NCBI GenBank assembly: GCA_013214965.1
Contig: JABSRU010000034.1
Location: 1-47,824 of the forward strand
Origin: Gammaproteobacteria bacterium
GTDB taxonomy: Bacteria; Pseudomonadota; Gammaproteobacteria; Enterobacterales; Psychrobiaceae
Length of the DNA: 47,824 nucleotides
Direction: 5' to 3'
Shown here piece by piece: positions 1 to 47,824 of this stretch (position 1 is its first letter; each line of letters opens with the position of its first letter). A model generated the notes under the pieces. That model was given only the letters and a program-made list of their open reading frames with translations, ran no database searches and was not told where the DNA came from. The translations under genes and the position numbers were made by a program.

Positions 1-21
1 TTTCCCGTTTCAGTGAGGCGC

Positions 22-49
22 ATTATAGAGAAGTTCAGTCCCTTGGCAA
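22..49 (-). promoter_or_regulatory. rRNA-type promoter reading out of the window
   Basis: Read on the minus strand, a -35 element TTGCCA (44-49) is followed after 16 bp by a perfect -10 TATAAT (22-27) and a GC-rich discriminator beginning GCGCC. Upstream (about 50-120) the DNA is AT-rich, like an UP element. A TATAAT-GCGCC arrangement is typical of stringently controlled rRNA P1 promoters. In E. coli rrsD lies divergently next to yrdA, so an rRNA operon is expected just beyond the left edge. The rRNA itself is not in the window, so its identity is inferred. Confidence 0.7.
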
Positions 50-161
50 GGGCTTTTTTCGATCTTTTATTCGTTCGCTTAGATTTACAACAAATAGCAG
101 GATTTAACGCCAAATTTCGATTAATATGAGGTTAAATTATAGAATTAGTTAGGATTTAACA

Positions 162-701
162 ATGAAAGCTGTATTACGACATTATAAAGGCATCTATCCA
201 ACACTCGGTGAACGTACTTATATAGATAGTAGCGCTGTTGTTTGTGGTGATATTCATTTTGGGGATGATTGTAGCGTTTGGCCATTTGTCGCAATTAGAG
301 GTGACGTTAACATTATTCGGATCGGTCAGCGCACCAATATCCAAGATGGCAGCGTATTGCATGTAACACGTATTAGCGAGAACAACCCTGCTGGCTACCC
401 TTTAATTATTGGTGATGATGTCACTATAGGGCATAAAGTGATGTTACATGGTTGCCAGCTTGGTTCACGGATCTTAGTCGGGATGGGTGCAATCATTATG
501 GATAATGTAATAGTTGAAGATGATGTCTTTATTGGTGCCGGTACCTTAGTACCACCAAATAAACGATTAGAATCTGGTTTTTTATACGTTGGCAACCCAA
601 TGCGTAAAGCTCGACCGCTAAATGATAGCGAACGTAGTTTCTTATCAAAATCAGCGATTAATTATGTTGAGCTAAAAGATAACTACTTAGGACAACTTTA
701 A
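162..701 (+). CDS. yrdA: Gamma-carbonic anhydrase family hexapeptide protein YrdA
   Basis: This 179-residue protein is built of left-handed beta-helix hexapeptide repeats (motifs such as IGDDVTIGHKVMLHG and IGAGTLVPP), and has the usual length of the YrdA/PaaY group. The histidines in the GHKVMLHG segment match metal ligands of gamma-class carbonic anhydrases. Whether it hydrates CO2 is not established for this family, which has few confirmed activities. AGGA lies 7 nt before the ATG. The gene converges on yrdB, with the two ends overlapping by 4 bp. The order rRNA promoter, yrdA, yrdB, aroE matches the E. coli rrnD flank, which supports the name. Confidence 0.9.
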   Translation: MKAVLRHYKGIYPTLGERTYIDSSAVVCGDIHFGDDCSVWPFVAIRGDVNIIRIGQRTNIQDGSVLHVTRISENNPAGYPLIIGDDVTIGHKVMLHGCQLGSRILVGMGAIIMDNVIVEDDVFIGAGTLVPPNKRLESGFLYVGNPMRKARPLNDSERSFLSKSAINYVELKDNYLGQL

Positions 702-958
702 CTTAACCACAATTCACTCTTATCGTTGAGATGCTCATCTTCAATCGCTTGTTGAGCATCATCTTCGATATCAAATTGCATTAATAGGCATTGCTCAACG
801 ATTGTTTGTTCGTTATCACCAGCAGCTCCTATTTTATCGAGATAGCTCTGGGTTAAAAAACATCGAATTAATGCTCCTGCACTTTGAGCACTAAAACAAA
901 CCAATTGTTGAGGTTGATCCCAGTGGAAATCGTCATTAAATAATACGTTTTGATTCAT
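698..958 (-). CDS. yrdB: DUF1488 family protein (YrdB-like)
   Basis: An 86-residue acidic protein starting MNQNVLFNDDFHWD, recognised as DUF1488 by its F.D...WD..Q..V.F.A start and small cytosolic size. Its function is unknown. The open frame extends upstream, but that part lies inside aroE. The internal ATG at 958 overlaps the aroE stop (ATGA, 955-958), which indicates translational coupling and decides the start. In E. coli yrdB also lies directly beside aroE. Confidence 0.85.
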   Translation of the reverse strand: MNQNVLFNDDFHWDQPQQLVCFSAQSAGALIRCFLTQSYLDKIGAAGDNEQTIVEQCLLMQFDIEDDAQQAIEDEHLNDKSELWLS

Positions 959-1767
959 ATCATTGCCCTTAGGCTGGCTAATACATCCTCGGTCGCAGGG
1001 GTAACACCACGCCATAATCTAAAACTTTCGGCTGCTTGCCCAACTAGCATCCCTAAACCATCGAGCCTTGTTGGCACCCCAAGCTCTCGCGCCCAAGCTA
1101 AGAAGCATGTTTCTTGCGCGTCATAAACCATGTCATAGCAACATTGAGCAGTGGAAATTACCGAGCGATCTATATTTGGTAATTGATTAGATAAACTGGC
1201 TGAGGTTGAATTAATAATAATGTCATAACTATTTTCGAGTTCATTTAACGCAACAGCTTCGATCGCCCCTGCAGTTTTAAAATGATCACTCAGTAACTTT
1301 GCCTTATCAAATGAACGATTGGTGATGGTTAAACAACTAGGTGATTGCGCTAGTAAAGGTAAAATACAACCTCGAGCTGCACCACCGGCTCCAATCAATA
1401 GGATTTTCCGCCCTACTATCTTGATATTATTCGCTAGAATATCACCGACTAACCCTTGACCATCAGTGTTATCGCCAATAATAGTGCCATCATCTTTAAA
1501 AGTTAACGTGTTAACAGCGCCCGCAGCCTCAGCACGTGCAGACAGCTGATCAGCAATCAAAAACGCTTGTTCTTTAAAAGGTACGGTAATATTACAACCT
1601 TGGCCACCACTCGCTTTAAACTGCTCAATAAATGATACGAACTGATCTAACGCCACCAATTGTTTTTGATAATCCATTTGCTGTTTAGTTTGTATCGCAA
1701 ATTGACGATGGATCAATGGTGAACGGCTTTGTTCAATGGGGTTTCCAATAACGACATACTGATCCAT
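955..1767 (-). CDS. aroE: Shikimate dehydrogenase
   Basis: A 270-residue NADPH-dependent enzyme that reduces 3-dehydroshikimate to shikimate in the chorismate pathway. The N-terminus VIGNPIEQSRSPLIH carries the shikimate-binding SxS motif. NITVPFKE holds the catalytic lysine, and GAGGAARG is the dinucleotide-binding loop. Length is normal. It sits between ubiK (11 bp upstream) and yrdB (4 bp overlap), so the three genes are probably one leftward transcript. Two further shikimate genes, aroB and aroK, lie about 7 kb away in the window. Confidence 0.97.
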   Translation of the reverse strand: MDQYVVIGNPIEQSRSPLIHRQFAIQTKQQMDYQKQLVALDQFVSFIEQFKASGGQGCNITVPFKEQAFLIADQLSARAEAAGAVNTLTFKDDGTIIGDNTDGQGLVGDILANNIKIVGRKILLIGAGGAARGCILPLLAQSPSCLTITNRSFDKAKLLSDHFKTAGAIEAVALNELENSYDIIINSTSASLSNQLPNIDRSVISTAQCCYDMVYDAQETCFLAWARELGVPTRLDGLGMLVGQAAESFRLWRGVTPATEDVLASLRAMI

Positions 1768-1778
1768 CTATATTACCT

Positions 1779-2051
1779 CTACTGTTCGCTGTTTTGCTCT
1801 GTTTGATTCGTTTGTTGAGCAATTAACTGTGCGACTTGTTGTTCTAATACGACCAATTTTTCTCTGGTGCGCAATAACACTTGAGTTTGCACATCAAATT
1901 CTTCGCGTGACACGACATCGAGTTTATTTAGTTGCGATTGTAGCACCTGTTTGGTTTTTGTTTCGAAATCATCAGCAAAGGCTTTAAGCCCTGGCGGTAG
2001 AGAACCCGTTAGTTGGGCTGCAATTTCTTCAAGTTTTTGAGGGTTTATCAT
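1779..2051 (-). CDS. ubiK: Ubiquinone biosynthesis accessory factor UbiK (YqiC/BMFP)
   Basis: This 90-residue protein matches the UbiK/YqiC family: a short N-terminal helix with [10 protein letters not shown], then the conserved stretch [20 protein letters not shown] leading into a C-terminal coiled coil rich in Q and E. In E. coli UbiK works with UbiJ to help late steps of ubiquinone synthesis and is membrane-associated. The gene is divergent from rep across 75 bp. The C-terminal tail (after about residue 75) is low-complexity Gln/Thr/Glu. Confidence 0.92.
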
Positions 2052-2126
2052 AATTACTCCTTATTTTGAGGACTATTGTACCTAATATCAGGTAAAATTC
2101 GCTAGTCCAAGTTTAAGAGAATTAAT

Positions 2127-4139
2127 ATGAAGCTAAATCCCCAACAAAATGAAGCGGTTCACTACATTGACGGCCCTTGCCTGGTGCTTGCAGGTGCTGG
2201 TAGTGGTAAAACTCGCGTTATCATTAATAAAATCTCTTATTTGGTGCAAACTTGTGGTTATAAAGCACGTAATATTGCGGCCGTAACCTTTACCAATAAA
2301 GCAGCACGCGAGATGAAAGAACGCTTAAGCCAAAGTTTAGGTAAAAAAGAGGCACGAGGTTTAACCATCTCGACCTTCCATACCTTGGGTTTAACTATCA
2401 TCAAACGCGAAATTAAAACCCTGGGCATGAAAGCGGGCTTTACTCTGTTTGATGGTCAAGACACGTTATCACTACTAAAAGAGCTAACCGATAAAGAACT
2501 TGAAGGTGATAAAGATCAACTTAATTTATTGCAGGGAATTATCTCGAATTTTAAAAACGATTTAATTTTACCCGAGCAAGCGATCGCCACTGCCGACTCA
2601 GGTCAAGACGTTTTATATGCGCAACTTTATAAGCGTTACCAAAATCAATTAAAAGCCTATAACGCATTAGATTTCGACGATCTCATTATGATGCCCACTT
2701 TATTACTAAAACTTAATAGTGAAGTAAGAGAGCGCTGGCAAAATCGTTTCCATTACTTATTAGTCGATGAGTATCAAGATACCAACACCAGTCAATATGA
2801 AATGATCAAAATTCTAACGGGCACCCGTGGTAAATTAACCGTGGTTGGTGATGACGATCAGTCGATCTACTCTTGGCGTGGTGCAAAACCACAAAACCTA
2901 GTATTGCTACAAACTGATTTTCCTAATTTAAAACTGATCAAGCTAGAACAAAATTACCGCTCGAGCAGTCGAATTTTACGTTGCGCCAATATTTTGATCG
3001 ACAATAATCCTCATGTTTTTGATAAAAAGCTCTTTAGTACCTTAGGTGAAGGGGCTTTATTGCGGGTTATTTATGGGAAAAATGAAGAGCATGAAGCTGA
3101 ACGCGTTGTCGCAGAGATTATTCGTCACAAGTTTATGAACAAAACCGCCTATAGTGAGTTTGCCATCTTATACCGTGGTAACTTCCAATCTCGGATCTTC
3201 GAAAAATCCTTAATGACTAATCGAATTCCCTATAAAATCAGCGGTGGTACTTCGTTTTTTTCCAGATCTGAAATTAAAGACATCATGTCATATCTCAAAT
3301 TATTGGTTAACCCTGACGATGACACCTCATTTTTACGGGTGGTTAATTTACCCAAACGTGGCATCGGTGCCGCGACGCTCGAAAAATTGGGTAATTATGC
3401 CAACATGCGCCACTTAAGTTTGTTTGCGGCTAGCTTTGAATTAGGCTTGGAACAAACCCTTCATGGTGAAAAACTAGTGATATTGCAACGCTTCACCCGC
3501 TGGTTAGTTGAGTTAGGCGATCAGGCTGAGCGAGGCGACCCGCTCGAGGCAGTTCGTCAAATTGTTCGAGATATTAACTATGAAGATTGGCTGTACGAAA
3601 CTAGTCCCAGTGGTAAAGCCGCCGAAATGCGGATGAAAAATGTCAGCCAGTTGTTCACTTGGGTCAGCGGAATGCTCGATGGTGATGATCTTGATGAACC
3701 GATGACCTTACCTGAAGTTGTCACCCGTTTAACCCTACGTGACATGATGGAGCGTGGCGAAGAGGATGAACAAGCCGATCAAGTTCAGCTAATGACGTTA
3801 CATGCCTCAAAAGGACTAGAATTCCCGATCGTCTTTATGGTCGGTATGGAAGAAGGTTTATTGCCGCACCAAACCAGTATTGATGAAGATAATATCGAAG
3901 AAGAACGCCGTTTAGCCTATGTGGGGATCACTAGAGCACAGCGGGAGTTGATTTTTACTCAAGCTAAAGAGCGACGTCAATATGGTGAAGTATTTAAACC
4001 AACAGGCAGTCGATTTTTAGATGAGTTACCCCAAGATGACTTAGAGTGGGAATCTCGCAAGCCGAGACCAACCAATGAGCAGCGTAAAGATACCGCAAAC
4101 TCTGCGATTGCTAACTTACGCGCCATGCTAAAAAAATAG
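2127..4139 (+). CDS. rep: ATP-dependent DNA helicase Rep
   Basis: A 670-residue superfamily 1A 3'-5' helicase. Walker [10 protein letters not shown] lies near residues 22-30, motif II is VDEYQDTN, motif III is [14 protein letters not shown], motif IV is LEQNYRSS, motif V is [13 protein letters not shown] and motif VI is VGITRAQRE. Length and motif details such as [15 protein letters not shown] fit Rep better than UvrD. Rep helps replication forks pass bound proteins. Its C-terminal tail ends in ANLRAMLKK, like the Rep tail that contacts DnaB. It is divergent from ubiK and ends at an intrinsic terminator. Confidence 0.96.
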
Positions 4140-4168
4140 TAAATCACCAGAGTTCAGGTTAAATAAAA

Positions 4169-4197
4169 GGCCGTTATCATCGATAACAGCCTTTTTT
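4169..4197 (+). terminator. Intrinsic terminator after rep
   Basis: An interrupted stem, GGC-C-GTTATC pairing with GATAAC-A-GCC around an ATC loop, is followed by six T (4192-4197). An A-rich run (4161-4168) on the other side suggests it may also serve the convergent cytochrome gene. Confidence 0.8.
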
Positions 4198-4216
4198 AAT
4201 TTTAAAGGTGAATCTT

Positions 4217-4627
4217 TTAAATCGAGTTTGTCATATGCTCAATAGCGGCTTTAAGTTCATCATCACTACAAGCCATACAAGTCCCCTTAGGAGGCATTGC
4301 ATTAAAACCTTTTAAGGCATGGGTAAATAATACATCCATGCCTTGGGCTTTACGAGGGGCCCAAGCAGCTGCATCACCCATTTTAGGTGCACCGGCAGCG
4401 CCAGTACCATGACAACCAATACAGGTCGTATTATAAACATCTTCACCAGAACGAGGACCAGTTGGTACTGCAGCAACTTCTTTAACTGCACCAGCAAGAT
4501 AAACGTTACCCACTGGCTGAATACGTTTTAAAATTTCAGCGTTAGTCTGTTCACTGGCATGAGCCACAAACGACATAGCTAATGCGGCAGTAATGCCCAT
4601 TACTACTTTTGATACATGAATGCTCAT
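4217..4627 (-). CDS. Periplasmic cytochrome c5-like monohaem protein
   Basis: A 136-residue secreted cytochrome. A Sec signal peptide ends near AHA-SEQ (about residue 24). One haem-binding CIGCH lies near residues 69-73. A later segment FNAMPPKGTCMACSDDEL supplies a probable Met axial ligand and the extra cysteine pair (CMAC) characteristic of cytochrome c5. It would carry electrons in the periplasm to terminal oxidases or other acceptors. It is a single gene with AGGGG about 8 nt before the start, convergent with rep. The specific redox partner cannot be told. Confidence 0.85.
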   Translation of the reverse strand: MSIHVSKVVMGITAALAMSFVAHASEQTNAEILKRIQPVGNVYLAGAVKEVAAVPTGPRSGEDVYNTTCIGCHGTGAAGAPKMGDAAAWAPRKAQGMDVLFTHALKGFNAMPPKGTCMACSDDELKAAIEHMTNSI

Positions 4628-4795
4628 GTGTTAAACCCCTGACTATAACTATTAATATTTCATTGCTCGGCGTTATTATAACTTGATAATTAGCCATGTT
4701 CATAGTCTAGCGCGCGCAAATACTTGTAACAGTGATTAAAAACAAAGCAAGCTGAGTTATTTTAAAGCGATTAGCATGTTTTTTTGAATTTATAG

Positions 4796-4824
4796 TAGAC
4801 GAGTTCCAATAAAATCCTTATTAT
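4796..4824 (+). promoter_or_regulatory. Candidate promoter of the tRNA operon
   Basis: A -35-like TAGACG (4796-4801) and a -10 TATTAT (4819-4824) are separated by 17 bp, about 21 bp ahead of the first tRNA. The spacing is ideal. The -35 matches the consensus at four of six bases and the -10 at five of six. The call rests on position and spacing only. Confidence 0.5.
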
Positions 4825-4845
4825 GTGCATCCGCATTACGGATAT

Positions 4846-4922
4846 GCGCCCATAGCTCAGCTGGATAGAGCGTACCCCTCCGGAGGGTGAGGCCAGGAGT
4901 TCGAATCTTCTTGGGCGCGCCA
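4846..4922 (+). tRNA. argX: tRNA-Arg (CCG)
   Basis: A 77-nt cloverleaf with acceptor pairing GCGCCCA/TGGGCGC, discriminator G and encoded CCA. The anticodon loop CTCCGGA carries CCG at 4880-4882 and the T loop is TTCGAAT. It is almost identical in layout to E. coli argX and is the first gene of a three-tRNA operon. Confidence 0.96.
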
Positions 4923-4942
4923 TTCGCGGAAAATTAAGTATT

Positions 4943-5019
4943 GGTGGCTATAGCTCAGTTGGTAGAGTCCCGGATTGTGATTCCGGTTGTCGTGGGTTCG
5001 AGCCCCATTAGCCACCCCA
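4943..5019 (+). tRNA. hisR: tRNA-His (GTG)
   Basis: A 77-nt tRNA including the extra 5' G (position -1) typical of tRNA-His and an encoded CCA. The anticodon GTG lies at 4977-4979 in loop TTGTGAT. The D stem ends with a G-T wobble where E. coli hisR has G-C. It lies 20 bp after tRNA-Arg. Confidence 0.96.
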
Positions 5020-5047
5020 TTACTTAAAAGCACAAAAGAAAATATGT

Positions 5048-5124
<77 letters not shown>

Positions 5125-5195
5125 CTTTTTCTTATCCTTGTATTACCCCACCCAAAACACTATCAATACCCATAAACTAATTTAGATCTATTTAT

Positions 5196-5558
5196 CTACA
5201 TTGAATTAGGTTTAATACCAGGTTTACCAACAGCTTTGAGTTCACTAAAAATAACCAGTTCACCCCATTGTTGAAATGACATCATGCCCGTGTTTAGTTG
5301 GTAGTAACCACTAACACCCTGATTATGTAATTGGAGCTCGTTAGGAAGCCCGCCATTGAGTTTTTTCCCTTGCTCGGTCACGACAGCCCAGAAGCCACCT
5401 TCTAGCTCAACATAAATAACCTTGCCAGTAAAAGGAATGACTGAGCTAGCTAATTTCGGCTGTGACACATCAATACTAGGGGCTTTGGACATGGTAGTTT
5501 GCTCCTGTGCATTACAACCGACTAAAATAAAAGCCAATAAAAAAATCAATTTATTCAT
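5196..5558 (-). CDS. Small predicted lipoprotein of unknown function
   Basis: A 120-residue protein with a lipoprotein signal: a hydrophobic segment ending LVGC, with Cys15 as the lipidation site. The rest is a small soluble domain (FTGKVIYVELEGGFWAVV, then ELQLHNQGVSGYYQLN) that suggests a beta-rich fold. I do not recognise the family. A good SD (AAGGAGAATGAG) precedes the ATG. It is transcribed in the same direction as yhfA but 61 bp beyond it. Confidence 0.7.
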   Translation of the reverse strand: MNKLIFLLAFILVGCNAQEQTTMSKAPSIDVSQPKLASSVIPFTGKVIYVELEGGFWAVVTEQGKKLNGGLPNELQLHNQGVSGYYQLNTGMMSFQQWGELVIFSELKAVGKPGIKPNSM

Positions 5559-5619
5559 CTCATTCTCCTTATGATTACATCAGCTAACTAACCGATGTAA
5601 TTACGACATCCATTAAAAA

Positions 5620-6027
5620 TTAAACAGCTACGATTTCTGAACTGTGAGTTATTTCCACGTTTTTTTCAAGCATTAATGCCACTGAACAGTATTTTTCAGC
5701 CGACAAGCTAACGGCGCGTTCTAAGTGCTTTGAACTAATGTCGGTTCCCGTCGCAATAAAATGAAGGTGGATCTTAGTGAAATAACGCGGTGCATCATCA
5801 CGGCGTTCAGAGGTCAGCTCAACCTTAACACCAACGACATCTTGACGCGCCTTTTTCAAAATACTGACGACATCAACCGAACTGCAAGCACCAACCGACA
5901 TCAGGACCATTTCCATTGGGCTAGGTGCTTTTGAATCTTGGCTATTGCCATCCATAATCACTTGATGACCAGACGCTGATTCGCCGATAAAAGTTTCGTT
6001 TGCTACCCAACTTACACTTGCTTTCAT
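5620..6027 (-). CDS. yhfA: OsmC-family protein YhfA
   Basis: This 135-residue protein matches E. coli YhfA along its length, with segments such as ESASGHQ, APSPMEMVLMSVGACSS and SAEKYCSVALMLEK. The two conserved cysteines (in GACSS and KYCSV) are those used by OsmC/Ohr proteins in hydroperoxide reduction, but the YhfA substrate is unknown. The open frame extends 33 codons upstream. The ATG at 6027 is chosen because it matches the family start and has GAGAG about 10 nt before it. In E. coli yhfA lies beside crp, and that link is absent here. Confidence 0.9.
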   Translation of the reverse strand: MKASVSWVANETFIGESASGHQVIMDGNSQDSKAPSPMEMVLMSVGACSSVDVVSILKKARQDVVGVKVELTSERRDDAPRYFTKIHLHFIATGTDISSKHLERAVSLSAEKYCSVALMLEKNVEITHSSEIVAV

Positions 6028-6182
6028 TGTGCTATTACTCTCAATTAAATAAGCGCTAACAATAACACAATTCCAAGGTTGCATAGCGCAAACTCGCCGC
6101 AAAATTATTGAACGATATCTAGCCATTTAACCTTTTGTTGATTATAATCGAAGGTCACCTAAGTCGATGGAAGGACAAATTA

Positions 6183-6413
6183 GTGATTAAATTTAAACGA
6201 ATTCTTATTATGATGCCTATATTGCTCGGAGCTTCAGCCATCACCGTATCTTCGGTCGATCATCATTCATTAATCATCAAACTGTGTGAGAAGAATAATG
6301 CGGCGATGTCATGTAACAGTGTTAGTGATACATTAGATTGGCTAGATTGGATATCTGGAAGTTCTTCGACTCAATTCCACTTCATCGATTTATTGGAGTT
6401 AATAACGCCTTAA
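6183..6413 (+). CDS. Small exported protein of unknown function
   Basis: A 76-residue protein starting at GTG 6183, chosen because AAGGA lies 7 nt upstream, whereas the ATG at 6135 lacks a clear ribosome-binding site. The N-terminus is basic then hydrophobic (KFKRILIMMPILLGASAITV), a probable signal peptide or membrane anchor. The mature part has two Cys (CEKNNAAMSC) and a tail rich in D, W and L. I do not recognise the family. It is divergent from yhfA and converges on dam, with only 3 bp between the ends. Tight packing and the good SD argue that it is real. Confidence 0.55.
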   Translation: MIKFKRILIMMPILLGASAITVSSVDHHSLIIKLCEKNNAAMSCNSVSDTLDWLDWISGSSSTQFHFIDLLELITP

Positions 6414-6416
6414 TCG

Positions 6417-7235
6417 TTAAGACTTAGCACTGTACAACGCTAACACTTCATCAACCTTGAGTCGCTTTCCTGCTTTTTGACTAATAGTTCTTTTCACTGA
6501 TTTTATCGTTAGTTCCGCCTGCTGATATAAGTCTCGCGTTAATGGTAAATCATGGTTGCTAATTAACACCGAAATATCTCTTTGCATTGCATCAACTGAT
6601 ACTTCGGCCAACTGTTGTTGATCAATCAGTTTAAACCCCTGACCAGAATAACTGGTAAAACTAGCGGTTGGCGACAGTGGTGCATAAGGCGGATCGCAAT
6701 AAATGACATCACCTGACTGAGTCCGCTTAAATGTTTCTCGAAAGCATTCGCAGGTAAAAATCGCTTTTTGTGATTTCTCAGCAAATAACCATAACTCATT
6801 CTCTGGAAAATATGGTTTTTTATAGCGACCAAAGGGAACGTTATAGCCCCCCTTCAAATTATAACGGCACAAGCCATTATAACCATGACGATTCATATAC
6901 AAAAACAGTAACGAGCGCTCAAAGGGATCGACACTTAAATTGAATTGCTTTCTGATCTCATAGTAGCGTTCACTATCATTATTATCAGCGGTAAATAATT
7001 TTCTTACTTCTGTAATATAACTCTCAGGATCAGTTTGTAACAATTGGTAAAGGTTAATTAAATCTTGGTTGACATCATTCAGTAAATACTCAGAATAGTC
7101 CGTATTAAGAAAAACAGAACCAGCCCCAACAAAAGGTTCAACCAAGCGGTCCCCTTGAGGCAGTATATTTGAAATGTCTTCCATCAAGCCGTATTTACCA
7201 CCGGCCCACTTTAAAAATGCACGTTGCTTTTTCAT
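6417..7235 (-). CDS. dam: DNA adenine methyltransferase Dam (GATC)
   Basis: A 272-residue alpha-type amino-methyltransferase. The N-terminal FLKWAGGKY and VEPFVGAGSVF bind S-adenosylmethionine, and the catalytic DPPY motif is at residues 181-184. NRHGYNGLCRYN and GGYNVPFGRY are family signatures. Dam methylates adenine in GATC to guide mismatch repair and replication timing. It follows damX by 21 bp, as in many gammaproteobacteria. The rpe-gph-trpS genes that often follow dam are not here. Confidence 0.97.
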   Translation of the reverse strand: MKKQRAFLKWAGGKYGLMEDISNILPQGDRLVEPFVGAGSVFLNTDYSEYLLNDVNQDLINLYQLLQTDPESYITEVRKLFTADNNDSERYYEIRKQFNLSVDPFERSLLFLYMNRHGYNGLCRYNLKGGYNVPFGRYKKPYFPENELWLFAEKSQKAIFTCECFRETFKRTQSGDVIYCDPPYAPLSPTASFTSYSGQGFKLIDQQQLAEVSVDAMQRDISVLISNHDLPLTRDLYQQAELTIKSVKRTISQKAGKRLKVDEVLALYSAKS

Positions 7236-7256
7236 TAATTTAACTATTATGTTCCG

Positions 7257-8576
7257 TTACAATTGACGCTGTAATATTTCAGTTTGGATCGCTTTAAATG
7301 ACTTAATCCATGGTGAAAAAGATCTTAAATCGGCAGGTATATTGCGCAGCACACTCTGTGCTTGAGCCCTATCAGCAAAACTTCCGTAGAGTAACACAAA
7401 CCATTCTTTATCGTTACGAATTGTTTGATAGATATAGACATTAGGCTGGTTGTTTAGCCGTAATACGATCCAATCCAATACAGCACGCTTACTATAACCA
7501 CCTAACATCAGTGAAACGTTAGATGAAGTAACCTTAAGCAGATATTCTTCGTCAAAAACATAGTTATTATGCGTCTCGATAATAGCGTTAGCAACCTCAT
7601 CATCAACGGTCTGATCAAGCGTTAATTTTTCCTCTGCCGGAGTTTTTTCGACAATGCCAACAGGTAAAGGAATACTAACAGGCTGATCAATGTTAACTTC
7701 AACTTCGGTGACCAATTCAGGCTCTTGAATCATTTGTGGCTGTTGCTTAGGCAGTGAGAATGTTTGACTCGGTAACTCAGAGCGAGCATCAATCACTCGA
7801 GTCGTTTCTTTATCATTATGATTAATCCATAAAAATACCACTAAAATCATTAAGATAAGAACCACTAATAGTGGCATCAAAAAACTCGGACGAGGTTTTA
7901 CAGTCAACTCAGTGTCATTATAAATTAAATTTTTCGGTGATATTTTCTGCGGCTCTAAACAAGCAAGATAGTCATCCAGTTGACGTGTTGACCAATCAGG
8001 ATGAATCGCGCTTAAAAACGGTTTAGCTTCACTAGCAGACAGATAACCCAAGGTATACTCAGATATTTGCCCCGAGTCCGATATTGAGATATCTTCAGAT
8101 ATAGGTTTACCACGCTTTAAATCACCAACCAGCAAGATATTCAACTGATAATTAGAATGCCCCCTAATAAACTCATTAAAACTACCAAGCAGTGAATTAA
8201 CCATAGACTGTGACATATAATCGGCGTTATCAATTAAAATTAATATCGGCGTTTTATAATATTGACTAGCATAACTTAATGCTAACTCCAAAGGCTGGTT
8301 CAATTCAGATAAATCATCGGTCGCTAATTGACAAATAAGCTCCCGTTGAAAATCATCGGACTTAAAGTTTTTTTGGCATTTAATGTTCACTAGAAAAGTA
8401 TGGTTAATCTGCTCAATCAACAGGTTCGCGACAAAACTTTTACCAACACCAGGGCCACCGTTCAACACGCAAAATTGACTACCAGTATTGATGATATATT
8501 GCAGTCGAGACAATAGCTTTATTTGTGGATCCAGTTGAACATCCATCACCGACAAACCTGAAGCGTTACCTGACAT
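7257..8576 (-). CDS. damX: DamX, AAA ATPase with membrane anchor and SPOR domain
   Basis: A 439-residue protein with an N-terminal AAA-type ATPase domain (Walker A GGPGVGKS at about residues 40-47, Walker B-like ILILIDNADY). One transmembrane helix follows near residues 230-250, then a Pro/Glu-rich linker, and last a C-terminal SPOR domain of about 75 residues ending in the DamX-like PWIKSFKAIQ. DamX binds septal peptidoglycan and acts in cell division. The frame opens with TTG at 8582, but ATG 8576 is preferred. No strong SD is seen, so coupling to aroB (6 bp away) is likely. Confidence 0.92.
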   Translation of the reverse strand: MSGNASGLSVMDVQLDPQIKLLSRLQYIINTGSQFCVLNGGPGVGKSFVANLLIEQINHTFLVNIKCQKNFKSDDFQRELICQLATDDLSELNQPLELALSYASQYYKTPILILIDNADYMSQSMVNSLLGSFNEFIRGHSNYQLNILLVGDLKRGKPISEDISISDSGQISEYTLGYLSASEAKPFLSAIHPDWSTRQLDDYLACLEPQKISPKNLIYNDTELTVKPRPSFLMPLLVVLILMILVVFLWINHNDKETTRVIDARSELPSQTFSLPKQQPQMIQEPELVTEVEVNIDQPVSIPLPVGIVEKTPAEEKLTLDQTVDDEVANAIIETHNNYVFDEEYLLKVTSSNVSLMLGGYSKRAVLDWIVLRLNNQPNVYIYQTIRNDKEWFVLLYGSFADRAQAQSVLRNIPADLRSFSPWIKSFKAIQTEILQRQL

Positions 8577-8582
8577 AATCAA

Positions 8583-9662
8583 CTAGTCGCTAACAATGAC
8601 TTGCTTTAATGTCTCTTGCGTCACATTGGCTACCAATTCTGCAGCACCAATACTTGTTGGTAAAACAAAACGAAGTTGACCAGCAATCACTTTTTTATCG
8701 ATCGCCATATGCCGTAAAAACTCAGGAAGTTGCATATCATTGGGGTGTTTTGTTGGTAAATCATATAACGTAATCAGCTGCGTTATTAAGTCCTGCTCGT
8801 CAGAGGCTATTAACCCCATTTTCAGCGACGTTTTTGCAGCCATGATCATGCCAACCGCAACGGCCTCACCGTGTAACCACGCACCGTAACCTTGCTCTGA
8901 CTCTATCGCATGACCAAAGGTGTGTCCCAAATTAAGCAGGGCACGTACTCCATGTTCCTTCTCATCACAAGACACAACTTCAGCTTTGATTTCGCAACAT
9001 CGAGCAATAAGATAGGTAAGCGATTGGCTCGACAATTCGGTGACTTGCGATTTATTTTCACCTAACCAGTCAAAAAAATCACGATCCCAGATAATTCCAT
9101 ATTTGATAACTTCAGCCATACCAGCTGCAAACTGATTCTTAGCAAGGGTATTAAGACAGTTAATGTCGATATACACCGCTTTAGGCTGATGGAATGCGCC
9201 GATCATGTTCTTGCCCAGAGGATGGTTTACTGCAGTTTTACCACCAACACTAGAATCGACTTGGGCTAACAACGTCGTCGGCAATTGAATAAAATCAACT
9301 CCCCGTTGATAACAAGACGCAGCAAAACCGGCCATATCGCCTATAACACCACCACCTAAGGCGACGATACAAGTGTCACGACCATGTTGATGTTGCAGTA
9401 AACCATCAAATATTACATTAAGCGTTTCCAATGTTTTGTACTGCTCACCATCAGGAAGGATAGTGACATCAACCTGCTTACCAGATGACTCAATTGATTT
9501 TTTGACTTGCTCTAAATACAATGGGGCAACCACGGTGTTAGTGACAATCATTACTTTGTTAGCATTGATATGACGAGTTAGTAACTCACTATCCACAAAC
9601 AAATTTTGACCGATATAAATCGGATAACTGCGATCACCTAATTGTACCTTGAGCTGTTTCAT
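8583..9662 (-). CDS. aroB: 3-Dehydroquinate synthase
   Basis: A 359-residue enzyme that cyclises DAHP to 3-dehydroquinate in the shikimate pathway, using NAD and a divalent metal. [11 protein letters not shown] is the NAD-binding loop. [26 protein letters not shown] and [12 protein letters not shown] carry active-site Lys and the metal-binding His. The start [18 protein letters not shown] at 9662 matches the family, and the eight extra upstream codons are rejected. It begins 4 bp after the aroK stop. Confidence 0.97.
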
Positions 9663-9666
9663 GCGA

Positions 9667-10182
9667 TTAGAAACCCAATTTATCAATAATTTCTTTTGCC
9701 ACTAGTTTAGCGCTTTGCTCGTCTGTGCGAACAGTTAGATCAGCAATTTCTTCATAAAGAGGATTTCTGATTGCTGCTAATGCTTCCAACACTTCACGAG
9801 GCTTGTCCGTTTGTAATAAAGGACGACGTTTATCCCGTTGTGTCCGTGCTAACTGCTTATCAATCGTTGTTTCCAAATAAACCACAAAACCACGTGCCGA
9901 CAAACGGTTACGCACTTCTTTAGTTAAAATAGACCCACCGCCAGTTGCTAACACGATACCTTGCATTTGGGTTAAATCATCGATAACGCCAGCTTCACGT
10001 ACTCGGAAGCCATCCTCACCTTCAACGTCAAAAACCCAAGAGATTTCAGCGCCAGTTCGCTCTTCAATTTCATTATCGGAATCAAAAAACTCCAAGTGGA
10101 GTTGTTGCGCAATGTGTCTGCCGATAGTGCTTTTACCTGCACCCATAGGACCAACAATATATATATTTCGTTTCTCAGCCAT
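9667..10182 (-). CDS. aroK: Shikimate kinase I
   Basis: A 171-residue kinase phosphorylating shikimate at O3. The P-loop [12 protein letters not shown] is near residues 11-22. FFDSDNEIE holds the shikimate/Mg-binding Asp, and GEDGFRVRE and LATGGGS are shikimate-binding. RDKRRPLLQ belongs to the lid. The start [12 protein letters not shown] at 10182 is the family start, so the two upstream codons are rejected. It heads the aroK-aroB-damX-dam group. Unusually clean separation (229 bp beyond the pilQ hairpin) suggests it has its own promoter. Confidence 0.97.
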
Positions 10183-10381
10183 TATCACTACATTCTATAA
10201 AATCAACTTCGCAGAATTCAGAACTCTGCCCCAGCCTTAACCATTAATATTTACTCTTCATAATGAATAAATATCTTTAAAATGCTTTCTAATATTAATT
10301 AAGGCGAATTTAGCCGCGTATTATCTCAGCAACTTGATAGCAAACGCAAGGGGTGAAAGGTAAGTTTTCTCGAGATGTTAA

Positions 10382-10408
10382 GCCGACCGAGAAAAAATCA
10401 AGGTCGGC
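10382..10408 (-). terminator. Possible weak terminator or stabilising hairpin after pilQ
   Basis: GCCGACC (10382-10388) pairs perfectly with GGTCGGC (10402-10408) around a 13-nt loop, starting 9 bp after the pilQ stop. No U tract follows on the pilQ strand, so efficient intrinsic termination is doubtful. Confidence 0.4.
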
Positions 10409-10417
10409 ACGATGTTA

Positions 10418-12502
10418 TTAATTCCTTTTATTGCGCTCAACCACGATACGAGGCGTCACAAAAATCAATAATTCTCGACGTTCAGTCACATCTTTCTGTG
10501 TTCGAAATAACCAACCTAGAAGAGGAACATCACCAAGTACTGGTACTTTCGACACAACTTTTGAGAGTTCTTGTTGATAAATACCACCAAGTACAATCGT
10601 TTCGCCATTATCAACTAACACTTGAGTGCCAATCTCTTGTTTGTTGATAGCGACGGCCTCACCGGTTGCGGTCTTCACTGTATCACCACGTGTATCTTGC
10701 GTAATGACCAAATCTAGAATAATGCGATCGTCTGGCGTGATATGAGGGGTCACTCTCAGCGCCAATACAGCTTGCTTAAACGTTACCGTTGTCGCACCAC
10801 TAGAAGCAGCAGATACATAAGGTATTTCAGTACCCTGCTCGATATAGGCTGCCTTTTGGTTAGAGGTAGTAATACTAGGTCGTGCAATAACCTCACCTTT
10901 ATTTTCACGCTCTAACGCGCTTAATTCAAGGTCAAGTAATGTACCATCGGCCAGTTTTGCCACTTGAAATGCAATCGTTCCTGCTGGTGAACTAACAGGT
11001 AAATTCACATTTAAGCGATCATCCAATGCAGGAATAGAACCTTGTCTTGCCGTATTTGCTCCGGTTAAGTTACCAGAAAGTGCTCCATTGGTCACCGTAT
11101 CAGTTACGCCCCAACGAATACCAAACTCTTCATTCACATTGTCAGTAACCGTCACTATTCGTGCTTCAATCACCACTTGTCTTACTGGCACATCTAACAC
11201 TTCAACTAAACGTCGAACATCGTCTAATTTTTTAGCGGTATCCTGAATTAATAGGATATTGGTTCGTTCGTCGACCGCAACGCTACCTCGTTGTGATAAC
11301 AATCGTGATTTACCACTATCGAGCAATCCGGCAATGACCCGAGCCTTAGCATAATTAATTTGTAAAAATTCTGAATATAAAGGCGCCAACTCTTCAACAT
11401 TTTTATTGGCTTGAAGGTCTGCAGCTTCACGCTCGATCAACTCTTTTGCTGGAGCAACCAACAGAATGTTGCCATCAATTCGTTTATCCAGTCCCTTTAG
11501 TTTCAATACAATATCTAGTATTTGATCCCAAGGCGTATCTTCAATCCGTAACGTGATATCGCCCGAAACGTTATCACCAGTCACTAAGTTAAAGTCGTTA
11601 TAGTCAGCAATAATTTGTAAGGCTGTTCTAATTTCAACTTTCTGAAAGTTAAGCGACATTCTCTTACCAGAGTAGACAACTTTCTTTTTATGAGCGACCC
11701 GCTTAGTCCCTTTTTTAGGTGACTTCACCGTTAGGATAAATTCATTGCCCTCCTGACGATGTTCAAATTGAAATGCTTTACTCATTTCAACAACAATACG
11801 TACACCATTTTTTTCTCTGAAGGTTTCAAATCGACTCACTGGGGTTGAAAAATCCATCACATCCATGGTGTATAAATCACCCTCTGCAATATCAGATCCC
11901 AATAACTTAATAATTAACTTTCGTCCATTTTGAGTAACATCAGCAACTAATGAACTATTATCAAATTCTATTTTTAATTCACCATCTTTGCGACTGTTTA
12001 ATCTAAAATCAATCGACTTAACTTGGTTCAGCGATGTTGCTCTAATCGTCTCAATTTTCGCTTTGGCAATATCTGATTTTTTAATCTTAATATTTTGCTC
12101 AATCGGGACAATATTAGCTTTATCACCAATAATAACGACATACATATTATCATGAACAAGTTGTTGGTATTCAACAAGGTGGTTTAAATTTATTGCAATG
12201 CTCAATGCGTTAGCGGTTGATTTAAGCGATAAACTTTTAACACCAGAGCCGTTAATCGGTAAGTTATTTAGTGCTAAAGAGCTTGATGCCCCAATAAAAT
12301 CAAGCACTAACTGAGTCGGTTTAGCAACAATATGGCTTTGAGGTTTGGTAATCTTAGAATCAAAAATAAACTCTAACTTAAGTTGGTTTTCAACCATATC
12401 GCTATACCTAACATCGACTAGCTCCACAGCTTGCGCCAGCATCGGTATCGAAAGTACAGTCAACATTAGACTCGTCATTAATTTTTTAGTAAATGCCACC
12501 AT
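10418..12502 (-). CDS. pilQ: Type IV pilus secretin PilQ
   Basis: A 694-residue outer-membrane secretin through which the type IV pilus passes. A signal peptide ends near AQA-VEL. Two AMIN-like beta domains (about residues 25-280) bind peptidoglycan. A secretin/TonB short N-terminal domain (about 290-350), an N1 domain and the C-terminal secretin channel (VIEARIVTV, then VPVLGDVPLLGWLFR) follow. A start at 12571 would overlap pilP, but ATG 12502 has a strong SD (AAGGAGACA) and gives a proper signal peptide, so it is preferred. It is the last gene of pilMNOPQ. Confidence 0.95.
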   Translation of the reverse strand: MVAFTKKLMTSLMLTVLSIPMLAQAVELVDVRYSDMVENQLKLEFIFDSKITKPQSHIVAKPTQLVLDFIGASSSLALNNLPINGSGVKSLSLKSTANALSIAINLNHLVEYQQLVHDNMYVVIIGDKANIVPIEQNIKIKKSDIAKAKIETIRATSLNQVKSIDFRLNSRKDGELKIEFDNSSLVADVTQNGRKLIIKLLGSDIAEGDLYTMDVMDFSTPVSRFETFREKNGVRIVVEMSKAFQFEHRQEGNEFILTVKSPKKGTKRVAHKKKVVYSGKRMSLNFQKVEIRTALQIIADYNDFNLVTGDNVSGDITLRIEDTPWDQILDIVLKLKGLDKRIDGNILLVAPAKELIEREAADLQANKNVEELAPLYSEFLQINYAKARVIAGLLDSGKSRLLSQRGSVAVDERTNILLIQDTAKKLDDVRRLVEVLDVPVRQVVIEARIVTVTDNVNEEFGIRWGVTDTVTNGALSGNLTGANTARQGSIPALDDRLNVNLPVSSPAGTIAFQVAKLADGTLLDLELSALERENKGEVIARPSITTSNQKAAYIEQGTEIPYVSAASSGATTVTFKQAVLALRVTPHITPDDRIILDLVITQDTRGDTVKTATGEAVAINKQEIGTQVLVDNGETIVLGGIYQQELSKVVSKVPVLGDVPLLGWLFRTQKDVTERRELLIFVTPRIVVERNKRN

Positions 12503-12567
12503 TGTCTCCTTGGCAAAATTTAGTTGGGCTATGCACCGGTAATTTATCAATTTATTTACTATGTCAT

Positions 12568-13104
12568 TCATATCTTTTCTTTCAACTCATCACCAGAGAT
12601 TAAAGCAAGGCTATTACTTCTTTCCATCCAACAACCTGAACCATCCGGAACAACTTCCATTAACTCAATTTGCTGCTCACTAACACGAGTAACTTGACCA
12701 TGAAACAGACCAATATAGTTGCCTTTTTTCACTTTGTAGACTTCGCCATTAGCGGTCTTAACTAAGGCCCATAAATCTTTTGATAAACCTAAGGATCCCA
12801 TCATGGTTAAATTTTCAAGTCCATAGGCTTCAAGTACCGACTTATTGCGCTTAACATCCGGTTGTAAACAATCGCGAGATTGCGTGATGACATCAATCGT
12901 TAGTTCTTGTTGTGGCTGATCAAAAGGACTGCGCAGAAATGCGGCGCTATATTCAAAATGAATAAATGTTGATGGCTCAGGTATGCTTTCTATATCATTG
13001 CCTTTCGTCACTTTAATCGACGTAACGAATTGCTCAACATCACTAATATCGTTAGAGCAACCTTGAACAATAAATAGTAGGGTTAGGATAACAATATATT
13101 TCAC
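12568..13104 (-). CDS. pilP: Type IV pilus assembly lipoprotein PilP
   Basis: A 178-residue lipoprotein with signal LLFIVQGC (Cys16 lipidated). The central region FEYSAAFLRSPFDQP matches PilP and the C-terminal beta domain includes GNYIGLFHGQV. PilP bridges the inner-membrane PilN/PilO pair to PilQ. The start overlaps the pilO stop by 4 bp. Confidence 0.94.
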   Translation of the reverse strand: MKYIVILTLLFIVQGCSNDISDVEQFVTSIKVTKGNDIESIPEPSTFIHFEYSAAFLRSPFDQPQQELTIDVITQSRDCLQPDVKRNKSVLEAYGLENLTMMGSLGLSKDLWALVKTANGEVYKVKKGNYIGLFHGQVTRVSEQQIELMEVVPDGSGCWMERSNSLALISGDELKEKI

Positions 13105-13700
13105 TTTTCAGCCTCCATTTCTTTGTAACGATAGGTTTTAGCCACTATCTTTAGCTTCAACTCCTTTGATTTTTCTATCGCTGTGATATCAAAGTCATGC
13201 AAGCTCACTATTCTTGGCAGATTGGCGATTTCACTCACAAATCGGCCAAACTCATGATAGCGCCCCTCAACATCGATATCGAGCGGTAACTCAGTATAAA
13301 ACTCCTTCTCCTGCTCGTCCCCCCACGTAATAGACACGATTTTCAATCCAGAGTGGGTGGCGACAAAGGTAATATCATCTAGCAAACCAGGTGTTTCATG
13401 CCCTGCAGGTAATTTCTTAAGCATGGTCGCTAATTGTATTTCTAATATTTCCATTTGGGCGCGATAATCACCTAAGTTAGCCGCTAAACTATGTTTCAAA
13501 CGATAAGTCTTTCTTAATGTTTGTTCTTTCGCTGTTTCTCTCTCTAAGGTGCTTAACTCATCATTGACAAACAGGTAATAGCCTAGTCCTAATGTAAAAA
13601 TAGCCACCATCACAATAAAGAACATCTTGACTGAATTAGGCCATGAACTCGGATTCTCACTATCTAACTCTTGCAATTCGGTTAATAGTTTAATTTCCAT
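13101..13700 (-). CDS. pilO: Type IV pilus inner-membrane protein PilO
   Basis: A 199-residue protein with one N-terminal transmembrane helix (about residues 24-45), then a coiled-coil stretch and a ferredoxin-like periplasmic domain (LPAGHETPGLLDDI, then LPLDIDVEGRYHEFGRFVSEIANLPRI, listed in two parts). PilO pairs with PilN in the alignment complex. The gene overlaps pilN by 11 bp and pilP by 4 bp, so the block is one operon. Confidence 0.94.
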   Translation of the reverse strand: MEIKLLTELQELDSENPSSWPNSVKMFFIVMVAIFTLGLGYYLFVNDELSTLERETAKEQTLRKTYRLKHSLAANLGDYRAQMEILEIQLATMLKKLPAGHETPGLLDDITFVATHSGLKIVSITWGDEQEKEFYTELPLDIDVEGRYHEFGRFVSEIANLPRIVSLHDFDITAIEKSKELKLKIVAKTYRYKEMEAEK

Positions 13701-14277
13701 CGTTATTCTCCTTTTCAGTCCGTAAATTGATATCTACTCGCATTGAGAATTTACTCAATCCCCTTAATTTTTCTATTGCGTTATTAGTATCATTATCAAT
13801 TTTAATTTTTTGCAACAATGGGGTGCTAAACCACTGCGAAGTTTCAACATTACGAATAGTATTGGCTAAATGATTATTCGACTCACTCAAACCACTAACC
13901 CATAAGGTATTACCGACGCGTTCTATCTTATCGAGATAAACACCAGGAGACACTATTTTTGCCATGTTATCCATGAGATAAGTCGGAAGATTTCTTGCAT
14001 TTTGTAATTTTTCAATCAGATCCATTCGTTTTTTCAAGTTATCTTTCGTTTCACGAATATCTTTTATTTCTGAGATTCGTTGCTCAAGGATTGCTGTTTC
14101 TTGAACCAGAAAATTATTTTTGGCTTGTTGCTGTTCTATTTGACTACCAATGATAGATATCACGACATATACCAGTAAACAAGAAAATAAAGCAGCACCA
14201 CCCATAAAACCATAAAACTCATTAAGGCGTTGCTGCTTAGCTTCTTCACGCCAAGGTAATAAATTAATTGAAGGCAT
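13690..14277 (-). CDS. pilN: Type IV pilus inner-membrane protein PilN
   Basis: A 195-residue protein beginning INLLPWREE, the conserved PilN motif that docks into PilM. One transmembrane helix follows (about residues 25-46), then a coiled coil and a small periplasmic fold with GVYLDKIERVGNTLWVSG. Its start shares one base with the pilM stop. Confidence 0.95.
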   Translation of the reverse strand: MPSINLLPWREEAKQQRLNEFYGFMGGAALFSCLLVYVVISIIGSQIEQQQAKNNFLVQETAILEQRISEIKDIRETKDNLKKRMDLIEKLQNARNLPTYLMDNMAKIVSPGVYLDKIERVGNTLWVSGLSESNNHLANTIRNVETSQWFSTPLLQKIKIDNDTNNAIEKLRGLSKFSMRVDINLRTEKENNDGN

Positions 14278-15344
14278 TAGCTAAAACTCCTTAACGCTAG
14301 CCCGCAGGCAACCATAAATTTAGGAGATTCTTTAAGCAGCTGTTCCGATTTAACATTATCTGCAAAAGAACAATTTTCGAATGGTTTCGCTACCATCGCC
14401 GGAATTCTTAATTCTTCAGATAACAAGGTACTAATCCCTTCCAAGAAAGAGCAACCACCCGATACAACAATATTCTCAATATCATTATTACCCTTAGAGG
14501 TTGCGTATATTTGTAAAGTTCGGCGGATTTGTTGAATCATCGACGTTTGAAATGGCGCAAGTACTTCAAATACGTAATTACGTGGTAATTCATTATTGAT
14601 TTTAGCCACTTCCGCTTCATCATAATTCATGCCATAAAACCCAACAATCGACTGAGTATATTGTTCACCACCAAATGCCTGTTCCCGAATAAAAACAGTT
14701 TCACCATTCTCAATGACAGCTACCGTTAGCATTGATGCTCCAATGTCGACCAATGCAATTGGTGAGTCGCTTGCCCCAATCGGTAGCTGACCTTTAACCA
14801 ACTCATAAGCACGACCAAGAGCATAACCTTCAATATCCATTATCTTGGCATTGAAGTTGCCAATCTCTAGCGCACTAACCCGAGTTTCAACGAGTTCAGT
14901 CCGTGCAGCCGTTAATAAAACATCAACCTTGCCAGGATCTGATTCATTGATTTTAAGCTTTTCAAAATCGATATTAACTTCATTAAGCGGGTACGGAATT
15001 AGATTATCAGCTTCCACTTCAATTTGAGCTTCTAGTTCATCATCTGTCTGAACCGCGCTTAAATAAATGGTTTTAGTAATCACTCCGGAACCTGACACGG
15101 CGACAGCAGCATCATGAAATTTATGAGGAAACCTTTTTCTTAACATTTTAAGAACGGCGCCAGTTGCTTCGACGTCATTAATAGTATGGTCAACAATCAG
15201 GCCTTTACTGATAGGTAACATCGCAAACGCTTCCACTTGATAACCAGTATTAGATTTTGCAAGTAGAACGGCCTTGACCGAATGAGAGCCAATATCGACA
15301 CCAATTAAATTCGAGCTGCGAGATTTAAAAAAACTAGATAACAT
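14277..15344 (-). CDS. pilM: Type IV pilus actin-like ATPase PilM
   Basis: A 355-residue FtsA/actin-fold cytoplasmic protein. IGVDIGSHSVKAVLL is the phosphate-1 loop, ALVDIGASMLTVAVIENG the phosphate-2 region and VVSGGCSFLEGI the adenosine loop. PilM binds the PilN N-terminus and links the pilus alignment complex to the motor. It is the first gene of pilMNOPQ and diverges from mrcA across 266 bp that hold the presumed promoters. I see no distinct operator there. Confidence 0.95.
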   Translation of the reverse strand: MLSSFFKSRSSNLIGVDIGSHSVKAVLLAKSNTGYQVEAFAMLPISKGLIVDHTINDVEATGAVLKMLRKRFPHKFHDAAVAVSGSGVITKTIYLSAVQTDDELEAQIEVEADNLIPYPLNEVNIDFEKLKINESDPGKVDVLLTAARTELVETRVSALEIGNFNAKIMDIEGYALGRAYELVKGQLPIGASDSPIALVDIGASMLTVAVIENGETVFIREQAFGGEQYTQSIVGFYGMNYDEAEVAKINNELPRNYVFEVLAPFQTSMIQQIRRTLQIYATSKGNNDIENIVVSGGCSFLEGISTLLSEELRIPAMVAKPFENCSFADNVKSEQLLKESPKFMVACGLALRSFS

Positions 15345-15610
15345 TGCTTCCTGCCATTATTATAAGAGTCGGTAGATTATTACCTTATGTCACTTAACAG
15401 ACAGAAGGTCTTATTGAACAAATTAAACACCAGCTAATCTCTATGAAATAATACTTAAAGGTCATTAAACTAAGTAAAAGCCTAACTGATTTAATTCCAG
15501 ACAAATCATTTTAATTTAGAGTTTATACTGATTTTATTGTTTATTATAGTATCCTTACTAAAGAAATTTCATATTTCACACTAACTTACACCAATATTAT
15601 TATAGGAACA

Positions 15611-18169
15611 ATGCAATTGAATGCTTTAGTACGAGTCATTAGGTCTATTATTTTTCTGGCTATTTTAGGTGGCATGTCAATTCTTGGCTTATATTTATAT
15701 TTTTCACCAGATTTACCTGACGCGAGCACCCTAAAAGAAATAAAATTACAAACACCATTAAAGGTATTTACCTTAGATGGGAAACTAATTTCTCAATACG
15801 GAGAGAAGCGTCGTACCCCTCTCACCCTAGAACAAATTCCAAAAAAAATGCAACAAGCATTTTTAGCCATCGAAGATTCGCGCTTTTATCAACACCCAGG
15901 TATTGACCCCATTGGCATCACCCGAGCTGTTTTCAGCTTAATCACCACCGGTAAGAAAAAACAAGGAGCCAGTACCATCACCCAACAGGTTGCTAGGAAT
16001 TATTTTTTAACCCGGGAAAAAACCTTTACCCGAAAGATTAAAGAAATCTTTCTAGCTTTAAATATAGAACAAGAACTAACCAAAGATCAAATACTACTGG
16101 CCTATTTAAATAAAATCCCTTTAGGTCATCGTTCATTTGGCGTTGGCGCTGCTGCTCAAGTCTATTACGGTAAAAACCCTGACCAACTGACTTTAGCGCA
16201 AATGGCGGTAATAGCAGGACTACCTAAAGCCCCTTCAACGCTAAACCCGATCCGTTCACCAACACGCTCAAAAGCACGCCGAAATTTAGTGTTAAAACGG
16301 ATGCTAGTACTTGGCTACATTAACAACGATGAGTTTGAACAAGCATTTAATGCCCCAACCACCGCTAAACGTCATGGTGCCCAAATTGAAGTCTATGCAC
16401 CCTATTTAGGTGAAATGGTTCGACATTGGATGGTGAATAAGTACGGAAAAACCCAAGCTTACTCTAGTGGGTTTAACGTCTATACGACTGTGCCTTCACA
16501 TCTTCAAATAGCGGCACAACAAGCAGTAGCAACTAATATCTATGATTATGATTTGCGCCACGGCTATCGTGGCCCTGAGCAACAACTATGGCAAGATAAA
16601 GAATATTCTAACTCAAAAGTGTCTTTACCAACTGAGCCATTAAGTACGACTGAAATAACAGACTACCTAAGCCAAATAAAATATTATAAGCAACTACAAC
16701 CTGCCGTTGTCATTGCGACAGAAAAACAAAGTTTAACGGCTTTATTAAGCTCGGGAGAGCAAATAACAGTACCTTGGCAGCACATGAAGTGGGCAAGAAA
16801 ATTTATTGATGACGAGCATCAAGGCTCAGCGCCTACACTCGCCGCTGATATTGTCACAGCAGGCGATTTAATTCGAGTTATCGCGGTTAAAGACAGTTGG
16901 AAGTTAACTCAAATCCCTCAAGTCAGCAGTGCGTTGGTTTCTATTTCACCTCGCGATGGTGCGATTATGGCGATTGTTGGCGGTAATAATTTTGCTGAAA
17001 GCCAATTTAATCGTGTGACACAAGCGAAACGCCAAATTGGTTCAAATATAAAACCTTTTATCTATTCCTATGCGTTATCGAAAGGCTTTACTCTCGCTAG
17101 TATTATTAATGATGCCCCAATAACAAAATGGAATAAATCACAAGGTTTAGCCTGGCGTCCGAAAAATTCACCGCCCATATATAATGGCCCGACTCGATTA
17201 CGACTAGGGCTGGCACAATCTAAGAATGTGATGTCCGTTAAACTCATCCGTGAATTGGGCATTAAAGGGTCAATAAACCATTTAACTAAATTTGGATTTA
17301 ATAAAAAAGATTTACCCTATGGTGAATCGTTAGCCCTTGGCTCTGCTTCTATATCACCATTAGATGCAGTAACTGGCTATGCGACATTTGCCAATGGCGG
17401 CTTTAAAGTTGAACCTTACTTTATTGATCGCATTGAAAATCAAGATCAACAAAACATTTATCAAGCTCAACCATTAATCGCCTGCTTAGCCTGTGAAAAG
17501 TCCAACTCAACCTCAGAGCATAATAACATTGAGGTTCCTTTGTTTGAAGATTTTTGCTGGCTACCAGCAGATCGCTTAGCACCTAGAATTATTAGTGAAC
17601 AAAATGCATTTTTAGTTTCTGAAATGATGCGCAGCGTCATCAGTGGTGGCGGTAATTGGTCGAAAGGTACTGGCTGGTCTGGTACTGGGTGGCGTGCAGG
17701 CGTATTAAAGCGACGTGATATTGGTGGTAAGACAGGGACCACTAATAACTTAAAAGATACTTGGTTTTCAGGGATCAGTACTAATTTAGTGGCGACAACG
17801 TGGGTTGGCTTTGATAACCCAGGCCGTACCCTCGGCAAGACTAGGAAAAATGTTAATCTTGGAAAAAACCAAGTGAAAGGTAAAGAAGCTGGCGCTAAGA
17901 CGGCTCAACCACAATGGATAAAATTTATGGCGGTTGCGCTTAAGGATTATCCTGAGCAGAGTATTTATATCCCGGAAGGCATTACCACCGCTCGTATTGA
18001 CCGGGCAACAGGCTTATTAACCACAAAAACCGATTACAGTTCGCGTTTTGAGTACTTCATCACCGGCTCTGCGCCAACAGAATACATCGAACCAACACAA
18101 CCGACAATTTTTAATGATTATCTAGACTCCGACCGGCCAAATAGTGACTTTGAAGATGATATTTTTTAA
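15611..18169 (+). CDS. mrcA: Penicillin-binding protein 1A (bifunctional class A)
   Basis: An 852-residue peptidoglycan synthase with an N-terminal transmembrane anchor (about residues 10-30). A glycosyltransferase domain carries EDSRFYQHPGIDP and GASTITQQVARN. An OB-like insertion precedes the transpeptidase domain. Its active-site SNIK has Ser478, the second motif is SKN, and KTG is at about residues 707-709. AGGA precedes the ATG. Its divergence from pilM is the standard gammaproteobacterial arrangement. Confidence 0.96.
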   Translation: MQLNALVRVIRSIIFLAILGGMSILGLYLYFSPDLPDASTLKEIKLQTPLKVFTLDGKLISQYGEKRRTPLTLEQIPKKMQQAFLAIEDSRFYQHPGIDPIGITRAVFSLITTGKKKQGASTITQQVARNYFLTREKTFTRKIKEIFLALNIEQELTKDQILLAYLNKIPLGHRSFGVGAAAQVYYGKNPDQLTLAQMAVIAGLPKAPSTLNPIRSPTRSKARRNLVLKRMLVLGYINNDEFEQAFNAPTTAKRHGAQIEVYAPYLGEMVRHWMVNKYGKTQAYSSGFNVYTTVPSHLQIAAQQAVATNIYDYDLRHGYRGPEQQLWQDKEYSNSKVSLPTEPLSTTEITDYLSQIKYYKQLQPAVVIATEKQSLTALLSSGEQITVPWQHMKWARKFIDDEHQGSAPTLAADIVTAGDLIRVIAVKDSWKLTQIPQVSSALVSISPRDGAIMAIVGGNNFAESQFNRVTQAKRQIGSNIKPFIYSYALSKGFTLASIINDAPITKWNKSQGLAWRPKNSPPIYNGPTRLRLGLAQSKNVMSVKLIRELGIKGSINHLTKFGFNKKDLPYGESLALGSASISPLDAVTGYATFANGGFKVEPYFIDRIENQDQQNIYQAQPLIACLACEKSNSTSEHNNIEVPLFEDFCWLPADRLAPRIISEQNAFLVSEMMRSVISGGGNWSKGTGWSGTGWRAGVLKRRDIGGKTGTTNNLKDTWFSGISTNLVATTWVGFDNPGRTLGKTRKNVNLGKNQVKGKEAGAKTAQPQWIKFMAVALKDYPEQSIYIPEGITTARIDRATGLLTTKTDYSSRFEYFITGSAPTEYIEPTQPTIFNDYLDSDRPNSDFEDDIF

Positions 18170-18243
18170 ATATTGATTGCCAAGCCTCGCGTCAAAAACA
18201 TAGAATACTCGCCCTTTTGTGTGGTTCAAATATAAAAGGGCTA

Positions 18244-18402
18244 ATACCAATTTGATTAAGTTTGTGATCTTGTTGTGCGCTGGAAGAATTAATGAATGCA
18301 AGGTGCTTGATTGAGCAATAGCAAGCTATTGGGATTGAAAGCAACGTAGTATTCGTTGATTTTAACCAGCACAAGTGGGCAATCATTTAATCAGATTGGT
18401 AT
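18244..18402. repeat. MITE-like element with 16-bp terminal inverted repeats
   Basis: The ends are ATACCAATTTGATTAA (18244-18259) and the reverse complement of ATACCAATCTGATTAA (18387-18402), with one mismatch. The element is 159 bp, non-coding, and occupies half of the 325-bp gap between mrcA and the next gene. The right end runs into a perfect palindrome TTGGTATAATACCAA (18396-18410), suggesting that a second copy or end abuts it. An identical end sequence recurs alone at 30782-30797. No transposase is present, so mobilisation would be in trans. The rest of the gap (18170-18243, 18411-18494) shows nothing else I can name. Confidence 0.7.
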
Positions 18403-18494
18403 AATACCAACGACAAGCTGTTTCACGGATAGAGAATCGCTCACCCCAAGGATAGGGCCAGCACATATGAGCGAGACTTGTTTGGAGTTTAAGA

Positions 18495-18758
18495 ATGACA
18501 AATTTAATTTATGACATCATTGGCATGTCAGGTACGATATTGGTGGTTGGTGCATTTTTTCTATTACAATTAGAAAAGCTGTCACCAACATCATTAGGTT
18601 ATAACATAATGAATTTAAGTGGCGCGATATTATTGTTAATAAGCTTGTGCTTTAACTTTAATTTGGCCAGTGTTGTTATCGAATTTTTTTGGATTGGTGC
18701 ATCATTAATTGGTCTTTATAAGTACGCAAAGGCCACTAAGGCTGCCAAGACAGCATAA
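18495..18758 (+). CDS. Small integral membrane protein, CBU_0592 family
   Basis: An 87-residue protein with three predicted transmembrane helices (about residues 5-25, 35-52 and 55-75) and a basic C-terminus (KYAKATKAAK). The pattern DIIGMSGTILVVGAFFLLQ, then LGYNIMNLSGAILLL, matches the CBU_0592 family of uncharacterised membrane proteins. A GGAG sequence 9 nt upstream supports the start. It stands alone and converges on argHA through a hairpin. Confidence 0.75.
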   Translation: MTNLIYDIIGMSGTILVVGAFFLLQLEKLSPTSLGYNIMNLSGAILLLISLCFNFNLASVVIEFFWIGASLIGLYKYAKATKAAKTA

Positions 18759-18761
18759 CAA

Positions 18762-18797
18762 ATTATTGCTCTGCCGTCATAACAGCAGAGCAATAAT
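18762..18797. terminator. Perfect 13-bp inverted repeat between converging genes
   Basis: ATTATTGCTCTGC (18762-18774) pairs perfectly with GCAGAGCAATAAT (18785-18797) around a 10-nt loop. It separates the small membrane-protein gene from the argHA stop. There is no real U tract on either side, so it is either a weak bidirectional terminator or a 3'-end stabilising hairpin. Confidence 0.6.
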
Positions 18798-18808
18798 CAA
18801 ATCAATGA

Positions 18809-20740
18809 TTAGCTAACGATAAATTCCATCGCCACTTCGTTACAATCATAATCGGCAGGACAGCCGTCATAATCTTTAAGCACTTGATCAGGTAAGCTGG
18901 CGCTGGCCACTTCATTAAAACCAAATTGATTAAACAGCTCTGGCGATTTAGTCAGTACAATCACTTGTGCAACCCCTAATTCACTCGCTTTCGCCAACAT
19001 ATGATCAATCAGTCCTTTGGTGTGCTCAAAATATTCTCCGGTATCAATCCCTAACGAACGGATTTCAGCTAAACCGGTACCATAAATATATAATGACGCA
19101 CAACCCACCATTTTTTCTTGTTCATCTTCAGCGACGGAGAAGTCCAATATACTATTTAAGACATCAAAACGACTACGGGGTAAGATCTCACCTTTTTGTG
19201 AACAGCCCTCAAGAATAGCCGTGATACTATCGACATCTGATAATTTAGCCGGTCTGATATTCATTAGCATGGCTTTGTGTGCATTCAAACGCTGTTGGAC
19301 ATTTCCCATCGCATTTTTCACTTGACCATCGGCAGTGCCACCAACAACCTCAGGCGAGGTAAACTCATCACCCACACCACGCTGTCTATCTAATGCTGAC
19401 ATCACACTCGATAACGATGTACCACCTAACACTTCACGTTTAGCTAAACATGCATCAATGGTTAAATGCTGATAAACATCCGCTTCAATCACTGATGAGA
19501 AGATTTTCAGCTGTTCTAAAGTAAAATCTTCTAGTGGTAGTTGTTCAGCAATTGCAGCAACCACTACCTCTCCAACAATATGATGTGCTTCTCTAAATGG
19601 AATATCTTTTGATACGAGATAATCAGCCAGTTCAGTCGAGTTAGCATAACCCTGTTGCGCAGCCGCTAGCATTTGAGGCTTATTGGTTTGCAATCCTTCC
19701 AATACCAGAGCAGCCATCGATAAACAGTCCCCCCAATTATCTAGTGCATCAAATAATCCTTCTTTATCTTCTTGCATGTCCTTATTGTAGGCTAAAGGCA
19801 GTGCTTTTAATGTCATCATCATGGCACTAAGCGAGCCAAATACTCGGCCAGTTTTGCCACGAATAAGTTCGAGTGCATCTGGATTTTTTTTCTGCGGCAT
19901 CAACGAAGAGCCCGAAGTCACATTATCAGCTAACTCGATAAACCCTGCTTCGCCGGAATTAAAGAAAATTAAATCTTCAGCCATCCGCGATAAATGCATC
20001 ATCGAAATGCTAGCGTCAGATAACAGCTCCAACACATGATCGCGATCCGACACTGAATCAAGGCTATTTAATGTCGCCTGTTTAAAGCCTAAATCTCGGG
20101 CTAAGGCATGGCGATCGATCGGATAAGCCGTGCCGGCCAATGCGCCAGAACCTAATGGGCAGCGATCTAAACGCGCTGCGGTGTCACGCATTCGACTCAA
20201 ATCACGATCGAACATTTCAACGTAGGCCAAACACCAATGACCAAAACTAATCGGCTGAGCTCGTTGTAAGTGAGTATAACCAGGCATCACAGTATCTTGT
20301 TCACGAATAGCTAAATCTAGCAGTGCCTGCTGTAATTTAACCATAAGTTCACTCAACTCAACGGCTTGCTCTTTACACCATAATTTTAAATCAGTGGCAA
20401 CTTGGTCATTTCGACTACGCCCAGTGTGAAGTTTTTTACCGAGATCACCCACTTTGTCGATGAGTTGCATTTCGACCCAACTATGAATATCTTCGGCATC
20501 GCTTTGCAATATTTTCTCTGGATTGTTAACTACTAACTCCCCTAACTCATTCAATGCCGCTTCCAGTTCTTGCTGCTCACTTGCAGTCAAAACATTCACT
20601 TGCAACAAGGCACGAGACCAACTAATTGAACCAATAATATCTTGTTTTGCTAAACGATAATCAAATCTTAATGAATCATTAAATGATTTAAACCGTTGAT
20701 CTGCTGGTTGTGAAAAACGTCCACCCCATAAAGCTGCCAT
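18809..20740 (-). CDS. argH: Fused argininosuccinate lyase / N-acetylglutamate synthase (ArgHA)
   Basis: A 643-residue fusion. Residues 1 to about 460 are argininosuccinate lyase: [28 protein letters not shown] and the signature [12 protein letters not shown]. About residues 490-640 are a GNAT acetyltransferase resembling the acetyl-transfer part of ArgA ([13 protein letters not shown], then [13 protein letters not shown]). The fusion is known from Moritella, Vibrio and relatives, where it supplies both the first and the last step of arginine synthesis. It is the last gene of argCBFH(A), 20 bp after argF. Confidence 0.95.
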
Positions 20741-20760
20741 TGTTATTCCTTACTTAATTT

Positions 20761-21675
20761 TTAACTTAATAAACTAATCATTACTGCATTTTGTGCATGC
20801 ATTCTATTTTCTGCTTGCGTTAACACCAGCGAGTTTTGGCCATCAAAAACATCTTGAGTTACTTCCTGTCCAATATGGGCAGGCTGGCAATGCATAAAGT
20901 AACCATCACCTAAAGATGTCATCAATTGCCGATTAACCTGATAGGGCAAGAATTTTTCTTTTATCTCATCATAATTTATCGCATCACCCATTGAGATCCA
21001 AGTATCAGTGTAGACCGCATCGGCCCCTTTTGCTGCTGATAGCTCCGTCGAGAGTAATAACGAACCACCGTGAGATTTTGCCAACGCTTGGGTATCTTGC
21101 ACTACCTTACCATCGGGGAAGTGTCCCTCAGGACAGATCACCACCATTTCAACGCCAGCCAATGCCGCAGCAATCATCAATGAATGGGTCACATTATTAC
21201 CATCACCAATATAAACTAATTTAATTAGACTCAAATCGTCAAATTGCTCGGCTAGGGCTAAAAAATCGGCTAATGCCTGACAAGGATGATACATATCACT
21301 CAATGAGTTGATCACCGGCACCGAGCCAAATTCAGCTAAATCTTCCACCGTTTTATGGCTAAAAGTACGTGCCACTATACCATCGGCCCAACAAGAAATG
21401 TTTTTGGCAAAATCAGCCACTGACTCACGCTTACCTAACGCACCATTATTTTGATCCAAATAAACACTATGGCCGCCAAGCTTAGCGATACCAATATCGA
21501 AACTAACACGGGTTCGCAGCGATGGTTTTTCATATAAAGTCACCAAACTTTTGCCAACCAATGCCTGATTAAATTTTTCTGGGGTTGTTTTAACTTGTTT
21601 AGCTAACTCAATTAATCCTAAAAATTGCGCTTGGGTTAAATCCTTTAGGGTTAAGAAATGTGAAATTTTATCCAT
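20761..21675 (-). CDS. argF: Ornithine carbamoyltransferase
   Basis: A 304-residue enzyme making citrulline from ornithine and carbamoyl phosphate. SLRTRVSF binds carbamoyl phosphate, HPCQALAD is the second phosphate-site motif, and DTWISMG contacts ornithine. The usual HCLP ornithine motif reads HCQPAH, with Gln for Leu. I recall this in related short ArgF proteins but cannot confirm it here. It lies 19 bp after argB. Confidence 0.93.
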   Translation of the reverse strand: MDKISHFLTLKDLTQAQFLGLIELAKQVKTTPEKFNQALVGKSLVTLYEKPSLRTRVSFDIGIAKLGGHSVYLDQNNGALGKRESVADFAKNISCWADGIVARTFSHKTVEDLAEFGSVPVINSLSDMYHPCQALADFLALAEQFDDLSLIKLVYIGDGNNVTHSLMIAAALAGVEMVVICPEGHFPDGKVVQDTQALAKSHGGSLLLSTELSAAKGADAVYTDTWISMGDAINYDEIKEKFLPYQVNRQLMTSLGDGYFMHCQPAHIGQEVTQDVFDGQNSLVLTQAENRMHAQNAVMISLLS

Positions 21676-21694
21676 AATTATTCTCTATTTAAAT

Positions 21695-22471
21695 TTAATT
21701 TGGCTCAATTAAGGTGCCACATTTTTTACCATTGATCAGTGCGATTAATTGCTCGGGTTGCTGCCAACTGGCGATCACAATGGAATCATTAAGTTCATTT
21801 GCCGTTGCGAATGCCGCTTCAACTTTCACTTTCATGCCACCGTCAATCACCCCACTTGCCATTAATTCTAGGGCATATTGTTGATTAAGCTGATTAATTA
21901 GCTGCTTATTTCCATCTAACACCCCGGCAACGTCAGATAACAACACTAGTTTCCCTTGGAGCAGCTGAGCGATTTGTTGCGCCGCCTGATCAGCATTAAC
22001 ATTGAGCAGCTCACCGTTACTGTCACAAGCTATCGAACTAATAATCGGTAAATAATCCTTAGCCATCAAAATCGTTAGCAAGGTATTTTCTAGCGGTAAA
22101 CATTGACCGACCTGTCCAAGCTCAGGACTCACCTGACTAGCACTAACCATATCACCATCGCCTAAACTTAAGCCAACCGCATTTAACTGATTAGCCTTAG
22201 CTCTAGCGACTAGCTTTTTATTAGCCGCACCGGCAAGCGCGCCCGTCACTAATTCTATTTGATCCGGTGGTGTGATCCGTAAACCATCGAGTTTTTCACT
22301 CTTAAAACCCGCTTGATTTAGCCAGCTTTCCACTAAGCAACCGCCGCCGTGAACTAAAACAATTGACACTCCCTGCTGCTTAATTTGAGCAATAACCCCA
22401 AATAGCTGATTTTGGGCCTCAATAGATTCCAATAGTGCCCCACCAACTTTAATAATCAAAGGTTGTCTCAT
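21695..22471 (-). CDS. argB: Acetylglutamate kinase
   Basis: A 258-residue amino-acid kinase phosphorylating N-acetylglutamate. IIKVGGALLES and VHGGGCLVESWL bind ATP and substrate, LLSDVAGVLDG is the phosphate-site loop, and GVIDGGMKVKVEAA holds the catalytic lysine region. The open frame extends 13 codons upstream into argC. ATG 22471 is chosen because GGAG lies 8 nt before it and it matches the family start. It starts 5 bp after the argC stop and its SD lies within the argC end. Confidence 0.95.
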   Translation of the reverse strand: MRQPLIIKVGGALLESIEAQNQLFGVIAQIKQQGVSIVLVHGGGCLVESWLNQAGFKSEKLDGLRITPPDQIELVTGALAGAANKKLVARAKANQLNAVGLSLGDGDMVSASQVSPELGQVGQCLPLENTLLTILMAKDYLPIISSIACDSNGELLNVNADQAAQQIAQLLQGKLVLLSDVAGVLDGNKQLINQLNQQYALELMASGVIDGGMKVKVEAAFATANELNDSIVIASWQQPEQLIALINGKKCGTLIEPN

Positions 22472-22476
22472 CGCAA

Positions 22477-23475
22477 TCACTCCTTTAAACCAAAATGAAT
22501 GAGTAGACACTGTAACCCTTGAGCCGCAGCTCCTTTAAGTAGATTATCAATCGCTGCAACCACCACCAAATGATGACTGATTGGATCAAATTGCCACGCA
22601 ATATCACAAAAGGGGGTGCCCGCCACCTGATCGATCTTAGGCCAACCGGTTTTACGCATTCTGACCATCGGTTGATTGTCATAAACGCCATAGGCTTGGT
22701 TGATCATTTGTTCTGTAACATCGGGATTGAGCTTGACGGTGATCGTCGCCAAAATACCGCGCTTAAAATTACCTAAATGCGGCGTAAAAATGACTGGCGC
22801 ACCCAATTGGGTTGAAATTTCAGGTTGATGGCGATGCCCTAACACCCCATAGGGCGTTAAACTCACTTCACAAAAACTATTGACCATCGATGCTTTACGG
22901 CCAGCTCCAGTAACACCACTGACCGCGTTAATGACTGGCCACTGATTAGAGTCGAGCAAATGATTATGCTGTAATGGTTTTAATGCCAACAACGACGCAG
23001 TTGGATAACAGCCAGGTACTGCAATTAGTTTGCTTTGTTTAATCGCCGCTTCATTCCACTCCGCCAAACCATAAACAGCTTCGGTCAATAACTGTGGATA
23101 TTGATGTTCAAAACCATAAAATTGGCTAATATATTTAGGATCGCTAAATCGATAAGCACCCGATAAATCAAATACTGACAAACCAGCGCGATAAAAATCG
23201 GCGGCCAATTGATGACTAACTTCGTGACTCGTCGCTAATACAACGCCATCACAGGACTGTTTAATCTCAGTAATTGCCGTTGATGACAATCCTTGAAGTT
23301 GGTAATTTAATACCCCACTATACTGAGGGTATAATTCACAAAGTGGTTTATTTTTATCTTCACTGCCCTCGGAAACATAGATCCCAGAGACAGTTAATAG
23401 AGGATGACGCTCAACCAACAGACACATTTCAGCACCTGTGTAGCCGCTAGCTCCAATAATGGCAATATTGATCAT
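22477..23475 (-). CDS. argC: N-acetyl-gamma-glutamyl-phosphate reductase
   Basis: A 332-residue NADPH enzyme and first structural gene of the arg operon. [19 protein letters not shown] is the dinucleotide fold, [10 protein letters not shown] carries the catalytic Cys, and HRHQPEI contributes the active-site His. No clear SD precedes the ATG (upstream bases GAATCCTTATCT), which is unusual beside argB. The 5' leader contains a candidate Arg-rich leader peptide and terminator, described separately. Confidence 0.96.
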
Positions 23476-23521
23476 AGATAAGGATTCACTGTAATTGATA
23501 ATTAAATATAGAATGGCATAG

Positions 23522-23564
23522 AAAAAAGCCGACGAACAATAGGGACTACACCTATCGTCGTCGC
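23522..23564 (-). terminator. Candidate attenuator hairpin in the argC leader
   Basis: On the transcribed strand, GCGACGACGATAGG pairs with CCTATTGTTCGTCGGC across a loop of about 7 nt. There is a small internal loop and one bulge, and six T follow (23522-23527). It lies 46 bp upstream of argC in the untranslated leader, so it would stop transcription before the structural genes. Its 5' arm is exactly the last three Arg codons and stop codon of the upstream leader ORF. Confidence 0.75.
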
Positions 23565-23602
23565 AAAGGTCTTACATGATATGAAGAGATGTATTGGGTC
23601 AT
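23552..23602 (-). CDS. Candidate arginine leader peptide (attenuator peptide)
   Basis: A 16-codon [19 protein letters not shown], with four Arg in its last six residues (codons AGA, CGA, CGA, CGA) and stop TAG inside the terminator's 5' arm. Only a weak purine-rich SD (AGAAAAG, 5-6 nt before ATG) is present. A ribosome waiting at the CGA codons for charged tRNA-Arg would cover 23551-23564 and prevent the hairpin. Rapid translation and release would allow it. This matches the logic of his, leu and trp leader peptides. No expression evidence is available, and I do not know a described arg counterpart. Confidence 0.7.
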
Positions 23603-23650
23603 TTGCACTTTTCTGAAAATAAGAATTAAGGCAAAATTGCCAACAAGTCC

Positions 23651-23679
23651 AATATAACCACATTAAAATATTTATGCAA
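23651..23679 (-). promoter_or_regulatory. Candidate argC operon promoter
   Basis: Minus-strand -10 TATATT (23651-23656) and -35-like TTGCAT (23674-23679) are separated by 17 bp. Transcription would begin near 23645. A short GGCAA/TTGCC hairpin (23633-23644) lies at the very 5' end of the transcript, and the leader ATG follows about 40 nt downstream. The -35 overlaps an ArgR-like box. Confidence 0.6.
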
Positions 23680-23699
23680 CAAAAATGCATAAGTATTGA
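23665..23699. promoter_or_regulatory. Pair of ArgR (ARG) boxes
   Basis: Two matches to TGNAT-N4-ATNCA occur: TGCATAAATATTTT (minus strand, 23665-23678) and TGCATAAGTATTGA (plus strand, 23686-23699). Their centres are 21 bp apart, the spacing expected for two 18-bp ARG boxes with a 3-bp gap bound by an ArgR hexamer. The proximal box overlaps the -35, consistent with repression. Each box has one to two mismatches in its less conserved arm. Confidence 0.65.
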
Positions 23700-23726
23700 T
23701 AATATTTATTATAAGAAAATCTGATA

Positions 23727-25458
<1,732 letters not shown>

Positions 25459-25484
25459 TTAGTACCTCAATTTAGAACAAAAAT

Positions 25485-25508
25485 AGACGTTTAGCCGTCT
25501 AGATGGGT
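25485..25508. promoter_or_regulatory. Tandem MetJ (met) boxes upstream of metF
   Basis: Three adjacent octamers AGACGTTT, AGCCGTCT and AGATGGGT match the met box AGACGTCT at 7, 7 and 5 of 8 positions. Contiguous 8-bp boxes are how MetJ dimers bind cooperatively. They lie 36-59 bp before the metF start. Confidence 0.75.
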
Positions 25509-25652
25509 AAACTATATCTTGTTCAAAAATTAAGTCAATAAAAATCCGAAATTATGAGGCGGTCATTATTTCCTATTAAAATTCAGTTTATAATACGATA
25601 ATCGTTTGCATTAACCGACTAAAGTACAATTATCTACCCCCTATTTTCTTTT

Positions 25653-25949
25653 ATGCTAAAAGTCAAATTAAAAAATTCACCACAAACTTTGATCGTTTTA
25701 CCGACCAAAATTTACCATCGATTCAAGAACCCTTGCGACAAGAATTCAGTGAAATTATTTATGATAAATAACGGCACCAAACGGATGTTTAACGATCCCA
25801 ACGGCATTCGTTGTGGTCGACATACGGATAAATTTTTATTGCAAACTTACAAGCGAGATACTGGCGAAATTATGCATGATTTTTCCGTCCCGATATTTGT
25901 TCAAGGCGAGCACTGGGGAGATTTTAGAATCGGCTTTAAAGCAAGTTAA
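25653..25949 (+). CDS. Orphan chemoreceptor-domain fragment
   Basis: A 98-residue open frame whose second half (RMFNDPNGIRCG, LLQTYKRDTGEIMHDFSVPI and HWGDFRIGF) resembles a segment found between the sensory part and the signalling helix of some methyl-accepting chemotaxis proteins. There is no transmembrane helix, HAMP or signalling domain, and no good SD. It is probably a decayed remnant, although a free-standing domain protein is possible. It lies between metF (divergent) and gppA (convergent, 6 bp away). Confidence 0.5.
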   Translation: MLKVKLKNSPQTLIVLPTKIYHRFKNPCDKNSVKLFMINNGTKRMFNDPNGIRCGRHTDKFLLQTYKRDTGEIMHDFSVPIFVQGEHWGDFRIGFKAS

Positions 25950-25955
25950 TTGCAG

Positions 25956-27395
25956 CTATTGCAATTCTAAATTTAACTCAGCCATCAGTAGTGGATGATG
26001 CTTAGTTAAATTTTCACTGATCTGCAATTGTAATTGCTCGTCCTGCTGGCTAATGGATATCTCTTTGACCCGCGCGCCCTGATAACGGCCCGTGATAATC
26101 ACTGCCAAGCGCAGAATATTCATCAAACGCGTCGCAACAGCGATACCACACCAAGCTTGTTTGGCTAATAAACCGAGTTGAATTGAATTTTTATAATTAG
26201 CAATTAATCCACTAACTAGGCGTTGTTGCTCAATACTAAAACCGGGCATCGTCAGGTGATTAATTAAATAACCACCATGCTCATTCGCATCTAAATAACG
26301 AATCGTTAAACCAATTTCATGCAACATTGCACTATAGTTGAGTAATTCGAGATCTTGATCTTTAAAGCCACCTAACTGCACCGCAAGCGTCAAAGCGACT
26401 TGACTCACTTGCTCCGCTTGAATGATATCGATGTCGTATTGCTGCTGTAAAGTTTTGACCGTGGCTAATGCCAAGTTATCCACTTGCGGCAATGCAATTA
26501 GCTGGGCGATTAACCCTTCACGTAAAGCGCCGCCAGACGCCACCATCACATCGATAGACAACTCACGAAATAACATAATGAGTATTGCTAAACCACTGGC
26601 AAAAACCGGCTTACGTTCTTCTTTTAACCCTTTAATATTAAGGTTTTTCTGGCAACCGCAGTCGATGGTCTGTTTAAGTAACAGTTCTAGTTTTTCGAGG
26701 GTTATTTTTTCATTCAAACCTTGGAAAATTAACACCTCTTGAACAGCTTGAATAGAACCAGAAGCCCCGAGTGATAACTGCCATTGGTGAGATAGGTAAT
26801 CAGATTTAACGGGCCCGAGTACCGCAGCAGCCGCTTTAATTGCATGCTCAAAATTACTAGCACTAAGCGCTCGATCACCAAAATGACGATCTAACCAACT
26901 AACACAACCCATATTTAAACTGTTTAATATTATCGGCTCAAAACCCTGGCCTAAGATAAGCTCAGTACTCGCGCCACCAATATCAATAATAAGCCGCTTA
27001 CCTTCGCCGCCACTAGTGACTGCCATGCCATGATAAATGAGTGAAGCCTCTTGATCGCCACTAATAATATCAATAGGTTGACCAAGAATTTCATTAGCTC
27101 GATCGCAAAATTCCTGAGCATTAGTGGCTAACCGCAAAGTCGCTGTCGAAACAATTTTTATATTATTTACTGGGATTAACCTTAACCGCTCAGCAAATAA
27201 GGCTAAGCATTGCCAACCTCGCTCCATGGCTTCTAAACTGAGATCATTAGCTGGATTAAGCCCTGCAGCCAGCCTTACCTTGCGTTTAACTTTAGCAATA
27301 GTATGGGGAACGCCATTTACATTGCGCACTATCATCATGTGGAAGCTATTAGAACCAAGATCTATCGCCGCATAACAATCGCTAAATTGAGTCAC
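25956..27395 (-). CDS. gppA: Ppx/GppA phosphatase, probably guanosine-5'-triphosphate,3'-diphosphate pyrophosphatase
   Basis: A 479-residue actin-fold phosphatase. AAIDLGSNSFHMMIVR and DIGGASTELILG bind phosphate, MGCVSWLDRHF is conserved, and a C-terminal HD-like helical region (LHEIGLTIRYLDANEHGGYLI, residue run split here: LHEIGLTI, HGGYLI) follows. The strong resemblance to E. coli GppA (KRKVRLAAGLN, EAMERGWQCL) and its place after rhlB favour GppA over Ppx. The frame extends upstream through a terminator, but the true start is GTG 27395, with AAGGAT 6 nt before it. Confidence 0.88.
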   Translation of the reverse strand: MTQFSDCYAAIDLGSNSFHMMIVRNVNGVPHTIAKVKRKVRLAAGLNPANDLSLEAMERGWQCLALFAERLRLIPVNNIKIVSTATLRLATNAQEFCDRANEILGQPIDIISGDQEASLIYHGMAVTSGGEGKRLIIDIGGASTELILGQGFEPIILNSLNMGCVSWLDRHFGDRALSASNFEHAIKAAAAVLGPVKSDYLSHQWQLSLGASGSIQAVQEVLIFQGLNEKITLEKLELLLKQTIDCGCQKNLNIKGLKEERKPVFASGLAILIMLFRELSIDVMVASGGALREGLIAQLIALPQVDNLALATVKTLQQQYDIDIIQAEQVSQVALTLAVQLGGFKDQDLELLNYSAMLHEIGLTIRYLDANEHGGYLINHLTMPGFSIEQQRLVSGLIANYKNSIQLGLLAKQAWCGIAVATRLMNILRLAVIITGRYQGARVKEISISQQDEQLQLQISENLTKHHPLLMAELNLELQ

Positions 27396-27407
27396 TAATT
27401 TATCCTT

Positions 27408-27437
27408 AAAAAAAAACGGCACCCGCAGGGTGCCGTT
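27408..27437 (-). terminator. Strong intrinsic terminator between rhlB and gppA
   Basis: AACGGCACCC (27428-27437 as read on the minus strand) pairs perfectly over 10 bp with GGGTGCCGTT (27415-27424) around a 3-nt loop, followed by nine T (27408-27416 partly shared with the stem). It starts 15 bp after the rhlB stop and ends directly at the gppA SD. Confidence 0.9.
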
Positions 27438-27452
27438 ATTGTTGTCCATCAA

Positions 27453-28757
27453 TTATGAGTATTGACGTTCTCGATGATGATCACGTTTATGCTGGCCTTT
27501 AGGGCCATTGTGACGCTTGCTAAAATTCTTGTTGCCGCCATCTTTTTTACGTGGTCGATGTTGCTTAACCGGTGCTTTGATATCGGTTAATAATGCATCT
27601 TGATCATAATTACTCACCGGAATTTGGTGAGCGATATACTCTTCGATTGCTGGTAAGTTTAGTGCAAATTGCTCACAGGCAAAACTAATTGAATGGCCAG
27701 AAGCACCAGCACGGCCAGTACGGCCAATGCGATGCACATAATCTTGCGCATCATCAGGTAGATCGAAGTTAAAGACATGAGTTACATCAGATATATGCAA
27801 ACCACGAGCGGCAACATCGGTCGCCACTAAAATATCAATATCACCACGAGTGAATTCCTCAAGAATTTTTAAGCGTTTTCTCTGCGGCACATCACCAGTC
27901 AATAAACCAACCCGATGACCATCGGCGGCCAAATAGCCCCAAACCTCTTCACAACGATACTTCATATTAGCAAAAACAATGGCTTTATCTGGCCATTCAT
28001 CTTCCATTAGCGTTAGCAATAATGGAATCTTATCGTCATTGGATGGATAAAATATTTCCTCTTGAACATTCGCCGAGGTTTTTTGTTCAGGCGCTATCTC
28101 AATGTGCTCAGGCTCATTCATATTATCGTAGGCTAACTCACGAACCTTAAAAGATAATGTCGCTGAAAATAACATATTTAAACGCTGCTTAGCTTCAGGC
28201 ATCCGCTGAAAAATATAACGAATATCCTTAATAAATCCTAGATCAAACATCCGATCCGCTTCGTCTAATACAGCCGCTTGAACACAACTTAAATCAATAA
28301 TGCCCTGCTTCATAAAATCGATTAAGCGTCCGGTCGTTGCCACAACAATATCAGCACCCGCCTGAACATCAGCAATTTGCTTATCGTAACCATCACCACC
28401 ATACACCAATGCTAATTTCAAACCGGTTGCTTTCGCTAGTGGCATGGAATCTTTATGAATTTGGATCGCTAACTCACGCGTAGGAGCCAGAATGATGGCA
28501 CGTACTTGATTTGATTTTTTATTTTCAGCAGCAGGATGAGTTAATAGGTGATTAAATGTCGCCACCAAAAAGGCTAATGTTTTACCAGTACCCGTTTGAG
28601 CCTGGCCAGCAATATCTTTACCTTGTAATAAAAACGGCAAACTCTCTGCTTGAATAGGTGTACATTGAGTATAACCAACCGAAGATAAGGCGCTTTGTAA
28701 CGAGTCAGCCAGATCAAACTGCTCAAATTTAGTATCTGTTAAGTGTGTATTTTTCAT
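27453..28757 (-). CDS. rhlB: ATP-dependent RNA helicase RhlB
   Basis: A 434-residue DEAD-box helicase of the RNA degradosome. The Q motif includes [13 protein letters not shown], motif I is AQTGTGKT, Ia [43 protein letters not shown] and [12 protein letters not shown]. The C-terminal tail is basic ([22 protein letters not shown]), which fits RNA binding. It diverges from trxA across 158 bp, the classic rhlB/trxA arrangement. Confidence 0.96.
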
Positions 28758-28915
28758 CAGGCTAGCATATCAGGTCTTTTGTAAAAAAACTGAATTGTTT
28801 CAAATAAGTTGATTAAAATAATAATTAGGGGTTGAACATTGTCTTCAATGCCCTCATATTTGCATTATACCGAAGGAGATATTCCTTTGATTAATTTAAT
28901 TCCACGGAGAACATT

Positions 28916-29242
28916 ATGAGCGACACTATTATTCAGCTAACTGACAGCAGCTTTGAACAAGATGTATTAAAGTCAGAACTTCCTGTTCTAGTTGATTTTT
29001 GGGCTGAATGGTGCGGACCTTGTAAAATGATTGCACCAATCCTTGACGAAGTATCAAAAGAATTAGCGGGCAAGCTAGTTATTGGCAAATTAAACGTTGA
29101 CCAAAATAGCGAAACAGCCCCTAAATATGGGATTCGCGGTATTCCAACCCTACTTTTATTTAAAGATGGTGCGGTTGCAGCGACTAAAGTTGGCGCTCTT
29201 TCTAAAACTCAATTAATTGAGTTCGTGGAAGAAAATATCTAA
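28916..29242 (+). CDS. trxA: Thioredoxin 1
   Basis: A 108-residue cytosolic disulfide reductase with active site WAEWCGPCK (residues about 29-37), then [15 protein letters not shown] with the cis-Pro. Length is that of E. coli TrxA. CGGAGA precedes the ATG. It is followed by an intrinsic terminator and then rho in the same direction. Confidence 0.98.
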
Positions 29243-29256
29243 GTATAATGACTAAT

Positions 29257-29290
29257 AAAGGTACATTTTACTAAAATGTACCTTTATTTC
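29257..29290 (+). terminator. Intrinsic terminator after trxA
   Basis: AAAGGTACATTTTA and TAAAATGTACCTTT form a perfect inverted repeat (29257-29270 and 29272-29285), followed by a T-rich run. It starts 15 bp after the trxA stop. Confidence 0.85.
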
Positions 29291-29390
29291 TTTACCCTAT
29301 CTAAATTTGATGCTACTTTATTCATCGAAATAACTTCGCGCCTGTCAATACTGACTCAAGTTTGACACTCCTATATCCAATAATTTAAAT

Positions 29391-29409
29391 AAGTCGAAAT
29401 GACTTTTTT
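29391..29409 (+). terminator. Weak terminator-like hairpin in the rho leader
   Basis: AAGTC (29391-29395) pairs with GACTT (29401-29405) around GAAAT, running into six T. It ends 17 nt before the rho ATG. The 5-bp stem is weak, so this is a tentative leader element only. Confidence 0.3.
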
Positions 29410-29426
29410 CTAAAGACCCTTCAAAT

Positions 29427-30695
29427 ATGAATCTAACCGAACTGAAGCAAAAGACGATTTCTGAGCTTTTCTCAATCGCCGAATCGATGGGACTAGACCA
29501 CTTAGCCCGTGCCCGTAAACAAGACATCATTTTCGCTATTTTAAAAGCACATGCAAAAAGCGGAGAAGACATCTTCGGTGACGGCGTTTTAGAAATACTA
29601 CAAGATGGCTTCGGCTTCTTACGTAGTTCTGACGCATCTTACCTTGCTGGCCCTGATGACATTTACGTTTCACCTAGCCAAATTCGTCGCTTCAGCATGC
29701 GTACTGGTGACACTATCGCTGGAAAAATTCGTCCGCCAAAAGATGGCGAGCGATACTTCGCACTACTTAAAGTACGTGAAGTTAACTTTGATACCCCAGA
29801 AAACTCACGTAATAAGATCTTATTTGAAAACTTAACGGCGATTCACCCGACTGAACGTTTTCGTTTAGAACGTGGTAACGGTAGTAAAGAAGATTTAACC
29901 GCTCGTATTATTGATTTATCATCACCGATTGGTAAAGGTCAACGTGGATTAATCGTTGCACCACCAAAAGCTGGTAAAACAATGCTACTACAGAGCATTG
30001 CACAATCAATCGCGACTAACAATCCTGAAGCTTACCTGATGGTATTGCTTATTGATGAGCGTCCGGAAGAAGTAACAGAAATGCGTCGCCTAGTTAAGGG
30101 AGAAGTTATTGCTTCTACCTTTGATGAACCAGCAAGTCGTCACGTACAAGTGGCTGAAATGGTCATTGAAAAAGCCAAAAGTATTGTTGAGCACAAAAAA
30201 GACGTGGTTATCTTACTTGATTCAATTACCCGTTTAGCGCGTGCGTACAACACGGTTATTCCATCATCAGGTAAAGTATTAACTGGTGGTATTGATGCCA
30301 ACGCTCTACACCGTCCAAAACGTTTCTTTGGTGCAGCACGTAATATCGAAGAAGGTGGCAGCTTAACTATCATCGCTACTGCGTTAGTCGATACAGGTTC
30401 TAAAATGGATGAAGTTATCTACGAAGAATTTAAAGGTACTGGTAACATGGAACTGCACTTAAGTCGTAAGATTGCTGAGCGTCGTATTTACCCTGCTATC
30501 GATATTACCCGTTCTGGTACTCGTCGCGAAGAGCTATTAACTAAGCCTGACGAACTACAAAAGAACTGGATTATCCGTAAAATCGTTCATCCAATGGGTG
30601 AAGTTGAAGCGGCTGAGTTCCTTATTGACCGCTTAGCAATGACTAAGACCAACGATGAGTTCTTTAAATCAATGAAAAGCCCAAAGGCTAAGTAA
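29427..30695 (+). CDS. rho: Transcription termination factor Rho
   Basis: A 422-residue hexameric RNA-dependent ATPase. The N-terminal [15 protein letters not shown] helical part is followed by the RNA-binding cold-shock domain ([22 protein letters not shown]). The Walker A is [12 protein letters not shown], the Q/R loops lie in [15 protein letters not shown], and [20 protein letters not shown] is the secondary RNA-site region. Length is typical. It is codon-rich in highly expressed choices and ends at a strong terminator. Confidence 0.97.
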
Positions 30696-30716
30696 TCATT
30701 GATTATTAATGAAAAA

Positions 30717-30739
30717 GGAGCCCAATGGCTCCTTTTTTT
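30717..30739 (+). terminator. Intrinsic terminator after rho
   Basis: GGAGCC (30717-30722), loop CAAT, GGCTCC (30727-30732), then seven T. The stem can extend as A-T pairs. Confidence 0.9.
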
Positions 30740-30781
30740 ATATTCGCAACCGAATTGATATCGTCAAGTTAAATATAGCTA

Positions 30782-30797
30782 ATACCAATCTGATTAA
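30782..30797. repeat. Solo terminal repeat of the MITE-like element
   Basis: ATACCAATCTGATTAA is identical to the right terminal repeat of the element at 18244-18402 (reverse complement). No partner end is seen nearby. Its last four bases contain the stop codon of the adjacent Crp/Fnr-family gene. Confidence 0.65.
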
Positions 30798-31489
30798 ATC
30801 TGAAAAATCTCAGCGGTTAATTCCACTTCGCTGCATAATGTTTCTTTATCGAGCAAAATTATCGAATCGCCTTTTTCCTCGATAAGTCCCTGAGTTTTAA
30901 ATTTGCGTAAAATTCGAGAAAAAGTCTCTGGGGTAATATTTAATTGGCTCGCCAAGACTCGCTTCGGTTCCTGCAACTTTACCTTATTATTGTCAACCCC
31001 TTGCAACTGATACAAGTGACCAAGGTGCAGCACTAAACGTTGACTGGCATTAATGAAGGTTAATTTATCGACATTGTTGACTAAAGCGAATATTTTGGTG
31101 CTCATAAACCCGAGTAACTGGCAAGCGAGCTTCGGTGAGCTCTCAACAATCGACAATAACACCTCACGTTTAACCACCAACAATTCAGTCGCCACTTCGG
31201 TCTGCGCATTCATCGGATAACTAGGTGTTGGTAAAAACATCGCCATTTCTGCAATCCAACCGCCCGGAGAGAACAAATGAAAGACTTTCTCGTCACCTGC
31301 AGGTGTTACTCTAAAAAGTTTAACCTGACCCCGCTTTACGAGGTAGAAGTGAGTGGCGGGATCATCTTTAGTGAACAGCATTTGATTAGCAACCAAATGA
31401 ATGGTTTTGGCTGAATCTAACAATTGCTGCTGCTGCTGATCATCAAATAAACTCAGTAAGTTTCGAGCACCTTTAAACGAATGAAGCAT
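30794..31489 (-). CDS. Crp/Fnr-family transcriptional regulator
   Basis: A 231-residue protein with an N-terminal cyclic-nucleotide-binding-like beta roll (FYLVKRGQVKLFRVTPAGDEKVFHL as two runs: FYLVKRGQVKLF, GDEKVFHLFSPG), a long dimer helix, and a C-terminal winged helix (LASQLNITPETFSRILRKF). There are only two cysteines, so it cannot hold an FNR 4Fe-4S cluster. WIAEMAMF resembles Dnr/NnrR-type nitric-oxide sensors, but that is only a guess. Its stop codon lies within a repeat end. An FNR-like box lies 71 bp upstream. Confidence 0.85.
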   Translation of the reverse strand: MLHSFKGARNLLSLFDDQQQQQLLDSAKTIHLVANQMLFTKDDPATHFYLVKRGQVKLFRVTPAGDEKVFHLFSPGGWIAEMAMFLPTPSYPMNAQTEVATELLVVKREVLLSIVESSPKLACQLLGFMSTKIFALVNNVDKLTFINASQRLVLHLGHLYQLQGVDNNKVKLQEPKRVLASQLNITPETFSRILRKFKTQGLIEEKGDSIILLDKETLCSEVELTAEIFQI

Positions 31490-31559
31490 GGGACAACCCT
31501 TTTTAATTGTATTATTGCTAACAAGTTACGCATAGTAGCCTATTAACATTTATCAATTA

Positions 31560-31573
31560 TTGATCGTTATCAG
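31560..31573. promoter_or_regulatory. FNR/Dnr-type box
   Basis: TTGATCGTTATCAG matches TTGAT-N4-ATCAA at nine of ten defined bases. It lies 71-84 bp upstream of the Crp/Fnr-family gene and just beyond the hutI stop, so it could control this regulator. Confidence 0.5.
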
Positions 31574-31600
31574 TTTTATTGCAGTGTTATTCCATGATCA

Positions 31601-32833
31601 TTAGCCGACAATTTTGCCAGCTTTAATAACTTGCAAGCATGGATTAACCCCAAATTGATAAGACAACTGGGCAGGGTGTTCAATATCCCACAGTACCAAA
31701 TCTGCTTGCTTACCTACTGTTAGCGACCCAACGTTTTCAGATATTCCAAGTGCTTTCGCCGCATTAATGGTCACTCCAGCTAAGGCCTCAAAGGGGGTCA
31801 TTCGAAACAGAGTGCATGCCATGTTGAGCATTAATTGTAATGAACATAATGGTGAAGAACCGGGATTCGAATCAGTAGCGATAGCCATTGGCACCTTATA
31901 TTGACGCAACAAATCAAAAGGCGGTAGTTTGGTTTCTCGTAAAAAATAAAAAGCCCCTGGTAGCACAACCGCAACGGTGCCAGATGCAGCAATCGCCTTA
32001 ACTCCCTCTTCATCCAGATATTCAATATGATCAACCGACAATGCTTGATAGCTAGCCGCTAACTCACTGCCACCCAAATTAGACATCTGCTCAGCATGGA
32101 GTTTAATCGGTAAATTATGCTTTTGAGCCGCATCAAATACCCGTTTAGTTTGCGCTAGACTAAAACCAACAGATTCACAAAACGCATCAACTGCATCCGC
32201 CAGGTTTTCAGCAACCACTTGCTCAATCATTTCACCGCAGACTAAATCGATATAAGCTTCGGGAGCATCTTTAAACTCAGGCGGTAAAGCATGTGCCCCT
32301 AAAAATGTCGTTTTAATATCGACCGGATGATGTTGTGCTAATAACCGAGCGACCCGTAACATTTTTATTTCAGTCGCGGTATCTAAACCATAACCTGATT
32401 TAATCTCAACCGTGGTGACTCCCTCTTTCATCAAGGCATTCAATCTATTTTTAGCCCCCACGTAAAGCGTTTCTTCATCGGCTTGACGTGTCGCTTTCAC
32501 CGTAGACACAATCCCGCCACCAGCATTGGCAATATCTTGATAACTTGCACCCTCGAGCCTCATCTCAAATTCACTGGCTCTGTTACCACCATACACCAGG
32601 TGAGAATGGCAATCGATTAAACCAGGGGTTATCCAACCGCCCTTACCTTGATAAGTCGGGGTCGCTAACACATCGAATGATGGCAGTTTCGCTCTAGGGC
32701 CAAGCCAGGCAATTTTGCCATCTTTAATCGCAATGGCAGCATTTTCTATGATCCCATAATCATCATTATTGATAGTGGCAAGATTAACATCAAGCCAGAC
32801 GCTATCGAATTCAGTGTTATTTATCATAGACAT
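31601..32833 (-). CDS. hutI: Imidazolonepropionase
   Basis: A 410-residue amidohydrolase hydrolysing imidazolonepropionate to formiminoglutamate, the third step of histidine degradation. [16 protein letters not shown] carries the metal-binding Hx[12 protein letters not shown] and [10 protein letters not shown] hold further ligands. AGG lies 6 nt before the ATG. It is divergent from hutC-hutU-hutH across 118 bp that hold the HutC operator. Confidence 0.96.
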
Positions 32834-32886
32834 AAAAAACCTATTTTTTATTTATCAAAAATTTGAATAAATAATACCCGCCAGCA

Positions 32887-32900
32887 CTTGTATATACAAG
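32887..32900. promoter_or_regulatory. HutC operator palindrome
   Basis: CTTGTATATACAAG is a perfect 14-bp palindrome in the hutI/hutC intergenic region, closely like the CTTGTAT-type sites bound by HutC, which is released by urocanate. One site can serve both divergent promoters. Confidence 0.8.
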
Positions 32901-32927
32901 TTTAATGTGAGATTTTATAAAGCATCT

Positions 32928-32933
32928 TATAAT
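32928..32933 (+). promoter_or_regulatory. -10 element of the hutC-hutU-hutH promoter
   Basis: A perfect TATAAT lies 28 bp after the HutC palindrome and 19 bp before the hutC ATG. No good -35 is seen at the proper spacing, which suggests weak basal activity or need for an activator. Confidence 0.5.
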
Positions 32934-32951
32934 TAACCTCAAGCTAACCCG

Positions 32952-33659
32952 ATGGCCATTGCTAAATTCGAACAAATTAAACAATTCATTTATCGCCAAA
33001 TTGAAATGTCAGTGTGGCCAGAGAATTCTAAAGTACCATCGGAGAATGCCCTTGCCCAGCAATTTAATTGCAGCCGTATGACTGCTCGGCGCGCACTCAC
33101 CGAATTATGTGACACCGCCGTATTAGTGCGTAGTCAAGGTCGAGGAACTTTTGTTGCCACCCTAAAATCACAATCGTCAGCATTAGAAATTAAAAATATT
33201 AGTGATGAAATCCGCCAACGTGGTCATCAATATTCAGTCAAAATTTTACTGCTCGAACAGCGTGAGGCCGATCAAGAAGTCGCAATCACCTTAGGGCTTA
33301 CAGCAGGTGACACGGTTTACTTTTCATCTCTCATTCACTTAGAGAACAAACTACCGGTCCAACTAGAGCACCGTTATGTCAATCCTGCCATGGTGCCAAA
33401 CTACTTAACCAATGATTTTAACTGCTTAACGCCCCATGAAATATTAAGCAAAGCAGCACCTCTGACCGAGGCTGAACATATTATTGAAGCAACAATGCCT
33501 GTACAAGAAATCATCAACCAATTACAACTTGCACCCAATGAGCCTTGCCTTGAGATAAAACGTCGGACGTTTAGCTCTAAAGGCGTGGTAAGTTTTGCGC
33601 GATTAATCCATCCAAGCAGTCGCTTTAGATTAGGTGGCCGCTTCAACGTTTCGACATAA
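32952..33659 (+). CDS. hutC: Histidine utilisation repressor HutC (GntR family)
   Basis: A 235-residue repressor. The N-terminal GntR winged helix (VPSENALAQQFNCSRMTARRAL, in two runs VPSENALAQQF and SRMTARRALTEL) is followed by a UTRA ligand domain (RGHQYSVKILLLEQREA to HPSSRFRLGGRF). The family binds urocanate. It is the first gene of hutC-hutU-hutH, so it is likely autoregulated. Confidence 0.93.
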   Translation: MAIAKFEQIKQFIYRQIEMSVWPENSKVPSENALAQQFNCSRMTARRALTELCDTAVLVRSQGRGTFVATLKSQSSALEIKNISDEIRQRGHQYSVKILLLEQREADQEVAITLGLTAGDTVYFSSLIHLENKLPVQLEHRYVNPAMVPNYLTNDFNCLTPHEILSKAAPLTEAEHIIEATMPVQEIINQLQLAPNEPCLEIKRRTFSSKGVVSFARLIHPSSRFRLGGRFNVST

Positions 33660-33676
33660 TTTAAGGATCATTAGCT

Positions 33677-35365
33677 ATGAGTAATGATAATAGAATCGAT
33701 AACAGTCGCGTGATTCACGCGCCAACAGGCACTAAGTTAACTTGTAAAAGCTGGCTTACCGAAGCACCCATGCGGATGCTCATGAATAATCTCGACCCCA
33801 TGGTTGCGGAACACCCACAATCGTTAGTGGTTTATGGTGGGATTGGTCGTGCAGCTCGTAATTGGGCATGTTATGACAAAATTATTGAAACACTGCAACG
33901 TTTAGAAGATGATGAAACGTTGCTGGTGCAATCAGGACAACCCGCCGGCGTATTCAAGACACACACCAATGCACCGCGCGTGTTAATTGCTAATTCAAAC
34001 TTAGTCCCTAACTGGGCTAACTGGGAGCATTTTAACGAATTAGACCGTAAAGGGTTAATGATGTATGGCCAAATGACCGCAGGTTCTTGGATATATATTG
34101 GCTCTCAGGGCATTGTTCAAGGCACCTACGAAACTTTCGTGGAAATGGCACGTCAACATTTCGACGGACAAGCTAAGGGCAAATGGATCTTAACCGGTGG
34201 CCTCGGTGGTATGGGTGGTGCACAGCCATTAGCAGCGACCATGGCAGGTTATTGTATGTTAGCGATCGATGTCGATGAAACTCGTATTGATTACCGGATA
34301 GAAACGGGCTACGTCGATAAAAAAGCCACCAGCCTCGACCAAGCATTAACCTTCATTAACGACGCTATTGCCCAAGGTGAAGCAATTTCCGTCGGCTTAG
34401 TCGGTAACGCCGCCGATGTGTTTAGTGACTTAGTTGATCGTAATGTCACTCCCGATATAGTAACCGACCAAACCAGCGCCCATGATCCACTTAATGGTTA
34501 TTTACCACAGGGCTGGACCATGGAATATGCCGCTAAACAACGCCTAGTCGATGAAGCCGGTGTGGTTAAAGCCGCTAAAGACTCAATGGCAGTCCAAGTT
34601 AAGGCTATGCTGACTTTTCAACAACGTGGTGCGCCGACGGTTGATTATGGTAATAACATTCGCCAAATGGCCTATGAAGCGGGTGTTGAAAATGCGTTTG
34701 ATTTCCCAGGTTTTGTTCCCGCTTATGTCCGTCCGTTATTCTGTGAAGGCATTGGTCCATTCCGTTGGGTTGCTCTGTCTGGTGATCCTGAAGATATTTA
34801 TAAAACCGATCAAAAAGTCAAAGAGCTGATCCCTGATAACCCACACCTTCACAACTGGCTTGATATGGCGCGCGAGCGTATTCAATTCCAAGGGCTACCA
34901 GCCCGTATTTGTTGGGTTGGTTTAAAAGACCGTGCCCGTTTAGCGACAGCATTCAACGAGATGGTTAAGAGTGGTGAATTATCTGCACCAGTGGTTATTG
35001 GTCGCGATCATTTAGACTCTGGCTCGGTAGCTTCACCGAATCGTGAAACAGAATCGATGCTTGATGGCTCTGACGCAGTGTCAGATTGGCCATTACTGAA
35101 TGCCTTATTAAACACGGCCAGTGGCGCAACTTGGGTATCATTACACCATGGTGGCGGTGTCGGTATGGGCTTTAGCCAACACTCTGGCGTCGTCATTGTC
35201 GCTGATGGCAGCGACGAAGCTGGCGAACGGATCAGCCGCGTGCTGTGGAACGATCCGGCAACGGGCGTCATGCGTCATGCCGATGCCGGTTATGAAATAG
35301 CGCGCAAGTGCGCCGCTGAACAACGTTTAGATCTTCCAATGATTAATCAACAAGTAGAAAAATAA
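33677..35365 (+). CDS. hutU: Urocanate hydratase
   Basis: A 562-residue NAD-dependent enzyme converting urocanate to imidazolonepropionate. [48 protein letters not shown] and the [14 protein letters not shown] region are family signatures, and [23 protein letters not shown] follows (written here only as NWLDMARER...ARICWVG). Length is normal. AAGGATC precedes the ATG, 17 bp after hutC. Its stop overlaps the hutH start (TAATG). Confidence 0.97.
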
Positions 35366-36897
35366 TGGATAAATTACAAATTACCCCAGGTCTCTTGACC
35401 TTAAGTCAGTTAAGACACATTAGTCGTCATCCGATCTCGCTATCCCTTGCTCCTAGTGCGACCGCGGCCATTAATAAAAGTGCTGCTGTGGTACAAGATA
35501 TCATTGCTGAAGATCGCGTCGTTTATGGGATTAATACTGGCTTTGGCTTATTAGCAAATACTCGTATTCCGAAAGACAAACTCGAAGAGTTACAGCGTTC
35601 GATTGTACTATCGCATTCTGCCGGTACCGGTAAATACATGAGCGATGCTACGGTACGTTTAATGATGACATTAAAGATTAACTCATTAGCACGGGGTTTT
35701 TCAGGGATCCGCTTAGTCGTTATTGAAGCATTAATGACATTGGTCAGTGCTCAGGTCTATCCTTGCGTACCGGAAAAAGGTTCGGTGGGTGCATCGGGTG
35801 ATTTAGCACCACTGTCACACATGAGTGCAGCGTTATTAGGCGAAGGAGAAGTACGCTTCAAAGGCCAACTGATGCCAGCAACTGAAGGCTTAAAAATAGC
35901 CGGTCTCGAGCCAATGATCCTGATCGCTAAAGAAGGATTAGCATTACTTAATGGTACACAAGCCTCTACCGCTTTAGCCTTGGAAGGCTTGTTCCATGCT
36001 GAAGATCTGTATGCCAGTGCCAGTGTGATTGGTGCGATGAGCGTAGAAGCAGCCTTAGGCTCTCGCAGCCCATTTGATGCTCGTGTTCATGCTGTACGTG
36101 GTCAGCAGGGTCAAATAGATGCTGCCGCTATTTATCGCGACTTGCTAACGGACAGTAGTGAACTATGTCAGTCACATCAAAACTGTGACAAAGTGCAAGA
36201 CCCTTATAGCTTACGTTGCCAACCTCAAGTGATGGGTGCTTGCTTAACGCAGTTACGTCATGCCGCTGAAGTATTACGGGTCGAAGCAAACGGGGTAACG
36301 GATAACCCATTAGTCTTTGCTGATGAAGGCGATATTATTTCTGGCGGTAACTTCCACGCAGAGCCAGTCGCTTTTGTTGCGGATAACTTAGCCTTAGTGA
36401 TTGCTGAAATAGGCTCAATGTCAGAGCGTCGTATGGCGTTATTGATCGATAGCAGCATTAGTAAATTACCGGCATTTTTAGTCGATAATGGCGGTATTAA
36501 CTCTGGCTTTATGATTGCACAGGTAACGAGTGCTGCACTCGCCAGCGAAAACAAATCATTGGCTCACCCGGCATCCGTTGATAGCTTACCAACCAGTGCC
36601 AACCAAGAAGATCATGTTTCTATGGCTACGTTTGCGGCACGTCGTTTACGCTATATGAGCGAAAATACCCGTGGCGTATTGGCCATTGAATACTTAGCAG
36701 CTGCCCAAGGCATGGATTTTAGAGCGCCATTGTTATCGACTGCAAAAATTGAAGAAGCTAAATTAATTCTGCGTGAAGAAGTTGATTTTTACGATAAAGA
36801 TCGCTACTTCTCGCCAGATATTGAAAATGCGACCACCCTATTAAAGCAGGCCGCTTTAAATCATTTAATTTTACCGAATATGCTCGCTAGTTTTTAA
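35365..36897 (+). CDS. hutH: Histidine ammonia-lyase
   Basis: A 510-residue lyase removing ammonia from histidine to give urocanate. [14 protein letters not shown] contains the Ala-Ser-Gly that forms the MIO cofactor. YGINTGFG and LLNGTQ are active-site segments. The start shares one base with the hutU stop, so they are translationally coupled. No hutG (formimidoylglutamase) lies next to it, so that step must be encoded elsewhere or by another route. Confidence 0.97.
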
Positions 36898-39800
36898 TTA
36901 ACCTTGGTTAATTATTTCTGGTAAGCCAATATAATGTCCTTGGGCAAAATCAACGCCGATTTGCTCAAGGCATTCTAAGGTCGCTGCATTTTCAACATAT
37001 TCCGCAATGGTTTTTTTATTCATGACATGAGCTATCTCGTTAATCGACCGGACCATCGCATAATCAATGGCATCGTTTGCCATATCCGTGACAAAACAAC
37101 CGTCAATCTTAACAAAATCTACCGGTAAATTCTTTAAATAGCCAAACGACGACACACCACTGCCAAAGTCATCGAGGGCAAATAAACAGCCCCGTTTTTT
37201 AAATTCATCAATAAAACGAGTCGCACCCGCTAAATTTGAAATAGCGGCTGTTTCTGTTATTTCGAAACATATCTTATCCCCAGGAAGACCGTAGCGCTCG
37301 AACTGAAAAATCACATATTCTAAAAAATCTTCGTCGCTGAGTGAATATCCCGACAAATTCACCGCACAATGAGCCATTTCATCGATCTGACTCGCCGGGC
37401 TAGCTAACCACCTAAACGCATTTAAGACCACCCATTCATCAATCCGAGTCGACAAATGGTATCTCTCTGCCGCGGGCAAAAAGGCATCGGGTAATATCAC
37501 TCGGCCGCCATCATGCAAACGAATTAATAGCTCATAACTTGGCTTTTCATTGTTAGGGCCTATTGCCGAAATCTTTTGAGCATATAGACAAAATTTATTT
37601 TCCCATATCGCGTCTTTTATCCGCGTCGCCCAAGCCAATTCACCACGACGGCGACTAATGTCCTGATTGCTTTCTTGATATATATTAACCCGATTACGGC
37701 CTGCTTCTTTCGCCGTATAACAAGCCTCATCGGCAGCGCTCATGATTTTAGTGATAGTATCGGTCTCGCTGTTAATAATCGCGACACCAATACTGACCCC
37801 GATTGAATAGCTGGTGTTCTTCCAAATAAACTTATAATCGTGAATCAGCTGACGAATAGCATCTGCAATATTAATGGCCTGTTTTAAAGAGCAAAATTCC
37901 ATTAAAATTGCAAATTCATCACCGCCGAGTCGTGCCACTACATCGCTCTTACGCACTTTCAGTTTTAGTATTTCAGCAATGTTTTTAAGTAAAATGTCTC
38001 CGGCTAAATGACCACATGAGTCATTGACCAATTTGAACTGATCTAAATCGAGAAAACATAAAATATGCTCAGTGTCTTTTTCACTGCTGTTGTCGAGCAA
38101 CGCTTGTAAAATCCGCTCAAATTCATGACGGTTTAATAAATCAGTCAAGGAATCATGGGAAGCTTGGTAGGTCAGTTTCTGCGACAGTTTATGTTTTTCA
38201 GAAATGTCTTCGGAGACAATAAACAACTGAATTTTCTGCATCGGTTTTTCGACAACTCGAGCCGACTCCTTAACCCAGATCACCTTACCTGACTTATGGA
38301 TTTTTCGTAATTCCCAACTGTGGACCCTTTGCTGCTCTAATACACAATTATTGATATAACCAACTAATTTTTCTTGATCCTCATGTTGATATAGCTCAAT
38401 AACATCACGACCGATCAGTTCTTCGACCTGATAACCAAGTTCTTGAGCGCCAAAGACGTTGGCCGAGGTAATAATAGACTCTTCATTGATGGTAAAGAAC
38501 ATTGATGGCGTGTCATCATACATCGACTGTAAGCGCTGCTCACTGGTGGCTAATGCTTGTTGAATTAATTTAAGCGGCGTTATATCGCGAGCCGTCACCG
38601 CAACACCAATAATATTACCATCGGCATCAAATGCAGGGTTATGTTTCCCTTGAATCCACAATGGCTTACCATTGGGACCCGATCTAGTAAACTCAGTCAC
38701 AGATGACTTACCATCCAGCAGTGAGGCATCTAAACTCTTTTTTAATCCACCGTAAAAAACTTTATCACCATGAAGTTCGGCCACCGTATGGTATAGGATT
38801 TGCTCCATCGTTTTATTAAACTTTTGACAATACGCCCTATTCAATGCCTGATATCTGTAATTAGTATCAATAAATGCCATTAAATCATCTGATGATGAGA
38901 GTATTTCATGATAATATTTCACAAAATCTTTATTTTTTTGTCGCTCAATTTCATAGGATGCCCTCTGGGCAAACGCTTCCAATATGGGCAATATTCGGCT
39001 CGCCTGATGAATCGGCTTTTTATTGACAATAATAATTAAGCCAAGTGGATTATTATTTGAATCAAAGAGAGGCGTCGCAATGTAACCGCTAGCATTAGTA
39101 TATTGCAATAATTTAAATTCAGGAAACAGTGTTTGAACGTCAGTAGGATACGATCTTGATTGTTGCTTTATCACCGTTTCGCAGGGTGTATTAGCCACTG
39201 GATATTCGATTGGCTCTAAAAATTCGCCACGGTGATAAACCGCATGAGATTTTATCATTTGTTGATTAACCGACAACCGACCAATTAAGGCATAATCAAC
39301 ATCAAATATATCACCAATAATCTTCGCTAGCTGCGGAAAAAAATCATCACCAATTGGTAAGCGGTACCCTCTCGTTAAGGCATCAATCGAGTTTTGAGTG
39401 CGGCAACGTTCAATTTCCACTCCTGTGCGCGCGGCATAGGAGAGTAAAATAGTGCGCAAAGTGCTGATATTATTATCGATAGTTTCAGAATCCATCACCG
39501 CAATGAAGCCAATAATCTCGCCATTAGTGCTTCGGATTGGTACCGCCATATAAGACGTGATGTTGTGTTGAATAAAAAATGGATCGGCGGGAAAGATGGA
39601 TTGTGCATCATCAGCATGGTAATAATCCTGCCCAGAAAACATCAATTCACAGGGGGTACCTTTAATATCATATTCAATATTTTGGACAATCCGATCAGTA
39701 TTCCAAAATGCCAATGATTTAACCACATCGGAGCTCATATCATAACATTCAGAAATAATCACAAAACGAACATTAAGCATCTTCGCTAAATGTTCGGCCA

Positions 39801-39936
39801 TCATTGAAAAACAATGGGTAACCGGTATTGAAATTAACTGTTTCATCAGTAATTGGTAGTTGGTCGTATCAATAATTTTATTGGTACTATCATCTTGCTG
39901 TGTTGGCATTAAACCGTCCATGTTATGGATTTTCAT
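36898..39936 (-). CDS. GAF-GAF-PAS-PAS-GGDEF-EAL signalling protein
   Basis: A 1012-residue cytosolic protein with no membrane helix. Two GAF domains (about residues 30-180 and 185-340) precede two PAS domains (about 345-460 and 470-590). A GGDEF domain has its signature intact at residues 671-675. An EAL domain follows, with signature ELL at 802-804, the later EITET, DDFGSG and VKIDG motifs present. It is likely to make and/or break cyclic di-GMP in response to a small ligand, but direction of activity cannot be decided. The stop directly abuts the hutH stop. Confidence 0.93.
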   Translation of the reverse strand: MKIHNMDGLMPTQQDDSTNKIIDTTNYQLLMKQLISIPVTHCFSMMAEHLAKMLNVRFVIISECYDMSSDVVKSLAFWNTDRIVQNIEYDIKGTPCELMFSGQDYYHADDAQSIFPADPFFIQHNITSYMAVPIRSTNGEIIGFIAVMDSETIDNNISTLRTILLSYAARTGVEIERCRTQNSIDALTRGYRLPIGDDFFPQLAKIIGDIFDVDYALIGRLSVNQQMIKSHAVYHRGEFLEPIEYPVANTPCETVIKQQSRSYPTDVQTLFPEFKLLQYTNASGYIATPLFDSNNNPLGLIIIVNKKPIHQASRILPILEAFAQRASYEIERQKNKDFVKYYHEILSSSDDLMAFIDTNYRYQALNRAYCQKFNKTMEQILYHTVAELHGDKVFYGGLKKSLDASLLDGKSSVTEFTRSGPNGKPLWIQGKHNPAFDADGNIIGVAVTARDITPLKLIQQALATSEQRLQSMYDDTPSMFFTINEESIITSANVFGAQELGYQVEELIGRDVIELYQHEDQEKLVGYINNCVLEQQRVHSWELRKIHKSGKVIWVKESARVVEKPMQKIQLFIVSEDISEKHKLSQKLTYQASHDSLTDLLNRHEFERILQALLDNSSEKDTEHILCFLDLDQFKLVNDSCGHLAGDILLKNIAEILKLKVRKSDVVARLGGDEFAILMEFCSLKQAINIADAIRQLIHDYKFIWKNTSYSIGVSIGVAIINSETDTITKIMSAADEACYTAKEAGRNRVNIYQESNQDISRRRGELAWATRIKDAIWENKFCLYAQKISAIGPNNEKPSYELLIRLHDGGRVILPDAFLPAAERYHLSTRIDEWVVLNAFRWLASPASQIDEMAHCAVNLSGYSLSDEDFLEYVIFQFERYGLPGDKICFEITETAAISNLAGATRFIDEFKKRGCLFALDDFGSGVSSFGYLKNLPVDFVKIDGCFVTDMANDAIDYAMVRSINEIAHVMNKKTIAEYVENAATLECLEQIGVDFAQGHYIGLPEIINQG

Positions 39937-40127
39937 TTTAAATAAAATTAAAAGCTTCTTTTATACTAAAGTTAACATCCCGCTTTATTATTGCAAGCCT
40001 CTAAAGACCAGTTATCCCTGCACTCTACTTGAAAAACGCCATCAATTATTGACTGAGTCGATATCCTCTCTAAAATAGATTTTCTCAGCTCACATAAAGA
40101 TTATAAAAAGAAAAGGAGTAAAAACTG

Positions 40128-41207
40128 ATGTTAACATTAAATATAATTTCTGGATTTTCCGATATAGATCAAGATAATAATCGGCGAGTAGCAAGCCATA
40201 AGAAATATTATGACCAGTGTCTTTCAGCAATCTCAGAGTTAGGAGTTAAGCCGACAATTTTAACCATTGATCCGTTAGCGATCGATTGGTTCAGTGAGCT
40301 AGAAAAAAATCATTTTCGTAGTGGTTGTGCCCCAATTCAAGCACTGCACCGCGCTCAAGAACTGCTCAACCAAGGACATGAGGCTATTATCATCAGTGGT
40401 TTTGATCCATTAAAAACTGGTTATGATCGCGACCAACGCCATCAACTGATGTCAATTTATGATCCAGAAACTTCCATTGCCGATCTTTATAATCAATTAG
40501 CTCAGCAATTTATTGGGCAACATCATACAAACGACCAACAATTTTTAACACTGGCCTCAGCACTTTTTGAAAACTACAGCCAAAGCCACACACTTGCCCA
40601 CCAACAACAACGCGCTCACTTTTCGCCACCAGCAGCTAAATGGTTTAATCATGTGACGGAGCTATTTCGTGGGGTTGATTGCGCCAACCCTTTGGTTGAT
40701 TTTAATGGTCGTTTATTATTATGTAGCACAAATTTAGTTGAACGGTTAAACCTTAAACCATCTACTGTTGTTAATGTCGCAGGGATTGGATTGGGGTTAT
40801 TAGATATTGATGAACCAAAGCAGTTAGCGTTAATCGCACAGTATCAACATTTACAAGCTGCTTACCAAGCGGCATGCCAGCAAGCAGCCGTAAATTTTAA
40901 GCAACTAGTCTCTGATAACAACGCGTTGATGGAAGTTTATACTTGTTATCCGGTTGTGCCTTTGGCTTTTTTGATCAATACCGGAATGGTCACCTCATTA
41001 TCGCAAATACCTGAATTTTTAAATCAACATTTAATCACGGTAACCGGTGGGATGAACTTGGCCAGAGCACCATGGAATAACCCAGCGCTCAATGGCTTAA
41101 TTACCATGTACCATCAATTAATGGATAGTCCACAGCAATTTGGTTTAGTCCATGGTAATGGCGGTATCGGCTACCGCCAAGGTATTGCGATTCTAGCCAC
41201 GGAATAA
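40128..41207 (+). CDS. Thiolase-like protein (acetyl-CoA acetyltransferase family)
   Basis: A 359-residue protein. The segment RSGCAPIQALHRAQELLNQG (about residues 64-83), followed by EAIIISG, looks like the thiolase active-site cysteine region with Cys67. The C-terminal TVTGGMNLARAPWNN and GLVHGNGGIGYRQG match the extra C-terminal domain of thiolase-like protein type 1. The N-terminal thiolase fold is shortened, and the usual GHP His motif is not seen, so catalytic ability is doubtful. AAGGAG lies 9 nt before the ATG. It abuts the convergent acyltransferase. Confidence 0.65.
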   Translation: MLTLNIISGFSDIDQDNNRRVASHKKYYDQCLSAISELGVKPTILTIDPLAIDWFSELEKNHFRSGCAPIQALHRAQELLNQGHEAIIISGFDPLKTGYDRDQRHQLMSIYDPETSIADLYNQLAQQFIGQHHTNDQQFLTLASALFENYSQSHTLAHQQQRAHFSPPAAKWFNHVTELFRGVDCANPLVDFNGRLLLCSTNLVERLNLKPSTVVNVAGIGLGLLDIDEPKQLALIAQYQHLQAAYQAACQQAAVNFKQLVSDNNALMEVYTCYPVVPLAFLINTGMVTSLSQIPEFLNQHLITVTGGMNLARAPWNNPALNGLITMYHQLMDSPQQFGLVHGNGGIGYRQGIAILATE

Positions 41208-42026
41208 CTATCTATCAGTAGGATCGGCATAAGGGATCATTTTCAGTTGCTGATCCAACGTGGTTGAAATGCCATGATATAACTCCAACAATTCTGGGTT
41301 TAAATCGGCATAAAATTTATCGGCTGGTAAATAAAACAAGGCACGGTCACCATGATAGTCAATCACATCACCAGCTTGTTCAAAGGAAAAACCAAAACGA
41401 TTTAAACGTCGTCGTAATTTTGGTTCCATCATCACAAATGCCGCATCATGGTGGCAAGAGTTCAGTAACTTCAACGCGGCCAAATACAGGCCAATCGCAA
41501 TATTTGGAAAGTTTCGACGCTCTTCTTCGGTAAATACATACCCAACGTCACCATCAATCTCATTAACAATAAAAGGTTGATTAGCTTCATTACGGCGACG
41601 ACGGAAACTATCTGGTACCGCCAGTCGAGAAATTTCACCAAAACTACCTCTTGAGTAGCCGCTTAAATCCACGACATCAAGGCGAATACTTTCTAAACAA
41701 TGATCTTCAAATGGCGTTTTTAAGGTTTTATCATTCACAGGAGGAATAACAATCCGAATACAACCAGCAAACGTTTTAGTCGTAATATGTTCTAATAGGC
41801 AGTAATAGGAATAATTATCGTATTCGTCAACTTCCATCGCATCTGTTTTCTGCGCTTCCCAACCCAACTCTTGACAATAGACCTCATGACGGATTTTGAA
41901 CACCGCTTGTCTAAGCTCTTTGGTGTTAGCAAAACGCACTCGAAAATATTTATGAAAATTTTCAGCTAAAGAAAGGGGCGCTTGATCCTCTTCTTGACGG
42001 GGAACATGTTGTGTTTCTGAGCCCAT
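41208..42026 (-). CDS. Exosortase/PEP-CTERM-type GNAT acyltransferase (autoinducer-synthase-like fold)
   Basis: A 272-residue protein resembling the PEP-CTERM/exosortase-associated acyltransferases, which share the fold of acyl-homoserine-lactone synthases. Segments FKIRHEVYCQELGWE, then FGEISRLAVPDSFRRRR and AFVMMEPKLRRRLNRFGF, are typical. The known relatives are thought to make N-acyl amino acids. No exosortase, PEP-CTERM protein or LuxR regulator is visible in the window. The substrate and product are unknown. Confidence 0.75.
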   Translation of the reverse strand: MGSETQHVPRQEEDQAPLSLAENFHKYFRVRFANTKELRQAVFKIRHEVYCQELGWEAQKTDAMEVDEYDNYSYYCLLEHITTKTFAGCIRIVIPPVNDKTLKTPFEDHCLESIRLDVVDLSGYSRGSFGEISRLAVPDSFRRRRNEANQPFIVNEIDGDVGYVFTEEERRNFPNIAIGLYLAALKLLNSCHHDAAFVMMEPKLRRRLNRFGFSFEQAGDVIDYHGDRALFYLPADKFYADLNPELLELYHGISTTLDQQLKMIPYADPTDR

Positions 42027-42119
42027 ATCATTTCAATCCTATTAAAAAAATAAACGACTAAACCTAAACTAAGATAATACGCCTACGAACACTAGTCAAC
42101 ATTCGATGAGACAAACATT

Positions 42120-42380
42120 TCAATCTAAAAGCGGATGATTATCAGGTAATTGAGCAATTAACCATAAAACTAACCGATGTTTTATATTAGGACCATCTTC
42201 TTTATCAGTCGGTAAAGGTTTGATTAACTTGTCTGTCACCAGCAATCGATAGATACATTCCACTTTATCTTTATTCGAGACCCCTTTGTCAAAATCAGCA
42301 TAGCCGCGCTTTTTAGCATAGCCGGCACCGATTTCCATCGCGGCTTTAAATAACTTATCTTCATTCTTATGTTTTTTCAT
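42120..42380 (-). CDS. DUF5062 family protein
   Basis: An 86-residue, basic-acidic cytosolic protein with the DUF5062 pattern (AAMEIGAGYAKKRGYADFD, KVECIYRLLVTDKLIKPLP). Function unknown. It lies 12 bp downstream of ilvY in the same direction and may be co-transcribed. Confidence 0.8.
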   Translation of the reverse strand: MKKHKNEDKLFKAAMEIGAGYAKKRGYADFDKGVSNKDKVECIYRLLVTDKLIKPLPTDKEDGPNIKHRLVLWLIAQLPDNHPLLD

Positions 42381-42392
42381 CGCTAACCTCTA

Positions 42393-43295
42393 TTAATTTT
42401 TATCAATACCTTCTTTGGTCACCTGCCATAGGGAATTGATTAATGGATTTTTTAAACGTTTCTTTAAGGTACAAATACCCACTTCAAAGGGGGCTAATTC
42501 AGGCGACACGCTCAACACCTGGATTAAATGTTGGAGCGGACTATTATCTAATACAATTTTTGGGACAACACCAATACCAAAGCCCAAACTAACCATGCTA
42601 ACTATCGCTTCATTGCCTGCTACTTCCGAATAAATGAGTGGACGAACGTTTTTACGCTTGAACCATTGGTCTAATCGCTTTCTACCAATGCCCTGTTCAG
42701 GCACAATCATCGGTAACTCAGACCATGGCATAAAAGCAGCCGGGTGACTAGCGATTTGCGCCTGCACTTCACAACGTTTGGTTGGAGCAATAAACACCAA
42801 CGGCGATAGGCCTATTGTTTGAAATGCCAGACCCGCTGGCATAACATCAGGCTTGGCCGCAATAGCCATATCTTCGAGTTCATTGATAATTCGACTAACC
42901 GACATCGCGACATCGCCGGTACGTAATTTAATTTCAACCCGCGGAAATTGTTGACGATAACGGGATAAAATTTGATGTAAAAAACTATGACTCGCGGTAA
43001 CCGAGCAATAGAGTTTGAGCTCACCTAATAATTCATTTTGATGAACGTTTAAGCTAGTTTTAAATAAATCCCATTGCGCCAAAGACGTCACGGCATATTG
43101 CACGAAGAGTTGACCATGATGGGTTAGTGTTACCGTACGATTGTCTCGTTCAAATAACATCACCCCTAATCGCTGCTCTAAACTCTGAATATTTCGACTT
43201 AAGGTTGATGCACTGACATGACAGGCCTCACTAGCCTGCGCAAAATGCAGTGATTGTGCCAACGCCAAAAACATCTTTAACTGTCGATTATCCAT
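42393..43295 (-). CDS. ilvY: LysR-type regulator IlvY
   Basis: A 300-residue LysR activator. The N-terminal helix-turn-helix (FAQASEACHVSASTLSRNIQ, then LEQRLGVMLFERDNRTVTLT) closely resembles E. coli IlvY, and the position divergent to ilvC fixes the name. It activates ilvC on binding acetolactate or acetohydroxybutyrate. GTG 43298 is one codon upstream, but ATG 43295 matches the family start. Confidence 0.93.
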   Translation of the reverse strand: MDNRQLKMFLALAQSLHFAQASEACHVSASTLSRNIQSLEQRLGVMLFERDNRTVTLTHHGQLFVQYAVTSLAQWDLFKTSLNVHQNELLGELKLYCSVTASHSFLHQILSRYRQQFPRVEIKLRTGDVAMSVSRIINELEDMAIAAKPDVMPAGLAFQTIGLSPLVFIAPTKRCEVQAQIASHPAAFMPWSELPMIVPEQGIGRKRLDQWFKRKNVRPLIYSEVAGNEAIVSMVSLGFGIGVVPKIVLDNSPLQHLIQVLSVSPELAPFEVGICTLKKRLKNPLINSLWQVTKEGIDKN

Positions 43296-43309
43296 CACAC
43301 CCGAGTTTA

Positions 43310-43328
43310 TGTTGCAAATAATGCAACA
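43310..43328. promoter_or_regulatory. Candidate IlvY operator
   Basis: TGTTGCA and TGCAACA form a perfect 7-bp inverted repeat with a 5-nt spacer, 15 bp before the ilvY start. Its size and T-N11-A character fit a LysR site. A weaker ATCAC/GTGAT repeat lies at 43387-43401, nearer ilvC. Together they resemble a tandem LysR operator. Confidence 0.6.
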
Positions 43329-43432
43329 CAGTAGCCCATATATATCATTTTACGCAAGGCAATATTTATTTTATGGTAAATGCATCATCACATTACGTGA
43401 TCCATTATTTATAAATTATTTAGGAACTCATC

Positions 43433-44908
43433 ATGGCTAATAATTACTTCAACACCTTGCCTCTTCGGGAACAGCTAGCACAATTGGCCAAGTGTGACTT
43501 CATGGACATCTCAGAATTTAGCGATGGCGTTCAAGCACTGGTTGGAAAAAAATTAGTCATTATTGGCTGTGGTGCCCAGGGCTTAAATCAAGGTCTTAAC
43601 TTACGTGACAGCGGCTTAGACGTATCGTATACCTTACGTGCCGATGCGATCTCACAGCAGCGACAGTCATGGAAAAACGCGACCGAGAACGGTTTTGTTG
43701 TTGGCACCTACAAACAGCTAATCCCAGAAGCTGATGTAGTATTAAATTTAACCCCGGATAAACAGCATACGTCAGTGGTTGAAGCGGTAATGCCGTTAAT
43801 GAAGCAAGGTGCTTGCTTAACCTATTCTCATGGCTTTAACATTGTTGAAGAAGGAATGAAAATTCGCGAAGATTTAACCGTTATCATGGTCGCACCTAAG
43901 TGTCCTGGTACCGAGGTTCGCGAAGAATACAAACGCGGCTTTGGTGTACCAACATTAATCGCCGTTCATGAAGACAACGACCCTCAAGGCAACGGTTTAG
44001 CATTAGCAAAAGCATATGCCGCTGGTACCGGTGGACACAAAGCGGGTGTGCTAATGTCGTCTTTTATCGCTGAGGTAAAGTCTGACTTAATGGGTGAACA
44101 AACCATTCTGTGTGGCATGTTACAAACGGGTTCGATCTTATGTTTCGACAAAATGGTCGAACAAGGTATTGATGCGGGTTATGCAGCAAAACTGATTCAA
44201 TACGGTTGGGAAACAGTAACTGAAGCGCTTAAGTATGGCGGCGTGACCAATATGATGGATCGCCTTTCAAACCCAGCAAAAATTAAAGCTTTTGAATTAA
44301 GTGAAGAATTAAAACAGATCATGCGTCCACTGTACAACAAGCACATGGATGACATTATGGGTGGTGCTTTCTCATCAGGCATGATGAGTGATTGGGCCGA
44401 AGATGACGTTAAATTACTGACCTGGCGTAAAGAAACTGGCGAAACTGCTTTTGAGAAACAAACAGCAGCTGACATCGAGATTTCTGAGCAAGAATACTTC
44501 GACAACGGTATTTTAATGGTGGCGATGGTTCGTGCCGGTGTTGAACTCGCTTATGAAACAATGGTTGCCGCTGGTATTAAAGAAGAGTCTGCTTATTATG
44601 AGTCACTTCATGAAACTCCGTTAATCGCCAATACTATTGCCCGCAAAAAATTATATGAAATGAATGCAACCATTTCCGACACCGCCGAATATGGTTGTTA
44701 CCTGTACAATCACGCGTGCTTGCCATTGCTACAAGATTTTATGAGCCGCATTAACATTGATGTTATAGGTAAAGGCTTGGGTAACAACAGCAACGGCGTT
44801 GATAACGTTCAGCTGATTGCCGTTAACGATGCACTACGTAATCATAGTGTTGAGAAAATCGGAAACACCTTGCGCGGCCACATGTCTGCAATGAAAAAGA
44901 TCGTTTAA
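43433..44908 (+). CDS. ilvC: Ketol-acid reductoisomerase (class II)
   Basis: A 491-residue NADPH- and Mg-dependent enzyme of isoleucine/valine synthesis. The long form with duplicated knotted domain is that of E. coli. [20 protein letters not shown] is the dinucleotide loop, [19 protein letters not shown] and [12 protein letters not shown] carry metal/substrate residues. AGGAA precedes the ATG, and an intrinsic terminator follows. It is divergent from its activator ilvY. Confidence 0.97.
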
Positions 44909-44924
44909 TCATAGTGTATTTAGG

Positions 44925-44960
44925 AATAGCCAGTGAAGTTTAACTGGCTATTTTGTTTTT
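44925..44960 (+). terminator. Intrinsic terminator after ilvC
   Basis: AATAGCCAGT pairs with ACTGGCTATT (44925-44934 and 44943-44952) around an 8-nt loop, followed by TTGTTTTT. Confidence 0.88.
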
Positions 44961-45019
44961 ATACCCCTACTATTATTTGACCAATTCAATCGAAGATTAA
45001 TTATCGAGTTCGTAGGGAA

Positions 45020-46807
45020 ATGACTGAAATACTCATTGAAACACTCATCGCCGTTACATCGATCAGCATTTGTCTCATTCTATATCGATCCGCTCAGCGT
45101 TTTAAAATAATGAATCACTCAGGCACCAAGCTAGTATTAGCTGGGTTTTCGATTCTGTCTTTAGGTTTTTTCATTGAATTTACCAATCATTATGAAACAA
45201 TTAAAACACTTGAAAATATAATCGTAGACACAACGTTTGGCCAATTCATTTGCTCATTGTTAGGATTTTTGCTGTTAGCGTTCGGGTTTGAGCGCTTGTT
45301 GCCAATAATTCTTGAAGCTAAGATCAGCAAAGACAGCTTATCAAAACTAAATAACAAGCTAGAAAGTTTAGTCAATTTACGCACCATTGAACTTCAAGAA
45401 GCCAACCAACAGCTTAAAATCGAAATTGAACAACGTGAAAAAACCCAATTACAGTTAGATCATCAACGACGTCAAGACGCCTTAACTCAACTACCGAATC
45501 GATATGCGTTACTTGAATATCTACGTCATGAAAAGAAACGAAACCAAGGATTGGAACAACAAAAATATCACGCGATATTTCTCATCGACATTGATAATTT
45601 CAAAGCAATCAACGACTCATTAGGCCATAGTTTCGGCGACAAAGTTCTCATCGCCGTCGCTAAACGTTTAGCGTTTAACTATCGCAGCCAAGATTTTTTA
45701 TGCCGACTCAGTGGTAATCAATTTTTATTAGTGCTACCCGACTTACCCGGCGATTTACAGGACATCGAACTCAATAGCTACAACACGGCCACCACGATGC
45801 TCGATATTATCAGCGCACCATTGAAAGTTGACGGTCAACACCTTAAATTATCTGCTGGTATTGGGATATCTGTTTTTTATTACGACTCAATGCTCAAAGC
45901 AGAAGACTTGTTAAGACAGGCTGATATTGCAGTTTATGATGCCAAAGATAAAGGTAAAGGCTTGTTCTCATTCTTTCAGCCAGAGATGCAGAAAAAAGCT
46001 CAAAAGCGTTTAGGTCAAGCTTTTGAATTACATCAAGCCATTCAAAATAAAGAGCTATTTTTACACTATCAACCACAAGTTGATAACAGCAAAAATATCA
46101 TTGGCTTTGAAGCGCTTTTACGCTGGAAGCACCCAACTTTGGGCATTGTCTCACCCGATGAATTTATTGCCTTGGCTGAAGAGATTGGCGTTATCGACCA
46201 ATTAGGCCGTTACATTTTACACCTTACCTGTCAGCAGTGCTGCAATATTTATAATCGCAATGATCCTGACCGCAAAATCAAAGTGGCGATCAACATCAGT
46301 CCAAGTCATTTTTTACAACCAGATTTTGTGACGCAAATTAGTGAAATAATCGTCAATTACGATCTCTCAAAAATTCAGTTAGTACTTGAGATAACTGAAG
46401 AAGAAATTATTAGTGATATTGAAGACATCACCCAGAAAATGACCGAATTACGCAAACTTGATATCAATTTTTCACTCGATGACTTTGGCACCGGGTACTC
46501 ATCATTAACTTATCTCAAACAACTTCCAATCGATACGGTCAAAATAGATAAATCATTCATTAATGACTTAAGTGAAAATTCCGATGATGCCTCTATCGTC
46601 AGTGCGATATTAATCATGACCAATGCCCTCAAAATCGATGTGATTGCTGAAGGCATTGAAAGAGAGTCACAATTTGAATTTTTAAAGCAGCACCAATGTC
46701 AGTTTTATCAAGGTTACTTTTTTGGCAAACCACAAAGTATTGATGATCTCATTGCCTCCGGTGAATTTAGTTATCGCACCAAAAACAAATTCAAACCAAT
46801 TAGTTAA
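45020..46807 (+). CDS. Membrane GGDEF-EAL protein with degenerate GGDEF
   Basis: A 595-residue protein with three N-terminal transmembrane helices (about residues 5-22, 35-53, 73-92), a coiled-coil linker, a GGDEF domain and an EAL domain. The GGDEF signature is degenerate (SGNQF, residues 231-235), so cyclase activity is unlikely. The EAL signature is intact (EALLRWKHP, from residue 364), as are EITEE, DDFGTGYSSL and VKIDKSFI. It is therefore likely a phosphodiesterase for cyclic di-GMP. Its end overlaps the convergent pip gene by 8 bp. Confidence 0.92.
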   Translation: MTEILIETLIAVTSISICLILYRSAQRFKIMNHSGTKLVLAGFSILSLGFFIEFTNHYETIKTLENIIVDTTFGQFICSLLGFLLLAFGFERLLPIILEAKISKDSLSKLNNKLESLVNLRTIELQEANQQLKIEIEQREKTQLQLDHQRRQDALTQLPNRYALLEYLRHEKKRNQGLEQQKYHAIFLIDIDNFKAINDSLGHSFGDKVLIAVAKRLAFNYRSQDFLCRLSGNQFLLVLPDLPGDLQDIELNSYNTATTMLDIISAPLKVDGQHLKLSAGIGISVFYYDSMLKAEDLLRQADIAVYDAKDKGKGLFSFFQPEMQKKAQKRLGQAFELHQAIQNKELFLHYQPQVDNSKNIIGFEALLRWKHPTLGIVSPDEFIALAEEIGVIDQLGRYILHLTCQQCCNIYNRNDPDRKIKVAINISPSHFLQPDFVTQISEIIVNYDLSKIQLVLEITEEEIISDIEDITQKMTELRKLDINFSLDDFGTGYSSLTYLKQLPIDTVKIDKSFINDLSENSDDASIVSAILIMTNALKIDVIAEGIERESQFEFLKQHQCQFYQGYFFGKPQSIDDLIASGEFSYRTKNKFKPIS

Positions 46808-47824
46808 TTAAACGATGTAATTTATTAAAAATAAGCTCACCATCGACTCGAATACCATTATGTTCATAATCACTTGAAACCCAAGTTTTGATTTGGCCAA
46901 TAGTCGCAACCGTTTCAAGACTATAATTAATATCAACATACATATCATTAAAGTAAATGGCGGCTGCCACTGGCACGGTGTTATTTTTAAGCTGCTCAAG
47001 ATCGTACAACACTGGCCAATCTGTTTTCTCGCTTAATAAATCAGCCGCTTGTTGTAGTGGAATTAAATTAACCAATTGATCAAACATCCACGGAAAAACC
47101 ATTTCGCCGGTAAACAAGAATTGTTGTTCACCACCAGTATAATTAAATGCTGCACCTTCTTGTTGGCGTACCTGATGGGCCGCCCATTGCGAAGACGATT
47201 GCTGACAATAAATTGATTCATGCAAGATCGCAAAAATAGGGTTAGTGTCATAATCCAACATATTCATCATCTGATGCTTAAACACATAACTGAGTTCTTG
47301 TTTGCCATCGACTTCAACAAACGCTTGTTCCAATAGATAAAATAAGGCTTCATGACCGCCGGTAACCCCAAGATTTATCCCCAATAACTGAAAGTATTCT
47401 ACGGTTAGTACTTGGCCATTTGGAAAAACCTCTTGCTTAACCATCAAATGATCAGCGACCGCTTTGGCATATTGATAAGCCTGTGGAAATTGCTCGAAAA
47501 ACTGATTGTTTTTAGTCTCGACTCGCTGATAAGTCGCGCGGTAAACATCTGTTGCTTCCCGAGTCAGTGAAGGTAAGCCACCGGTAATAAAAGCCTGTGT
47601 TAAGCCCTGAGGCGCACTCGATAAATAACGCAACACACAAAACCCACCAAAGCTTTGCCCTAAAATCGTCCACGTTTTCTCGCCAATTAACTGTTGGCGA
47701 ATCAACTCAGCATCGCGCACAATATTATCAGCCCGAAACAACGCTAAATACTCCGCCTGTTGCTCCGCAGTACTAAAGCTCGCTAAAGTTTGCGCGGTCA
47801 CGGGGCTACTTTTGGCGGTTCCTC
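46800..47824 (-). CDS. pip: Prolyl aminopeptidase / proline iminopeptidase, 5' end outside the window
   Basis: The visible part is about 340 residues of an alpha/beta-hydrolase. TWTILGQSFGGFCVLRYL contains the nucleophile elbow Ser. The frame continues to the window edge without a start, through GTAKSSPVTAQ, which matches the family motif after LDQRGTG. The GTG at 47801 is therefore internal and the gene is 5'-truncated by the window. The Asp and His of the catalytic triad lie toward the C-terminus. It releases N-terminal proline (or similar) from peptides. Confidence 0.85.
   Translation of the reverse strand, partial: GTAKSSPVTAQTLASFSTAEQQAEYLALFRADNIVRDAELIRQQLIGEKTWTILGQSFGGFCVLRYLSSAPQGLTQAFITGGLPSLTREATDVYRATYQRVETKNNQFFEQFPQAYQYAKAVADHLMVKQEVFPNGQVLTVEYFQLLGINLGVTGGHEALFYLLEQAFVEVDGKQELSYVFKHQMMNMLDYDTNPIFAILHESIYCQQSSSQWAAHQVRQQEGAAFNYTGGEQQFLFTGEMVFPWMFDQLVNLIPLQQAADLLSEKTDWPVLYDLEQLKNNTVPVAAAIYFNDMYVDINYSLETVATIGQIKTWVSSDYEHNGIRVDGELIFNKLHRLIN

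Follow-up and report, generated by a model that had tools for sequence, protein, structure and literature searches.

The window, a 47,824-nucleotide stretch of contig JABSRU010000034.1 from the genome of a marine gammaproteobacterium of the family Psychrobiaceae (assembly GCA_013214965.1), carries argC, argB, argF and argH as consecutive genes, all transcribed from the minus strand. Pfam domains identify each of the four and support the argCBFH(A) operon named in a preliminary description of this DNA. The ArgH protein of 643 amino acids has a C-terminal extension in which no Pfam domain was detected at E ≤ 0.001, and which we take to be an ArgA-like part. An ArgH(A) fusion is reported for marine gammaproteobacteria in the available text of an earlier study (PMC1382215), and the extension of the window's ArgH looks alike. 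The argG gene of the same genome lies on another contig (C66), outside the arg operon. By eye, an ARG-box-like sequence is present upstream of argG (locus L172, 2022–2350, minus strand), and no leader with adjacent arginines (RR leader) was seen there, the only candidate being a 10-codon ORF (MRYLGKHRLA, then stop) with two single Arg codons.

Between the promoter and argC lies a short leader. Read on the minus strand from the −10 element, it runs GGTTATATTGGACTTGTTGGCAATTTTGCC ... GTGCAAATG ... CCTTTGCGACGACGATAGGTGTAGTCCCTATTGTTCGTCGGCTTTTTTC ... ATGATC, and it comprises, together with the operon, the following features:

18809–20740, minus strand: argH(A), 643 amino acids, Pfam Lyase_1 and ASL_C2
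20761–21675, minus strand: argF, Pfam OTCace
21695–22471, minus strand: argB, Pfam AA_kinase, start placed at an internal ATG
22477–23475, minus strand: argC, first gene of the operon, Pfam semialdehyde dehydrogenase
23522–23527, minus strand: U6 tract of the putative intrinsic terminator, read from the sequence
23530–23543, minus strand: 3′ arm of the terminator hairpin, with one bulged U; its distal half co-varies with the 5′ arm
23551–23563, minus strand: 5′ arm of the terminator hairpin, formed by the Arg codons, the stop codon and one further nucleotide
23563–23555, minus strand: three CGA Arg codons (codons 14–16), which are candidates for the regulatory codons and make up the base of the terminator 5′ arm
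23602–23552, minus strand: leader ORF of 16 codons, between the promoter and argC
23630–23643, minus strand: 5′ UTR element TTGGCAATTTTGCC, able to pair with the leader start-codon region (23583–23611)
23651–23656, minus strand: probable −10 element TATATT
23661–23692, minus strand: putative ArgR operator (ARG box) TATGCATTTTTGTTGCATAAATATTTTAATG, overlapping the promoter, assigned by eye

Coordinates and translation confirm the 16-codon ORF ending in CGA CGA CGA TAG that had been described in the argC leader, with its ATG at 23602–23600 and its TAG at 23554–23552. For comparison we used the window's genome and eight congeneric species, obtained from a search of 58 genomes; all nine have a −10 element of the form TATA[TC]T, located 44–48 nt from the leader ATG. 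Transcription is predicted to start near 23644, which would give a leader RNA of about 120 nt. The operator assignment relies on resemblance to the ARG-box consensus; by eye, a similar palindromic sequence lies upstream in all nine species. No clear Shine–Dalgarno sequence was seen by eye in the 20 nt 5′ of the leader ATG in the Psychrobiaceae leaders. A duplex between TTGGCAATTTTGCC and the start-codon region is possible in all nine (−6.4 to −16.8 kcal/mol), and co-variation in this stem was not significant (p = 0.09 with n = 9; p = 0.25 with seven representatives). This stem may act as a pause hairpin, or may mask the start codon and limit leader translation.

The hairpin downstream has a stem of 13 bp, in which 23563–23551 pairs with 23543–23530 and one U of the 3′ arm is bulged. 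The preliminary description had placed a hairpin followed by six U 46 bp before argC, and the coordinates agree, the gap between U6 and the argC ATG at 23475 being 46 nt; its 5′ arm (23551–23564) was correct in containing the Arg codons and one base too long. The isolated hairpin has a folding energy of −17.6 kcal/mol, compared with a mean of −7.9 for shuffled sequences (0.2% of 500 shuffles did as well), and it also appears in a longer fold; the energy of the whole leader is ordinary relative to shuffles (z = −0.95). The terminator scanner did not return this hairpin for the window, probably because the scanner allows no bulge. The immediate upstream neighbor, at 23727, is divergently oriented, and upstream on the minus strand no gene ends closer than 24535, approximately 1 kb distant, so the hairpin is unlikely to terminate another gene.

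The leader recurs among the Psychrobiaceae. A 16-codon ORF occurs at a similar position upstream of argC in all nine species, with codons 14–16 reading CGA CGA CGA (RRR, then stop) in eight and CGA CAA CGA (RQR, then stop) in L007, and with a stop codon that is TAA in six and TAG in three. The distance from the stop codon to 8 nt beyond the stem is 26–31 nt throughout. The hairpin is better than 97.6–100% of 500 shuffles in eight species; in L007 it is no better than chance (29% of shuffles as good), so that the lost Arg codon and the lost sound hairpin coincide in this species. At least five T are present in the 8-nt tail after the stem in eight species, and L002 has three. Joint conservation of the Arg run and hairpin in relatives, the check proposed at the outset, therefore largely held: hairpin and U-tract are both sound in seven of the nine (window included), L002 lacking the U-tract and L007 failing. 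Codons 2–13 of the leader show little constraint at the protein level (pS 0.50, pN 0.39).

The distal stem arms differ among species, and each pairs better with its own partner than with the arms of other species (−5.1 vs −3.2 kcal/mol; permutation p = 0.0024 with n = 9 and p = 0.003 with seven representatives, in a test that was designed with the sequences already in view and with hand-set arm boundaries). Over the whole arms the difference between cognate and non-cognate pairing is small (−17.2 vs −15.1). RNAalifold, applied to a MAFFT alignment of the nine leaders, recovered five core pairs only and zero compensatory changes, because the core pairs hardly vary, the Arg codons being invariant except at codon 15 of L007, and because MAFFT appears to mis-register the distal arms.

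We consider it very likely that this leader is a ribosome-mediated transcription attenuator of argCBFH(A) that senses arginyl-tRNA and operates alongside ArgR. This reading draws on anatomy, conservation, in-frame codons, stem co-variation and footprint geometry, all of them from sequence, and from these we infer leader translation, termination at U6 and the response to arginine. Polymerase would start near 23644 and a ribosome would begin the 16-codon leader. With arginine plentiful, the ribosome would read the three CGA codons, reach the stop and leave; the freed CGACGACGAUAGG would then pair with CCUAUUGUUCGUCG, and transcription would end at U6. With arginyl-tRNA scarce, the ribosome would wait on the CGA codons and cover the 5′ arm, and polymerase would proceed into argC. 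If the leader were untranslated, or if the ribosome stalled before approximately codon 9 for want of another amino acid, the terminator would form. No antiterminator would be required. Read-through upon starvation, as modeled here, is the right sign for a biosynthetic operon.

Constrained folding of the nine Psychrobiaceae leaders, with a 30-nt ribosome footprint set on each codon in turn, is consistent with this scheme. With the P-site at codons 1–8, pairing of the terminator core was the same as in the ribosome-free RNA in all nine leaders; at codons 9–10 it was weaker, at codon 11 no more than 1.6 core pairs were expected to form, and at codons 12–17 pairing was zero. The dependence of terminator formation on ribosome position is thus a folding result. 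It suggests that a ribosome waiting at codons 14–16 would remove the terminator by sitting on it, in line with the original proposal that the stalled ribosome masks the arm directly. Because an early stall or a lack of translation leaves the terminator intact, read-through would be specific to slow reading of the last codons; and since the arm would equally be hidden by a ribosome parked on the stop codon, termination would need fast release.

A leader can also sense general translation speed or ribosome–polymerase coupling, as in pyrBI, and here CGA-CGA plus the stop codon would then impose a fixed delay rather than report on arginine. The footprint indeed covers the arm at any of codons 11–17, and in the available text on a Salmonella his-leader assay CGA is read slowly even without starvation (PMC4046918). 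This account is nevertheless unlikely, given that adjacent Arg codons are kept before an arginine gene, argC, while the other residues drift, and that the exact motif CGACGACGATAR occurs in the window's genome at this site only. A classical terminator/antiterminator attenuator whose antiterminator we missed is also quite improbable. With the ribosome at codon 13, mean upstream pairing of the freed 3′ arm ranged from 0.00 to 0.71; it reached 0.42–0.71 in five of the nine species, and in some Alteromonadaceae-type relatives the leader is followed by a distinct, strong terminator, both of which would suit such a design. In the other four species, however, pairing was 0–0.05, and masking of the arm would make an antiterminator unnecessary. 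Folding found no upstream partner consistent across the nine Psychrobiaceae, and because the predicted partners differ among species a separate antiterminator is not supported, as had been anticipated from the window. Arm masking by a ribosome waiting for arginyl-tRNA is the preferred reading.

To survey the leader more broadly, we scored ATG ORFs that lie within 240 nt upstream of argC, are no longer than 50 codons and contain CGA-CGA in frame. The regions came from four samples: 30 loci (argC in 48 of 58 genomes), 60 regions hand-chosen among the matches listed (argC in 268 of 295 genomes of the order), 30 Alteromonadaceae-type loci taken from the 58 genomes of that family in which argC was present, and 19 of the 46 reference loci L031–L076 (L077–L110 lay outside the scan). 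Six of the 139 regions are duplicates, which were removed in the frame test and the recount and kept in the shuffle comparison. The “-type” family labels were inferred from reference records that share the leader or the argC start. A CGA-CGA leader was found in 8 of 9 Psychrobiaceae, 22 of 24 Shewanella-type, 20 of 30 Alteromonadaceae-type, 10 of 11 f2 and 4 of 4 f13 regions, and in 8 of 12 distinct Aeromonadaceae-type regions (10 of 14 where duplicates are kept). It was also found in one of two f11 regions and in one of six in a mixed set of Colwellia, Idiomarina, Pseudoalteromonas and f26 (Pseudoalteromonas, MKIMRR then stop). For the first six groups, dinucleotide shuffles expect 0.01–0.07 such leaders per group, a statistic that ignores the kinship of species. 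The leader was absent from all Enterobacteriaceae-type (0/6), Vibrio-type (0/5), f10 (0/5), f12 plus Psychromonas (0/7), f20 (0/5), f3 (0/3) and f9 (0/2) regions. Ten of the 46 loci L031–L076 have one; among the 27 of these outside the sample, 26 have none and the leader of L031 duplicates that of L003. Outside the order we took 29 loci and set aside five with cut flanks (wrong registration); none of the 24 correctly registered loci had a CGA-CGA leader, and three had RR ORFs with other codons.

A chance ORF was rejected on the strength of this recurrence, which extends to all nine Psychrobiaceae, together with the shuffles. The distribution indicates that the system is not local to the window's operon, whose leader is one version of a type present in several families. 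A covariance model search with Infernal, under stricter filters, across 58 genomes returned the nine Psychrobiaceae argC leaders on which the model was trained and none in the other 49 genomes. One extra weak match (G001, E = 0.068) was dropped, as it lies antisense inside a 239-aa ORF. In the f2 locus L026 the first CGA of the pair is TGA, and the leader ends early.

The CGA-CGA pair appears to be conserved as codons. In 133 distinct argC upstream regions we counted 78 CGACGA hexamers (runs counted once), of which 76 are in frame in a short ATG ORF, compared with 4 and 10 in the frames shifted by one and two. CGACGA is therefore read as codons, and an RNA motif was rejected on this frame test. 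The choice among synonymous codons is also narrow, as 76 of 81 leaders with adjacent arginines use CGA-CGA. CGA accounts for 100 of 621 Arg codons (16%) in the 35 ORFs of the window, so an explanation by codon rarity was rejected; only one CGA-CGA pair occurs in the 13,828 codons of these ORFs. In the available text of the Salmonella his-leader study, every Arg codon except AGG showed its strongest de-attenuation when paired with CGA (PMC4046918). By analogy, the preference for CGA is most likely due to slow reading that is sensitive to tRNA charging, and the tandem has probably been kept because slow codons would make a sensitive sensor.

Arrest peptides that bind small molecules have been described elsewhere in biology, and a nascent leader peptide that binds arginine or ornithine and arrests the ribosome would accord with the position of the last Arg, which immediately precedes the stop codon in 43 of the 81 RR leaders. 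We regard this as very unlikely: beyond Arg-Arg, the residues and lengths of the peptides vary widely between families, and a ribosome arrested by the end product would increase expression while arginine is abundant, opposite to what a biosynthetic operon needs. Least probable of all is that the leader terminator is constitutive, or belongs to a small-RNA gene, and that the ORF overlaps it by chance. The stem of such an element would need CGACGACG in any frame, but the hexamers keep to one frame, and CGA-CGA leaders persist in Shewanella-type genomes, in which the Arg codons seldom lie in a stem.

A terminator-like hairpin on the Arg codons was found in 3 of 50 CGA-CGA leaders outside the Psychrobiaceae, all of them weak (a count that excludes the later-found L186), so the output step elsewhere must usually differ; the Shewanella-type contributes one weak stem among 22 leaders. 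L186, an Alteromonadaceae-type locus, has MTNIHTDFMSTAPVPLRRRTLH followed by a stop codon, approximately 77–48 nt before argC, with GCGACGACGA...TCGTCGC and eight T. It has the same codon-in-terminator design with an unrelated peptide, which is possibly convergent. In 16 of the 30 Alteromonadaceae-type loci, a looser search identified an RR leader together with a hairpin that resembles a terminator and has a T-run. Of the 22 RR leaders in this search, two (L185 and L201), with codons other than CGA-CGA, are probably fortuitous; L184 and L185 have their terminators far upstream, and some hairpins are long and loose. In L198, L202 and L160 (f7) and in L049 (Alteromonas marina), RR leaders of more than 40 codons are followed by a strong long terminator, CACTTTTTACC...GGTAAAAAGTG plus T7, just before argC.

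A recognized intrinsic terminator was mostly absent from Shewanella- and Aeromonas-type regions in the strict scan (2 of 21 in f6, one of these without a leader, and 3 of 10 in f25). Rho, translation or a structure missed by the scan may serve in these groups. Several other structures were noted here. The Shewanella-type loci L126–L128 have a GGGC..GCCC hairpin and, a few bases on, a T-run, absent from the strict scan; in L010, L112, L114, L119, L121 and L123, also Shewanella-type, a hairpin begins at or just after the leader stop, mostly without a T-run, and the base of some of these stems includes the stop codon (ATAG with CTAT). In the Aeromonas-type loci L050, L144 and L145, GCCCC, GGGGC and CCCC after the leader could form alternative hairpins.

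On balance, we think it probable that arginine attenuation of argC is an old and overlooked layer of regulation in a large part of the order, in which the CGA-CGA sensor was kept and the output repeatedly rebuilt: with the Arg codons in the terminator in Psychrobiaceae and L186, with a separate terminator in Alteromonas and its kin, and with other outputs in Shewanella and Aeromonas. Given the strict use of CGA, such leaders would sense the charging of one tRNA-Arg isoacceptor rather than arginine as such.

The his, trp, leu, thr, phe and ilv attenuators of gammaproteobacteria likewise combine a short leader ORF, whose codons correspond to the end product, with an intrinsic terminator upstream of the first gene; the argC leader differs in its amino acid, arginine, in that its codons form the terminator arm, and in that no antiterminator common to the nine species was found. 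The precedent for regulatory codons that overlap a terminator is the actinobacterial ilvB leaders, which concern branched-chain amino acids in another phylum; the accessible part of that report gives no arginine element in Actinobacteria and describes the exact mode of ilvB as unclear, codon substitution being without effect in S. coelicolor (PMC1262725). The argC leader fits this codon-in-terminator type, with Arg codons inside the stem and then poly-U, as does L186. The Salmonella speF leader orf34 shares two consecutive Arg codons and arginine-dependent expression; as presented in the portion of the source available, it differs in acting on ornithine decarboxylase through Rho, RNase G and ribosome-binding-site masking, in its AGG-CGG codons, and in that no intrinsic terminator was found (PMC6386406). 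The argC leader falls outside that class, its downstream gene being argC and not ornithine decarboxylase. In Rhodobacterales, uORFC-8-2 upstream of cysS is a proposed leader with cognate codons in which stalling would give read-through, and it differs in concerning cysteine and a tRNA synthetase gene in Alphaproteobacteria (PMC8632094, from the text available).

Rfam covariance models applied to 16 loci gave three weak matches below gathering scores (SraC_RyeA twice and Histone3) and no leader family. A survey of 16 Shewanella genomes lists, in its available text, six attenuators (branched-chain, His, Thr, Trp and Phe) and places arginine biosynthesis under ArgR (PMC3223726), and the main text of a Shewanella cis-RNA screen, as far as available, does not name argC (PMC2659441). 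The earlier remark that no arg attenuator of this kind was known in gammaproteobacteria agrees with the open-access papers searched, in whose available texts none was found. The attenuator proposed here would accordingly belong to a known ribosome-mediated class, and what appears to be new is an arginine sensor in which the codons double as the terminator arm.

The minimal design, in which sensor codons and terminator arm coincide, would make an easily tested and portable regulatory part, and the near-absolute use of CGA-CGA makes synonymous-codon choice in these leaders directly testable. Published accounts place arginine synthesis in gammaproteobacteria under ArgR control, and attenuator surveys, in the texts available, omit arginine. 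If the reading proposed here is true, a second, tRNA-based layer in several families would alter the picture of this model pathway, Shewanella included.
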